Source: a bacterium (GTDB lineage: Bacteria > Bacteroidota > Bacteroidia > B-17B0 > Aurantibacillaceae). From it: 53,147 bases of DNA. Position numbers and translations under genes: made by a program. Position 1 is the stretch's first letter, and every line of letters begins with the position of its first letter. The stretch lies in contig JAQSCW010000006.1 in the NCBI GenBank assembly GCA_029945625.1, forward strand, positions 1 to 53,147, read 5' to 3'. This document shows, piece after piece, positions 1 through 53,147 of the stretch. A model generated the notes under the pieces. The model did not search any database and had not been told where the DNA came from. It saw only the letters and a program-made list of their open reading frames with translations.

Positions 1-10
1 AACAGGACGG

Positions 11-40
11 CAAAGATACTAACTCTTTAGCCTTTTCCAA
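11..40 (-). promoter_or_regulatory. Bacteroidota-type promoter reading out of the window to the left
   Basis: On the minus strand there is TTG (complement of 38-40), a spacer of exactly 19 nt, and TATCTTTG (complement of 11-18). This matches the Bacteroidota primary-sigma consensus TTG-N19-TAnnTTTG. It would drive a gene beginning left of position 1, divergent from ssb. No equally good promoter for ssb is visible in 41-248, which holds no gene I can support. Confidence 0.65.
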
Positions 41-248
41 AGATTTTTTGAGAATTGTTAATAAAATGGTCCCAAATCTTCGCCTCCTACAGTACCTCAA
101 TCCTTTATCTTGCCAATACTAAGTCGAAAGTCCCATTCAATTCTCATAAAATTCGATTTTTGTTAAAAAATGTTGGTATAAACCCTCATCCTGCTTTTTC
201 AACTAAATTTGACCTTAATCGCCCTCCTACTATCACTAAAACTACAGC

Positions 249-659
249 ATGACCGGAGTAAACAAAGTAATTTTATTGGGAAATCTGGGGAAAGACCCCG
301 AGCTGCGCTACCTCGAGGGAAATATCGCCAAAGTACGCTTCAGTCTGGCCACTACCGAAGTTTACCGCGATAAAAACGGTAATAAGGCCGACCATACCGA
401 GTGGCACCATGTCGTGCTCTGGCGCACCCTGGCCGAAAACGCTGTCAAACTCCTCAAAAAGGGATCTCGGGTGTACCTCGAAGGTAAATTGCAAACTGTA
501 AATTGGTTAGATAAAGCAGGTCATAAAAAAACAGTAACCGAAATAGTAGGTGAAAGTTTTATAGTGCTGCAACGCCCAGAAAGCCATGACACTATTGCAA
601 AAAGCTCATTCGAGTCAAATACCAATCCGAATATTGACGACTCCGGACTCCCTTACTAA
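249..659 (+). CDS. ssb: Single-stranded DNA-binding protein
   Basis: The 136-aa protein has the SSB OB-fold: an N-terminal NKVILLGNLGKDPELR strand, a central WHHVVLWRTLAENA segment and a GSRVYLEGKLQT strand. It coats single-stranded DNA during replication, recombination and repair, usually as a tetramer. The C-terminal tail is short and ends in DDSGLPY, a variant of the acidic DDDLPF tip that recruits partner proteins; the final Phe is Tyr. The ATG at 249 begins the usual MxGVNKV motif. gldD follows 65 nt downstream on the same strand. The ssb-gld association is typical of Bacteroidota, where mutY and gldE are often neighbours too; neither is seen here. Confidence 0.95.
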   Translation: MTGVNKVILLGNLGKDPELRYLEGNIAKVRFSLATTEVYRDKNGNKADHTEWHHVVLWRTLAENAVKLLKKGSRVYLEGKLQTVNWLDKAGHKKTVTEIVGESFIVLQRPESHDTIAKSSFESNTNPNIDDSGLPY

Positions 660-724
660 CACATTCATTGCAAAATAACACAAACCCTTCCTTATTTCAT
701 TCACTCACAAAACTAATTTGCACC

Positions 725-1315
725 ATGAAATTTCTTTTTTCAAAAATCACTTTCTTAGTTATGTGTGCGCTCTCTTTCGTGTCCTGCGACACCGATGATG
801 AAATATACTCCCCGAAACCCAGAGGGTATATGCGTATAGAATTTCCTGAAAAAAATTACCGATTGTACGACAGTTCCTGTCCGTTTAAATTCGAGATCCC
901 TACCTACTCGCACATCACTCAAAATAAAAGTAAAGGGGCCGACCCCTGCTGGCTAAATCTTGAATTTCCTCAGTTCAACGCCACACTTTACCTGAGTTAC
1001 AAACCTGTTACAAACAACCTTGCAAAATATCTGGAAGATTCACATGATATTGCAAATAAACATCAACTAAAAGCTACCGGACTCGATGAGACGACGATCC
1101 TGCGCGACAGTGCTCACGTTTATGGCCTCTTGTTCGACATTGCAGGCAATACAGCTTCTTCCTTGCAGTTTTATTTGACCGACAGCACAAAACATTTTTT
1201 GCGCGGATCTCTCTATTTTAATAGTTTTCCCAATAGTGATTCGCTCAAAATTGTGATCGACTATCTTAAAACAGATGTGATTCACATGATCAACTCAGCA
1301 GCCTGGAAGAACTAA
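725..1315 (+). CDS. gldD: Gliding motility / T9SS-associated lipoprotein GldD
   Basis: The start is the ATG at 725, because it gives a clean lipoprotein signal peptide: a Lys-containing N-terminus, a hydrophobic core and a lipobox ending FVSC. An upstream in-frame TTG at 668 would bury that signal. The mature protein begins with an acidic spacer followed by YSPKPRGYMRIEFPEK, the hallmark of GldD. The length of 196 aa fits the family. GldD is an envelope lipoprotein needed for gliding and for the type IX secretion apparatus in Flavobacterium. Its presence agrees with the three T9SS cargo domains elsewhere in the window. It ends 4 nt inside the stop of the convergent gene at 1312-1743. In Flavobacterium the ssb-gldD interval holds gldE; here it does not. 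Confidence 0.88.
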   Translation: MKFLFSKITFLVMCALSFVSCDTDDEIYSPKPRGYMRIEFPEKNYRLYDSSCPFKFEIPTYSHITQNKSKGADPCWLNLEFPQFNATLYLSYKPVTNNLAKYLEDSHDIANKHQLKATGLDETTILRDSAHVYGLLFDIAGNTASSLQFYLTDSTKHFLRGSLYFNSFPNSDSLKIVIDYLKTDVIHMINSAAWKN

Positions 1316-1743
1316 TTTCGAATTCTTAACACATTGCCATCGTAACTGGTGGCATACACCCGCAAAGGCCATGTTGCAGGCCCCTTGGTGACTCCCCCAT
1401 CAATTATGCGCCAACGCGACTCACTGATCGAATCTCTCAAAATAAAATTATCCGACATCACAAAGACTTTTGCCTCGGGCTTTCCCGGATAAAATGAGGA
1501 ACTACGCTCTAATGCAACAAACTCCTGCTCAGATTTTCGGTACACTACAATACCATAGATGCCGCCATCCATGTATTTCCAACCTCCTATCGACTGAATT
1601 GAAAAATTCAAAGGATCATTCGGGTACACTGAAATGCTCACCGGCACATAAGGCACAGGGTTATTGTTTGCCGACGATGAAGAGCTCTTCTTCTTGCACG
1701 AAGCAAGAGAAATAAAAAGAAATAATACCAGCAACTTCTTCAT
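1312..1743 (-). CDS. Lipoprotein with a Rieske-like fold lacking the iron-sulfur ligands
   Basis: The 143-aa product starts at the ATG complement of 1741-1743. It has a lipoprotein signal (MKKLLVLFLFISLASC) and a Ser/Asn-rich linker. The rest follows the layout of small Bacteroidota Rieske-type lipoproteins: a GGWKYMDGGIYGIVVYRK strand pair, then EFVALER where the first ligand loop should start, and a C-terminal DGGVTKGPATWPLRVY followed by a final beta strand. The Cys-X-His and Cys-X2-His ligand positions read SSSFYPG and ESRW, and the mature protein has no Cys (beyond the lipobox) and no His. It therefore cannot bind a 2Fe-2S cluster in the usual way and is probably a structural or binding derivative. 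Family assignment is from motif layout only. Confidence 0.7.
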   Translation of the reverse strand: MKKLLVLFLFISLASCKKKSSSSSANNNPVPYVPVSISVYPNDPLNFSIQSIGGWKYMDGGIYGIVVYRKSEQEFVALERSSSFYPGKPEAKVFVMSDNFILRDSISESRWRIIDGGVTKGPATWPLRVYATSYDGNVLRIRN

Positions 1744-1904
1744 GTGGATTTCACCTTTAACGCGATTTGCATCGAAATCGTATGCTAAAGATAAATGTTT
1801 CCAAGCCAAACCCACGTTAATATTTTCTAAAACCCAATTTGTATTATTATATAAATAAGTATTTAATTACCTTTAAAAAATAATTCAATTATTACAACCA
1901 TCCT

Positions 1905-3539
1905 GTGCCAGATAACTCATTCCAATCTTCCGGAGAACCTGCTCCAAAAAAAACGAATCCTTTTATGCCCCTGTTTTTCGCCATCACACTGGCAGCAGGT
2001 GTTGGAATTGGCTATTACTTCACCTTTAATTCTGATTCGGAAAGCAAAAGTCTTACCTATCATGGCAAATCTAAAGGTACCAAAATCACTAATCTGCTTG
2101 ATTATATTGAAATGCAATATGTAGATACGGTGAATCACGAACAGTTGGAAAATAAAACAATCGTATCGATGCTCAAGAGTCTCGATCCGCATAGCGACTT
2201 TATTCCGGCTTCTGATTTTAGTGCCGTGAACGAACCACTGGAAGGAAATTTTGACGGGATCGGTATCGAATTTAATATCATAGACGATACTATTCGGGTG
2301 GTGAATCCCATTATTGGCGGACCTTCTGAAAAACTGGGCATTAAGGCAGGAGATCGCATCCTTAAAGTAAATAATATTTCAGTTGCCAACATTAAGATCA
2401 CCACCAAACAAGTGTTTGAAAAATTACGAGGTAAAAGCGGTAGTCTGGTAACCGTTAGTATTCGCAGATCGGGAGTTAAGAATTTGCTTGACTTTGAAAT
2501 TACCCGAGGCAAAATACCTATTTACAGCATTGAGGTAGCGTATATGCTGCGCCCAACTATCGGATTCATTAAAATTAATCGTTTTGCGGGAACTACCTAC
2601 GAAGAATACCTCAATGCGTTTAATTCGCTGAGCAAACAGGGAATGAAAAAATTGGTGCTTGATCTTCGTGGGAACGGTGGGGGGTTTTTAAAAACAGCGG
2701 TGGAACTGGCTGACGAATTTTTGATTGATGGTTTGCAGATTGTTTACACGGAAGGAAGAGCGCATCCAAAAAAAGTATACAATGCCACCTCGAAAGGGGG
2801 ATTCGAAAATAACGGCTTGGTCGTTCTTATCGACGAAGGCAGCGCCAGTGCCAGTGAAATTGTTGCGGGAGCCTTGCAGGACAATGACCGTGCCACTATC
2901 ATTGGACGCAGAAGTTTTGGAAAAGGCTTGGTGCAGGATCAGATAGATTTACCCGATGGTTCAGCTGTTCGTTTAACCATTGCAAGATACTATACGCCAA
3001 CAGGAAGATGTATTCAAAAACCCTACGATAAAAGTCTTGACGACTATTATAGCGAAGAATACGATCGTTACGAGCATGGCGAATTGTATAACGCAGATAG
3101 TATGAAGGTAGACAAAACCAAGAAATACCGCACTCCAGGTGGTAAGATCGTATATGGTGGTGGAGGTATTGTGCCTGATATTTTTGTGCCACTCGATACG
3201 GTGAAATCCAGTCCCTTGGTAAACAGACTCTATAATTCTGGTATATTGAATAGTTTTGCGTTTGAGTACACAGATCAACATCGTGCTCAACTTTTGAAAG
3301 AATACAAGTCTGCTGCGGATTTTATTTCCGGATATAAAGTATCCGAAAAAGAAGTGAGAGCGATGAAGAGTTATTTAGCTTTAAAAAAGGCGCCTTCTAA
3401 TTTTACCGGAAACGAAATAGGTTTCGCACTTTTAACGAAGGCCCTTATTGGCCGCAACTTATTCGATAAGGAGGCATACTACCCAATCCTCTATAAAAAT
3501 GATACAGCTGTTTTAAAGGCGATTGAAGTGTTGAACTAA
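1905..3539 (+). CDS. S41 family carboxy-terminal processing peptidase with PDZ domain
   Basis: This 544-aa protein has an N-terminal membrane anchor (about residues 20-37), a PDZ domain (about 90-185, containing DGIGIEF and KAGDRILKVN) and an S41 tail-specific protease domain. The Ser-Lys dyad is visible: S315 in GSASASEI and K340 in FGKG, 25 residues apart, the same spacing as in Bacillus CtpB. It should cleave envelope proteins at their C-termini in the periplasm. The start is a GTG at 1905; an in-frame ATG at 1965 would cut into the anchor. A TACCTTTA at 1868-1875 resembles a -7 element but has no well-spaced -33. It converges on the ribosomal operon. Confidence 0.92.
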   Translation: MPDNSFQSSGEPAPKKTNPFMPLFFAITLAAGVGIGYYFTFNSDSESKSLTYHGKSKGTKITNLLDYIEMQYVDTVNHEQLENKTIVSMLKSLDPHSDFIPASDFSAVNEPLEGNFDGIGIEFNIIDDTIRVVNPIIGGPSEKLGIKAGDRILKVNNISVANIKITTKQVFEKLRGKSGSLVTVSIRRSGVKNLLDFEITRGKIPIYSIEVAYMLRPTIGFIKINRFAGTTYEEYLNAFNSLSKQGMKKLVLDLRGNGGGFLKTAVELADEFLIDGLQIVYTEGRAHPKKVYNATSKGGFENNGLVVLIDEGSASASEIVAGALQDNDRATIIGRRSFGKGLVQDQIDLPDGSAVRLTIARYYTPTGRCIQKPYDKSLDDYYSEEYDRYEHGELYNADSMKVDKTKKYRTPGGKIVYGGGGIVPDIFVPLDTVKSSPLVNRLYNSGILNSFAFEYTDQHRAQLLKEYKSAADFISGYKVSEKEVRAMKSYLALKKAPSNFTGNEIGFALLTKALIGRNLFDKEAYYPILYKNDTAVLKAIEVLN

Positions 3540-3801
3540 GGAAGGTCATGTGAACTTTGTGAATTTTCTGGGGCAACCCCGAGGGCCAAAACGATCTTTC
3601 GTTACCAACTGAGCATATTAAGATTTCCAATGCTCTTGTTATTTTTCCTTTCCTAAACCCCTTCATTCTTACTCCAAAGGGCCATAAACTCTCTTTTTAG
3701 CCCTCCAAATCATCTCAGTGAACGTGTGGGATTTACTCGATGATCTATCGCGTCTTGTTAGCCAACTAGCGGCAAACCATCACCGGAAATTTCCCACAAA
3801 A

Positions 3802-3829
3802 AAACCCGTTTCGGAACCGAAACGGGTTT
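3802..3829 (-). terminator. Intrinsic terminator of the ribosomal super-operon
   Basis: A perfect 13-bp stem (3802-3814 with 3817-3829) is separated by only 2 nt. On the minus strand it is followed by a U-run (complement of 3798-3804). It lies 47 nt after the rplQ stop. On the plus strand the trailing sequence is only partly T-rich, so it is mainly a minus-strand terminator. Nothing else convincing is seen in the 337-nt gap 3540-3876. Confidence 0.85.
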
Positions 3830-3876
3830 CTATTATTATTGCCTCATAATTGTGAAGCGATCATCTTTCTATTATT

Positions 3877-4386
3877 CTATTCGCCTTTAGCTTCTTCCGC
3901 AGCTGAATCGTCTTTCTCAGTATCTGCAGGAGCAGACTTAGCGGCAGTTGGTTTCTTAGCACCACGACTTCTGCGAGTGCTTTTGGCTTTTGCAGTACCG
4001 GTACCTTTCTTGTTATTGGTGTAGATCTCATTAAAGTCTACCAGTTCAATCATCGCCATTTCAGCAGCATCACCCTGACGGTTACCGGTTTTAATGATAC
4101 GTGTATAACCTCCATTACGTTCAGCTACTTTTACGGCAACATCCTTAAATAAGGTGCTCACTGCTTCTTTATTTTTCAGGTAACTAAAAGCAGTTCTACG
4201 GCTATGTGTCGTGTCTTCTTTGCTCTTAGTGATCAGCGGCTCCACATACACACGCAATGCTTTTGCTTTTGCCAGGGTAGTAAAAATACGCTTGTTCTCG
4301 ATCAACGCAATAGCCAGATTCATTAACAAGGCATGACGGTGAGCCGTTTTTCTACCTAAATTATTTATTTTATCTCCGTGTCTCAT
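3877..4386 (-). CDS. rplQ: 50S ribosomal protein L17
   Basis: This is the last gene of the ribosomal operon, 169 aa. The first 120 residues are canonical bL17 ([49 protein letters not shown]), which lies near the exit-tunnel side of the large subunit. Residues from about 128 onward form a low-complexity Lys/Ala/Glu tail not found in short enterobacterial L17; such tails are common in Bacteroidota. It follows rpoA after an 87-nt spacer that carries a repeat hairpin. Confidence 0.97.
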
Positions 4387-4401
4387 TGTATTTAAGATTT
4401 A

Positions 4402-4463
4402 AGATTTAAGAAGTAAGAAGTGAGAGATGCGATTTGGAATCCTAAATCTGACTTCTAAAATCT
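4402..4463. repeat. Low-complexity imperfect palindrome between rpoA and rplQ
   Basis: The arm agatttaagaagt (4402-4414) pairs with acttctaaaatct (4451-4463) with one mismatch. The spacer is built of repeated aagattt/aagaagt words. It looks like a small dispersed intergenic repeat dropped into the operon. A similar word composition occurs at 7230-7275 between rpmJ and infA. Confidence 0.5.
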
Positions 4464-4473
4464 AATTTTATTT

Positions 4474-5466
4474 TTAGTCTTTATCTAATTTATATTTCGC
4501 AACATTCATTCCAAACTGAAGGGTCTTGGCTTGCACTAAGTCTTCCAATTCGGTTAATGATTTTTTACCGAAGTTTCTGAATTTCAAGAGGTCGTTCTTA
4601 TTGAATGATACCAGCTCTCCTAAAGTCTCCACATCGGCCGCTTTGAGGCAATTTAACGCACGAACCGACAGATCCATGTCTACCAATTTGGTTTTTAGTA
4701 ATTGACGCATGTGAAGGCTTGTTTCGTCAAATTCTTCTTCATTACGTTTTTCTTCTGCATCCAGAGTAATCTTTTCGTCTGAGAATAACATAAAGTGGAA
4801 AATAAGGATCTTAGCAGCTTCCTTCAACGCGTCCTTCGGATGAATGGACCCATCGGTGATGATATCCACGATCAAACGCTCATAGTCAGTCTTTTGCTCC
4901 ACACGGTAGTTCTCAATGTTGTATTTTACATTCTTAATGGGAGTGTAAATTGAATCAATGAAAATGGTGCCAATAGGTGCGCTGTTGCTCTTGTTTTCTT
5001 CTGCAGGAACGTAACCACGGCCACGCTCAACGGTTAATTCCATTTTTAAACGCACTGAGCTGTCGCAATTAAAAATTACCAGGTCAGGATTTAAGATCTG
5101 AAAGCCATTTACATATTTCCCGATATCGCCGGCCGTAAATTTATCGGAACCCGCAAAATGAACGGTTATTTTTTCGTTATCGTGATTGTCTAATTGTTTT
5201 TTGAAACGAACTTGTTTTAAGTTCAAAACGATCTCCGTAACGTCTTCTACCACTCCTTTGATGGTTGAAAACTCATGGTCAACTCCTTCCACTCGTAAAC
5301 TGGTAATCGCATAACCTTCCAAAGAAGATAATAAAATACGACGTAATGAGTTTCCAATCGTGATACCAAAACCCGGCTCCAATGGTCTAAACTCAAATTG
5401 GCCGGTTGTTTCGGTTGAATTGATCATAATAACCTTGTCAGGTTTTACGAAATTTAAAATTGCCAT
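4474..5466 (-). CDS. rpoA: DNA-directed RNA polymerase subunit alpha
   Basis: This 330-aa protein has the alpha N-terminal dimerisation/assembly domain (residues about 15-235, including [18 protein letters not shown]) and the C-terminal UP-element/activator-binding domain (about 255-320, with [20 protein letters not shown] and [10 protein letters not shown]). It nucleates assembly of the RNA polymerase core. Its place between rpsD and rplQ is the standard alpha-operon order. The 34-nt spacer to rpsD has no obvious promoter, so it should be co-transcribed. Confidence 0.98.
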
Positions 5467-5500
5467 ATCTTTAGCTATATTAAGTTTATTAAATTTATTA

Positions 5501-6106
5501 TTATTTAGAGTACAATTCTACGATCAACTGTTCCTTAATGTTCTCAGGGATCTGTGAACGCTCAGGACGGGAAATGAACTTTCCGCTTAATGTTGATTTA
5601 TCGAAATCCAACCAGGCATGTTTGTTTACAGCACCTGAAATCGAATTGGTTATGATCTCCATGGTTTTCGACTTCTCACGAACTGCCACAACATCTCCCG
5701 GTTTTAACCCGTAAGAAGCGATATTTACCACATGACCATTAACGGTAATGTGAGCATGTGATACCAATTGACGTGCTCCACGACGTGATGGCGCGATACC
5801 TAAACGGTAAACCACATTGTCTAATCGACTTTCGATAAGTTGTAACAACACTTCACCGGTAATACCGTGCGAGCGTGCTGCCTTATGAAAGGTGCGTGCA
5901 AATTGTTTTTCTAAAATTCCGTAGGTGTACTTCGCTTTTTGCTTTTCCATTAACTGAATAGCGTATTCTGATTGTTTTGAACGCTTCTTCGTGTTACCGT
6001 GTTGCCCCGGAGGGTAGTTTTTCTTTTCTAACGCTTTGTCAGGACCGAAAATGGGTTCTCTGAACTTACGCGCGATTTTTGATTTTGGACCTGTGTACCT
6101 TGCCAT
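5501..6106 (-). CDS. rpsD: 30S ribosomal protein S4
   Basis: The 201-aa uS4 carries the C-terminal S4 RNA-binding domain (about residues 93-150, [12 protein letters not shown] to GDVVAVREK). It has no cysteine at all, so it is the zinc-free form, unlike Cys4-containing S4. It is a primary 16S binder and, in well-studied bacteria, a translational repressor of the alpha operon. The 137-nt leader between rpsK and rpsD carries two hairpins (see the entry at 6130-6221). Whether they serve autoregulation is unknown. Confidence 0.98.
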
Positions 6107-6129
6107 TTTAAATAATTGTTTTTTGTTGT

Positions 6130-6221
6130 GGCTGAAATGACCTGCGATCTATTCAGCCGGGTTATTATTTAAGTTGAAAATCCTATAGATTATCAACTCC
6201 TAATCCCGACAATGGTCGGGA
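6130..6221. repeat. Two hairpins in the rpsK-rpsD spacer
   Basis: Hairpin one is ggctgaa (6130-6136) with ttcagcc (6152-6158). Hairpin two is tcccgac (6204-6210) with gtcggga (6215-6221) and a 4-nt loop. The second is of the short 'cccgac-gtcggg' type that I associate with dispersed palindromes in Bacteroidota intergenic DNA. Neither is followed by a U-run in the minus direction, so they are not simple terminators. Confidence 0.5.
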
Positions 6222-6243
6222 CCGGCTTTTGTTAATTACGTTG

Positions 6244-6654
6244 TTAAACGCGACGACGTTTTGGAGGACGACATCCGTTATGTGGCATTGGGGTAATATC
6301 CATGATTTCACTCACTTCAATTCCTGAAGAAGCCAGTGTTCTGATGGCACTTTCTCTTCCGCCCCCCGGGCCTTTTACATATACTTTTACTTTACGTAAA
6401 CCTGCTTCGTGAGCAGTTTTTGCGCAATCTTGTGCTGCCATTTGAGCGGCATAAGGTGTGTTCTTCTTAGAACCTCTGAAACCCATTTTGCCGGCACTGC
6501 TCCACGAAATAACCTGACCTGCCATGTTGGTTAAAGAGATGATAATGTTATTGAACGTAGCGCTAATATGAGCTTCCCCAATTGCTTCTACCTTCACAGT
6601 GCGTTTGCGTGTGCTGGTTTTTGCGGTGTTAGCGGCTGTTGGTTGTTTTGCCAT
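6244..6654 (-). CDS. rpsK: 30S ribosomal protein S11
   Basis: The 136-aa uS11 shows the full set of platform-protein motifs: [46 protein letters not shown] and the C-terminal [17 protein letters not shown]. It contacts 16S rRNA on the small-subunit platform near the decoding-site mRNA exit. The N-terminus has a short Ala/Thr/Lys extension. It lies 27 nt after rpsM and is co-transcribed. Confidence 0.98.
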
Positions 6655-6681
6655 TTTATGTTGATCTTGTAGTATTAATTA

Positions 6682-7059
6682 TTATTTAGTCGCCATTTTC
6701 TTATTGGCAATCGTCTTACGTTTACCTTTTCGGGTACGTGCATTGGTTTTTGAACGCTGTCCACGAACCGGAAGTCCATTACGATGACGGATTCCACGAT
6801 AGCTGTTGATATCGGTTAAACGTTTGATGTTTAACTGAGTCTCTGAACGCAAGGCACCTTCAATTTTGAAGTTATTGTTGATGTGGTTACGGATAACGTT
6901 TTGTTCGTCATCGGTCCACTCACTCACCTTTTTGTCCTGATGAATTCCTGCATCACTCAGGATCTTAGCAGCTCTGCTGCGTCCGATGCCGTAAATATAG
7001 GTCAAACCTATTACGCCTCTTTTGTTTTTTGGTAGATCAATACCAGCTATACGTGCCAT
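6682..7059 (-). CDS. rpsM: 30S ribosomal protein S13
   Basis: The 125-aa uS13 starts [21 protein letters not shown], then the [11 protein letters not shown] helix-hairpin-helix, and ends with the basic [15 protein letters not shown] tail that reaches the P-site tRNA. It sits in the small-subunit head and forms an intersubunit bridge. It begins the alpha-type gene block. A -7-like TATCTTTG lies between rpmJ and this start. Confidence 0.98.
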
Positions 7060-7093
7060 TTCTTATAAAATATATTGTTTAAAAAAACGTTTG

Positions 7094-7101
7094 CAAAGAT
7101 A
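7094..7101 (-). promoter_or_regulatory. Possible internal promoter before rpsM
   Basis: TATCTTTG on the minus strand matches the TAnnTTTG -7 consensus. It lies just after the rpmJ stop and about 35 nt before the rpsM ATG. No TTG is found 19 nt upstream, so it may be weak or fortuitous. Confidence 0.35.
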
Positions 7102-7105
7102 AAAA

Positions 7106-7222
7106 TTACTTTTGTCTTTGTTTAAATTTTGGATTCTTTTTGTTAATTACATAGAGTTTGCCCTTGCGACGAACGATCTTGCAGTCAACACTTCTTTTCT
7201 TTATCGATGCTCTAACTTTCAT
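7106..7222 (-). CDS. rpmJ: 50S ribosomal protein L36, zinc-free type
   Basis: I translated this by hand; it is only 38 aa. It starts [20 protein letters not shown] and ends [11 protein letters not shown], a clear bL36. Zinc-type L36 uses three Cys and one His; here only one Cys (residue 14) remains, so this is the zinc-independent form. It lies between infA and rpsM, its standard place. The ATG is the complement of 7220-7222 and the stop the complement of 7106-7108. Confidence 0.95.
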
Positions 7223-7275
7223 GATTTCTATTTATAATTCTTTTTTAATAAATCTAACCTCTTAATTCTAACTTC

Positions 7276-7494
7276 TTACTTGTACCTGAACGTGATCCTC
7301 GCTTTTGTTAAGTCGTAAGGACTCATTTCCAGTTTTACTTTGTCTCCGGGCAAGATCTTGATGTAATGCATCCTCATTTTACCCGAAATATGCGCCGTCA
7401 CCACGTGTCCGTTCTCTAATTCCACTCTGAACATCGCATTACTCAGTGCTTCCACAATCGTACCGTCAATTTCAATATTTGATTGCTTCGCCAT
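7276..7494 (-). CDS. infA: Translation initiation factor IF-1
   Basis: The 72-aa protein is a single OB-fold (S1-like) domain. It carries [37 protein letters not shown] and [18 protein letters not shown], which are textbook IF-1. It occupies the A site of the 30S subunit during initiation with IF-2 and IF-3. It lies 8 nt after secY and so shares its transcript. A 53-nt spacer of degenerate aagttag-type repeats separates it from rpmJ. Confidence 0.98.
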
Positions 7495-7502
7495 AATTGA
7501 TA

Positions 7503-8834
7503 TTACCCCTGTTGCACCATCATGGCATTTGCACCCCTACCCTTTATTCTGCCCGATTTCATTAAACCGTCGTAGTGGCGGTTCAATAAATACGTTTCAA
7601 TCTGCTGCAATGTATCCAGCACCACACCCACTAAGATCAATAAGGAAGTTCCCCCATAAAAGTCAGCAAAAGAGCTGTTTACACCTAGTTTTTGAGCAAA
7701 CGCCGGCATTATGGCCACACCTGCTAAAAAGATAGAACCCGGAAGAGTAATCCGACTCATTACCTGATCGATGAATTCAGCTGTTTTTTTACCAGGCTTT
7801 ACACCAGGAATAAAACCACCGTTACGTTTCATATCATCGGCCAATTGGTTTGGATTTACCATGATGGCAGTATAGAAATAGGTAAACAAAATAATCATCA
7901 CTGCAAAAATCAAGTTATACCAAAATCCATAACGTTGCGAGAATATACCTCCGGACGTGCCTGAAAAACCAGAAATTGCTGCAGGAATGAACATGATGGC
8001 CTGAGCGAAAATGATCGGCATTACACCGGCTGCGTTCACTTTTAAAGGAATATACTGACGTACTCCACCATACTGTTTATTACCTACAATTTTCTTGGCA
8101 AACTGCACCGGGATGCGGCGCGTGCCTTGCACCAGAAGGATACTTCCAACGATTACTAATAACAAGATTACGATCTCGATCAAAAAGATGATCAAACCAC
8201 CGTTACCGGCTGTTCTTGATTTCACTTCAGATAAGAAGGCAAACGGCAAACGCGAAATAATTCCGATCATGATGATAAGGGAAATACCGTTTCCAAGTCC
8301 TTTGTCGGTAATTCTCTCCCCTAACCACATTACAAACATGGTACCGGTAACGAGAATGAAAATGGATTGAATCCACCACATCGACGACAAATCGGTAAAA
8401 GCGTTTGGAGCAGAGGATTTAATAGATGCAATGTAACCCGGAGCTTGCACCGCAGTTACTGCGATAGTAAGGAAACGGGTATACTGGTTGATCTTTTTAC
8501 GACCGCTTTCGCCTTCACGCTGCATTTTCTGAAAATATGGCACGGCCATTCCCATTAACTGGATGATGATGGAGGCAGTGATATAAGGCATAATGCCCAA
8601 ACCAAAAATAGACGCACGTAAAAATGCGCCACCTGCAAACATATTGATCAAGCCGACGATACCACCTGATTGGTTGGAGTTACTAGCCGCAGCAAGAGCC
8701 TCCACATTCACACCCGGCAATACCACGTATGATCCTAAACGGTAAATTAGAACCAATCCAAGAGTTACCAGGATCCGTTGCCTAAGCTCCTCAATGGTCC
8801 AGATATTCCGGAGGGTATCAAAAAAACGCTTCAT
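7503..8834 (-). CDS. secY: Preprotein translocase subunit SecY
   Basis: This 443-aa, ten-span membrane protein forms the channel of the Sec translocon, through which T9SS cargo and lipoproteins of this cell must first cross the inner membrane. Recognisable are the N-terminal [18 protein letters not shown] amphipathic region, [14 protein letters not shown] (TM2), the [16 protein letters not shown] cytoplasmic loop and the GIIVDT-like region rendered [21 protein letters not shown] near the C-terminus. It starts 3 nt after the rplO stop. Confidence 0.98.
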
Positions 8835-8837
8835 ATA

Positions 8838-9287
8838 TTATTTTATCTCAGTTGCGTTACCACCTTTTTCTTCGATTGCTTTCTTTGCAGAAGCAGTGAA
8901 GGCATGTGCTTTAATTTCTACTTTTGATTTTAATTCGCCACGACCCATAATCTTAATTAGATCGTTTTTTCCTGCTAAGCCCCCTTTTACCAAAACATCA
9001 AAGTTAATTTCAGTAGCATTGGTGGCATCGATCAACTTTTGGATAGAATCCAAATTAATTCCGTTGTATTCGATACGGTTAATGTTTTTGAAACCAAATT
9101 TCGGTAAACGACGCTGTAAAGGCATTTGTCCACCTTCAAAACCACGCTTTGCAGAGTGACCTGAACGGGATTGAGCTCCTTTATGACCGCGTGTTGCAGT
9201 TCCACCGCCGCCTGAACCTTGTCCACGACCACGACGGTAATTTGTTCTTACTGAACCATTTGCTGGTTTTAATTCGTTCAATTTCAT
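8838..9287 (-). CDS. rplO: 50S ribosomal protein L15
   Basis: The 149-aa uL15 has the Gly/Arg-rich N-terminal extension (RRGRGQGSGGGGTATRGHKG) that threads into 23S rRNA, the QMPLQRRLPKFGF segment and the globular C-terminal domain. The length matches the family. It is tightly packed between rpmD and secY. Confidence 0.98.
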   Translation of the reverse strand: MKLNELKPANGSVRTNYRRGRGQGSGGGGTATRGHKGAQSRSGHSAKRGFEGGQMPLQRRLPKFGFKNINRIEYNGINLDSIQKLIDATNATEINFDVLVKGGLAGKNDLIKIMGRGELKSKVEIKAHAFTASAKKAIEEKGGNATEIK

Positions 9288-9299
9288 TGAGTATCTCTA

Positions 9300-9479
9300 T
9301 TAAATATGTTCAACTTTTAATACGTGCTTCACTTTATTGATCATACCATCGATGGCAGGGTTACTTTCCTTTTCAACGGAGCTATGAGTTTTTCCTAATC
9401 CTAAAGCAACCAAAGTGGCTTTTTGAGAAGGACTGCGTTTGGCGGTGCTTTTTACCAGAGTTAATTTTACTTTTTTCAT
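9300..9479 (-). CDS. rpmD: 50S ribosomal protein L30
   Basis: This is a 59-aa uL30. The start chosen is the ATG at 9479 (MKKVKLTLVKS), because the longer reading frame would overlap rpsE and add residues foreign to the family. The sequence carries the usual 'S..KR...Q..TL.ALGL.K' pattern and ends in the NKVKHVLKVE helix. It follows rpsE by 10 nt. Confidence 0.96.
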   Translation of the reverse strand: MKKVKLTLVKSTAKRSPSQKATLVALGLGKTHSSVEKESNPAIDGMINKVKHVLKVEHI

Positions 9480-9489
9480 TGTCTCGTTT

Positions 9490-10008
9490 TTAACCGTTAA
9501 ACACATTCGTCAATTTGATTCCACGTTGTTGTGCAATGGTAATGGGATCACGCATTTTCATCAACGCATCAAGGGTAGCTTTCACCACGTTGTGTGGATT
9601 ACTAGATCCTTTTGACTTCGCCAATACGTCGGTTACGCCAACACTCTCTAATACTGCGCGCATTGCACCACCGGCAATTACACCGGTACCATGAGCAGCA
9701 GGTTTTAAGAACACACGTGCACCACCAAATTTGCCGGTTTGTTCGTGAGGTACGGTACCATTCAACACCGGTACTTTCACCAAACTTTTCTTGGCATCTT
9801 CTATTCCCTTGGTAATAGCATCAGTTACCTCGTTGGCTTTACCCAAACCCTGACCAATTACGCCTTTTTCGTTACCAACTACCACAATGGCAGAGAAACT
9901 GAAGTGACGACCACCTTTAGTAACCTTGGTTACCCGTTGGATGGCCACCAACTTATCTTTTAATTCTATATCGCTTGATTTAACGCGCTTTACTACTTCT
10001 TTTGACAT
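9490..10008 (-). CDS. rpsE: 30S ribosomal protein S5
   Basis: The 172-aa uS5 has the double-stranded RNA-binding-like N-terminal domain ([27 protein letters not shown]) and the C-terminal domain ([34 protein letters not shown]). It sits near the decoding centre and affects fidelity with S4 and S12. It is flanked by rplR and rpmD in the spc-operon order. Confidence 0.98.
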
Positions 10009-10021
10009 CTTGATCAGTTTT

Positions 10022-10378
10022 TTAGAATTTTAAACCTCCTTCGCGGGCTCCTTCAGCCAACGATTTTACTCTGCCGTGATATAAAAATCCGTTACGGTCA
10101 AATACCACTGCGGTAATTCCACTGGCAACAGCTTTTTCAGCAATTAATTTACCTACTAATTTGGCTTTTTCGATTTTGCTGGTCTTTGAAGCAGAAATTG
10201 CTTTGTCAACCGAACCTACTGCCAACAAGGTTTTTCCACCCTTATCGTCCACCAATTGCGCGTAAATCTCAGAGTTACTGCGATACACACTTAAACGGGG
10301 AGCTTGCGTTGTACCTTTAATGGTTTTACGAAGCTTAAATTTTATTTTTGTTCTTCTTTCTTGTTTACTTACTGCCAT
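10022..10378 (-). CDS. rplR: 50S ribosomal protein L18
   Basis: The 118-aa uL18 begins with the basic [16 protein letters not shown] tail and has the core motifs [19 protein letters not shown] and [19 protein letters not shown]. It binds 5S rRNA with L5 and anchors it in the central protuberance. The spacer to rplF is 47 nt. Confidence 0.98.
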
Positions 10379-10425
10379 CTTTCCAGTTTTTTGAAGATGA
10401 TTAATACTATATGAACTTTATTTTC

Positions 10426-10980
10426 TTACTTCTTAGAGGCTGATTTACCGGCTTTTCTTCTCAATTGCTCACCTGTAAACTTAATACCTTTTCCTTTGTA
10501 CGGTTCAGGTTTACGCAAGCTGCGAATCTTTGCCGCTACCAGGCCAATGAGTTGCTTGTCGGCACTCTCAAGAGTAACCTTAGGGTTTTGGCCTTTTTCG
10601 GTGATGGTAGTTACTTTTATTTCTTTTGGAAGTTCAAAATTGATATTATGAGAATATCCCAAAGACATTTCAAGCATCTGACCTTTATTAGAAGCACGGT
10701 AACCCACACCCACTAATTCCTGCTCAGTTTTATAACCTTCGCTTACACCTTTCACCATGTTAGAGATTAATGATCGGTAAAGGCCGTGTAATGCTTTATG
10801 ACGTTTCTGATCTGTTGGGCGCGTCACTACAACGTGATCGTTCTCCACAGCAACAGTAATATCTGTGTCTACTTTTTGAGTTAATTCTCCTTTTGCACCC
10901 TTTACAGTAACGATTCCGTTACTTACTTTTACCTCTACTCCTTTTGGTAATGTGATCGGGTTTTTTCCTATACGTGACAT
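10426..10980 (-). CDS. rplF: 50S ribosomal protein L6
   Basis: The 184-aa uL6 consists of two repeated domains. It starts MSRIGKNPITLPKGVEVKV and ends with the signature EPYKGKGIKF region (residues 157-166). It lies near the factor-binding site of the large subunit. Unusually for this operon, the start codon is preceded by a clear Shine-Dalgarno sequence (entry at 10990-10998). Confidence 0.98.
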   Translation of the reverse strand: MSRIGKNPITLPKGVEVKVSNGIVTVKGAKGELTQKVDTDITVAVENDHVVVTRPTDQKRHKALHGLYRSLISNMVKGVSEGYKTEQELVGVGYRASNKGQMLEMSLGYSHNINFELPKEIKVTTITEKGQNPKVTLESADKQLIGLVAAKIRSLRKPEPYKGKGIKFTGEQLRRKAGKSASKK

Positions 10981-10989
10981 GTTAATTTT

Positions 10990-10998
10990 CCTCCTCTT
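10990..10998 (-). promoter_or_regulatory. Shine-Dalgarno sequence of rplF
   Basis: AAGAGGAGG on the minus strand is followed by 9 nt and the rplF ATG. Other starts in the ribosomal operon have only A/T-rich leaders or weak purine runs, as expected for Bacteroidota. This SD is therefore an exception in its own operon. Confidence 0.7.
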
Positions 10999-11001
10999 AA
11001 A

Positions 11002-11400
11002 TTATGAAATATAACATAGAACTTCTCCACCGATATTCATTTTCTTAGCTTCCTTATCGGTAATTACACCTTTAGAAGTAGAAACGATCGCAATTCCCAG
11101 GCCGTTCAACACACGTGGCATCTTTGCAGCGCCCGAATATTTACGTAAACCCGGTGATGACACACGGTCCAGCGTACGAATTGCAGGAAGTTTTGTTACG
11201 GGATGATACTTCAAGGCGATTTTGATCAAGCCTTGTTTGTTTTCGGTCTCTTCAAACTTGTAGTTTAAGATGTACCCTTTTTCGAAAAGAATCTTGGTGA
11301 TTTCTTTTTTGAGATTAGAAGCCGGAACTTCTACTACGCGGTGGTTTGCTTTAATCGCGTTTCTAACACGCGTTAAGTAATCTGATACTGTATCTGTCAT
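11002..11400 (-). CDS. rpsH: 30S ribosomal protein S8
   Basis: The 132-aa uS8 is taken from the ATG at 11400 (MTDTVSDYLTRVRNAIKA). The longer frame back to 11454 would add an unrelated hydrophobic stretch from the intergenic region. The C-terminal RVLNGLGIAIVSTSKGVITDKEA is the S8 signature. S8 is a primary 16S binder and a known regulator of spc-operon translation in E. coli. It is preceded by a 116-nt gap with a promoter-like element. Confidence 0.97.
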   Translation of the reverse strand: MTDTVSDYLTRVRNAIKANHRVVEVPASNLKKEITKILFEKGYILNYKFEETENKQGLIKIALKYHPVTKLPAIRTLDRVSSPGLRKYSGAAKMPRVLNGLGIAIVSTSKGVITDKEAKKMNIGGEVLCYIS

Positions 11401-11477
11401 TTTTTTAAGTTTATATGTTATTCCGCCAAAAAACAGAATAATTATATGAAACAATTATTTATTTTTTTTTGAGGGGG

Positions 11478-11485
11478 CAAATATA
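11478..11485 (-). promoter_or_regulatory. Possible internal promoter before rpsH
   Basis: TATATTTG on the minus strand matches the TAnnTTTG -7 element and lies in the 116-nt rpsN-rpsH gap, unusually wide for this operon. The leader would be about 70 nt. No TTG is present 19 nt upstream, so the -33 box is missing or weak. Confidence 0.4.
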
Positions 11486-11516
11486 CACAAATTTCCCTTC
11501 CCTCCCTAATTATTTT

Positions 11517-11786
11517 CTACCAGCTCGACTTCGTCAGTCCCGGAATCAATCCGAAGAGAACCATCTCACGGAACGTTACACGGCTGATCCCAAAGTCACG
11601 CATGTACCCACGCGGCCTTCCTGTCATGTTGCAACGGTTGCGAACACGTACTTTAGACGAATTACGGGGTAATTTCTGTAATCCCACCGAGTCACCGGCT
11701 TTCTTCAGTTCTTCGCGTTTTGCAGCGTATTTTTCAACTAATCTTTTACGTTTGACCTCACGGGCCTTCATCGATTCTTTTGCCAT
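11517..11786 (-). CDS. rpsN: 30S ribosomal protein S14, zinc-free type
   Basis: The 89-aa uS14 is of the long type that lacks the CXXC-CXXC zinc knuckle; only one Cys remains in [18 protein letters not shown]. It begins [17 protein letters not shown] and ends GLTKSSW. It binds the head of the small subunit. It follows rplE by 9 nt. Confidence 0.98.
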
Positions 11787-11795
11787 TCTTGTATT

Positions 11796-12356
11796 TTATT
11801 TCTTTTTAAATGGAATACCAAATTCTGTTAATAATGCATGTGCTTCTTTATCTGTTGGAGCCGAAGTAACAAAAGTGATGTCCATACCCTGGATCTTGCT
11901 CACTTTGTCGATATCGATCTCCGGAAAAATGATTTGCTCGGTAACACCCAATGTGTAATTACCACGGCCATCAAATCCCTTGTCGTTAACGCCTTTGAAG
12001 TCACGAATACGCGGTAATGCTGAAGCGATCAACCGATCCAAAAATTCATACATTTTATCGCCGCGTAAGGTTACTCTCACACCAATGGCCACACCTTTAC
12101 GTAACTTGAAATTCGAAATATCTTTTGTAGAATAGGTAGGAACTGCTTTCTGACCGGTAATGGTCGTCATTTCCTTTACGGCCGACTCGATCATTTTTTT
12201 GTCAGACACCGCATCTCCGATACCCTGATTGATACAGATTTTTTTCAATTTAGGCACTTGCATGGATGAAGTGTATTGAAATTGTTTTTGTAAAGCCGGA
12301 ATTACTTCGTTGCTGTACTTACCTTTTAAACGAGGTTTATAAGTTGTTGTTGCCAT
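11796..12356 (-). CDS. rplE: 50S ribosomal protein L5
   Basis: The 186-aa uL5 has [32 protein letters not shown] and the C-terminal [19 protein letters not shown]. It binds 5S rRNA and contacts P-site tRNA. Its ATG overlaps the rplX stop by one nucleotide (TAATG), which suggests translational coupling. Confidence 0.98.
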
Positions 12357-12673
12357 TATTTGATTGCCTCCTTAGTTTTTGACGAAACACGCTCTAATTT
12401 TTGTGTTTTTTCATTTAGTTTACGACCAATTCGAACGGTTTTTCCACCTTCCAAAATCATCAGATTTGAGATATGAATGGACCCTTCTTTCTTTGTGATA
12501 CCACCGTTGGTGTTTTTAGCGCTAGGCTTTTCGCTTTTGCTAATCATATTAACACCTTCTACAATAGCGCGCATTTTTTTTGCGTCTATGGTAACGATCT
12601 TACCCTGCTGACCTCTGGATTCACCTGAGATCACCTTTACGGTATCGCCTTTTTTTAATTTTATTTTAGACAT
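12356..12673 (-). CDS. rplX: 50S ribosomal protein L24
   Basis: The 105-aa uL24 has an N-terminal KOW motif ([20 protein letters not shown]) and the [13 protein letters not shown] segment. It initiates large-subunit assembly and lies near the tunnel exit. It overlaps rplE by one nucleotide and follows rplN by 19 nt. Confidence 0.98.
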
Positions 12674-12692
12674 GATTGTTGATCTCTTTTAA

Positions 12693-13061
12693 TTATAGCA
12701 CTTCCGGTGCTAATGAAATGATTTTCATAAATTGTTTGTCGCGTAATTCACGTGCAACCGGTCCGAAAATACGGGTACCACGAATCTCATCAGTTGTATT
12801 TAATAATACCACTGCATTATCGTCGAAACGAATGTATGATCCATCGGGACGGCTGATTTCTTTACGGGTACGCACGATCACTGCTTTACTCACAGTCCCC
12901 TTTTTTACGTTTCCGCTGGGCATTGCATGTTTTACTGTCACCACCACCTTATCGCCGATTGAGGCATAACGTTTTTTGGTTCCACCTAATACACGGATCA
13001 CGAGCACTTCTTTTGCGCCGCTGTTATCCGCTACTGTTAATCTTGATTCGTTCTGTATCAT
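12693..13061 (-). CDS. rplN: 50S ribosomal protein L14
   Basis: The 122-aa uL14 starts [20 protein letters not shown] and has the [20 protein letters not shown] and [17 protein letters not shown] motifs. It forms intersubunit bridges with 16S rRNA and contacts L19. It lies between rpsQ and rplX in the standard order. Confidence 0.98.
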
Positions 13062-13088
13062 CTTTTAATGTCTTAGTCGATTAACAAA

Positions 13089-13346
13089 TTATTTAACTTT
13101 TTCAAGTACCTGAACCAAACGCCAGTTCTTGCTTTTGCTTAAGGGACGGGTTTCTGCGATCATTACTTTATCACCAATATTGCACTCGTTTTTTTCGTCG
13201 TGTGCCATGAATGTACTGGTTTTATTAACGAACTTACCGTACTTAGGGTGTTTTACTTTACGCATAACAGCAACCACGATGCTTTTATCCATCTTGTTAC
13301 TTTTTACGACACCAATTTTTTCTTTTCTTAAATTTCTTTCTTCCAT
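13089..13346 (-). CDS. rpsQ: 30S ribosomal protein S17
   Basis: The 85-aa uS17 is taken from the ATG at 13346 ([14 protein letters not shown]), which fits the family start; a TTG four codons upstream abuts rpmC and is less likely. It is an OB-fold protein with [22 protein letters not shown] and [16 protein letters not shown]. It binds 16S rRNA helices 7 and 11. Confidence 0.97.
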
Positions 13347-13358
13347 GATATCAAGCAA

Positions 13359-13556
13359 TTATTTTGCTGCTTTTTTTCGGTTATTTACTTCAGTTAACAT
13401 TTTTGCAATATGCCTGCGGCTGACGCGAATCTTTGAAGGATTCTCAACCGGCGATATTGTGTGATTTAAAGTTACTTTGTTTAAATCAGCTTTTTCCATG
13501 GCTATCTTCTCCTGTAATTCCTGATCAGATAAACCTTTTATTTCTATTGTTGCCAT
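13359..13556 (-). CDS. rpmC: 50S ribosomal protein L29
   Basis: This 65-aa uL29 is a two-helix protein: IKGLSDQELQEKIAMEKADL, then the NPSKIRVSRRHIAKMLT motif. It sits at the tunnel exit near L23, where signal recognition particle and chaperones dock. It is followed by rpsQ, and a 98-nt spacer separates it from rplP upstream. Confidence 0.97.
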   Translation of the reverse strand: MATIEIKGLSDQELQEKIAMEKADLNKVTLNHTISPVENPSKIRVSRRHIAKMLTEVNNRKKAAK

Positions 13557-13654
13557 TTTTTTTCTTTTAATTAGGGTACTTTTTGGTACCTTGTTTTACC
13601 CCTTTTAATTAAAGTAACGGTTTAATTAAAAATAAGTGTGTTGATAATTGTTTC

Positions 13655-14089
13655 TTATTTAACCGCAGCAACTTCTACGTAATCTCTACGAACAATAAAT
13701 TTCGTAACGATTGGTAATTTTTGTGCCGCCAAACGTAATGCTTCTTTTGCTACTTCCAGAGGAACTCCTTCAGCTTCAAAAATAATGCGTCCACGTTTAA
13801 CCGGAGCCATCCAGTATTCAGGAGCTCCTTTACCTTTACCCATACGCACTTCTGCAGGTTTTGAAGTTACAGGACGATCCGGAAACACACGAATCCACAC
13901 CTGACCTTCACGTTTCATAAAACGGGTAATGGCAATACGGGCAGCTTCGATCTGACGGCCAGTCATACGACACTCGTCCATTGCTTTAATACCAAATGAA
14001 CCAAAGGCTAATTCATGGCCACGCTTCGCGTCGCCTTTGATCTTCATTTTATGTGATTTTCTATATTTTGATCTTTTTGGTTGTAACAT
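13655..14089 (-). CDS. rplP: 50S ribosomal protein L16
   Basis: The 144-aa uL16 starts [19 protein letters not shown] and has [20 protein letters not shown] and [19 protein letters not shown]. It contacts A-site tRNA and is needed late in large-subunit assembly. The spacers on both sides (98 nt to rpmC, 68 nt to rpsC) are AT-rich without clear signals. Confidence 0.98.
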
Positions 14090-14157
14090 GACCTATATTT
14101 TTACAATTTTTAGAATGAAGCCTTCCAACACACGTTTGAAAGCTTTACTGTTCTTAA

Positions 14158-14919
14158 TTATTTATCGTCTCTCTTTGTATTTGTTCTTTTTTTACCTGCA
14201 AACTTCGGACGGTCATCCCTTCTGTCTCTGTCTCCACCACCACTTCCAGGTCCTTTTTCTTTAGATAGGCCTGCATTTGGAGAAAGATCACGTTTTCCGA
14301 AAACTTCACCGCGGCAGATCCACACTTTTACACCAATACGACCATAAGAAGTGTGTGCTTCTGCAATCGCGTAATCAATATCTGCACGCAAGGTATGTAA
14401 TGGCGTTCTGCCTTCTTTATAGCCTTCAGTACGTGCCATTTCAGCTCCACCCAAACGACCGGATACTTTGATTTTGATACCTTCTGCACCCATGCGCATG
14501 GTAGAAGCCATCGACATTTTTGCAGCACGACGGAAAGAAATACGACCCTCGATTTGACGAGCAATACTATCAGCCACTAAACGGGCATCCAGCTCGGGAC
14601 GTTTGATCTCGAAAATATTGATCTGAATTTCTTTCTTGGTCAATTTTTTCAATTCTTCCTTCAACTTATCCACTTCTTTACCTCCTTTACCAATAATGAT
14701 CCCCGGACGGGCCGTATTGATGGTAACAGTAACCAGTTTCAACGTTCTTTCAATAACTATTTTAGAAATGCTACCCTTAGCTAAACGCGCTTTTAGATAA
14801 TTTCTGATTTTATCGTCCTCAACTAATTTATCAGCATAGTCGTGTCCGCCAAACCAGTTAGAATCCCATCCTTTGATGATTCCTAATCTAATACCAATTG
14901 GATTTACTTTTTGTCCCAT
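14158..14919 (-). CDS. rpsC: 30S ribosomal protein S3
   Basis: The 253-aa uS3 has a type-II KH domain ([21 protein letters not shown]) and the C-terminal domain ([17 protein letters not shown]). The last 35 residues are a Gly/Arg/Asp/Lys-rich tail typical of Bacteroidota S3. It lines the mRNA entry tunnel. It starts 3 nt after the rplV stop. Confidence 0.98.
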
Positions 14920-14922
14920 TTC

Positions 14923-15321
14923 TTATTTAATATTTTTTGTGTCTAAAACTAAAGTTACGTGATTTGTACGCTTTCTGATACGGTATCCGCGACCTTGCGG
15001 GGCGGTACGTAAACGCTTCACCATCAATGCACTATCTACCATTACTTCTTTCACAAACAAGGTCCCTTCTTCGGCACGCTGTTGGCTCTTTGATTCGTAA
15101 TTGGCGATGGCTGATTTCAATAACTTCTCCAATCGGCCGGAGGCTTCGCGCGTATTAAATTTTAATATATTTAAAGCTAAGTAAGCATCTTTTCCTCTTA
15201 CCAGATCAGCTACCTGACGCATTTTGCGTGGTGAGGTAGGACAGTTATTTAACTTGGCAAAATAAGAGGTTTTATTCTCTTCCTTGCGTTTTTCGGCTAT
15301 TAATCTTTTTCTTTTTCCCAT
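14923..15321 (-). CDS. rplV: 50S ribosomal protein L22
   Basis: The 132-aa uL22 has [20 protein letters not shown] and the long beta-hairpin ending [22 protein letters not shown] that reaches into the exit tunnel near the macrolide site. The N-terminus carries a short basic extension. It lies 12 nt after rpsS. Confidence 0.98.
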
Positions 15322-15333
15322 GGCTATAATGTC

Positions 15334-15603
15334 TTATTTCTTGTTATGGCCAGCGTGACCTTTAAATACACGAGTGGGTGAAAATTCTCCTAATTTATGC
15401 CCAACCATATTCTCGGTCACATAAACCGGAATGAATTTTGCACCGTTGTGTACAGCAAATGTATGCCCTACAAATTCCGGTGGGATTGTTGAACGACGGG
15501 CCCAAGTCTTGATCGCAGACTTCTTACCGCTTTGGTTCATCTTTTCAACCTTTCCTTCAAGGTTGTAATCGATAAACGGACCTTTTTTTAATGATCTAGC
15601 CAT
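15334..15603 (-). CDS. rpsS: 30S ribosomal protein S19
   Basis: The 89-aa uS19 begins [15 protein letters not shown] at 15603, the invariant start of the family, with [21 protein letters not shown] and [16 protein letters not shown]. The frame stays open upstream to 15672 and would add 23 residues, but that part is encoded by a palindromic repeat (15631-15664) and is unlikely to be translated. Confidence 0.97.
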
Positions 15604-15630
15604 TTTTTTAGTTTTAGTTTTGAAACCTCT

Positions 15631-15664
15631 AATTCGGTCGCTGAGCTTATCGAAGCGCCGAATT
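15631..15664. repeat. REP-like palindrome between rplB and rpsS
   Basis: aattcgg (15631-15637) pairs with ccgaatt (15658-15664). After a one-base bulge, cgct pairs with agcg, leaving a loop gagcttatcga. The core 'cttcgataagctcagcg' read on the minus strand resembles a dispersed palindromic word known from many bacterial genomes. It sits inside the most highly expressed operon. Confidence 0.6.
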
Positions 15665-15685
15665 TCAGCCATTAAACGTTATTAA

Positions 15686-16513
15686 TTATTTTTTCCTTCT
15701 TTCAATAATGTGTTTGTTAGAGGCTTTTGCCTTGTAACGGGTTTTGTAACCTTTTGCAGGGATTCCCTTACGTGAGCGTGGGTGTCCACCTGAAGCGCGA
15801 CCTTCACCACCACCCATAGGGTGATCAACCGGGTTCATCACTACCGGACGAGTCCGTGGACGAACGCCCAGCCAACGTGAGCGACCTGCTTTTCCATAAA
15901 CTTCCTGGTTGTGGTCGGGGTTAGAAACCGCACCAATAGTAGCTTTACAAGTGATCAAGATCATACGAACTTCACCTGAAGGCATACGTAAGATAGCATA
16001 CTTGCCATCACGAGCCGAGAGCTGTGCGTATGAACCTGCACTACGTGCTAAAACTGCACCTTGACCCGGACGTAACTCGATGTTATGAATAATGGTTCCC
16101 AAAGGAATTTCAGACAATAACAGGGTGTTTCCAACTTCGGGGGCAGCACCTTTTCCTGACATAATCTTTTGATCAACCAGAAGGCCTTGTGGTGCAATGA
16201 TATAACGTTTTTCACCGTCTTTGTAATAGATGAGTGCAATACGAGCCGAACGGTTAGGGTCATATTCGATCGATTTTACAGTTCCTTCAATACCGTCTTT
16301 TTCACGTTTAAAGTCAATTGCACGCAATACTTTTTTGTGGCCACCGCCAATATAGCGCATGGTCATTTTACCCGAATTATTACGACCGCCGGAAGAATAA
16401 TTTGTTTTCACAATAAGGCTCTTCTCCGGGCTTGACGCAGTAATTTCGTCAAAACCTGAAGTGATCTTGTACCTTAATGTTGGAGTAAGTGGTTTATATT
16501 TTCTTAATGCCAT
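15686..16513 (-). CDS. rplB: 50S ribosomal protein L2
   Basis: The 275-aa uL2 has the SH3/OB-type RNA-binding core and the catalytic-centre-proximal signature [20 protein letters not shown], including the functionally essential His. It is needed for subunit association and peptidyl transfer. The order rplW-rplB-rpsS is conserved. Confidence 0.98.
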
Positions 16514-16532
16514 TTTAAATTCTTTTTATCGG

Positions 16533-16823
16533 TTATATACTTGCGTAAAAATCAATGATTTCCCCTTGTTTTAACGTCACGATCGCTTTTTTACCGCGGT
16601 TCACACGTCCAACAGCTACACCACGTGTGGTATTGCGGGTTTTCACCTTACCTACGTATTGTTGCGTGTTAACAGAGTCAACTTTTACACCGTACATTAA
16701 TTCAACTGCAGCTTTTATCTCTAATTTGTTAGCCTCTTTTGCCACCACAAATCCATAGCGATTTAATTTCTCGCCTTGTGAGGTCATCTTTTCGGTGATG
16801 ATTGGCTTTATTAAAATATCCAT
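16533..16823 (-). CDS. rplW: 50S ribosomal protein L23
   Basis: The 96-aa uL23 starts MDILIKPIITEKMT and has NKLEIKAAVELMYGVKVDSV. It is the docking site for signal recognition particle and trigger factor at the tunnel exit. It begins one nucleotide after the rplD stop region. Confidence 0.98.
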   Translation of the reverse strand: MDILIKPIITEKMTSQGEKLNRYGFVVAKEANKLEIKAAVELMYGVKVDSVNTQQYVGKVKTRNTTRGVAVGRVNRGKKAIVTLKQGEIIDFYASI

Positions 16824-16824
16824 C

Positions 16825-17454
16825 TTACTTATTTAAAATTGTTTCAATTACCTTAACTGAACTTTCTGCCAAAATCAATCTATCTGCATTTAAAATATCA
16901 TAAGTATTTAAATCAGAAGCCTTTACAACTTTTGCACCCTGTATATTTCGGGAGGACAAATATACGTTTTTATTCGTATCGCCCAACACCAATAAGGTCT
17001 TTTTGTCAGCCAGGTTCAGGTTCTTCATCAGGTCAACGTAATTCTTGGTTTTAGGAGCCTCAAAATTGAAGTCTTCCAACACCGTAATAGCGTTGTCTTT
17101 TGCTTTGTAAGTCAAAGCTGAAACACGAGCCAGGGCTTTTACTTTCTTATTCAATTTGAAGCCATACTCATGGGGACGTGGACCGAAAACGCGGCCACCA
17201 CCAATAAATAAGGGAGATTTCATTGAACCGGCGCGGGCTCCACCGCTACCTTTTTGACGCTTTAATTTCTTTGTGGTGCGTGAGATTTCTGCACGTTCCT
17301 TTGATTTGTGAGTTCCCTGACGCTGATTGGCTAAAAACTGCTTTACGTCTAGGTAAATACAATGATCATTTGGTTCAACTGCGAAGATCGAATCGGTAAG
17401 ATCCACCTTTTTAGTTGTTTTTTTACCACTTATGTTTACTACTTCTACTTGCAT
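16825..17454 (-). CDS. rplD: 50S ribosomal protein L4
   Basis: The 209-aa uL4 has the tunnel-lining loop region [19 protein letters not shown] with [20 protein letters not shown], and the C-terminal Rossmann-like domain. In E. coli it also represses the S10 operon; no equivalent leader can be judged here. It follows rplC by 2 nt. Confidence 0.98.
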
Positions 17455-17456
17455 GA

Positions 17457-18080
17457 CTATTTCTCGATTAAAACGTAAGACCCTTTTGCACCCGGAACCG
17501 ATCCTTTTAATAAAATAAGGTTCTTTTCAGGCATAACTTTAACTACAACCAGGTTTTGTACTTTCTTGCGATTTCCACCCATTCTTCCGCCCATACGCTT
17601 ACCGGGCATTACACGGGAAGGATCAGAAGACGCACCCAATGAACCGGGAGCTCTTTCGCGATCGTGTTGACCGTGTGATTTGTTTGCGTGACCTACTCCG
17701 GCAAATCCATAGCGTTTTACAACACCTTGAAAACCTTTACCTTTGCTTGTTCCAACGATATCTACGAAATCGCCTTCTACAAACAAGTCTACCGTAAGCA
17801 CATCGCCTAATGTTTTTTCTTCCGTGAAATGACGAAACTCAACTACTTTGCGTTTTGGAGTCGTTTTTGCTATTTCAAAATGACCCTTCATGGCACTTGA
17901 TGTGTTTTTTTCCTTTTTCTCATCAAATGACAATTGCACTGCTGTGTAACCGTCTTTATCATTGGTTTTTACTTGCGTAACCACGCAAGGACCTGCCTCA
18001 ATTACTGTGCATGGTAAGTACTTACCATTGGCATCGAAGAAGCTGGTCATTCCTATTTTTTTACCAATTAATCCTGACAT
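17457..18080 (-). CDS. rplC: 50S ribosomal protein L3
   Basis: The 207-aa uL3 starts [20 protein letters not shown] and has [17 protein letters not shown] with the loop [20 protein letters not shown] that reaches the peptidyl transferase centre. It initiates large-subunit assembly with L24. The spacer from rpsJ is 62 nt. Confidence 0.98.
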
Positions 18081-18142
18081 TTTTGTTGTTATTTATTTAT
18101 AATTTACTAGTTGCTGATTTATGATTTAATCTCCAAAGGAAC

Positions 18143-18448
18143 CTAAACCTTAATTTCTACTTCAACTCCACTGGGTAATTCCAGTTTCATCAAGGCATCT
18201 ACAGTTTTTGAAGAAGAGCTGTAAATGTCTAACAAACGCTTGTACGCACACAATTGGAATTGGTCACGCGCTTTTTTATTAACGTGTGGCGATTTCAATA
18301 CCGTGAAAATTCGTTTGTTTGTGGGAAGAGGAATTGGTCCGTTAACCACTGCTCCTGTAGCTTTAACAGTTTTTACGATCTTTTCTGCAGACTTGTCTAC
18401 AAGATTAAAGTCGTACGATTTTAGTTTGATTCTGATTCTTTGGCTCAT
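18143..18448 (-). CDS. rpsJ: 30S ribosomal protein S10
   Basis: The 101-aa uS10 starts [20 protein letters not shown] and has [24 protein letters not shown]. It lies in the small-subunit head and also works as NusE in antitermination. It follows fusA by 33 nt, linking the str and S10 blocks as is usual in Bacteroidota. Confidence 0.98.
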
Positions 18449-18481
18449 ATTAAAAGAACGTATTTGTTTTATTATGTTTAT

Positions 18482-20599
18482 TTAGACTTTTTCTGTTTTT
18501 CCTTTTGCTTTTGCAATTACATCAGCAGCAATTCCGGCAGGTGCCTCGTTGTAGTGGCTGAATTCCATAGTAGAAGTAGCGCGACCTGAGGTAAGAGTAC
18601 GTAATTGAGTTACATACCCAAACATTTCAGAAAGTGGCACTTTCGCTTTAATTACCTGAGAATTTCCTTTGCTGTCCATTCCTTCAATTTGTCCACGACG
18701 ACGGTTTAAGTCACCTACCACATCACCCATGTTCACTTCAGGAGTTAACACTTCCACTTTCATGATTGGTTCCAACAGAATTGGCTTACATTTTGGCAAT
18801 GCTTCACGGTATGCTGTTTTTGCACAAATCTCAAAAGATAAGGCATCAGAGTCAACCGCGTGGTATGAACCGTCTTTCAATACAACTTTAAGTCCTACCA
18901 AAGGATAACCGGCCAATACCCCATTTGCTAAGGAGTTCTTGAAACCTTTTTCAACGGCAGGAATAAATTCACGTGGAATGTTACCACCTGTGATTTCATT
19001 CACAAACTGTAAACCATTTGTTTTTGAAGTATCAAAATCAGCGTCCAACGGACCAACAGTAAATTTAATATCGGCAAACTTACCACGACCACCAGATTGT
19101 TTCTTATATACTTCACGGTGATCAACGGTTCCTGTAATTGCTTCTTTGTAGGCTACCTGAGGTGAACCTTGATTCACTTCCACCTTAAATTCGCGTCTCA
19201 AACGATCAACGATGATCTCTAAGTGAAGTTCACCCATACCTGAAATAATGGTCTGTCCTGAATCTTCATCTGTTTTAACACGGAAGGTAGGATCTTCTTC
19301 CGCCAATTTATTTAAACCTACACCTAAACGGTCAAGGTCACCCTGAGTTTTTGGCTCAATGGCGATCGCAATAACAGGCTCGGGAAAGTTCATGGCTTCT
19401 AGTACGATCGGATTTTTTTCGTCACATAAAGTATCTCCTGTGCGGATATCTTTAAATCCAACTACTGCTCCAATATCACCGGCTTCTAAAAACTCAACCG
19501 GATTTTGCTTGTTTGCGTGCATTTGGAAGATCCGGGAAATACGTTCTTTATTACCGCTACGGGTATTAAATACATAAGAGCCTGCGTCCAAACGTCCAGA
19601 ATACGCACGAATAAAACACAAACGACCTACAAACGGATCGGTTGCAATTTTAAATGCTAAAGCGGTAAACGGATCGTTCACATCGGGCTTGCGGGTAACT
19701 TCTTGCTCGGTATCAGGGTTGATTCCTGTAATATGGTCTTTGTCGAGCGGCGATGGCATAAGTTCCATCACCAGGTCTAACATGGTTTGAACACCTTTGT
19801 TTTTGAATGCGCTGCCACATACCATTGGTACAATTTTATTGGCCACACAAGCTTTACGCAAGGCATCTAACACTTCTCTTTCAGTAATAGTTTCAGGAGC
19901 ATCGAAGAATTTTTGCATGATATGATCATCAAAATCAGATACTGCTTCCAGCATCTTTTCTCTCCACTCCAATGCTTCTTCCATCAAATCTGCAGGAATA
20001 GGCACTTCTTTGTAGGTCATTCCTTTATCTTCTTCGTTCCAAACAATTCCACGGAAGTTGATCAAGTCAACTACACCGATGAAATTCTCTTCCGAACCAA
20101 TTGGAATTTGTAATGGCACTGCATTTCCACCTAAAATATCGCGGGTTTGTTGAACAACTTTAAGAAAGTCAGCACCCTGACGGTCCATTTTATTGACGAA
20201 ACCAATACGGGTTACGTTATAGTTGTCGGCCAAACGCCAGTTCGTCTCAGATTGAGGCTCAACACCATCAACCGCCGAGAATAAGAATACCAAACCGTCC
20301 AATACACGCAACGAACGATTTACCTCAACGGTAAAATCAACGTGACCGGGAGTATCAATAATATTAATTTTGTAATTGTTGTTACGGTATTTCCAGAAAC
20401 AAGTAGTTGCAGCGGACGTAATGGTAATACCACGCTCTTGCTCTTGTGCCATCCAATCCATGGTAGCTGCGCCATCATGAACCTCACCAATTTTGTGGTT
20501 TACACCTGTATAATATAAAATACGCTCGGTACAAGTTGTTTTACCGGCGTCAATGTGGGCCGCGATCCCAATGTTTCTAGTATAATGTAAGTCGCTCAT
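18482..20599 (-). CDS. fusA: Elongation factor G
   Basis: The 705-aa GTPase has the P-loop AHIDAGKT (residues 14-21), the switch region RGITI, DTPGH, NKMD, and EF-G domains II-V with the C-terminal [17 protein letters not shown] motif. It drives translocation and, with RRF, ribosome recycling. The full set of G motifs suggests a classical translocase. tuf does not follow it. It begins 8 nt after rpsG. Confidence 0.98.
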
Positions 20600-20607
20600 T
20601 TGGCCTC

Positions 20608-21075
20608 TTAAAATCTAAAGTGTGAAAATGCTTTATTGGCTTCAGCCATTTTGTGGATATCTTCTTTCTTCTTAAAGGAAGCGCCTTCTTCTTTTGCAGC
20701 TGCAACTATCTCTCCGGCTAATTTCTGAGCCATTGATTTTTCATTACGTTTACGTGAGTAAGAAATTAACCATTTCATGGCCATTGACACTTTACGGTCG
20801 GGACGAATTTCGGAAGGGATTTGGAAGGTAGAACCACCCACACGACGGGAACGCACCTCCACCTGAGGGGTCACATTCGCTAAGGCTTTTTTCCATACTT
20901 CTAAGCCGTCTTCATTGGTACGTTTTGCAACGATGCCGATGGCATCATGAAAAATAGCGGAAGCGGTGTTCTTCTTTCCGTCGTACATTAAGTTATTTAA
21001 AAAACGGGTTACCAATGTATCGTTATAAATTGGATCAGGTAACAACACGCGCTTTTTTGCTCTGGATTTTCTCAT
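20608..21075 (-). CDS. rpsG: 30S ribosomal protein S7
   Basis: The 155-aa uS7 has [20 protein letters not shown], the beta-hairpin motif [20 protein letters not shown] and the C-terminal [11 protein letters not shown]. It organises the head of the small subunit at the mRNA exit. It follows rpsL by 22 nt. Confidence 0.98.
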
Positions 21076-21097
21076 TGTTATATAAACTCTTTGTTAA

Positions 21098-21502
21098 TTA
21101 TTTCTTTTTAGCCGGAGCTGCAGCAGCACCTGCTTTTGGACGTTTAGTCCCGTATTTTGAACGTTGTTGTTTACGTCCCTCAACACCCGCAGTATCTAAA
21201 CTGCCACGAACGATGTGGTAACGTACACCCGGAAGGTCTTTTACACGACCACCGCGCACTAACACGATAGAGTGCTCTTGCAGGTTATGTCCTTCACCCG
21301 GAATGTAGGCAATTACCTCTTCCTTGTTTGTTAGACGTACCTTGGCAACCTTGCGCATGGCAGAGTTAGGTTTTTTGGGCGTAGTGGTGTACACCTTGGT
21401 ACATACGCCACGGCGTTGTGGACAAGAGTCCAAAGCGGCCGATTTACTTTTGTTGGTCGGTTTTGTGCGACCTTTTCTTACTAATTGCGATATTGTAGGC
21501 AT
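21098..21502 (-). CDS. rpsL: 30S ribosomal protein S12
   Basis: This is the first gene of the super-operon. The 134-aa uS12 starts [14 protein letters not shown] and has the decoding-site loops [12 protein letters not shown] and [17 protein letters not shown]. The lysines whose mutation gives streptomycin resistance are present in both loops, so it is wild type there. The tail AAAAPAKKK is a short Bacteroidota-style extension. A near-ideal promoter lies about 60 nt upstream. Confidence 0.98.
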
Positions 21503-21564
21503 CTTAATCCTTTGTATTACTTGATTTTATTGGTGTTTCAGCTGTTTTCCCTTTTTCGGGAGGG

Positions 21565-21594
21565 CAAAGATAGGAAAATTATTTCATCCTGCAA
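21565..21594 (-). promoter_or_regulatory. Main promoter of the ribosomal super-operon
   Basis: On the minus strand TTG (complement of 21592-21594) is followed by exactly 19 nt and TATCTTTG (complement of 21565-21572). The expected start is near 21559, giving a leader of about 57 nt to the rpsL ATG. The leader contains GGGAAAAAG and no evident attenuator. The rest of the 383-nt gap 21503-21885 shows only the terminator at 21812-21858. Confidence 0.8.
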
Positions 21595-21811
21595 CCATTT
21601 GGAGCAATTATTTCTCGAGAACATTACGATTATTTTGGCTGGGAATTTTGAGCGCCAATTTTGGGGGAAGATGCGAGACTCAGATTTGAGGTTTTTGGTG
21701 GCGCTACAGGGCTGTAAAAATAACAGTTTTTTTCTGTGGTAACGCGTGAAGATCAATGGTAATGAGCCTTTCGGTAAAATTAGCAAAGTTCCAAAAAAAG
21801 GCAAATAGAAA

Positions 21812-21858
21812 AAAAGCGCCGATTACAATCCCAAAGCAAGGGGCTTCATCGCGCTTTT
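21812..21858 (-). terminator. Intrinsic terminator after the 61-aa ORF
   Basis: AAAAGCGC (complement of 21851-21858) pairs with GCGCTTTT (complement of 21812-21819), with a smaller CCC/GGG stem inside the loop. On the minus strand it runs into a U-tract (complement of 21809-21815). It lies 27 nt after the stop of the small ORF and supports that ORF being transcribed. Confidence 0.65.
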
Positions 21859-21885
21859 AAATCCTAGGAAGTTTTTTTTCTAAAA

Positions 21886-22071
21886 TCAGCTCTTTATGAT
21901 CTCAATATCACGCACAAATTTGGTGTGCCTAATTTCAAGATTTTTGCTGAAATTGAGGATGGTTTGAATGGTGTTAAACGAAGGCTCTGCAAATGTGAAA
22001 GGTTCGTCTTCCTTTTTTCTTTTTGATTGATTTGCAGTACTTTGAGAGGCATGAGTAAAAGTTTGTATCAT
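21886..22071 (-). CDS. Small hypothetical protein, 61 aa
   Basis: The product has a polar Gln/Ser/Lys-rich N-terminal third and a helical second half reading PSFNTIQTILNFSKNLEIRH, then DIEIIKS. The pattern 'PS..TI..IL.FSK.LE...' looks like a small Bacteroidota-specific protein, but I cannot name the family or a function. Support comes from a plausible helix-forming composition, an ATG start and an intrinsic terminator directly after the stop. No Cys and no membrane segment are present. It lies between rpsA and rpsL, transcribed the same way. Confidence 0.6.
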   Translation of the reverse strand: MIQTFTHASQSTANQSKRKKEDEPFTFAEPSFNTIQTILNFSKNLEIRHTKFVRDIEIIKS

Positions 22072-22351
22072 AGGCGGATCAAGGTTTTGTTGTTTTATGT
22101 TTCAATAATAACGTGCATTACCATCGCATATTGTGCCTGTTGAAAAAATGTTGATTTCGCTCTTAGCGGCAGTTCCTAAAGTATGTTAATTATTTTGTGG
22201 AGGAATTGTTGATAAATAGTTTGCTGAAAAAAGGTGGCTTCTTTTTCAATCTCTCGGAGTCGGCAGCAAAACACCCCCCCCTATAAGCTCTCGGAACCTA
22301 TTTAAGAGGTAGAGTGTGTTCAAACCTGAGGAAAGGTCAGAAAACCAAAAA

Positions 22352-22409
22352 CCCGCCTGGAGGGGCGGGCTTTGGCTCTCAAAAACTAAAAACCCGGCGA
22401 GGTTTTTAG
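22352..22409 (-). terminator. Tandem terminators downstream of rpsA
   Basis: Reading on the minus strand, the first hairpin pairs ctaaaaacc (22386-22394) with ggtttttag (22401-22409). The second pairs cccgcc (22352-22357) with ggcggg (22364-22369) and is followed by a U-rich run. A third small palindrome, aaacgac/gtcgttt, lies at 22418-22433. The remainder of the 416-nt gap 22072-22487 holds nothing I can identify. Confidence 0.75.
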
Positions 22410-22487
22410 TAGCCCATAAACGACACGTCGTTTTCGGGAGTGTTGTTCGCCTTCACCCAAATTTTTCAAAGGGTGGCTAAGCAGAAT

Positions 22488-24284
22488 TTATTTCTTACCG
22501 TCTAACTTATCTTTAAGATCAGATAAAGCAGAGTAATCACCTAAAGTGGTTTTCTCCTGACTATCTTTCACTTTTTTCACGGCTTTTTTACTGTCTTCAA
22601 AATCAGCTTTTTTGGTGGCTTTTTCCGTTTTCCTTGCTTCTTCTTTCACTTCTTCGTGTAAACGAGCGTGAGAAACAACAATACGTTTGGCGTCCTTACT
22701 GAATTCGATCACTTTAAAGTCAGCAACTTCTTCATTTTTCAAGGAAGTACCATCTGCTTTCACGAGGTGACGAGCAGGACAGAATCCTTCTACACCGTAT
22801 GTTAAGCCTACAAGAGCTCCTTTATCATTTACCGAAGTCACAGTTCCTTTGTGAATAGAATCTACTGTAAACACAGTTTCAAACACATCCCATGGATTTT
22901 CTTCAATCTGTTTGTGGCCTAGGCTCAAACGACGGTTTTCACCATCAATCTCCAATACAACCACTTCCATCTTATCGCCTACTTTGCAGAATTCGCTAGG
23001 ATGTTTGATTTTTTTGCTCCATGACAGGTCAGAAATATGAACCAAACCGTCAACCCCTTCTTCTAATTCAACGAATACACCGAAGTTGGTGAAGTTTCTC
23101 ACAGTTCCTGTGTGTTTAGAGTGTTTAGAATATTTCTCCATGATCATATTCCAAGGATCAGGAGTTAATTGTTTCATTCCTAAACTCATTTTACGCTCTT
23201 CGCGATCCAAGGTTAAGATCACCGCTTCAATTTCGTCGCCAATCTTCACAAATTCCTGCGCACTGCGTAAATGCTGACTCCAGCTCATTTCACTTACGTG
23301 AACCAAACCTTCAACACCCGGAGCAATTTCGATAAATGCACCGTAATCATTGATTACAACTACTCTACCTTTTAATTTATCTCCCACTTTCACTTCCGCA
23401 GAAAGAGCTTCCCAAGGATGTGGCGTTAATTGTTTTAACCCTAAAGCGATCCGTTTTTTCTCATCGTCAAATTCAAGAATTACAACCTGAATTTTCTCAT
23501 CTAATTTAACGATCTCCTCAGGGTGATTGATGCGACCCCATGAAAGATCAGTAATATGAATCAATCCGTCAACACCGCCTAAATCAATAAACACACCGTA
23601 AGAAGTAATATTTTTAACAGTTCCTTCCAACACTTGTCCTTTTTCCAGTTTGGAAATGATATCGCGTTTTTGACTTTCTAATTCTGCTTCAATTAAAGCC
23701 TTGTGAGAAACCACTACGTTTTTAAATTCGTTGTTGATTTTCACCACTTTAAATTCCATCGTTTTACCCACGTAAACATCGTAATCACGAATAGGTTTCA
23801 CATCAATTTGTGAACCCGGTAAGAACGCCTCGATACCAAAAACATCCACAATCAAACCGCCTTTGGTGCGGCATTTCACAAATCCTTTGATGATTTCATC
23901 TTTTGCTAAAGATTCGTTTACACGATCCCAGCTCTTACCTGCACGCGCTTTTTTATGTGATAACACAAGCTGACCTTGTAAGTCTTCTGCTTGATCCACA
24001 AACACCTCAATGGTGTCACCAATTTTAAGATCGGGGTTATAACGAAATTCAGAAAGAGGCACTACTCCGTCTGATTTATACCCAATGTTTACTACCACTT
24101 CACGGTTGTTTTTAGCAACCACAACACCTTCTATAATTTGAAGATCAGTAATTGTGCTTAATTTTTCTCCGTACAACTGATCCAGCTTTTCTTTTTCTTC
24201 AGCTGAATAATTGTCTTGTTTTTTTCCGATCGAATTCCAGTCGAAATCCGCAATTCCTGTTAGTTCCAGGGCTTTTTCTGCCAT
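22488..24284 (-). CDS. rpsA: 30S ribosomal protein S1
   Basis: This 598-aa protein has six S1 OB-fold repeats. The first two are divergent (near residues 50-110 and 130-190). Repeats three to five are canonical (for example GVFIDLGGVDGLIHITDLSW), and the sixth is again divergent. A Lys/Glu-rich tail follows from about 545. S1 brings mRNA to the ribosome. This matters more than usual in Bacteroidota, whose mRNAs mostly lack Shine-Dalgarno sequences. It is transcribed alone, with a TATATTTG promoter element, a structured leader and tandem terminators. Confidence 0.97.
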   Translation of the reverse strand: MAEKALELTGIADFDWNSIGKKQDNYSAEEKEKLDQLYGEKLSTITDLQIIEGVVVAKNNREVVVNIGYKSDGVVPLSEFRYNPDLKIGDTIEVFVDQAEDLQGQLVLSHKKARAGKSWDRVNESLAKDEIIKGFVKCRTKGGLIVDVFGIEAFLPGSQIDVKPIRDYDVYVGKTMEFKVVKINNEFKNVVVSHKALIEAELESQKRDIISKLEKGQVLEGTVKNITSYGVFIDLGGVDGLIHITDLSWGRINHPEEIVKLDEKIQVVILEFDDEKKRIALGLKQLTPHPWEALSAEVKVGDKLKGRVVVINDYGAFIEIAPGVEGLVHVSEMSWSQHLRSAQEFVKIGDEIEAVILTLDREERKMSLGMKQLTPDPWNMIMEKYSKHSKHTGTVRNFTNFGVFVELEEGVDGLVHISDLSWSKKIKHPSEFCKVGDKMEVVVLEIDGENRRLSLGHKQIEENPWDVFETVFTVDSIHKGTVTSVNDKGALVGLTYGVEGFCPARHLVKADGTSLKNEEVADFKVIEFSKDAKRIVVSHARLHEEVKEEARKTEKATKKADFEDSKKAVKKVKDSQEKTTLGDYSALSDLKDKLDGKK

Positions 24285-24308
24285 TATTATTTTAATTGTA
24301 TCAAACCT

Positions 24309-24383
24309 CTAGGGCCGGTTTGAGTGGTTAAACGATTTATTTAGGTCCGCCTTAAGCCCTAGTTAAAACGGGGTACAAATATA
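24309..24383 (-). promoter_or_regulatory. rpsA: rpsA promoter element and structured leader
   Basis: TATATTTG on the minus strand (complement of 24376-24383) is a good -7 element, but no clear TTG lies 19 nt upstream. The leader of about 85 nt contains CTAGGGC and GCCCTAG, a perfect 7-bp inverted repeat (24309-24315 with 24356-24362) enclosing 40 nt. It could hold an S1-responsive structure. The rest of the 362-nt divergent gap 24285-24646 shows only TACCTTTA at 24635-24642, a possible ruvB -7 element. Confidence 0.5.
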
Positions 24384-24646
24384 GCGGAAATAAGGAGAAC
24401 TCTGAATGCCATGGGATAATTTAAGTATCTGACTAGTAGAGTTTTGAAAAATTTAACACACTTGTCTAAAATGAAGAAAACAGCCAATTAATACAAAATC
24501 AGCTCTTAATCAGCCCGTTGATAATTTTTCAGTGACGAACACGCAGTCGATAAACTAGTTCAAGCAAATCTGTCCACAAAGCGAGATCTGTGATAATTCT
24601 ATAATTTATAGCAAGATGCCCCATTGGAAACAAGTACCTTTAACTC

Positions 24647-25675
24647 ATGAATTCTAATTTAACTCCCGGAGAAGAAAATCCAAGTTCTACGGACAAAGAC
24701 CTAGAAAGAGCCCTGAGACCTATTGCTTTCGACGATTTCAGCGGGCAGGAAAGTGTTGTAGATAATCTCCGTGTGTTTGTGGCTGCAGCTAAGCAACGCA
24801 GTGAGGCATTGGATCATGTTTTGCTCCACGGACCTCCCGGACTTGGAAAAACCACACTGGCTCATATCATCACCAACGACCTGGGTGTAAATTTAAAAGT
24901 TACAAGTGGTCCGGTGCTCGATAAACCGGGAGATTTGGCAGGTTTATTGACCAATTTAGAACCATACGATGTTTTATTTATCGATGAGATCCACCGTCTG
25001 AGTCCCATTGTAGAAGAATACCTTTATTCGGCGATGGAAGATTATAAGATTGATATCATGATTGATAGCGGCCCCAATGCCCGCACGGTACAAATAAAAT
25101 TAAACCCTTTCACGCTTGTGGGCGCCACTACACGCAGTGGTTTGCTAACCGCACCCTTGCGCGCCCGTTTTGGTATTACCAGTCGCTTGAATTATTACGA
25201 CAGCAAAGTGTTAACCGGCATTGTACAGCGAAGTTCCGACATTCTGAATGTTGAAATTAAGGACGAGGCGGCATATGAAATTGCCCGCAGAAGTCGCGGT
25301 ACGCCAAGGATTGCAAATGCCCTACTCCGCCGCGTGCGTGACTTTGCACAGATCAAAGGCAATGGATCCATTGATATTGAAATGGCAACTTATTCTCTGA
25401 AGGCTTTAAATGTTGACAAATATGGCCTTGATGAGATGGATCATCGCATCTTGAACTGCATCATTGATAAATTTAAAGGTGGTCCGGTGGGAATTAATAC
25501 TATCAGTACCGCTGTGGGCGAGGAATCAGGAACTATAGAAGAAGTATATGAACCCTTTCTGGTGCAGGAAGGCTATCTGGTAAGGACCCCTCGCGGACGG
25601 GAAGTGACCGAAATGGCTTACACGCATTTAGGGAAGAGTTTTTTAAAGAAACCGGGGACTTTATTTGGGGAGTAA
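24647..25675 (+). CDS. ruvB: Holliday junction branch migration DNA helicase RuvB
   Basis: The 342-aa AAA+ ATPase has Walker A GPPGLGKT (residues 62-69), Walker [10 protein letters not shown], the sensor GATTRSG, the arginine-finger region APLRARFG and the C-terminal winged helix ([28 protein letters not shown]). It drives branch migration with RuvA. It stands alone here, without ruvA or ruvC, as in many Bacteroidota. A TACCTTTA ending 5 nt before the ATG suggests a nearly leaderless transcript, though the last base departs from TAnnTTTG. Confidence 0.97.
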
Positions 25676-25865
25676 CAACTCATTTAATTTCTCGTTTTTG
25701 TATTTGAACGTCTTCTCTACCCTATCCGTATTTATAGTGTAAGTGGTGTTAAGTTAGAACACTGATTCCTCCATAAGCCTATTTATATCAACTTACACTT
25801 CCGTACGACCTTAAAAAATCCTGGATTTTTGGGCATCAGATTCAACGCGCGCTGCATTAATTCCT

Positions 25866-25873
25866 TATCTTTG
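25866..25873 (+). promoter_or_regulatory. -7 element of the methyltransferase gene
   Basis: TATCTTTG lies 20 nt before the ATG at 25893, so the leader would be only about 13 nt. No TTG at the ideal upstream distance is seen. Confidence 0.5.
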
Positions 25874-25892
25874 GCACCTGTTTTAGAAGTAT

Positions 25893-26654
25893 ATGTTTCA
25901 TTTTCTCTTGCGCACCATACCCCGCCCCATTTTAATTTGGTTTAGCCTTGGATTCAGCAAAGTTGCTCCCATTTTGTACTACGGTAACAACTACGAAGAC
26001 CCAATTAGCGGTAAAACATACCGAAAGTTTTTACCCTATGGTTATGGCGGAAGGGCAAAACGAAATAATGTACTTTGTCCGGGGAGCTTGTCTTTAGAGC
26101 GTCACAGACTTTTGTGGTTGTATTTGAAGGAAAAAACCGATTTTTTCATCGCCCCGCATAAGATGCTGCACATTGCTCCCGAGCAGTGTTTTTATAGATT
26201 ATTTAAGGCTCAAAAAAATCTAGAATATACAACGGGCGATTATAATAGTCCTATTGCCGATATACATTTTGATTTGCACCATGCACCGTTTAAAGACAAC
26301 GAGTTTGATGTTATCTTTTGCAATCATGTATTAGAGCATGTAGCTGATGCCAACCAATGTATGCGCGAATTATACCGCATTATGAAACCGGGTGGCTGGG
26401 GCGTTTTTCAAGTGCCTTTGGATACACAGAGAACCATAACTTTAGAAGATCCAACAATTACCTCAGAAGCAGATCGCGAATTGCACTTCTGGCAAAAAGA
26501 CCATGTACGCTTGTTTGGTTTAGATTATAAAGATAAGTTAGCTGCTGCCGGATTTACGGTGAAGGTGGATGATTTTGTGACTACACTTAGTCCTGAATTA
26601 GTGAATAGGTATAGGCTTCCTGCCGGGGAGATGATCTATTTATGTCGGAAGTGA
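25893..26654 (+). CDS. Class I SAM-dependent methyltransferase
   Basis: The 253-aa protein has a Methyltransf_11-type core. MLHIAPEQ (about residue 90) stands at motif I, DIHFDLHHAPFKDNEFDVIFCNHVLEHV is motif II-IV (split here as DLHHAP and FDVIFCNHVLEHV), and MRELYRIMKPGGWGVFQVP gives the post-motifs. Motif I is degenerate compared with the usual GxGxG. The N-terminus has a hydrophobic helix and a YYG.NYEDPISG segment with conserved Cys in NVLCPGS. The substrate is unknown. It is monocistronic, with its own -7 element and terminator. Confidence 0.8.
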   Translation: MFHFLLRTIPRPILIWFSLGFSKVAPILYYGNNYEDPISGKTYRKFLPYGYGGRAKRNNVLCPGSLSLERHRLLWLYLKEKTDFFIAPHKMLHIAPEQCFYRLFKAQKNLEYTTGDYNSPIADIHFDLHHAPFKDNEFDVIFCNHVLEHVADANQCMRELYRIMKPGGWGVFQVPLDTQRTITLEDPTITSEADRELHFWQKDHVRLFGLDYKDKLAAAGFTVKVDDFVTTLSPELVNRYRLPAGEMIYLCRK

Positions 26655-26694
26655 GACTGTACGCGTACCACTGTGCGCCGTTATAAAATTAAAA

Positions 26695-26724
26695 AAGTGG
26701 CTGTCTCAATCAGGACAGCCACTT
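26695..26724. terminator. Bidirectional terminator after the methyltransferase
   Basis: aagtggctgtc (26695-26705) and gacagccactt (26714-26724) form a perfect 11-bp stem with an 8-nt loop. An A-run precedes it and a T-run follows it, so it can work in both directions between the convergent neighbours. Confidence 0.85.
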
Positions 26725-26870
26725 CAATTTTTCTCCTCTTTTACCAAATTAAATATGTTATAGATCGGTAGTTTATTCGTTACAGCGATCTGTTCGAGAT
26801 GCATTTTGACTTCTCAACATGGCTGGAATTCACTATCGGACAATCTCGTATTTTAAAATGGTATAAATTA

Positions 26871-28445
26871 TTAGTCAATAATTATTTTTTTATTCAGTAC
26901 AGTTTTATTGCCTAATTCTATGGTAGTCAAGTAAAGTCCCGGTTTTAACTCATTCCTGTTGAGGGTGAATTTACCAGTACTTAAATTACCTAAACTCAAG
27001 ACAAGTCGTCCGGTAGCATCAAAAAGATCAATTTTTTTGAGTGTATTGCCATCTGAAAGAACATAATTAATTTCAGTAGTTGCGGGATTTGGATAAATGC
27101 TCAAGTTTGCCTCAGCTGATAGTTCATGTAGACCAACACCCGACACGCAACCTGCAAGGTTCATGGCGCAAACAAGCCTAGGGTTGAGAAAACCCTGAAT
27201 GGTATCCATGTAGGTTTTACCTTTGGTAGCAGACATATCAGGATTTTCGAGCCTCAATTTACAGGCGGCGATGGTGCCATTTGATGTACTTGTATAAGCG
27301 TTATAGGAAGCCACGAATACCGGTTCGTTCCACCAATCCCAAGGAGCACTTTGTTCGATCTGCGCATTTGCATTGGCTCCGGTGCAGGACATATTGGGGC
27401 CCGGTGTGGGTGTAAGGAGAGTATAGAGGCCAGGTATTCCCGCGCTATTGGCATTGGCTTTGGTGGTGTATACGTCGTTAAAAATGGAGGTCTGAAATAT
27501 AGCCTGATTTCCTAAGCGGGCAGATCTTCTTGCCACGTCGTAACCACCGCTGGCCTGCACAACAAACTGCCCGGTAGCAGACACAATTACTGGTCCAGTT
27601 TTGTAAGGTGCGTAAGGATCTTTGTAGGCAGCCACACAAATTATTGGTATTTCTCCTGCCTCTATCCATGAGCTATCACCTGCAGCGCCGGCTAAACTAA
27701 ACGCCACATTGATGGTTGAGCTTTGAGTGGCATAGTTTGGTGTGTTAAGGGCAGTAGCATCTGTTCCGTCAAAATTGCCGGAAACTGCCTGATTTACATA
27801 AGGCGCCGGAGGGGACTGTGAAAAGTCAACGAATTTTGTTAATTGTAATTCAGCAGCCTTGTTCAAGCTGCCATAAGCCATGGCTAGGTATCCGCCGGCA
27901 GCGAAACCGCCCACGGCAATCCGGTTAACATCGATTTTGTATACATTTGCATTAGCGGCATCATTTCTAAAAAAGCGTACACAATTTTTCGCATCTTGTA
28001 TTCCCCGGTAAACCGCGTTCAAGATGGTCCCCGTCCTTACATCCTGATTGGTTGAAAGCGGGTTCCAGCCTAATCGATAGTCAGCAGCAACAGCCACATA
28101 CCCTCTTCTTGCAAATCGTTTGCACATCTCAACCACTGCACTATCTGTCCTTTTTCCTATTGCCAGACCGCTGGCTACAGAAGGTAGGAAACTACCGGCG
28201 TGGAGCACGATTATCAATGGACGCGCAGTGAGAACATCTCCCGTAGGTTGATACACGTCCATAATGAGTGGACTTGATGCCGGAGTGCCGGTTAAGACGG
28301 AAATGTTATTTCCGTATGTAATATTGGTGGAAACAGTGACCGCAGTGAAGATCTCTGAGAGGTAACGAGGGCCGACTTGTGAATAGCAGCTGGACGTTAT
28401 TGCCAACATACATCCAATAACGAGTACTTGTAGATTTTTTTTCAT
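26871..28445 (-). CDS. T9SS-exported alpha/beta-hydrolase-fold protein lacking the nucleophile serine
   Basis: The 524-aa protein has a signal peptide (ends near SSCYSQ), an esterase/DLH-like alpha/beta hydrolase domain (about residues 55-300) and a type A T9SS sorting domain (about 450-524; LSIYPNPATTEINY to LNKKIIID). The oxyanion region is LIIVLHAGSFLP, and DSAVVEMCKRFARRGYVAVAADYRLG is typical of secreted Bacteroidota esterases of this kind. The nucleophile elbow, expected GGFSAGG, reads GGFAAGG with Ala at residue 182 (codon GCT, one base from TCT). So it is probably catalytically dead or uses another residue. A TonB-dependent receptor lies upstream on the same strand. Confidence 0.8.
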   Translation of the reverse strand: MKKNLQVLVIGCMLAITSSCYSQVGPRYLSEIFTAVTVSTNITYGNNISVLTGTPASSPLIMDVYQPTGDVLTARPLIIVLHAGSFLPSVASGLAIGKRTDSAVVEMCKRFARRGYVAVAADYRLGWNPLSTNQDVRTGTILNAVYRGIQDAKNCVRFFRNDAANANVYKIDVNRIAVGGFAAGGYLAMAYGSLNKAAELQLTKFVDFSQSPPAPYVNQAVSGNFDGTDATALNTPNYATQSSTINVAFSLAGAAGDSSWIEAGEIPIICVAAYKDPYAPYKTGPVIVSATGQFVVQASGGYDVARRSARLGNQAIFQTSIFNDVYTTKANANSAGIPGLYTLLTPTPGPNMSCTGANANAQIEQSAPWDWWNEPVFVASYNAYTSTSNGTIAACKLRLENPDMSATKGKTYMDTIQGFLNPRLVCAMNLAGCVSGVGLHELSAEANLSIYPNPATTEINYVLSDGNTLKKIDLFDATGRLVLSLGNLSTGKFTLNRNELKPGLYLTTIELGNKTVLNKKIIID

Positions 28446-28511
28446 CGTTTGTTAATTTTAAATGATTAATAAAATAGAGGACCGTGAACCGGGTACTGAG
28501 TGTACTATTAT

Positions 28512-28542
28512 CAAAAATAGAACAATTATTTATAATAAGCAA
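28512..28542 (-). promoter_or_regulatory. Promoter of the esterase-like gene
   Basis: TTG (complement of 28540-28542), a 20-nt spacer and TATTTTTG (complement of 28512-28519) on the minus strand. The leader would be about 60 nt. This indicates that the gene is transcribed separately from the TonB-dependent receptor upstream. Confidence 0.6.
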
Positions 28543-28689
28543 TTAAACACCGTCAAGTAACAAAAGGGGTCCGATTGGGATTTAACATCAACAACAAGAA
28601 ACGGGGTAAAACTTTGGTATTTTAGTGTAGGTCTAAACTATGCCAAGAAATTGAAGTGCTTAAGATTTACTGAATTAGAGATGTCAAAT

Positions 28690-31524
28690 TTAAGTGCGGT
28701 CGAGTTCAAGTAATGCTGAAAAATAAATTAAGCGTCCAATCTTTGGCCCCCCGTATACTTGAAAACGTTGATTGTTGAGTAAATTGGAACCGCCAAACTT
28801 AAAGGTCGTTTTAATTTTGGGTACGTATTTACTTACTTGAGCATCTACCATGTTATAGGAAGGCACCATACCTGTAAATTGGGGAGATCCGGTAAAATTA
28901 TACCCTTCAACCCATTTAAAATTAACACTAAACCCAAAGTCATTTAATGCTATGTATCTAGGAACTTCTTTTGATTTTGAAGATACTCTTACTCTTAATC
29001 GGACATCACGCCCGCTAAAACCAATATTAAATTTGTTTTTAGGTGTGTTGAAAGCAGGAATGATAGGATCATCGGTTCCTTTTTTGTTTAGTTCATTATA
29101 GCTGTAATTTCCCATCACTGAAAAGTACCTTAATAGATAGTAGGTTGCGCCAATAGACAGACCTTGTGTGGTAACACTGCTTTTCGCATTTGCCGCTACC
29201 CGATAGAAAGTGATGTTTGAAATTTCATTGGGATTTCCCGGATTGAAGTTCACCGCTCCTCCCTGTTGGTAACCGAGAAAGTCTTTGTAAAGACTATAGT
29301 AGCAGCTGCCATCAATAAAGAGTGCATGAAATAAGGTAGTGCGGTAACCCAGTTCAATTGATTTCACCTTTTCGGGAACTATTTTGGCCACATTGAAATA
29401 AGACAATTTGTTACGGTCAACATACTTTTCATTATAATAATTTTGGATTGATTCGATGGTAACCAACGAATCGAAGCCGTTTAAATTACCCAACAAGATG
29501 GCATTACCTACATTATAGTAGAGGTATTGATCCTGCAACGTTGGGTTTCTGATTCCCGCTGAAAAAGAAAGACGGATAATATTATCTTTTGAGAGATTGT
29601 AGACTGCAGAAGCGGCAGGTGAGAAAATGAAATCAAAGTTCTTATTTTTGTCTATTCTCCCGGTTAAATTCAATTTCATTTTTTCCATCAAAATTTTCTT
29701 TTCCAATCCTGCGTAAAAACCGTATTCGTGGTTTGTAATTACCACATTTCCTGTATCGCTAAAGATGGTGCCTTCCGACTTAGGTTTGTACAATCTGTAA
29801 TTTGCTCCCGTTTTAAGCTCAAATGGCCTTAAATTAAATTTGTATTCGCCATGAATATGGTACAATGCTGATCTGTCAATAAATTTAGAACCTCCTTTTC
29901 CCAAAGGTTTTGAGGTAATTTCATTAAAAGCGTCCGTATATGCCTGGCTCCCAGGAATTAAAAAAGGTACGCCAGAGCCATTGTCAGCAGCATTTCGGGC
30001 CTGGTTGTGCCATGTCTGCATTTGATTCGCATTTGCATTCATAACGGCGTCGGCGGCCGTGTAATCATAATAATAATTGTTGGGGTTACCGGGACCGATG
30101 TAGGGTCCTACAGTTGGGAAACCCGGAAGCTGTTTTACAAGGGGCACCACGTTTGTTGCATAATAATTTCGGTAAGCTTTATTACCCCATGCTGCGTTGG
30201 AGTTGGAAATATTTTGAAGCAGGTAAGCTGTGGTAACGGCATCGTAGGAGTTTCCGGCATCCTCATTGGTAGCGTAAGCCCTGATAAAATATTTATCGTG
30301 ATTCTTTAGTTCAAGTCTGTTTTGAAAAAATCGAATGTCCTTTAAACTGTAACGGTTATCGCCCTGATACACAGTTGTTCCACTACCGTAATTGCCGGAA
30401 TAGATCAATTCTGTTGTTGGTCTAATTTTGTAATGCAGGGCAGTAGCGAGCTTAAGATTTCTTGAGTCATAATTCACAATATCTTTCTCTTCGTAGCCTG
30501 TTCTGTAAAAATTTCCAAGACCGGGGAATTGCACTTTTTCTCCGTTAGAATTAGCGTGGTAAACGATTTCATCGCCATACCGGTTAACAGCGTTGTATCC
30601 ACCCCAATTATTTTTGGCGTCGGCCGATCCGTATACAGGATCCATGTTTGTGGCCTGCCAATCGTTTGCGCGCATATAGGAGAAATTAAATTTGAAGGCG
30701 AATTTTTCTTCGCCCTTTTTGTTTTTAAAAACTTCCGCATAGCGACCGGCAGTTTCGAGCAGGTCCCTCTCCCCAACCTTAATAAGTATATTAAGTCCAG
30801 GTTTAATATATGGATTTTTAGTAGTCATGCTGATGACACCGTTAAACGCATTTGGGCCATAATATGCGGAGCTTGCCCCAACAATTATTTCAGCTTTTTG
30901 CACATCCAACTCCGAGGCTCCCAAGAAATTTCCCAACGAAAAATTCAATCCCGGTGATTGGTTATCTACCCCATCAATTAACTGCAGAGAGCGCACGGGA
31001 GAAGTGCTGTTGAAGCCGCGCGTATTTATTATTCTAAATCCGATACTGGCCGACGTAAGATCAACACCTTTTAGTTGCCCAAGACCTTCGTAAAAGTTGG
31101 CGGCAGACGTTGCTTTTATGGCAGTGGCATCGAGGGCCTCAACCGTCAATGGCGACTCTTTCTGTTTTTCGGTGAGACCACGGGCTACAATTTCCACTTC
31201 CGAGAGGTCGATTTCTTCTGATTTCATTTTTAAGTTAAACGGTTTTGCGAGGGAAGCAACCGCAAGCTCAAAAGGAATATAACCAATGTTAGAAATGGAT
31301 AAGGTAAAAGGTAAGGCCGGAGAAGGTATTGAAAAGTTGCCATCGGCATCGGTAGAAGTACCTTGAGTGGTTCCTTTGATCAGGACCACCGCCCCAATAA
31401 CGGGCTCTTTTGTTTTTGTATCCCTTATTTTACCAGATACATTTTGGGCAAACAGGTTATGACATGAACCAAGCACTATGCAGGTACTTACCAGTAAGTA
31501 AGTGACAGTTGATGTTACGTTCAT
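28690..31524 (-). CDS. TonB-dependent outer-membrane receptor with carboxypeptidase-regulatory-like domain
   Basis: The 944-aa protein has a signal peptide (residues 1-26), a CarboxypepD_reg-like beta-sandwich (about 27-105; GKIRDTKTKEPVIGAVVLIKG), a TonB plug (about 115-235, with FNGVISMTTKNP) and a 22-strand-type barrel to the C-terminus (LLELDRT). It imports a ligand across the outer membrane using TonB energy. No SusD partner is adjacent, so it is not a Sus-type nutrient pair. The ligand is unknown. Its neighbour downstream is the secreted esterase-like protein, which may act on the same compound. No promoter is evident in 31525-31735. Confidence 0.88.
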   Translation of the reverse strand: MNVTSTVTYLLVSTCIVLGSCHNLFAQNVSGKIRDTKTKEPVIGAVVLIKGTTQGTSTDADGNFSIPSPALPFTLSISNIGYIPFELAVASLAKPFNLKMKSEEIDLSEVEIVARGLTEKQKESPLTVEALDATAIKATSAANFYEGLGQLKGVDLTSASIGFRIINTRGFNSTSPVRSLQLIDGVDNQSPGLNFSLGNFLGASELDVQKAEIIVGASSAYYGPNAFNGVISMTTKNPYIKPGLNILIKVGERDLLETAGRYAEVFKNKKGEEKFAFKFNFSYMRANDWQATNMDPVYGSADAKNNWGGYNAVNRYGDEIVYHANSNGEKVQFPGLGNFYRTGYEEKDIVNYDSRNLKLATALHYKIRPTTELIYSGNYGSGTTVYQGDNRYSLKDIRFFQNRLELKNHDKYFIRAYATNEDAGNSYDAVTTAYLLQNISNSNAAWGNKAYRNYYATNVVPLVKQLPGFPTVGPYIGPGNPNNYYYDYTAADAVMNANANQMQTWHNQARNAADNGSGVPFLIPGSQAYTDAFNEITSKPLGKGGSKFIDRSALYHIHGEYKFNLRPFELKTGANYRLYKPKSEGTIFSDTGNVVITNHEYGFYAGLEKKILMEKMKLNLTGRIDKNKNFDFIFSPAASAVYNLSKDNIIRLSFSAGIRNPTLQDQYLYYNVGNAILLGNLNGFDSLVTIESIQNYYNEKYVDRNKLSYFNVAKIVPEKVKSIELGYRTTLFHALFIDGSCYYSLYKDFLGYQQGGAVNFNPGNPNEISNITFYRVAANAKSSVTTQGLSIGATYYLLRYFSVMGNYSYNELNKKGTDDPIIPAFNTPKNKFNIGFSGRDVRLRVRVSSKSKEVPRYIALNDFGFSVNFKWVEGYNFTGSPQFTGMVPSYNMVDAQVSKYVPKIKTTFKFGGSNLLNNQRFQVYGGPKIGRLIYFSALLELDRT

Positions 31525-31735
31525 TTACATTGATTTACTGTCAAATTTCACAAAAAAATTGAATTAATCCCGATTTTCGGAAAATAAACAGCTATTCAAG
31601 TAGCATGAGGAAGAACCACTTCCCCGTTTTTTTGAATTAATTTGGACCGGCATAAAAATACCGGAATTCTTAGAAGTCAGCAACGGTAAGCTTATGGTGA
31701 AGGAAGATATTGTGTACCGTTAAAAAAGGAGGATA

Positions 31736-32590
31736 TTAATGTGACGCTAAAAACTCCTCAAAGCTCATGCCTTTCATAAATTCGGGAGAGTAAATAAATC
31801 GGTATACCTCATCGGCCCAGGCTTTGTGACTCTTGCTTGCATCAAACACCTCATAACTGAAAGGTTTGCCGTAGTGAATGCGGATTGTTTTTTTATTGGC
31901 CCTGAACATTTCGTCGGGCAAAAATAGCATCTCAATATTGGCCTTAATTCCCAGGCGCTTTCTCCATTGCGCAAAATTGTAGAAGAACTTTGAATTTTCG
32001 CCTTCAATAAATGTAGGAACAACAATACGTTTGTGATCGATGGCCTGAGTTACGAAACTCTTTTTCCAACTGAGGTCTCGCACCAAACCCTTTTGTTTAC
32101 GCGACACCAGCCCGGCCGGAAAAATAAGCACCGCCCCACCCCGTCTAAAGATATCCTCCATTGTACGCAGAGAACCGGCGGAAGCGGCTCCAAGCTTATT
32201 AACTGCTACAAACACATCGCCGTAATTACTGATGTTTTTTAAGATGTCGTTTACGAAAAAATGCACATCCGGACGAATCTCTCCTACCGCTTTAATTAGA
32301 GCCATGCCATCGAGACCCCCCAAAGGATGATTGGATGCAACGGTAACATTTCCTGTAACCGGAACATTTTCGGGATGGACCGATTCCACTCTGGCGCCCA
32401 GAACATCAAGTCCTTTGCGGTTAAATTCAAGCCCATGATCATCTTTTAACAGATGCATGGCGTCATTAATATCTTGTTCGTGGAGTTTTTTCTTGAGCCA
32501 ATTGATTGCAAAACGAGGCAACCAACGGTAGAGTCTATAGGCTTTTTCTTTTAGAACTTTTTCTATGTCGATAAACTTTTTGTGATCCAT
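31736..32590 (-). CDS. PlsC-like lysophospholipid / O-acyltransferase
   Basis: The 284-aa protein has an acyltransferase domain with SNHPLGGLDG (about residues 86-95) in place of the classical NHX4D block (here HX5D) and IFPAGLVSRKQKG as the FPEG-type block. This variant is typical of OlsA/GlsA-like O-acyltransferases, which complete ornithine or glycine lipids, rather than of housekeeping PlsC. The N-terminal helix pair is amphipathic. It probably acts at the inner membrane. A minus-strand TATCTTTG at 32602-32609 lies 12 nt before the ATG. Substrate uncertain. Confidence 0.8.
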   Translation of the reverse strand: MDHKKFIDIEKVLKEKAYRLYRWLPRFAINWLKKKLHEQDINDAMHLLKDDHGLEFNRKGLDVLGARVESVHPENVPVTGNVTVASNHPLGGLDGMALIKAVGEIRPDVHFFVNDILKNISNYGDVFVAVNKLGAASAGSLRTMEDIFRRGGAVLIFPAGLVSRKQKGLVRDLSWKKSFVTQAIDHKRIVVPTFIEGENSKFFYNFAQWRKRLGIKANIEMLFLPDEMFRANKKTIRIHYGKPFSYEVFDASKSHKAWADEVYRFIYSPEFMKGMSFEEFLASH

Positions 32591-32601
32591 ATTTTGGCGC
32601 T

Positions 32602-32609
32602 CAAAGATA
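32602..32609 (-). promoter_or_regulatory. -7 element of the acyltransferase gene
   Basis: TATCTTTG on the minus strand lies 11 nt upstream of the ATG, giving a leader of only a few nucleotides. No TTG is found at the ideal distance upstream. Confidence 0.45.
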
Positions 32610-32703
32610 ATAGAATTGCCAAGATATTTGAAATTCGTTTCAGGAACAAAATAAATACCAGAGGGCCCTGCTCCTGAAAACGATCAAAGAAGCTCGTAAA
32701 AAA

Positions 32704-32723
32704 CCCGGGGCAAACACCCCGGG
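32704..32723 (-). terminator. Terminator of the 267-aa secreted protein gene
   Basis: cccgggg (32704-32710) and ccccggg (32717-32723) form a 7-bp GC stem with a 6-nt loop. On the minus strand it is followed by TTTTTTAC. It lies 6 nt after the stop of the gene at 32730-33533. Confidence 0.8.
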
Positions 32724-32729
32724 CAAACC

Positions 32730-33533
32730 CTATTTAGACAAGGCTTCGTCGATTTTCATTTCCAGAGTAAGAGGATCCAATTTTACCTGAGTAGCTTCAA
32801 TAAAGGTGTTTCTCCAAAAGATCATCATTTTAATTTTTTGCATATCGTTCTCTTTTCCACCTTCCATTCTGTCCCAAACTAGGGTAAAACGTTGCGTTTC
32901 GCCCTTTAACACGATATCGGATTTGCCCTGAATCTTAGAATTAGCCGCTTCCGTACCATTTGGAAGCCTTGCTCCTGCCCGACCGGAATTGATCACCCCA
33001 ACTTTATCGCCATTATAGCGGCACTCGAATTTTGCGGTGGTTTTGTCTGTCTCTTTTTCAAACTTCATCAGGGTGCAGGAAAATGGTCCGGCTTTAAACT
33101 CATTTATAGAAGGAGGTAAAGCGAATTCGGGAGCTTCAATGACTTTTTCTATTTCCGAAACTTTGTAAATTCCTTCTACCTTGTAGGAATATTGGGGAAT
33201 CATAAAATCGGGACCTGAAAAATTCACTACCCGGTAATTCGTCTCTCCCGGATACACCACCAGGTATTTCTCTTTTGGTGTGAATTCTTTACCACCGGGG
33301 AGGTTCAGTGTGCTTTCTTCGGGTTTGTAAATCATTATAAAATCAGTTTTGTTGGCGATCCTACACTGAAATTTTGTAAAAGCTTTGGTGGAAAATACGT
33401 CCTTTGTAGAAACGGTGACTTCCTTATCTTCTAATTTTGATTCTTTATAAGCTATTTTTTCATATTTCACTTGAGCGCTTGCTGGCAATAGCGATACCAA
33501 CAGAGCTGAGAAAAGAAAAACTGTTTTTTTCAT
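32730..33533 (-). CDS. Exported protein of unknown function
   Basis: I do not recognise the family. The start is the ATG at 33533, which gives a good signal peptide (MKKTVFLFSALLVSLLPASAQ); the frame stays open 9 codons upstream but without a signal. The mature part (about 246 aa) looks all-beta, with two similar halves: each has a run of alternating polar/hydrophobic residues around a 'FKCRIxN' or 'FECRYNG' element. This suggests a duplicated beta-sandwich. No T9SS domain, lipobox or membrane segment. A TAAATTTG -7 element (33558-33565, minus) lies upstream. Confidence 0.75.
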   Translation of the reverse strand: MKKTVFLFSALLVSLLPASAQVKYEKIAYKESKLEDKEVTVSTKDVFSTKAFTKFQCRIANKTDFIMIYKPEESTLNLPGGKEFTPKEKYLVVYPGETNYRVVNFSGPDFMIPQYSYKVEGIYKVSEIEKVIEAPEFALPPSINEFKAGPFSCTLMKFEKETDKTTAKFECRYNGDKVGVINSGRAGARLPNGTEAANSKIQGKSDIVLKGETQRFTLVWDRMEGGKENDMQKIKMMIFWRNTFIEATQVKLDPLTLEMKIDEALSK

Positions 33534-33639
33534 AATTGGAATAGTATTTATGTATGACAAATTTAATAAATGGATTGAATTTAAACGTTATTTTCAAAGA
33601 AAGATAAAAGGATTTTGCGGCCATTCATGTTGTTTAAGT

Positions 33640-33990
33640 GAAAACCTACTTGCCTCTAAAAGATTCTTGAAGGAAAGGGGGGGTAAGAGGTAAAGCTGGG
33701 GAGAAAGGTTTTGAGCCCGCTCCCTGAAGCGAAAAACTTACCAAGAAAACTTCCCGGTTTTTCTGATTTGGGCCTGCCCCCTGAAGCAGGGCAGCAAGCC
33801 AGTGGCTTGATGAGCCAGTCTGTGCGGTGGCTGGTGATTCTTACCAAGTCCTTAGCTTCAGGGGTCGCGCTTTCCGTTGCAAGTCCTCGCCACGCAAAGA
33901 GACAGGCGTGGCTGTGGGCTTTCCACTACAATCGCTCACGCAGCAAACAGTTTGTTTCCATTTATAAAAAAAATCCAAGGAAAAAATAGT
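33640..33990. repeat. Intergenic repeat-like region
   Basis: The 572-nt gap 33534-34105 contains no believable gene. Within it is GC-rich sequence unlike its surroundings, with gccacgc (33889-33895) facing gcgtggc (33906-33912) and several 'ggcttt', 'cctgaagc' and 'cgctcacgcag' words. Such sequence occurs as dispersed intergenic repeats in Bacteroidota, and a 92-codon plus-strand frame across it (33711-33989) is probably accidental. Confidence 0.45.
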
Positions 33991-34105
33991 ATACATTTCC
34001 TCAACAAGTCCGATTGATCCGGAAAGGGCTTCAACTTTGCTGTGCTTGATGCCAACAAGAACTTGTTTTGTGAATTTGGAGTTACTTGGGCCTAAAAAAA
34101 CAGCA

Positions 34106-34726
34106 TCACTGACTTTTAAATCCGTTGAGTCCTAAAAACAGTTTTAGGTACTTGATGCCGATGGCAAGTTTGTTTCTTTCCCATTGTAATTTGTCGGTTT
34201 TTAATTTTTCGACATTGTATTGCTCGAGTAGTTTTGGTTTTGATTTCAAGAACTCAGGAAGCTGAACCATGTTGAGATTGTTTGAGTGGTCGATAAAATA
34301 CATAAAGGTCATGCCTGCGGGTGAAGTTAATCCCAGCAGGTAGCCCTTTTTGTCGTAATTTGGTAAATACCCGTAAACCACGCAATAATAATCTTTTGTA
34401 CCTCCGCCGAAGGTATAATAGGTAAAATTATGAGGATCCTTATCCGGTCTTATTTGGATTTCATCGCCGATCTCATAGGCGAAATAATACGAACAGGAAT
34501 CCCCAAGATCGAGGGTTCTTTTTTTAGAATTTGTGGTTAGGTAGCGAATTACTTTTTTATCCTCTGAAGGAAGAATTTGGCCTCTGTAGGTTCTTTTTTT
34601 ACTAAAAAAATCTTCTTCCGTTTTGCAGAGGTACAGGCAATGATCTTTGTAATCGGAAGAATCAATTTGGCCGGAGGCGATTTTAAAAAGTAAGCAGATG
34701 CTCAGGATGAGGACGTTTTTTTTCAT
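34106..34726 (-). CDS. Exported protein of unknown function
   Basis: The 206-aa protein is not a family I recognise. It has a short signal peptide (MKKNVLILSICLLFKIASGQ) and no lipobox. The mature part is rich in Tyr, Asp and Lys, with four Cys in the first half (CLYLC, DSC, and YYCVV), and a Gly-rich turn YYTFGGGTKDYY. The C-terminal third is a Lys-rich helical region ending in LFLGLNGFKSQ. A minus-strand TAAGTTTG at 34757-34764 could be its -7 element. Confidence 0.7.
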   Translation of the reverse strand: MKKNVLILSICLLFKIASGQIDSSDYKDHCLYLCKTEEDFFSKKRTYRGQILPSEDKKVIRYLTTNSKKRTLDLGDSCSYYFAYEIGDEIQIRPDKDPHNFTYYTFGGGTKDYYCVVYGYLPNYDKKGYLLGLTSPAGMTFMYFIDHSNNLNMVQLPEFLKSKPKLLEQYNVEKLKTDKLQWERNKLAIGIKYLKLFLGLNGFKSQ

Positions 34727-34865
34727 TTTCGGAAATTTGTACAGAAAGTCTTAAGTCAAACTTACGGAATTATTAAGAATTGGCACACATGGATCTATTC
34801 GATAACTATTTAGAAATTAGGCATACTCGACGTTTAGGAAAAAGAGCCGTTCGACTGCTTTAAGC

Positions 34866-35026
34866 AAATAGGTAATGGGGATTTGCTGCTCTCGCAGTGA
34901 GTCCCGTTTCGGGTGTGCCGGAAATGCCAATTATCGAACTTTACACTGAATCATAACTCATTCCTCGTTCGCTTTAGTACCATAATGCAAAATCGAGGAA
35001 TGATGTACTTGATAAATTACCTATTT
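34866..35026. repeat. Nested inverted-repeat element
   Basis: An outer 11-bp pair, aaataggtaat (34866-34876) and attacctattt (35016-35026), encloses about 140 nt. Inside is a second perfect 10-bp pair, tcattcctcg (34958-34967) and cgaggaatga (34994-35003), and two short hairpins, ctgctctcgcag and cccgtttcggg. There is no ORF. It fills most of the 422-nt gap 34727-35148 and could be a miniature mobile element or a structured RNA. Confidence 0.5.
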
Positions 35027-35113
35027 ATTTATTGCAGTTACAGAAGATTAATGCTATTCTAAAAAACATCGAAACGCTGAGGCGCTGGTTTAGTTTTTAG
35101 GAGATAAAAATCC

Positions 35114-35121
35114 TATCTTTG
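35114..35121 (+). promoter_or_regulatory. -7 element of the first SBBP gene
   Basis: TATCTTTG lies 27 nt before the ATG at 35149. Upstream there is only a partial -33 (tttag), so strength is uncertain. Confidence 0.5.
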
Positions 35122-35148
35122 GGTTAGATCCAGATATTAAAAAAATTC

Positions 35149-38100
35149 ATGAAAAAAGCATTCGTTTCGGTAATAGCATTATCATTTACGGCAACAGTTC
35201 TCGCAAAATCAACACCTGATTTTAAGCAACAAAATACAAATATTATCTTCACCGAAAACAAAGGACAGGTTTACGACCAAAATTACAAAACCCGTCCGGA
35301 TGTATTGTATGGTGCCATGTCGGGCAATATGGCTGTGCATATAAAAAAAAATGGCGTGAGCTATCAATTGTATCGAGTTGAAAGTTATAAAGAGGTAGAA
35401 GACTTTAAAACAAAACAAAAGAGAAAAGAAATAGACAAACAAACCATTTACCGAATAGATATCAATTGGCTAAATGCTAATAAAAATTTTACTACAACTA
35501 AAGACCAAACCCTACCCGGTTACAACAATTATTATTTGGAAAGCTGCCCCAACGGTGCATTGAATGTAAAAAGCTACAAAGGCATTACGCTGCATAATTT
35601 GTACAACGGAATTAATTTGCATTACTATAAAAAAAATGGAGAATTAAAACACGATTACATTGTGGCGCCTCACATGGATTACAAACAAATTCAGATCCTG
35701 GTGGAAGGTGCCAGCGTTAGCCTGATGGATGATGGTTCATTATTATTAGAAACGCCTCTGGGCAAGGTACAAGAAGGTGCGCCTCTGGTTTTTCAAAATG
35801 GGAAACAGCTAAAAGCAAGGTGGGTAATTAATAACACGAAGGTTAGTTTTGAAATAGAAAACTACAACCCTGAATATGAATTACTGATAGATCCCGTTAC
35901 AAGATCATGGGGAACCTATTATGGAGCATCAAGTGACGACAGGGGTAATGCTTGCACCACCGATGCGATTGGTAATGTTTACCTGTGCGGTATTACTTAT
36001 AATGGAAGTGGCACAATCATTGCAACGTCCGGTAGCCACCAATCTACGATCGGGCCCGGGGGCGCAGGTTTTCTGGCTAAATTTAACGGCACCGGCACAC
36101 GCTTATGGGGCACTTACTATGGAGGTAATGGAGATGCCGCTTACGGCTGTTGTACAGACGCCGGTAACAATGTTTATTTATCCGGTGGTACAGGCGCTGC
36201 TTCATCTACTTCTTTAATTGCCACTACCGGCTGTCATCAGCCACTATTTGGTGGAAGTGGCGATGCTTTTTTGGTGAAATTTAATGCAAGCGGTGTAAGG
36301 CAATGGAGTACCTATTATGGCGACACAGGTGCCGAGTGGGGATATAGCTGTGCAACAGATGGCAGCAATAATGTGTATATGGCTGGAATTACAGCTTCCG
36401 GCGCATCCACAATGATCGCGACACCTGGCAGTCATCAGTCAACTAACATGAGTGGGGCTAATAATTACGATGCCTTTTTAGTAAAGTTTAATTCAAGCGG
36501 TGTACGGCAATGGGGAACATTTTATGGAGGAACCAGCCTTGAATGGAACTCAGTTTGTTCAGCCGATATAGGCGGTAATGTGTATTTAGCCGGCTATACT
36601 GCATCAAGCGGTGGGACGTATATTGCAACTCCGGGAAGTCATCAGGCAGTTTACGGTTCAACCGCAACATGCTATAACGCTTATTTAGCTAAATTCAATT
36701 CTAATGGTATAAGATCATGGGGAACTTATTATGGAGGAATTTGTAGTTTGGGTTATGGATGCGCAACAGACTTGAACGGTGATGTTTATTTATCAGGATA
36801 TTCAAATGCTACCAGCGGCACAATTATCGCCACAGCAAGCAGCCATCAACCTACCTGTGCAAGTACATTTGGAAGCGATGCCTTTTTAGCGAAATTCAAC
36901 ACAAATGGTGTGAGGCAATGGGCAACATGGTATGGAGGAACAGGAAGTGAAACTGATGGTCATTGTGCCACAGATGGATCTAACAATGTTTACTTAACAG
37001 CTGTGACCGCGTCTAATTCGACAACACAGACTTTTGCAGGAACCCCTGGCAGCTATCAATACAATTATGGTGGTGGACAAAGGGACGCTTTTTTAGTAAA
37101 ATTCAACAGTAGCGGTGTAAGGCAATATGGCACCTACTATGGCGGTACCGGAGATGAGGGTGCAGACTCGCCCTTTTGTGCTGCTGACGTTTTTGGAGAT
37201 GTTTATTTATCAGGTACAACAAGCTCATCTCTTACCAATCAAATTGCGACGTACAATGGTCATCAGAATACCTACGGTGGAAATCCATTCGATGCTTTTT
37301 TAGTAAAGTTCAAAGACTGCGCCCTTATCTATCCGCTTGCATCAAGCAATACCAGCGTGTGCAGCGGTGGCACGATCAATTTGAGTGTGACCACTTCGGG
37401 CACCATGGTTCCCTTGTATAATTGGTCTGGTCCAAATTCATTCAGTTCTAATTTGCAAAACCCAAGTGTTACAAACATTAGTACTCTCCAAGTTGGTGTT
37501 TATATGGTGTCCATCGATAATAATGGCTGTGTAGAAACAAATACAGTGCTTGTAAAAAGTGGCGATCCAACTATCACAGTGAATAGCGGATCCATTTGTC
37601 CCGGCAAATCCTTTACAATTAATCCCGGCGGTGCATCCACTTATACATATAGTTCAGGGTCATCTGTTGTTTCACCCTCTGCAACAATTTCCTATTCCAT
37701 CACGGGCATAAATACACTAGGCTGTTCCAGTACCGTCGTTAATACGGTGACAGTGAGAGCAAGCCCAACTATTTCCGTGGTGAATGGAACCATTTGCAGT
37801 GGCCAATCCTTCACAATTACTCCAGTTGGCGCGGTAAGCTATACGTATAGCTCAGGCTCAGCCATTGTTTCACCAGGTACCACCAATTCCTATTCCGTTA
37901 TCGGAACAAATTCGGCCGGCTGCGTCAGTTCGAATACCGCCATTAGCGTGGTTACTGTAATTCAAAGCCCTACAGTTTTGGTCAACAACGGTTCCATCTG
38001 CGTTGGTCAGAGTTTCACCATAAATGCAAGTGGTGCGAACAACTATTCTTACTCGAGCGGACCAATTGTTACGCCCAACATAACAAGTTCGTATACTGTT

Positions 38101-38832
38101 ACAAGCACAAACACTTTGGGTTGTTCGGGCAAAGCTATATGTACTGTAACCGTTAACCCCATACCCGTTATCTCGGTAAATAGCGGAGCAGTTTGTATTG
38201 GTAAAACATTCAACTTGGTTGCAAGCGGTGCTAATACTTATGTTTATTCACAGGGGCCGGTGGTTTCACCTACCGTTACCAGCTCTTATTCTGTTACCGG
38301 AAGTTCTGCGGGTTGCGCCAGCTCTAATACTGCAATTTCAACTGTGACTGTAAATCCCTTGCCAACAGTTAGTATCGTTACAAGCAACACGTTGGTGTGT
38401 GCGGGTGAAAATGTCACCTTAACGGCAAGCGGCGCTTCCTCCTTTACATTTAACCCGGGTGGTTCCGGCATAAATAGCACTGTTTCTCCAACCGTAACAT
38501 CTACATACACTGTTTCGGGTACCGATGCGAATGGCTGCGTGAATACCGCTGTTATTACACAAAGTGTGGATGCCTGCACAGGTCTTAAAGAAAATGACAT
38601 GACCAGCTCCGGAATTAAATTATTTCCCAATCCGACTCACGGAATAATTAATTTAGACTTAGATGCAGATCAGGAGATCATCATTATTAATAGTATGGGG
38701 CAAATTGTTTATTGTTCCACATTCAGTGCAGGCAAACACAAAATTGATATAGGAGATTTTGCGCAAGGAATTTACATTGTAAAACCAGCTAATATTGCTA
38801 CCTCAGAAAACCTTAAAATAATAAAAAATTAA
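35149..38832 (+). CDS. Giant T9SS cargo protein: SBBP beta-propeller, Ig-like repeats and type A sorting domain
   Basis: The 1227-aa protein has a signal peptide (residues 1-19) and an N-terminal domain of the DUF7948 kind (about 25-250; FTENKGQVYDQNYKTRPD, LLIDPVTRSWGTYYG). Seven SBBP-type blade repeats follow (about 258-725; each 'WGTYYGG..D....CATD..GNVYLAG'). Then come about five Ig-like repeats of 75-80 aa ('NSGSIC.G.SFTI..SGA.TYTYS', from about 730 to 1140), and last a type A T9SS domain (about 1150-1227; LFPNPTHGIINLDL). It is probably a surface or secreted adhesin-like protein, function unknown. It is AT-rich like the local chromosome and converges with its paralogue at 38939-42436. 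Confidence 0.88.
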   Translation: MKKAFVSVIALSFTATVLAKSTPDFKQQNTNIIFTENKGQVYDQNYKTRPDVLYGAMSGNMAVHIKKNGVSYQLYRVESYKEVEDFKTKQKRKEIDKQTIYRIDINWLNANKNFTTTKDQTLPGYNNYYLESCPNGALNVKSYKGITLHNLYNGINLHYYKKNGELKHDYIVAPHMDYKQIQILVEGASVSLMDDGSLLLETPLGKVQEGAPLVFQNGKQLKARWVINNTKVSFEIENYNPEYELLIDPVTRSWGTYYGASSDDRGNACTTDAIGNVYLCGITYNGSGTIIATSGSHQSTIGPGGAGFLAKFNGTGTRLWGTYYGGNGDAAYGCCTDAGNNVYLSGGTGAASSTSLIATTGCHQPLFGGSGDAFLVKFNASGVRQWSTYYGDTGAEWGYSCATDGSNNVYMAGITASGASTMIATPGSHQSTNMSGANNYDAFLVKFNSSGVRQWGTFYGGTSLEWNSVCSADIGGNVYLAGYTASSGGTYIATPGSHQAVYGSTATCYNAYLAKFNSNGIRSWGTYYGGICSLGYGCATDLNGDVYLSGYSNATSGTIIATASSHQPTCASTFGSDAFLAKFNTNGVRQWATWYGGTGSETDGHCATDGSNNVYLTAVTASNSTTQTFAGTPGSYQYNYGGGQRDAFLVKFNSSGVRQYGTYYGGTGDEGADSPFCAADVFGDVYLSGTTSSSLTNQIATYNGHQNTYGGNPFDAFLVKFKDCALIYPLASSNTSVCSGGTINLSVTTSGTMVPLYNWSGPNSFSSNLQNPSVTNISTLQVGVYMVSIDNNGCVETNTVLVKSGDPTITVNSGSICPGKSFTINPGGASTYTYSSGSSVVSPSATISYSITGINTLGCSSTVVNTVTVRASPTISVVNGTICSGQSFTITPVGAVSYTYSSGSAIVSPGTTNSYSVIGTNSAGCVSSNTAISVVTVIQSPTVLVNNGSICVGQSFTINASGANNYSYSSGPIVTPNITSSYTVTSTNTLGCSGKAICTVTVNPIPVISVNSGAVCIGKTFNLVASGANTYVYSQGPVVSPTVTSSYSVTGSSAGCASSNTAISTVTVNPLPTVSIVTSNTLVCAGENVTLTASGASSFTFNPGGSGINSTVSPTVTSTYTVSGTDANGCVNTAVITQSVDACTGLKENDMTSSGIKLFPNPTHGIINLDLDADQEIIIINSMGQIVYCSTFSAGKHKIDIGDFAQGIYIVKPANIATSENLKIIKN

Positions 38833-38938
38833 GGGAAGCTAAGTCAGGTTTTTGATCATTGCATAAAGAATTCTAGCCAATCCGTCTGCCCCTGTTTATA
38901 GGAACCTCCGTCGACCTTTTTTATAAGAAATCACAACC

Positions 38939-41900
38939 TTATTCCTTTAACAGTTTGAAATGATCATTACGAACTTGTAAAAAATAGATCCCCGGGGATA
39001 ATTTTGAAAGGTCCAGAACCTCTGTTTCCTTTATTTCGTACTGCTTGTGCACCGGTCTGCCCAGCTCATCGAAGATCTGCACGGCACAGCCCTTGCATCC
39101 TTCAATATTCAGCCTGTTGGAAAAAGGATTCGGATACACCTGGAATTTATCTCCGGTTAAAGCCGTTAACCCGGTGCATTGATCAACCACTACGGTAAGG
39201 GTTGTTTGATTTTTACAACCCATGGCATTTGTGCCAGTAACTGAATAGATACTTGTAACACTCGGCGTTACAACTATGCTGCTTCCTGTTCCGCCAGGAA
39301 CCCAGGTGTAGGTGCTCGCGCCGCTTACGTTAAGCGTCACTGCTTCCAGAACGCCTTCACAAAGAAAGGTATTGGTTCCTGAAGCCGTTATGGCAGGCGG
39401 TGGTATTACCGATACTGCAAGCGTTGTATAATTCCTGCAGCCCATGGCATTTGTGCCCGTCACTGAATAAACGCTTGAAACACCCGGCGACACAACCATG
39501 ATGCTTCCTGTTCCGGCAGGAATCCACGTATAGGTGTCGGCGCCGCTCGCGTTCAGCGTCACTGTTTCCAGTGCGTTGGAACAAAGAACGGTTTTGGATG
39601 CTGTGGCTGTTATTACAGGCAGGGGCATTACCGATACGGTAGCCACCGCAGTATTCGATCCCACACAGCCTGCCGCACTTCCTGTTACAGCGTATGTACT
39701 CGTAACCACGGGAGCTACCACACCCGAACCGCCGGAATACGTATAGGTAGAAGCGCCCGAGACGACGATGGTAAAAGAACTTCCGCTGCAAGTTGTGCCG
39801 CTGTTAGCCGTAATAACGGGAAGCGCACGGACAGTAACAGTGCTCACCGCCGTATTGGAGCTGGGGCAGCCTGCAGAACTAGTGCCTGTTACGCTGTAAG
39901 CGGCGGTATTGGCAGGCGTTACGATATTGCTGCCGCCCGGGTAAGTATAAGTGGCGGCACCGCTCGCTAAGATTGTGAATGACTGACCGGCGCATATACT
40001 TCCGCTGTTTACCGAAATCACAGGGTTCGGAAATACGCTTACAACAACCGCAGCCCGCGTCTGGCTCGCGCCACAGGTAAAGGCCCCGGCATATAAAGTC
40101 TGCACACCGGCACTTAAGGTTCCGGTTGTGTAGGCGGTGCCTGTTCCAAGGGCTGTTGCCGAGTAGTGCGCCGAAGCAAACCACTGAATGCTGCCTGTAC
40201 CTGTCGTGGCAGTAACAGTTGCCGTACTGCCGGCGCATAAGCTCTGGTTTGGCCCTGCAAGCGGCGCAGATGGCGAAGTGCATTCTTCGAATTTCACGAG
40301 TAATGCGTCAGTCGAACCTCCAAAAACGGTTTGGTAGGCGCTGGCGCTTACAACGACAGTTCCTGTGGAGCCCCAGCTCGCACCTGCAAAAATAAGCTTG
40401 TCCTGAGGGTCGACGGTCATTCCGAAAACTTCCTCATAGTTAGGGCTTCCATAATAGCTCGACCACAAGCAGGTACCTCCCGCATTAAAACCTATTATAA
40501 ATATGTCCCCTCCTCCGCCAGGGTTCACCTGCCAGGCGCCCGGGGTAGTGATGGCTGTGATCGTGTTATCTGTGGAGCCTCCCATAAACACATCACCATT
40601 ACTTCGCGTGGAGCAGGCCCTGGACACTTCTGAACCGGTGCTTCCGTAATAGGTGCCCCACTGCCGCACCCCTGCCGGGTTAAATTTCGCAAGGTAAGCG
40701 TCGGAATTGCTGCTCGAGCTTGAGCCTTTGGTGGTTTGCCAGGCCCCTGGCGTAGCTATGCCGATTGTACTTTGTGTAGAACCACAGATGAAAACGTTGC
40801 CCTGAGCATCTACTGCGCAACTATTGGAGAATTCATTGGAGTTGCCGCCGTAGTAGGTACCCCACTGCCGTATACCATTGCCATTAAATTTAGCGAGGAA
40901 GGCCTTGAAGCTGCCCGTTCCCGGATAGGTGGTTTGATGCGCACCCGGTGTCGTCATCACCGCGCTTACGGTAGTGCTCGTCCAGCCTGTAATGAATACG
41001 TCGCCGGTTGTGGCTGTGCAAACGGCATAAATCTCTTCAGCGCCGGTGCCGCCATAATAAGTGCCCCACTGGCGAATGCCTCCGGCATCGAATTTTGCGA
41101 GGAAGCCATCGGCAATGCCTCCGCCGTTGGCGGGCTGGTGACCCGCCGAGGAGGCCAGCACTGTTCCGGTAGCCGTATTTGAACTTCCCACCATAAATAC
41201 ATCACCCAGGCTGTTGGTAGAGCAGGCAAATACCCATTCGTTACCTGCGTCGCCATAATAGGTGGCCCACTGGCGTACACCAGCCCCATCGAATTTTACC
41301 AGAAACCCATCCTGGGCGCCGCCCCCATATGAGGGCTGATGAGCACCTATGGTTGCTATGTTCAGGGTTGAGGAGGTCATTCCGGCAATGAATACATCGC
41401 CTTGCGCAGTGGCTGAACAACCAGTGGCATCGTCATAGCCTGCACCGCCATAGTAAGTGCACCATTGCAGCATACCCGCCGCGTTAAACTTCGATAGAAA
41501 AGCGTCGTAGGTACCCCCAGCGTAAGTACCCTGGTGAGCTCCGGAAGTAGCCATAACAGTGCCGGTGCTGGTTGTATAGCCTGCCATGAAGATGTCGCCA
41601 AGCGTGTTGGTGCTGCAGGCCCACGCTCTCTCTCCGCCCGTGCCTCCCAGGTAAGTGCCCCACACCCTTACACCGGGATCGATGATAAAAGGCAATGCTG
41701 TGTTTATTTTTTCAATGTCATAACTCACTCTATTCCCGTTCAGGATCCATTTTGATCTCAACGTTTTTCCAGCCTGTGTTACTACAGGTGCCTGTTCGAT
41801 GATGTCACCAAACGGGGTTTTCATCACCAGGTCGCCCATGTAATTAATATAAATGTTTTCCGCTCCTTTAATTTCGAGTTGTATGTTATGATAATCGGCG

Positions 41901-42436
41901 CCGGCGGCTACCAGGTAATCGTATTTCAACTGCCCCTGTTTTTCATACCATTTCAGGTCTATTCCCGTGTAAATGTTCAGATAGGTCAGTTGTCCATAGC
42001 TCCTTACCTGCAGCACTCCATGCGGGCATTGCGGGAGGTAATAATTGTTGTATCCTTCACGGCGCTCTTCTTTTTTAATAGCTGCTTTTGTATTAGCATT
42101 CAGCCAGTTAAGATCGAGGCGGTAAATGCTGTACTGGTCAATGCTTTTTATTTTTGTCTTCAGCCTGGTGTCTTCTGTCACCTTCCAGGAATCAATGTGG
42201 CTGAGCTGGTAGCTGATCCCATCGTTGCGCAAATGATACACGAGGCCCTGCGCGCTGCCACTGAATAGTATATCGGGGCGCGGCTTGTGGTCCTGGTCGG
42301 AAACCTGTCCCTTGTTCTCTATAAAAAGGATCTGGTCTTTACTGACAGGCCCTGGTAATTCTGTAGAGCGGGTGGCAGGCGCAGCCAGGATAGTAGAGCC
42401 GAAGCTCAACACAAATAGTAGTAAGTTTGATCTCAT
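38939..42436 (-). CDS. Second giant SBBP/Ig-like T9SS cargo protein (paralogue)
   Basis: The 1165-aa product uses the ATG at 42436 (MRSNLLLFVLSFGSTILA), which gives the signal peptide; the frame is open 13 codons further up. Order of parts: DUF7948-type N-terminus (FIENKGQVSDQDHKPRPD), seven SBBP blades, one distinct Ig-like domain at about 705-775, four 75-80-aa Ig-like repeats, and a type A sorting domain (FQVYPNPFSNRLNIEG). The architecture copies that of the plus-strand neighbour. Base composition differs: it is markedly GC-richer, with GCC, GGC, GTG and CTG codons prevailing. This argues against a recent duplication and for separate origin or transfer. Confidence 0.88.
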   Translation of the reverse strand: MRSNLLLFVLSFGSTILAAPATRSTELPGPVSKDQILFIENKGQVSDQDHKPRPDILFSGSAQGLVYHLRNDGISYQLSHIDSWKVTEDTRLKTKIKSIDQYSIYRLDLNWLNANTKAAIKKEERREGYNNYYLPQCPHGVLQVRSYGQLTYLNIYTGIDLKWYEKQGQLKYDYLVAAGADYHNIQLEIKGAENIYINYMGDLVMKTPFGDIIEQAPVVTQAGKTLRSKWILNGNRVSYDIEKINTALPFIIDPGVRVWGTYLGGTGGERAWACSTNTLGDIFMAGYTTSTGTVMATSGAHQGTYAGGTYDAFLSKFNAAGMLQWCTYYGGAGYDDATGCSATAQGDVFIAGMTSSTLNIATIGAHQPSYGGGAQDGFLVKFDGAGVRQWATYYGDAGNEWVFACSTNSLGDVFMVGSSNTATGTVLASSAGHQPANGGGIADGFLAKFDAGGIRQWGTYYGGTGAEEIYAVCTATTGDVFITGWTSTTVSAVMTTPGAHQTTYPGTGSFKAFLAKFNGNGIRQWGTYYGGNSNEFSNSCAVDAQGNVFICGSTQSTIGIATPGAWQTTKGSSSSSNSDAYLAKFNPAGVRQWGTYYGSTGSEVSRACSTRSNGDVFMGGSTDNTITAITTPGAWQVNPGGGGDIFIIGFNAGGTCLWSSYYGSPNYEEVFGMTVDPQDKLIFAGASWGSTGTVVVSASAYQTVFGGSTDALLVKFEECTSPSAPLAGPNQSLCAGSTATVTATTGTGSIQWFASAHYSATALGTGTAYTTGTLSAGVQTLYAGAFTCGASQTRAAVVVSVFPNPVISVNSGSICAGQSFTILASGAATYTYPGGSNIVTPANTAAYSVTGTSSAGCPSSNTAVSTVTVRALPVITANSGTTCSGSSFTIVVSGASTYTYSGGSGVVAPVVTSTYAVTGSAAGCVGSNTAVATVSVMPLPVITATASKTVLCSNALETVTLNASGADTYTWIPAGTGSIMVVSPGVSSVYSVTGTNAMGCRNYTTLAVSVIPPPAITASGTNTFLCEGVLEAVTLNVSGASTYTWVPGGTGSSIVVTPSVTSIYSVTGTNAMGCKNQTTLTVVVDQCTGLTALTGDKFQVYPNPFSNRLNIEGCKGCAVQIFDELGRPVHKQYEIKETEVLDLSKLSPGIYFLQVRNDHFKLLKE

Positions 42437-42499
42437 GTTCCGTTTTTTATGGTAAGCGTCAGGTGTTAGAATCACCGGCTTTTATAAACAAATATTTTT

Positions 42500-42507
42500 C
42501 AAAGATA
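42500..42507 (-). promoter_or_regulatory. -7 element of the second SBBP gene
   Basis: TATCTTTG on the minus strand lies about 63 nt before the ATG at 42436. No TTG at the ideal spacing is present. Confidence 0.45.
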
Positions 42508-42670
42508 AAGATATAAACTTTTCCCAGTTAACTTAACTTTTCTATGTCTTTCAGTGAGTAGAAGTTAGGGGGAGCGCATTGTCCTTTCGTGAAGAGAGAA
42601 AATCAGAGTTTCGAGTGGGATTGCTCTCGCTCTCCACTCTTACTCTGTTGTAGTACCCTACGTAGAAATC

Positions 42671-42958
42671 ATGAACATAAAATCAATTCATACCGAAGAA
42701 AAACCTGTAAGTGCTAAAAAAGTATTTTCTACTACAGAAGGAAACGTTACTGCTTTACAAATTAAAGCAGCAGGCGTTTTAAAAGAACACATCACAACTG
42801 TACCTGCTTTACTCATTTGCATTAATGGCAATGCGGTTTTTAAAAATGAAAACGGTATAACGGAAAATCTTTCAAGTGGCGATATGGTTAACATTGAGCC
42901 AAACGTAAAACATTGGGTAGAAGGAATTCAAGACACTCAATTACTATTAATCAAATAA
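42671..42958 (+). CDS. Small cupin-domain protein
   Basis: The 95-aa protein is a single cupin barrel: HITTVPALLICINGNAVFKN for motif 1 and GDMVNIEPNVKHWVEG for motif 2. Most metal-binding positions of classical cupins are only partly kept (His in motif 1 at EHITT and in motif 2 at KHW), so metal binding is doubtful. It leads a probable operon with the three efflux genes (43 nt to the next start). No Bacteroidota promoter is visible upstream in the AT-rich gap, which is odd for a first gene. Confidence 0.75.
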   Translation: MNIKSIHTEEKPVSAKKVFSTTEGNVTALQIKAAGVLKEHITTVPALLICINGNAVFKNENGITENLSSGDMVNIEPNVKHWVEGIQDTQLLLIK

Positions 42959-43001
42959 AAAAATTTGCCTAATTATGTTAGTAAACATTCACTTATTAAA
43001 A

Positions 43002-44309
43002 ATGAAATTATTAATGGTTCTCACCATTTTAATTTTCACAACCAATTCTGAGGCTCAAAATTGGTCACTAAAGCAATGTATTGATACAGCACTAGTGCAT
43101 AATAAAACTTTAAAAATAGCACAAAGCGATATTGAAATTGCTAATGAAAGAAACAAGGAAGCAAAAGGCGGATTAGTGCCAAAATTGTATGGCAATGTAG
43201 ACTATAGGTACTACACAGATCTTCCTTATCAGCTACTTCCTGCATCTGTTTTTGGTGGACCGGCAGGTGTTTACAAAGAAGCTCAATTTGGTACGCCTCA
43301 CAATTTAAATGCAAATTTAACGCTTGATGTGCCTTTATACAACCCTCAAACTATTGGTGCAATTGCCGTTTCAAAAAGGGCAAAAGAATTAAATCAAATC
43401 CAGTTTCAACAAACCGAGGAGCAAGTGGTTTTTGATGTATCAAATTTATATTACAATGCTCAATTGATAGCGAACCAAATTTTGTTTATCAAAAATGGTT
43501 TGAGTAATAGCGAAAAACTACTAAGTAATATTCAATTGCTTTATTCGCAACAAATGGCGAAAGGAACCGATGTTGACAAAGTAAAACTTCAACAAAGTCA
43601 GCTTACTACTCAGCTTAGCAAAGCTACCGCCCAATATCAACAACTATTAAACTTGCTAAAACTTCAATTAGGAATATCGACTTCTCAATTAATTACAATT
43701 GAAGAAATGTTTACTGCTTCTTCAGAAGAAGTAAAGTATTCTAATAAACCAACTTCAGATATTACCTTGTTTAATACAAAGCAACTTCTTATAAATTCAG
43801 AGTTGAAAACATTAAAACTATCTCATTTGCCAACCTTTTCCCTTTATGGCACTTATGGAACAACAGGATACGGGAACTACAGTGGATCAAATGATTTTTT
43901 CAAAACATATCCTATTGGATTTGCTGGTGTAAAAATGTCGTGGATGATATTTTCAGGAACTTCTTTAGAGCATAAAATATTTCAAAAACGAGAGGAGTTA
44001 AAACAAAACACACTTAGAATAGAGTTGTTAAGTGACAAACAAAACGTACAAATTGAAAATGCACAAATGCAATACACGGTTGCGAAGTCTAATCTTTCAA
44101 ATTCTAAATCGCAATTATCGTTAGCGGAAACAATTTATTCTAAAACACTTATTCAGCAAAAGGAGGGTATTGCTTCGTTAACAGACGTATTACTTTCCGA
44201 TAACACCCAAAAAGAAGCTCAGCAAAATTATTTGTCGGCATTAGTGGATGTCATGAAGGCAGACTTAGAACTAAAAAAAGTATCAGGAAATATTTTAAAA
44301 ACGAAATAA
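43002..44309 (+). CDS. TolC-type outer-membrane efflux channel
   Basis: The 435-aa protein is taken from the ATG at 43002, which gives a signal peptide (MKLLMVLTILIFTTNSEAQ); the open frame extends 9 codons upstream. It has two OEP repeats, each with a pair of long coiled-coil helices. WSLKQCIDTALVHNKTLKIA is the typical N-terminal motif, and QKEGIASLTDVLLSDNT lies in the second repeat. It should trimerise to form the outer-membrane exit duct for the pump encoded downstream. The gene is AT-rich and lies 23 nt before the adaptor gene. Confidence 0.9.
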   Translation: MKLLMVLTILIFTTNSEAQNWSLKQCIDTALVHNKTLKIAQSDIEIANERNKEAKGGLVPKLYGNVDYRYYTDLPYQLLPASVFGGPAGVYKEAQFGTPHNLNANLTLDVPLYNPQTIGAIAVSKRAKELNQIQFQQTEEQVVFDVSNLYYNAQLIANQILFIKNGLSNSEKLLSNIQLLYSQQMAKGTDVDKVKLQQSQLTTQLSKATAQYQQLLNLLKLQLGISTSQLITIEEMFTASSEEVKYSNKPTSDITLFNTKQLLINSELKTLKLSHLPTFSLYGTYGTTGYGNYSGSNDFFKTYPIGFAGVKMSWMIFSGTSLEHKIFQKREELKQNTLRIELLSDKQNVQIENAQMQYTVAKSNLSNSKSQLSLAETIYSKTLIQQKEGIASLTDVLLSDNTQKEAQQNYLSALVDVMKADLELKKVSGNILKTK

Positions 44310-44332
44310 ATTAATAATTAAAACAACAGATA

Positions 44333-45382
44333 ATGAAAAAGGTTTTATACATCATCATACCATTGGCATTAATTGCAATTGTAGTCATAAAATTAAAAAG
44401 CAATAAAGAAATCGTAAAGGATAAAGTTTATCAATACGATAAAGAGCAAGCTATCCATGTTCAGATAGATACAATCAAATCGGAATTAATAGGAGCTGAA
44501 TTCGCTTATTCAGGAACATTTGAACCTAACAAAGAAACTAAGCTTAGTGCTGAGATACAAGGCAAGATAAATGATGTTTTAGTTGATGTTGGAACTTTTG
44601 TAACAAAGGGGCAATCATTAATTCAGTTAGATAACTCACTATTGAAATTGCAATTACAATCAGCGGAGGTTCAAGTTGAAGGATTAGAAGCTGATGTAAA
44701 ACGATTTACTGTTTTAGCGAATGCAGATGCTGTACAAGGGGTTCAACTAGAAAAAGCAGAGTTAGGTTTAAAATCTGCAAAAGTTCAAAGAGCAACTTTG
44801 TTTGAACAAATTAGTAAAACAACCATCAAAGCACCGTTTAATGGAGTGGTTACTGCTAAACTTACTGAAGAGGGAGCATTTGCTGCACCGGGTGTGCCAT
44901 TGCTTCAAATTACAGATATTTCAGTTCTAAAATTTACAGTAAATGTATCTGAAAATGATTTGAGGTTATTTCAATTAAATCAAACCTTCTCAATTAACGC
45001 AGATACCTATTCGGATGTGCTATTGTCGGGTAAAGCAACAATGATAGGAAGTAAAGCCAATATAGGCAGTAGTTTTCCTGTTCAGTTTATCGTAAACAAC
45101 ACCTCCGATTTAAAAATCAAAGCGGGAATGTTCGGTAAAATAAATTTGAAAAGTGAAAATCAAAAAATGGGAATCATTATACCGGCTTCTGCTATTGTTG
45201 GCACGTCTAGTCAACCTCAAGTTTATAAAGTGAAGAACGGAAAGGCTGTTCTGAATGACATAACTATTGCACAAAAGATAAAAAATAAAACTGTTGTGGC
45301 AAAGGGATTAGAAGAAGGTGATGTGATTGTAACAAATGGATTTATTAATCTATTTGACAATGCGAATGTAACTGTTAAATAA
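44333..45382 (+). CDS. RND efflux periplasmic adaptor (membrane-fusion protein)
   Basis: The 349-aa protein has an N-terminal membrane anchor (residues 4-20), a split lipoyl domain (ELSAEIQGKINDVLVDVGTFVTKGQ with its second half at IKAPFNGVVTAKLTEEGA; motifs quoted in part), a short alpha-hairpin between them, a beta-barrel domain and a membrane-proximal domain. It would bridge the pump and the TolC-like channel. It is placed 10 nt before the pump gene, so the three were once a functional tripartite unit. The short hairpin fits HAE-type rather than heavy-metal adaptors, but the substrate is unknown. Confidence 0.9.
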   Translation: MKKVLYIIIPLALIAIVVIKLKSNKEIVKDKVYQYDKEQAIHVQIDTIKSELIGAEFAYSGTFEPNKETKLSAEIQGKINDVLVDVGTFVTKGQSLIQLDNSLLKLQLQSAEVQVEGLEADVKRFTVLANADAVQGVQLEKAELGLKSAKVQRATLFEQISKTTIKAPFNGVVTAKLTEEGAFAAPGVPLLQITDISVLKFTVNVSENDLRLFQLNQTFSINADTYSDVLLSGKATMIGSKANIGSSFPVQFIVNNTSDLKIKAGMFGKINLKSENQKMGIIIPASAIVGTSSQPQVYKVKNGKAVLNDITIAQKIKNKTVVAKGLEEGDVIVTNGFINLFDNANVTVK

Positions 45383-45392
45383 AATTTGAATT

Positions 45393-47327
45393 ATGAATAT
45401 TACAGAAATATCAATAAAACGTCCATCGCTGATAATTGTTCTTTTCAGCGTACTTACCTTATTGGGAGTTATAGGATATAAAAATTTGAGTTACGAATTA
45501 ATGCCTGATTTTAATCAACCCGTTGTGGTTATTAAAACTGTGTATCCCGGAGCAGAGCCCAACGAAGTGGAAACATCGGTATCACGAAAAATAGAGGATG
45601 CTTTATCTAACTTAGAAGGAGTGGATTATTTGGTAACTAAATCTTTACCAAACGCATCTATCATTATTGCAAATCTGAAATATGGAACTGATTTGGATAA
45701 AACTATGCAAGATGCACAACGCTACATTGACAACATTCGAAAAGATTTACCGCAGGATATTTTAAGTCCTGTAATGAGTAAAGTTTCTCCAAATGATTTA
45801 CCAATCATGTCCATTAGCGCAACAAGTAATTTGCCTGCAACCGAGTTTTATCAAAAAATGAAAGATGACTATCTTCCGCAAATTCAACAAATAAAGGGAG
45901 TTGCAGAGCTAACGATTTTAGGAGGTGAAGAACGAGAAATACAAGTAAAAGCAAATCGAGATAAACTGAAATTATATAAGATTTCATTATATCAGGTTGT
46001 TGAGGCAATTAATCGTTCAGGCTTAGATTTACCTGCTGGAAAAGTACAAACAGATCAGGAAAATAATTCTGTTCGATTAACAGGAAAATTTACAACAATT
46101 GATGATATAAAAAATGTTCAAGTAGCTATGCCAATACCGGGTAGTCCTGTGTATGTGAAAGACGTAGCTCAGGTAGTAGATGGAATCAAAGAAACTACCT
46201 CTATCAGCAGATACAATGGCAAAGATGGCATAGGGATTTTACTTAAAAAGCAAGGAGATGCCAATGCTGTTGATGTTTCAAAAATGGTTCGTGCGAAATT
46301 TAAAAGTATTGAAGAACAAAACAGTAATTCATTAGTGAAATTTATCATTGCAGATGATAGCACTGACAATACCATTGCAGCTGTTAATTCAGTTGTATTT
46401 GATTTAGGTTTAGCTGTTGTATTAGTTTCTTTAGTAATGCTTTTGTTTTTAAGAAGTTTCAGAAACTCATTAATTGTTATCATTGCTATTCCAACTTCTT
46501 TGGTTACTGCATTTGCAGTTATGTGGCTATTGGGTTACACATTAAATTTAATGACTTTACTGGCTATGTCATTAATCATCGGCATCTTGGTTGATGACGC
46601 TACAGTGGTCTTGGAAAATATTCAAAGACATTTGGATATGGGTAAAGAAAAACGAACAGCTTCAATGGATGGGCGTATGGAAATTGGATTTTCCGCATTG
46701 TCAATCACATTGGTTGACGTGGTTGTGTTTTTACCGATATTATTTTTACAAGTATTTGTGGCGGATATGCTCAAGCAATTTTCGGTAGTTGTTGTAACAT
46801 CTACGCTAACAAGTTTATTGGTAGGCTTTACGCTTACACCTTGGTTAGCTTCAAGAATAGGCAAAAAAGAGGATTTGCAACCTACCAACTTCTTCAATCG
46901 TTTTTTACTTGGCTTTGAACATCAATTAGAAAAATTCACTAATTGGTATGGTAAACAATTAGAATGGATACTTAGCCACAAGTTAATTTTTACCGGAATA
47001 GTTATTTTTCTTTTCGCAGCTACTTTAGGAATAATGAAACAAGGTATTATTGGCAAAGAACTAATCTCTACTGGCGATCAAGGTAAATTCCGTATGGCTT
47101 TGGAGTTTGACAAATCAACCTCTATTCATCAAAACAATTTAGTTGCAAAAAAAATCGAAGCATATATAATCAACCAAGCAGATGTGTCTACCGTATTCAG
47201 TAATATAGGTGGTCCGAGTACAGGCATCGGAAGTTTAGGAGTAGGCTCAGCCAATAAAACCGAATTTACTATTCAATTAAAATCTGCTAAAGAACGTAAC
47301 AATACAAAAAATGTTGTAAAATATTAA
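45393..47327 (+). pseudogene. RND efflux permease, truncated after about 644 of about 1030 residues
   Basis: The N-terminal 60% is a normal AcrB-family pump: TM1 (about residues 10-28), the first periplasmic loop, TM2-TM6 with the proton-relay pair in GILVDDATVVLENI, and TM7 near 530-550. The frame then enters the second periplasmic loop (GDQGKFRMALEFDKS) and stops at 47325-47327, just after the TEFTIQLKSAKERNN element. TM8-TM12 and the rest of the second loop are missing. Directly downstream, in another frame, begins the C-terminal part of a DUF2141 protein, so a deletion has fused two genes. The pump is almost certainly inactive. Confidence 0.85.
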
Positions 47328-47575
47328 AAGAAAAAATACAAGATGGTACATCAAAGGTAACCTTTAGTAATCTTCCTCAAGGCAGATATGCAGTAAATAT
47401 ACTTCATGATGAAAATGAAAATGGCGAAATAGATAAAGGATTTATTTTACCAATAGAGGGGATTGGCTTTTCAAATTACAATTCAATTGGGTTAACAAAT
47501 CGCCCCAACTTTTCAAAGGCAAGTTTTGACTTAAATTGCAATAAGAAACTTGCGATCAAAATCATTTATCTTTAA
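47324..47575 (+). pseudogene. 3' fragment of a DUF2141-family gene
   Basis: In the frame shifted by one from the pump, 47324-47573 encodes 83 residues without a start codon. They include SNLPQGRYAVNILHDENENG and EGIGFSNYNS, then PNFSKASFDL and a terminal IKIIYL. These are the second half of DUF2141, a small secreted beta-sandwich. The first half, signal peptide and start are absent. The fragment is followed by a strong terminator, presumably its original one. The junction lies in a run of A's near 47300-47325. Confidence 0.75.
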
Positions 47576-47611
47576 TAAATGGGCATATCAATCACTTAAG
47601 CTATTCGAATA

Positions 47612-47640
47612 AAATACCCGTGCAGTTCGCACGGGTATTT
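47612..47640 (+). terminator. Intrinsic terminator after the pump/DUF2141 fusion
   Basis: aaatacccgtgc (47612-47623) and gcacgggtattt (47629-47640) form a perfect 12-bp stem with a 5-nt loop, followed by tatttc. It lies 36 nt after the DUF2141 stop. Confidence 0.85.
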
Positions 47641-47963
47641 TATTTCTCTAGAATTCATTCCGAATGAAAGCTTCTTAAAAATTCTCAAAACCACCAAGAA
47701 CAAATCAACAACGCTCAAGGCTCGCCAAAAATCCGTGAAAGCCTCCTAAAGCATTGGCATACTTTTGCCTTGTGTTTTGTTATACCCCATATCCCCATAA
47801 AATAGACGATTCTTAGTGCTTTTGCCATTGAGTATGGCACTTATATTTTGAACGTGCAAGTTTATTCCCTTGATTTTTTCCCCTCAAAAAAAGAAAGTCG
47901 AATTCGCTACCACGTTCCCAAAAGTGTACCGTACTTCAAATATAGCAAGTAGTTAATCGGAGT
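47641..47963 (+). other. Gene-free leader of the recombinase module
   Basis: No ORF is supported in this stretch. It holds TACTTTTG (47760-47767), a possible -7 element without a -33. It also holds a perfect inverted repeat, tgccat (47823-47828) with atggca (47834-47839), nested in agtgc/gcact, which could be an operator or a recombinase/RDF binding site. The sequence is AT-rich like the module it precedes. Confidence 0.35.
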
Positions 47964-48218
47964 ATGAAAATTGAAAATAACGTGAAGATGGAAGGTGTTA
48001 ATGGAAATAAAAAACACAAAAGGTTGAGTGTTGCTGAATTGAGAAAATGCAAAGGCTTTGAAAATATTTCTGATGCGGAAGCAGAAGAAACAATAATTGC
48101 TTTGGAAAAATTATCAATCCTGTTTTATGAATTATACATGAAACAAAAACATAGCATACAAAAACTAACAATTATAAAAGGAGGTGATCTTGATGGAGAA
48201 CAACGAGTCGCTGCTTAA
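47964..48218 (+). CDS. Small ORF overlapping the serine recombinase gene
   Basis: The 84-aa product is charged and helical. Its core LSVAELRKCKGFENISDAEAEE, then ALEKLSILFYELY, recalls small proteins I have seen directly before Bacteroidota serine recombinases, but I cannot name a function. Candidates are a recombination directionality factor or a regulator. The gene overlaps the recombinase start by 26 nt, and the recombinase Shine-Dalgarno lies inside it, so translation may be coupled. No Cys pair, no membrane segment. Confidence 0.65.
   Translation: MKIENNVKMEGVNGNKKHKRLSVAELRKCKGFENISDAEAEETIIALEKLSILFYELYMKQKHSIQKLTIIKGGDLDGEQRVAA
48177..48189 (+). promoter_or_regulatory. Near-complete Shine-Dalgarno of the recombinase gene
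   Basis: AAAGGAGGTGATC is complementary over 13 nt to the 3' end of bacterial 16S rRNA (GATCACCTCCTTT). GGAGG ends 8 nt before the ATG at 48193, an ideal spacing. This decides the start over the in-frame GTG at 48184, which lies within the SD itself. It is exceptional for Bacteroidota. Confidence 0.85.
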
Positions 48219-49896
48219 AAAATTTGCTAAAGGCAAAGGAGCAGCAATAAAAGATGAGTCGATTCAAAATTGCGTTATTTACACAAGGGTGAGTTCCAAA
48301 GAACAAATGGACACCAATCAAAGTTTGGAGTGGCAGAAAAAATATTGCATCGACTACGCCATTAAAAACAAGTTGGACATTAAAGGTTATTTTGGAGGAA
48401 CTTATGAAAGTGCGAAAAGCGATGAACGGAAAGAGTTTACTCGGATGCTCAAATTTGTAAAAGCGAGCAAAGAAAAAATCTCTTTCATTTTAGTTTACAG
48501 TTTAGATCGATTCAGTAGAACTGGAGATAGCGCAATTTTTATTGCGAGCGAATTAAAAAAGACTGGAGTAAATATCATGGCTGTTACACAGCCTATTGAT
48601 ACGAATTCTCATGCCGGAGCATTGCAACAAAACATCCAATTCATCTTTGGTAAATACGATAACGATTTACGAAGACAGAAAACGATTGATGGAATGCGAG
48701 AGAAATTATTGAGAGGAGAGTGGATTGGCAATGCACCTACAGGTTATGCATTTGTGAAAGGTGCGCCTACACAAACTATTATTTTTAGTGATAAAGGAGA
48801 AGCCATAAAGCAAGCTTTTATTTGGCGAGCTAATGGAATGACCTACGATCAAATAATTGAAAAATTAAAATGCTTGGGAATTAAAATGCCTAAGCAGACC
48901 CTTGGAGGCATTTTTTCGAACCCTTTTTATTGTGGGTTCATGTCGCACAACTTATTGAATGGTGAGGTAATTAAAGGAAAGCATCCTCCTTTAATTGATG
49001 AGGACTTATTTCTAAGGGCAAACGAACTCAAGAAAACGGATGGCTTTAAGGTAAACAAAGCCAATGATAACTTGCCATTGAAGGTATTTGTAAAAGATGC
49101 AGAAACAGGAGCCCCTTTCACCGGATATATTGTGAAGAAGAAGGGGCTTTATTATTATAAGGTAAATCGGATCGGAATTAAGGTAAACAGGAGCATTAAA
49201 ATTATGCACGGAAAGTTTGAAGAATTGCTTTCAAATTATACGGTAAATTCTGCCCTTGTAGAGCCTTTAGAAAAACAACTGCGTTACACTTGGGAGAACC
49301 TAACAGAAACCAGCACGAGCGAGAAAAAAGCCCTTTCTTTGAAACTTAACGAGGTTGAGGAAGAGTTCTATAATTTGCGTAAAAGACACGCTATTGGGTC
49401 GGTAAGTTTGGACATTTATGAAGAATTTTCGACTGAAATGAAGAAGCGTAAAGAGGGTATTATGGAGTCACTTGAAAAGTTGGAACAGAAATTATCGAAC
49501 CCTAAAGAATTGATAAATTTTACCTGCCGACTATCGGCAAACCTCGCACCTGTGTGGGCTTCGGGCGACTATTACCAAAAGCAAACTTTTCAAAATGTGG
49601 TATTTCCCTCCGGTTTGGTATATGATACGAAAATTGAGCATTATCGAACCCCTGAAATAAATCGAGTAGTTGCGTTAATTGCCGATTTATCAAAGGGTTT
49701 GGGGGAAATAAAAAAACCGGACTTCTCTAAATTTGAAGAGAAGTCCGGCTTAGTACCCGGAAGGGGACTTGAACCCCTACGCCTTACGGCACACGCCCCT
49801 CAAACGTGCTTGTCTACCAGTTCCAACACCCGGGCAATCTATAAAAAACAGAAAATAGGCTGTTTTTACGGTGCAAAAGTAGAAAAACCTGCTTAA
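48193..49896 (+). CDS. Large serine recombinase with frame running through tRNA-Leu antisense
   Basis: The 567-aa protein has a resolvase catalytic domain (about residues 25-165; YTRVSSKEQ with nucleophile S34, and SLDRFSR). A Recombinase domain follows (about 180-280; GNAPTGYAFVKG, GGIFSNPFYCGFM), then a region matching the zinc-ribbon layout (TGYIVKKKGLYYYKVNRIG) in which the usual Cys are absent, and a coiled coil (about 350-430). It should mediate site-specific integration/excision. From about residue 508 the frame passes through the tRNA-Leu terminator, and from about 521 to 547 through the tRNA gene antisense (GRGLEPLRLTAHAPQ). So its C-terminus probably depends on the integration site. 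The native end is likely near residue 505. Confidence 0.88.
   Translation: MENNESLLKKFAKGKGAAIKDESIQNCVIYTRVSSKEQMDTNQSLEWQKKYCIDYAIKNKLDIKGYFGGTYESAKSDERKEFTRMLKFVKASKEKISFILVYSLDRFSRTGDSAIFIASELKKTGVNIMAVTQPIDTNSHAGALQQNIQFIFGKYDNDLRRQKTIDGMREKLLRGEWIGNAPTGYAFVKGAPTQTIIFSDKGEAIKQAFIWRANGMTYDQIIEKLKCLGIKMPKQTLGGIFSNPFYCGFMSHNLLNGEVIKGKHPPLIDEDLFLRANELKKTDGFKVNKANDNLPLKVFVKDAETGAPFTGYIVKKKGLYYYKVNRIGIKVNRSIKIMHGKFEELLSNYTVNSALVEPLEKQLRYTWENLTETSTSEKKALSLKLNEVEEEFYNLRKRHAIGSVSLDIYEEFSTEMKKRKEGIMESLEKLEQKLSNPKELINFTCRLSANLAPVWASGDYYQKQTFQNVVFPSGLVYDTKIEHYRTPEINRVVALIADLSKGLGEIKKPDFSKFEEKSGLVPGRGLEPLRLTAHAPQTCLSTSSNTRAIYKKQKIGCFYGAKVEKPA
49717..49748 (-). terminator. Terminator of tRNA-Leu, inside the recombinase frame
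   Basis: ccggacttctc (49717-49727) and gagaagtccgg (49738-49748) form a perfect 11-bp stem with a 10-nt loop. On the minus strand it follows the tRNA-Leu 3' end by 5 nt and is trailed by TTTTTT (complement of 49711-49716). It may be chromosomal or brought by the element. Confidence 0.8.
49754..49835 (-). tRNA. tRNA-Leu(GAG)
   Basis: The reverse complement folds as a class II tRNA. The acceptor stem pairs GCCCGGG with TCCGGGT. The D arm follows TG with GGTAGA. The anticodon stem CACGT/GCGTG holds the loop TTGAGGG, anticodon GAG. A long variable arm TGCCGTAAGGCGT follows, then the T arm AGGGG-TTCAAGT-CCCCT and the discriminator A at 49754. The 3' CCA is not encoded (CTA follows), as is usual in Bacteroidota. 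Antisense to the 3' end of the recombinase frame. Confidence 0.92.
49874..49881 (-). promoter_or_regulatory. -7 element of tRNA-Leu
   Basis: TACTTTTG on the minus strand matches TAnnTTTG and lies 38 nt upstream of the tRNA 5' end. No TTG at 19 nt is seen. Confidence 0.5.
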
Positions 49897-49899
49897 CTT

Positions 49900-49931
49900 T
49901 TGCATGTTTTGTTAAAATATTTGTATATTTG
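49900..49931 (+). promoter_or_regulatory. rplS: rplS promoter
   Basis: TTG at 49900-49902, a 21-nt spacer and TATATTTG at 49924-49931. The leader to the rplS ATG would be about 65 nt. It is divergent from and partly interleaved with the tRNA-Leu promoter. Confidence 0.6.
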
Positions 49932-50003
49932 CGACCCTGTTTCGAAGCCGCTGTTTACACGTGGTAAAGTATGCTGGAAACATTAAAATTTAAAATAAAA
50001 AAA

Positions 50004-50369
50004 ATGAGCACATTATTAGATTACGTAAAAACACAGCTGAGCGCTGAACACAAACACCCTAGTTTTAAGGCCGGTGACACCATCACTGTATCCTACAAAA
50101 TTAAAGAAGGAGAAAAAGAACGGATCCAGCAATTTACCGGTGTGGTGATTCAACGTAAGAATGAAAGAGCGACCGCCTCCTTTACAGTTCGTAAAATGAG
50201 CAATGGTGTAGGAGTTGAACGTATTTTCCCTATTACATCTCCATTTATCGACAAAATTGAAGTCAACAAAAATGGTATAGTTCGTCGTGCTAAGTTATTC
50301 TACTTGCGCGATCGTACCGGAAAAGCAGCACGGATTCGTGAGAAAATTCAGGTTGGCAAAGCAGATTAA
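50004..50369 (+). CDS. rplS: 50S ribosomal protein L19
   Basis: The 121-aa bL19 is taken from the ATG at 50004 ([18 protein letters not shown]); the open frame extends 11 codons upstream but the family starts here. Core motifs are [21 protein letters not shown] and [17 protein letters not shown], then [17 protein letters not shown]. It lies at the 30S-50S interface near L14. Monocistronic, with its own promoter and terminator. Confidence 0.97.
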
Positions 50370-50391
50370 TCACTTAGAATTCAACATACAG

Positions 50392-50427
50392 AAGCCATCC
50401 TGTTCAAAACGGATGGCTTTTTTTATT
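50392..50427 (+). terminator. rplS terminator
   Basis: aagccatcc (50392-50400) and ggatggctt (50411-50419) form a 9-bp stem with a 10-nt loop, followed by a T-run to 50427. It lies 23 nt after the rplS stop. Confidence 0.85.
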
Positions 50428-50448
50428 TACCTTAAAAGCATTTTTCAA

Positions 50449-50456
50449 TAATTTTG
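50449..50456 (+). promoter_or_regulatory. Promoter element giving a leaderless transcript
   Basis: TAATTTTG matches TAnnTTTG and ends only 6 nt before the ATG at 50463. Transcription should start at or next to the start codon. A TTG in-frame start at 50454 lies within the element and is therefore excluded. Confidence 0.55.
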
Positions 50457-50462
50457 CCCAAA

Positions 50463-50813
50463 ATGGATGTCAAGAGAGAAATCATAAAGATCCTCGAAAA
50501 GGAAAATTACACGTATGCCCAGTTGGCGGAACACCTTCAAATGACGGAAGAAGGGTTAACCAAAGAACTAAGCGAAAAAACACTTCAACTGCGAAATCTC
50601 GAAACCATTTCGAAGGCCTTACGAGTACCTTTGTATAGCTTTTTTCGGACCGCCCCACTGTCCTTTGACCATAAACAGAAGCCCTACTATGTAAACAGAT
50701 TATGGACGGGTGATGATGAACAGAAAAGCAGAGGACAGCTTGCGGATGAAATTAACCTACTCAGACAAATTATTGCACTGAAAGAGGAACAACTGAAGAA
50801 ACTGGGCGCTTAG
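50463..50813 (+). CDS. XRE-like helix-turn-helix protein
   Basis: The 116-aa protein has an N-terminal HTH of the Cro/XRE type (about residues 5-60; YTYAQLAEHLQMTEEGL, then NLETISKALRVPLYSFF), a linker with a Tyr/Trp-containing 'YYVNRLWTGDD' element, and a C-terminal coiled coil (DEINLLRQIIALKEEQLKKL) likely to dimerise. It is probably a transcriptional regulator; the target is unknown. The length and coiled-coil end are shared with many Bacteroidota orphan regulators. The start at 50463 follows from the promoter position. Confidence 0.8.
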   Translation: MDVKREIIKILEKENYTYAQLAEHLQMTEEGLTKELSEKTLQLRNLETISKALRVPLYSFFRTAPLSFDHKQKPYYVNRLWTGDDEQKSRGQLADEINLLRQIIALKEEQLKKLGA

Positions 50814-50843
50814 CGTTCAAATTACCATCTTCCTGCAAATTCT

Positions 50844-50851
50844 TATATTTG
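50844..50851 (+). promoter_or_regulatory. -7 element of the CNNM/CorC gene
   Basis: TATATTTG ends 12 nt before the ATG at 50864, so the leader is about 6 nt. The in-frame TTG at 50849 is inside the element and cannot be the start. Confidence 0.55.
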
Positions 50852-50863
50852 ATATCATTTTCT

Positions 50864-52162
50864 ATGGGCACCGATCTTTTTATCACTTTTTTACTAATTC
50901 TTATCAATGGCTTTTTTGTAGCGGCTGAATTTGCTATGGTTAAGGTGCGGGCATCGCAGCTGGATGTGAAAATTCAGGCGGGTAGTACCAGAGCCAAACT
51001 TGCCAAAACACTTATTGAAAAACTCGATGCTTACCTTTCTGCCACACAATTAGGCATTACTCTGGCTTCTTTGGCATTGGGAGCCATTGGTGAACAAGCG
51101 ATCTCAGCCATTGTGCAAGGTTTTTTCAGTGACGCGGGTCACCCTTTATCGGAGGCCCACAAACATAGTATCTCCCTTCCTATTGCGCTCACCATGCTGA
51201 CCTTCTTTCATGTTACGATTGGCGAACAAATTCCAAAAATGATTGGGATTAAATATTGTTTGCCTGCCATGATGTTCATTTCCTGGCCACTGAGAATCTT
51301 TTACTTAATCTGTTCTCCATTTATCTGGTTTCTGAATAAGACGTCTAATGTAGCGTTACGTATGATGGGCATTAAAAAATTAGGCGAAGACGAATTTCAT
51401 TCGGAGGCTGAACTCCGCCTGATTCTTACCGAAAGTGAAGAAGGCGGAGCCATAAAGCCCAGTGAAAACGAGTTGATCCAAAATGTATTTGACTTCGATG
51501 ACCGCATCGTAAAACAGGTAATGGTGCCGCAAAACCGTATGGTAGCATTGGATGTAGAACTAGGAAAACATGAAATCACCAAACGGGTGATTGAAGAAGG
51601 TTTTTCGAGATTACCCATTTATTTGGGGGACATTGATAACCTTATTGGTATTGTGCATAGCAAAGATCTTTTGAAAGCCCTCATCGACAATAAGTTCAGA
51701 AGTCTGAAAGAGATCATGAGGCCCATTCACTTTGTACCTGAAAGCATGAAGATCAACGAGCTGCTGCGTGATTTTCAAAAACACCATTACCAAATGGCTA
51801 TTGTTACTAACGAATTTGGCGCTACGGCGGGCCTCGTCACGATGGAGGACATTATTGAAGAATTGGTTGGTGAAATTCAGGACGAACATGATGAGGAAAA
51901 ACCAAATGTGGAAAAGAAAAGTGATACTGAATTTATTGTGAACGCCCAGGCGGCCATCACTGACGTTAATCAGGCGATTCCGATTGCATTGCCTGAAAAT
52001 CCGCAATACGAAACTATTTCAGGATATATCAATTATATTTTTGGCCGCATTCCGGCGGTGAATGACCGCAGGAAAAAAGATGGCTACAACATCACCATTT
52101 TAACCCGGACCCGCCAAAGTGTAGATTCGGTAAAATTTGAAGTGCTAGAGGAAAAAAAATGA
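50864..52162 (+). CDS. CNNM/CorC (TlyC-like) membrane protein
   Basis: The 432-aa protein has an N-terminal CNNM (DUF21) domain of three to four membrane segments (about residues 1-190; NGFFVAAEFAMVKVRASQL, then ATQLGITLASLALGAIGE), a CBS pair (about 210-330; FSRLPIYLGDIDNLIGIVHSKDLL, TNEFGATAGLVTMEDIIEELVGEI) and a CorC_HlyC domain (about 345-430). Such proteins are linked to magnesium/cobalt efflux or membrane resistance. GldE belongs to the same superfamily, but this gene's N-terminus is of the long TlyC type, not GldE. It overlaps the next gene by 4 nt (ATGA). Confidence 0.9.
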   Translation: MGTDLFITFLLILINGFFVAAEFAMVKVRASQLDVKIQAGSTRAKLAKTLIEKLDAYLSATQLGITLASLALGAIGEQAISAIVQGFFSDAGHPLSEAHKHSISLPIALTMLTFFHVTIGEQIPKMIGIKYCLPAMMFISWPLRIFYLICSPFIWFLNKTSNVALRMMGIKKLGEDEFHSEAELRLILTESEEGGAIKPSENELIQNVFDFDDRIVKQVMVPQNRMVALDVELGKHEITKRVIEEGFSRLPIYLGDIDNLIGIVHSKDLLKALIDNKFRSLKEIMRPIHFVPESMKINELLRDFQKHHYQMAIVTNEFGATAGLVTMEDIIEELVGEIQDEHDEEKPNVEKKSDTEFIVNAQAAITDVNQAIPIALPENPQYETISGYINYIFGRIPAVNDRRKKDGYNITILTRTRQSVDSVKFEVLEEKK

Positions 52163-52785
52163 ATTTAGATCTAAATGCAAAATATTGGAATGAGCGTTAT
52201 CTCTCTGACAATTTTGGATGGGATGCCGGAAGTATTACAAGCCCCTTGAAGGAGTATTTTGATCAACTCAGCAACCTAAGTAGTTTTATTCTGATACCAG
52301 GCGCCGGAAATGCCTATGAGGCCGAATACCTCATTAAGAAAGGCTTTAAAAATGTATACGTATGCGATTTTGCCCCTACTCCCTTAAGGGCACTTAAAAA
52401 AAGATGTCCCGCCATTAAAGAAGAAAATTTATTGCTCGGCGATTTTTTTGAATTAGATCCCCATCAGATTCCCGGCCTCCTCGGAGGATTTGACCTTATT
52501 GTGGAACAGACTTTCTTTTGTGCCATCACGCCCACTTTGCGAAAAAAATATGCCGAAAAGATGACTCAATTGCTCAAACCAAAAGGTAGGTTGGTGGGCC
52601 TATTGTTTGACGACCCCTTGAATAAAGACCAGCCCCCTTTTGGCGGAAACAAGGAGGAATACCTGAGTTATTTTGTGCCGTTATTTGACATGAAAACTTT
52701 TGAAAGAGCACATAATTCTATAAAACCGAGAGAAGGGAGAGAGCTTTTTGTGAACATGCAGAAGAGGGACATGGGGAACCACTGA
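52159..52785 (+). CDS. TPMT-like SAM-dependent methyltransferase
   Basis: The 208-aa protein has the thiopurine-methyltransferase layout: AKYWNERYLSDNFGWDAG near the N-terminus, motif I ILIPGAGNAYEAEYL, VYVCDFAPTPL as motif II, LLLGDFFEL, and FDLIVEQTFFCAITPTLR, followed by LKPKGRLVGLLFDDPL. The physiological substrate of bacterial members is often unknown; thiols, selenium or tellurium have been reported for some. Translation is probably coupled to the CNNM gene through the ATGA overlap. Confidence 0.88.
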   Translation: MNLDLNAKYWNERYLSDNFGWDAGSITSPLKEYFDQLSNLSSFILIPGAGNAYEAEYLIKKGFKNVYVCDFAPTPLRALKKRCPAIKEENLLLGDFFELDPHQIPGLLGGFDLIVEQTFFCAITPTLRKKYAEKMTQLLKPKGRLVGLLFDDPLNKDQPPFGGNKEEYLSYFVPLFDMKTFERAHNSIKPREGRELFVNMQKRDMGNH

Positions 52786-52800
52786 GACACTGAGGGAGGA

Positions 52801-53147
52801 TTCAGTAGGCAGTGGGCAGGAGGCAGTGGCAGTAGGCAGGTGGCAGAAACCCCGCCCGACCAAAGTCAACATCCTTCTTGGTCGTTCGGGCGGGCGGGCA
52901 CTTAGACACGAAGAACACGAAGAAGCACTAAGATAAGTTTTCAGTGGGCAGGAGGCAGTAGGCAGTAGGCAGGTGGCAGTGGGCAGTGGGCAGAAACCCC
53001 GCCCGACCAAAGGCAACATCTTCTTGGTCGTTCGGGCGGGCACTTAGACACGAAGAACACGAAGAAGCACTAAGATAAGTTTTCATTGGGCAGGAGGCAG
53101 TAGGCAGGTGGCAGAAACCCCGCCCGACCAAAGGCAACATCTTCTTG
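52801..53147. repeat. GC-rich tandem repeat array at the window edge
   Basis: Two full units and a partial third are present; the marker cagaaacccc occurs at 52844, 52991 and 53112 (spacing 147 and 121). Each unit holds a variable run of ggcagta/ggcagtg heptamers, an imperfect palindrome (gcccgaccaa facing ttggtcgttcgggc) and a segment with cacgaagaacacgaagaagcac. Length differences come from the heptamer run. No gene is present; open frames across it are by-products of the repeats. Confidence 0.9.

Follow-up and report, generated by a model that had tools for sequence, protein, structure and literature searches.

An extended Shine-Dalgarno sequence before a serine recombinase, and its counterparts in one family of Bacteroidota integration modules

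Introduction

Bacteroidia possess the best-studied ribosomes that ignore Shine-Dalgarno (SD) sequences, and the extended SD known from them serves rpsU. Occlusion of the anti-SD in this class, on which the initial annotation of the DNA studied here relied, is reported in PMC9976891. According to the excerpted text of that paper, the rpsU SDs of Bacteroidia form 9–13 bp at -14 to -21 kcal/mol, ribosomal genes (rpsR, rplE, rplF and others) carry moderate SDs in SD-poor genomes, with modes of -8 to -12, and SD control in Flavobacteriales is concluded to be limited to rpsU. In Flavobacterium johnsoniae, mutation or depletion of bS21 raises strong-SD reporters by 1.7- to over 4-fold, and in the wild type a strong SD on the reporter brings GFP somewhat below the no-SD level (PMC9976891, excerpted text). 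An SD thus need not raise translation by replete ribosomes. Because the strong SD did not raise the wild-type reporter, a role as plain enhancer is disfavoured, which leaves room for a conditional one.

For a recombinase gene that overlaps an RNA gene, the nearest precedent we found is DsiB of the Dehalococcoides ssrA islands, likewise a serine recombinase of ~540 residues, the 3' end of whose gene overlaps an attachment site located within an RNA gene. The excerpted text of PMC3146451 places the DsiB stop codon outside the island and the site in the tmRNA T-loop of Dehalococcoides. A search of the open-licence literature by title and start of abstract found no paper on the SDs of mobile-element genes in Bacteroidota.

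Here we describe a serine recombinase gene whose SD is real and strong, and is part of an operon-wide habit in one family of Bacteroidota integration modules. This SD resembles that of Bacteroidia rpsU, as excerpted from PMC9976891, in the occluded anti-SD of the class, in length and energy, and in marking an exceptional gene. It differs in belonging to a recombination operon of a mobile element, and in this genus none of the rpsU genes examined has an SD.

The Shine-Dalgarno sequence of the recombinase

The window, which is the whole 53,147-nt stretch of DNA analysed, constitutes contig C6 of its assembly. The following features belong to the element or adjoin it.

47749..49775, + strand: module common to copies at other tRNA-Leu genes, ~93% identical in two same-genus genomes
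47964..48218, + strand: ORF1, a conserved small protein of 84 aa, whose last 26 nt overlap the start of the recombinase
48177..48186, + strand: extended Shine-Dalgarno core AAAGGAGGTG, with 10 contiguous pairs to the genus 16S tail
48193..49896, + strand: serine recombinase ORF, Resolvase (PF00239) and Recombinase (PF07508) domains
49753..49835, - strand: tRNA-Leu(GAG), presumed integration target, whose 3' end meets the element

The initial annotation had placed an SD before the recombinase ATG, inside the 84-aa ORF, and the window bears this out. The motif AAAGGAGGTGATC spans 48177–48189, lies whole within ORF1 and precedes the ATG at 48193. GGAGG is separated from the ATG by 8 nt, so that AAAGGAGG ends 8 nt 5' of it. 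This 13-mer is found nowhere else in the assembly of 4.1 Mb.

A Rfam search found no 16S gene in the assembly of the window (the control was positive in 9 of 14 genomes), and the host tail was taken from 12 same-genus genomes. In their 14 gene copies the 16S 3' tail is GGAACACCTCCTTTCT, not GGATCACC. Searching for the canonical TGGATCACC tail exactly gave 0 of 7, and a looser pattern gave the true tail. The 16S end could also be obtained in 10 of the 36 genomes in which relatives of the module occur: nine have GGAACACCTCCTTTCT and one has GGAATACCTCCTTTTT. Among the nine are the hosts of three modules whose recombinase has an SD (loci L160, L163 and L165).

With the genus tail, AAAGGAGGTG pairs over 10 bp without a break, and a 16-nt tail adds two pairs beyond one mismatch. 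The duplex energy predicted with ViennaRNA is -16.5 kcal/mol for the 13-nt tail and -18.3 for the 16-nt tail. The complementarity of 13 nt claimed earlier is therefore reduced to 10 contiguous pairs; the count was wrong because the canonical GGATCACC tail had been used. Ten pairs at -16.5, calculated with the tail of the 12 same-genus genomes, fall into the extended-SD class of 9–13 consecutive pairs and about -14 to -21 kcal/mol, where our energies come from ViennaRNA and those of PMC9976891 from free_scan. The recombinase SD lies beyond the modes given for ribosomal-gene SDs in the excerpts of that paper, as do the ORF1 SDs that are strongest among relatives (-16.0).

The Shine-Dalgarno sequence is exceptional in its genome

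We compared the recombinase start with a sample of 343 mechanically called ORFs of at least 100 aa, drawn from 400 kb of contig C55 and the window. It has the strongest SD among these 343 starts. Four starts, the recombinase included, reach -11 or below, against 0 of 343 mock windows, which agrees with the initial annotation in treating this as a strong SD, exceptional in its own genome, on the recombinase of a mobile element. Weak SDs (-6 or below) are depleted, with 25 against 41 in the same number of mock windows; a like depletion is reported for Flavobacteriales in the excerpted text of PMC9976891. Two genes of the window outside the element serve for comparison.

10426..10980, - strand: gene with a moderate SD, -12.3
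11796..12356, - strand: gene with a moderate SD, -11.1

Judging by their sequences, we presume the former to be rplF and the latter rplE. Under these names, they match the moderate SDs of ribosomal genes in Bacteroidia (PMC9976891, excerpted text).

Across the genome, AAGGAGG-N3-10-ATG occurs at 83 places, whereas the reversed control has 113. A simple gene-start filter was passed by only 12 of the 85 candidate ATGs in this census, which is confined to the AAGGAGG shape and does not extend to variants such as GAGGAGG. When the hits are ranked, a yajC-like gene comes first (-17.3) and both recombinase copies tie for second place (-16.5). The yajC-like gene (L335, contig C43:34740-35750), whose name we presume from its sequence, is a further non-ribosomal gene with an SD in this genome. 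Among genes of this genome with a close or overlapping upstream neighbour, 2 of 97 reach -11 or below, so upstream overlap alone does not demand an SD.

The recombinase and its tRNA gene

The recombinase scores 85.3 bits against PF00239 (curated cut-off 23.3) and 43 bits against PF07508 (cut-off 21.1), and the phage integrase family phrog_95 matches it at 1.7e-61. It has the catalytic and Recombinase domains in common with the large serine recombinases CcrB, XisF and phrog_95, whereas its scores against the NCBIfam equivalogs CcrB and XisF, 66.6 of 900 and 74.3 of 375 bits, lie far below the curated cut-offs. ORF1 of the window has no Pfam match; the ORF1 proteins of L154 and L160 match nothing in PHROG or NCBIfam, and their one Pfam match falls far short of the cut-off.

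The 3' end of the recombinase ORF runs through the antisense tRNA-Leu gene, which makes its true C-terminus uncertain. The same arrangement is widespread: 85 of 101 complete homologous recombinase ORFs enter an antisense tRNA gene, with 10 isotypes represented (Leu 38, Met 13, Arg 9, Ser 8, Phe 5, Val 4, Asp 4, Glu 2, Ala 1, Pro 1), and the spacing between ORF and tRNA is near-constant among the 40 rows listed. Since the reading frame meets no stop before it enters the tRNA gene (in the window, its last part is 49753–49896), the last residues of the recombinase depend on the target. From its position beside tRNA genes, we presume that the recombinase targets tRNA genes, and the T-arm common to tRNAs may explain the broad choice. 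Compared with DsiB as described in the excerpts of PMC3146451, the present system uses tRNA genes of many isotypes, belongs to Bacteroidota and has other partner genes; the likeness drawn here is one of gene layout.

The genome holds six recombinase matches in all. One of them is a second copy (L092, contig C46:10696-12282), 81% identical and located at tRNA-Leu(CAA), which has the same strong SD: it keeps AAAAGGAGGTGA, although the flanking bases differ on either side. For the element in the window, the left end was not found, as the rplS neighbourhoods of six same-genus genomes share with the window only the tRNA-rplS side.

Shine-Dalgarno sequences on several genes of the module

In relatives, the module can contain a third gene of MerR type, which is absent from the module of the window. 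PF13411 was matched by both MerR-type proteins tested. The fullest modules (L154, L157, L158, L160 and L163) have the MerR-type gene, ORF1 and the recombinase in consecutive order with an SD on each, at about -12 for the MerR-type gene, -12 to -16 for ORF1 and -13 to -16 for the recombinase. Where the MerR-type gene was recognised by sequence, its SD of -12.0 to -12.6 is present in 9 of 16 modules and is placed upstream of that gene. In SD modules ORF1 starts 9-15 nt past the MerR-type gene, so the ORF1 SD sits at the end of that gene. The overlap between ORF1 and the recombinase measures 26-41 nt in SD members where ORF1 was read, and 4 nt (ATGA) in many distant relatives. ORF1 of the window has no SD at its own start (-3.0).

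At other starts in 40 named loci of near relatives, 9 of 183 reach -9 or below and 8 reach -11 or below, and all eight belong to the MerR-type gene; the mock windows, which are not always clean, gave 2 of 183 at -11 or below. Once module genes are excluded, none of the 191 starts left in these loci reaches -11, and a single one reaches -9.

Conservation among relatives

Homologues were collected from 150 genomes, where 30 loci among the matches listed and 40 chosen places were taken, and from a further search, where 80 loci were kept of 469 genome matches. This gave 105 distinct records; two without an ATG were dropped, 103 were counted, and the 102 of at least 440 aa entered a tree. The best of the candidate ATGs was used in real and mock windows alike.

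In the near family, the recombinase has an SD of -11 or below in 16 of 37 records (mock 0/37), and ORF1 has one in 20 of the 32 where it could be read (mock 0/32). At one or the other gene, an SD is present in 25 of 32. Of the 37 recombinases, 21 do not reach -11. Outside the near family, the counts fall to 3 of 66 for the recombinase (mock 0/66) and 1 of 40 for ORF1, where the mock windows were again not clean (1/40). L026, a truncated near-family copy that is not in the tree, is one of the 3 and the sole ORF1 case. On the 102-record tree, the 19 recombinases with an SD of -9 or below need 4 changes, compared with a shuffled mean of 17.7, and 0 of 500 shuffles are as low.

The check proposed in the initial annotation, whether close homologues lack the SD, gives a mixed result. 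One clade keeps the SD. In L003, a 97% identical copy, a G of the core is lost and the SD is weakened to -9.8, and in others the SD is absent. A sister clade (L010, L017, L020, L021, L097 and L178) has the SD on ORF1 and none on the recombinase, and its pre-ORF1 gene was not recognised. Where a different gene lies upstream (L015, L019, L173, L175 and L176), none of the three genes read has an SD. Viral contigs contain 26 homologous loci, the best at 44% identity, and these were left out of the comparison.

ORF1 codons over the recombinase SD read KGG or QGG in most members and KGD in L003 and L011. In L026 the site is read as KEE in another ORF1 frame with shifted spacing, and the GGAGG-ATG distance among relatives is 5, 6 or 8 nt. 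Since the motif persists with changed spacing and in another overlapping frame, selection at the nucleotide level is likely.

rpsU and other ribosomal genes of the host

The initial annotation had drawn a parallel to the rpsU of Flavobacterium, and the host does not follow it. Its rpsU has no SD (-5.7), and of the 14 genus genomes examined, this one among them, none has an rpsU SD of -9 or below (25 genus genomes had a match). The strong SD on rpsU that characterises a bS21-autoregulated system is therefore missing here. rpsR and rpsF of this genome, the latter presumed from its sequence, have no SD either. Counting along the host bS21 peptide gives Tyr as residue 54. In the class, the rpsU SD is patchy: 2 of 16 other same-class genomes examined have one (-16.4 and -17.0; L033 and L038).

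Discussion

Our findings support the idea of a working SD that is kept by selection in a Bacteroidota integration operon, where the extended SD lets 30S subunits land at internal starts; we regard this explanation as fairly probable. Judged from sequence comparison, the SD is probably maintained by selection, and most likely the SDs recruit ribosomes to the start codons of a tRNA-targeting integration operon. We infer that ribosomes use the SD and that it sets the level of the recombinase. The full module of relatives consists of a MerR-HTH gene, the small ORF1 and the large serine recombinase, placed at tRNA 3' ends. Landing at internal starts is suggested by the gene order of the SD clade, in which ORF1 and the recombinase begin inside the preceding gene or within ~15 nt of it. 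The 30S subunits concerned would have a free 16S tail, or a tail freed by the long helix, and the recombinase would be made from within the ORF1 message. The strong SD, together with the like signals that many related copies keep on adjacent genes of the module, points to a way of attracting ribosomes that is particular to the element.

The site falls on the ORF1 codons AAA GGA GGT, and the SD could thus be a by-product of Lys-Gly-Gly coding, or chance. We consider this very unlikely, because L026 retains the motif in a different codon frame, further SDs stand before ORF1 and the MerR-type gene, beyond the ORF1-recombinase overlap, and the recombinase SD is clustered on the tree. Even less probable is a remnant of an SD-using donor outside Bacteroidota, which the initial annotation had offered as an alternative. 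It is true that the 3' part of the motif, TGATC, fits the canonical GGATCACC tail better (-23.0, against -18.3 for the genus tail), but only the closest copies retain this part. Wherever the phylum is named, the genomes in which relatives lie, whether these have an SD or not, are titled as Bacteroidota: none of the 80 loci kept of 469 matches is titled outside this phylum, with two titled just 'uncultured bacterium'. The 134 plasmid and 183 phage records are distant as well, all below 60% identity and at most 31% in the 20 listed of each. A donor outside Bacteroidota is unlikely on these grounds.

Two further explanations are compatible with the one we favour. Ribosomes that finish ORF1 might reinitiate upstream at the recombinase ATG, in which case the SD would merely hold the terminating ribosome. 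The overlap of ORF1 with the recombinase start, long in SD members and ATGA in many distant ones, speaks for such translational coupling. Yet the relatives with the 4-nt overlap, which are the simplest case for coupling, have no recombinase SD of -9 or below, and the MerR-type gene also has an SD with no overlapping upstream gene seen in the five SD modules listed. Coupling of this kind is possible and somewhat doubtful. The other explanation ties mobility to bS21: the SDs of the operon would target ribosomes lacking bS21, and the recombinase would be made mainly at bS21 shortage. It draws on the energy and length of the recombinase SD, which fall in the rpsU class, and on the rise of strong-SD reporters on bS21 mutation or depletion (both from the excerpts of PMC9976891), on Tyr 54 in the host bS21, and on a signal common to several genes of one operon in relatives. 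Against it stands rpsU without an SD in the genus genomes examined, where an autoregulatory loop that reports bS21 shortage is consequently not visible. Moreover, the reading of SDs is not special to the element, since the genes presumed to be rplE, rplF and yajC also have them. The proposal of the initial annotation that a shortage of bS21 governs the recombinase is weakened by these observations, and as an account of the operon, bS21 gating appears rather unlikely. A preference for bS21-deficient or immature ribosomes is possible. In its widest form, the idea would be that a family of Bacteroidota integrative elements possesses an SD regulon of its own, with extended SDs on two or three successive genes of the operon in SD-averse hosts, read preferentially by ribosomes with an exposed 16S tail (immature or bS21-poor), which we put forward as a quite tentative and on balance improbable speculation. 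If it were true, mobility would be coupled to how ribosome assembly stands in the cell, and the operon would be a non-ribosomal target of specialised ribosomes.

With regard to the favoured explanation, that of SDs working at the internal starts of the operon, a mobile operon with SDs on several genes is a natural second client for SD-competent ribosomes beside rpsU. It could reveal how an element controls the dosage of its integrase through translation.

Additional observations

A hairpin just after the recombinase start (z -2.42) did not appear consistently in folds of the window and 31 relatives, and was dropped. We also notice that ORF1 ends in Ala-Ala (48213–48218 in the window) in 25 of 27 cases with the 4-nt overlap, 26 of 37 in which the overlap exceeds 20 nt and 2 of 17 others. 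The two residues are written by different codons, mostly GCAGCATGA and GCTGCTTAA. This end resembles an SsrA-like degron, or follows from the LLK codons of the recombinase. Upstream of the module, an RND efflux pump gene (45393–47575) is cut short at 644 aa and covers positions 2–631 of the 1021 in Pfam ACR_tran. Inspection by eye shows an open stretch directly behind it in a different frame, which looks like a deletion or fusion.
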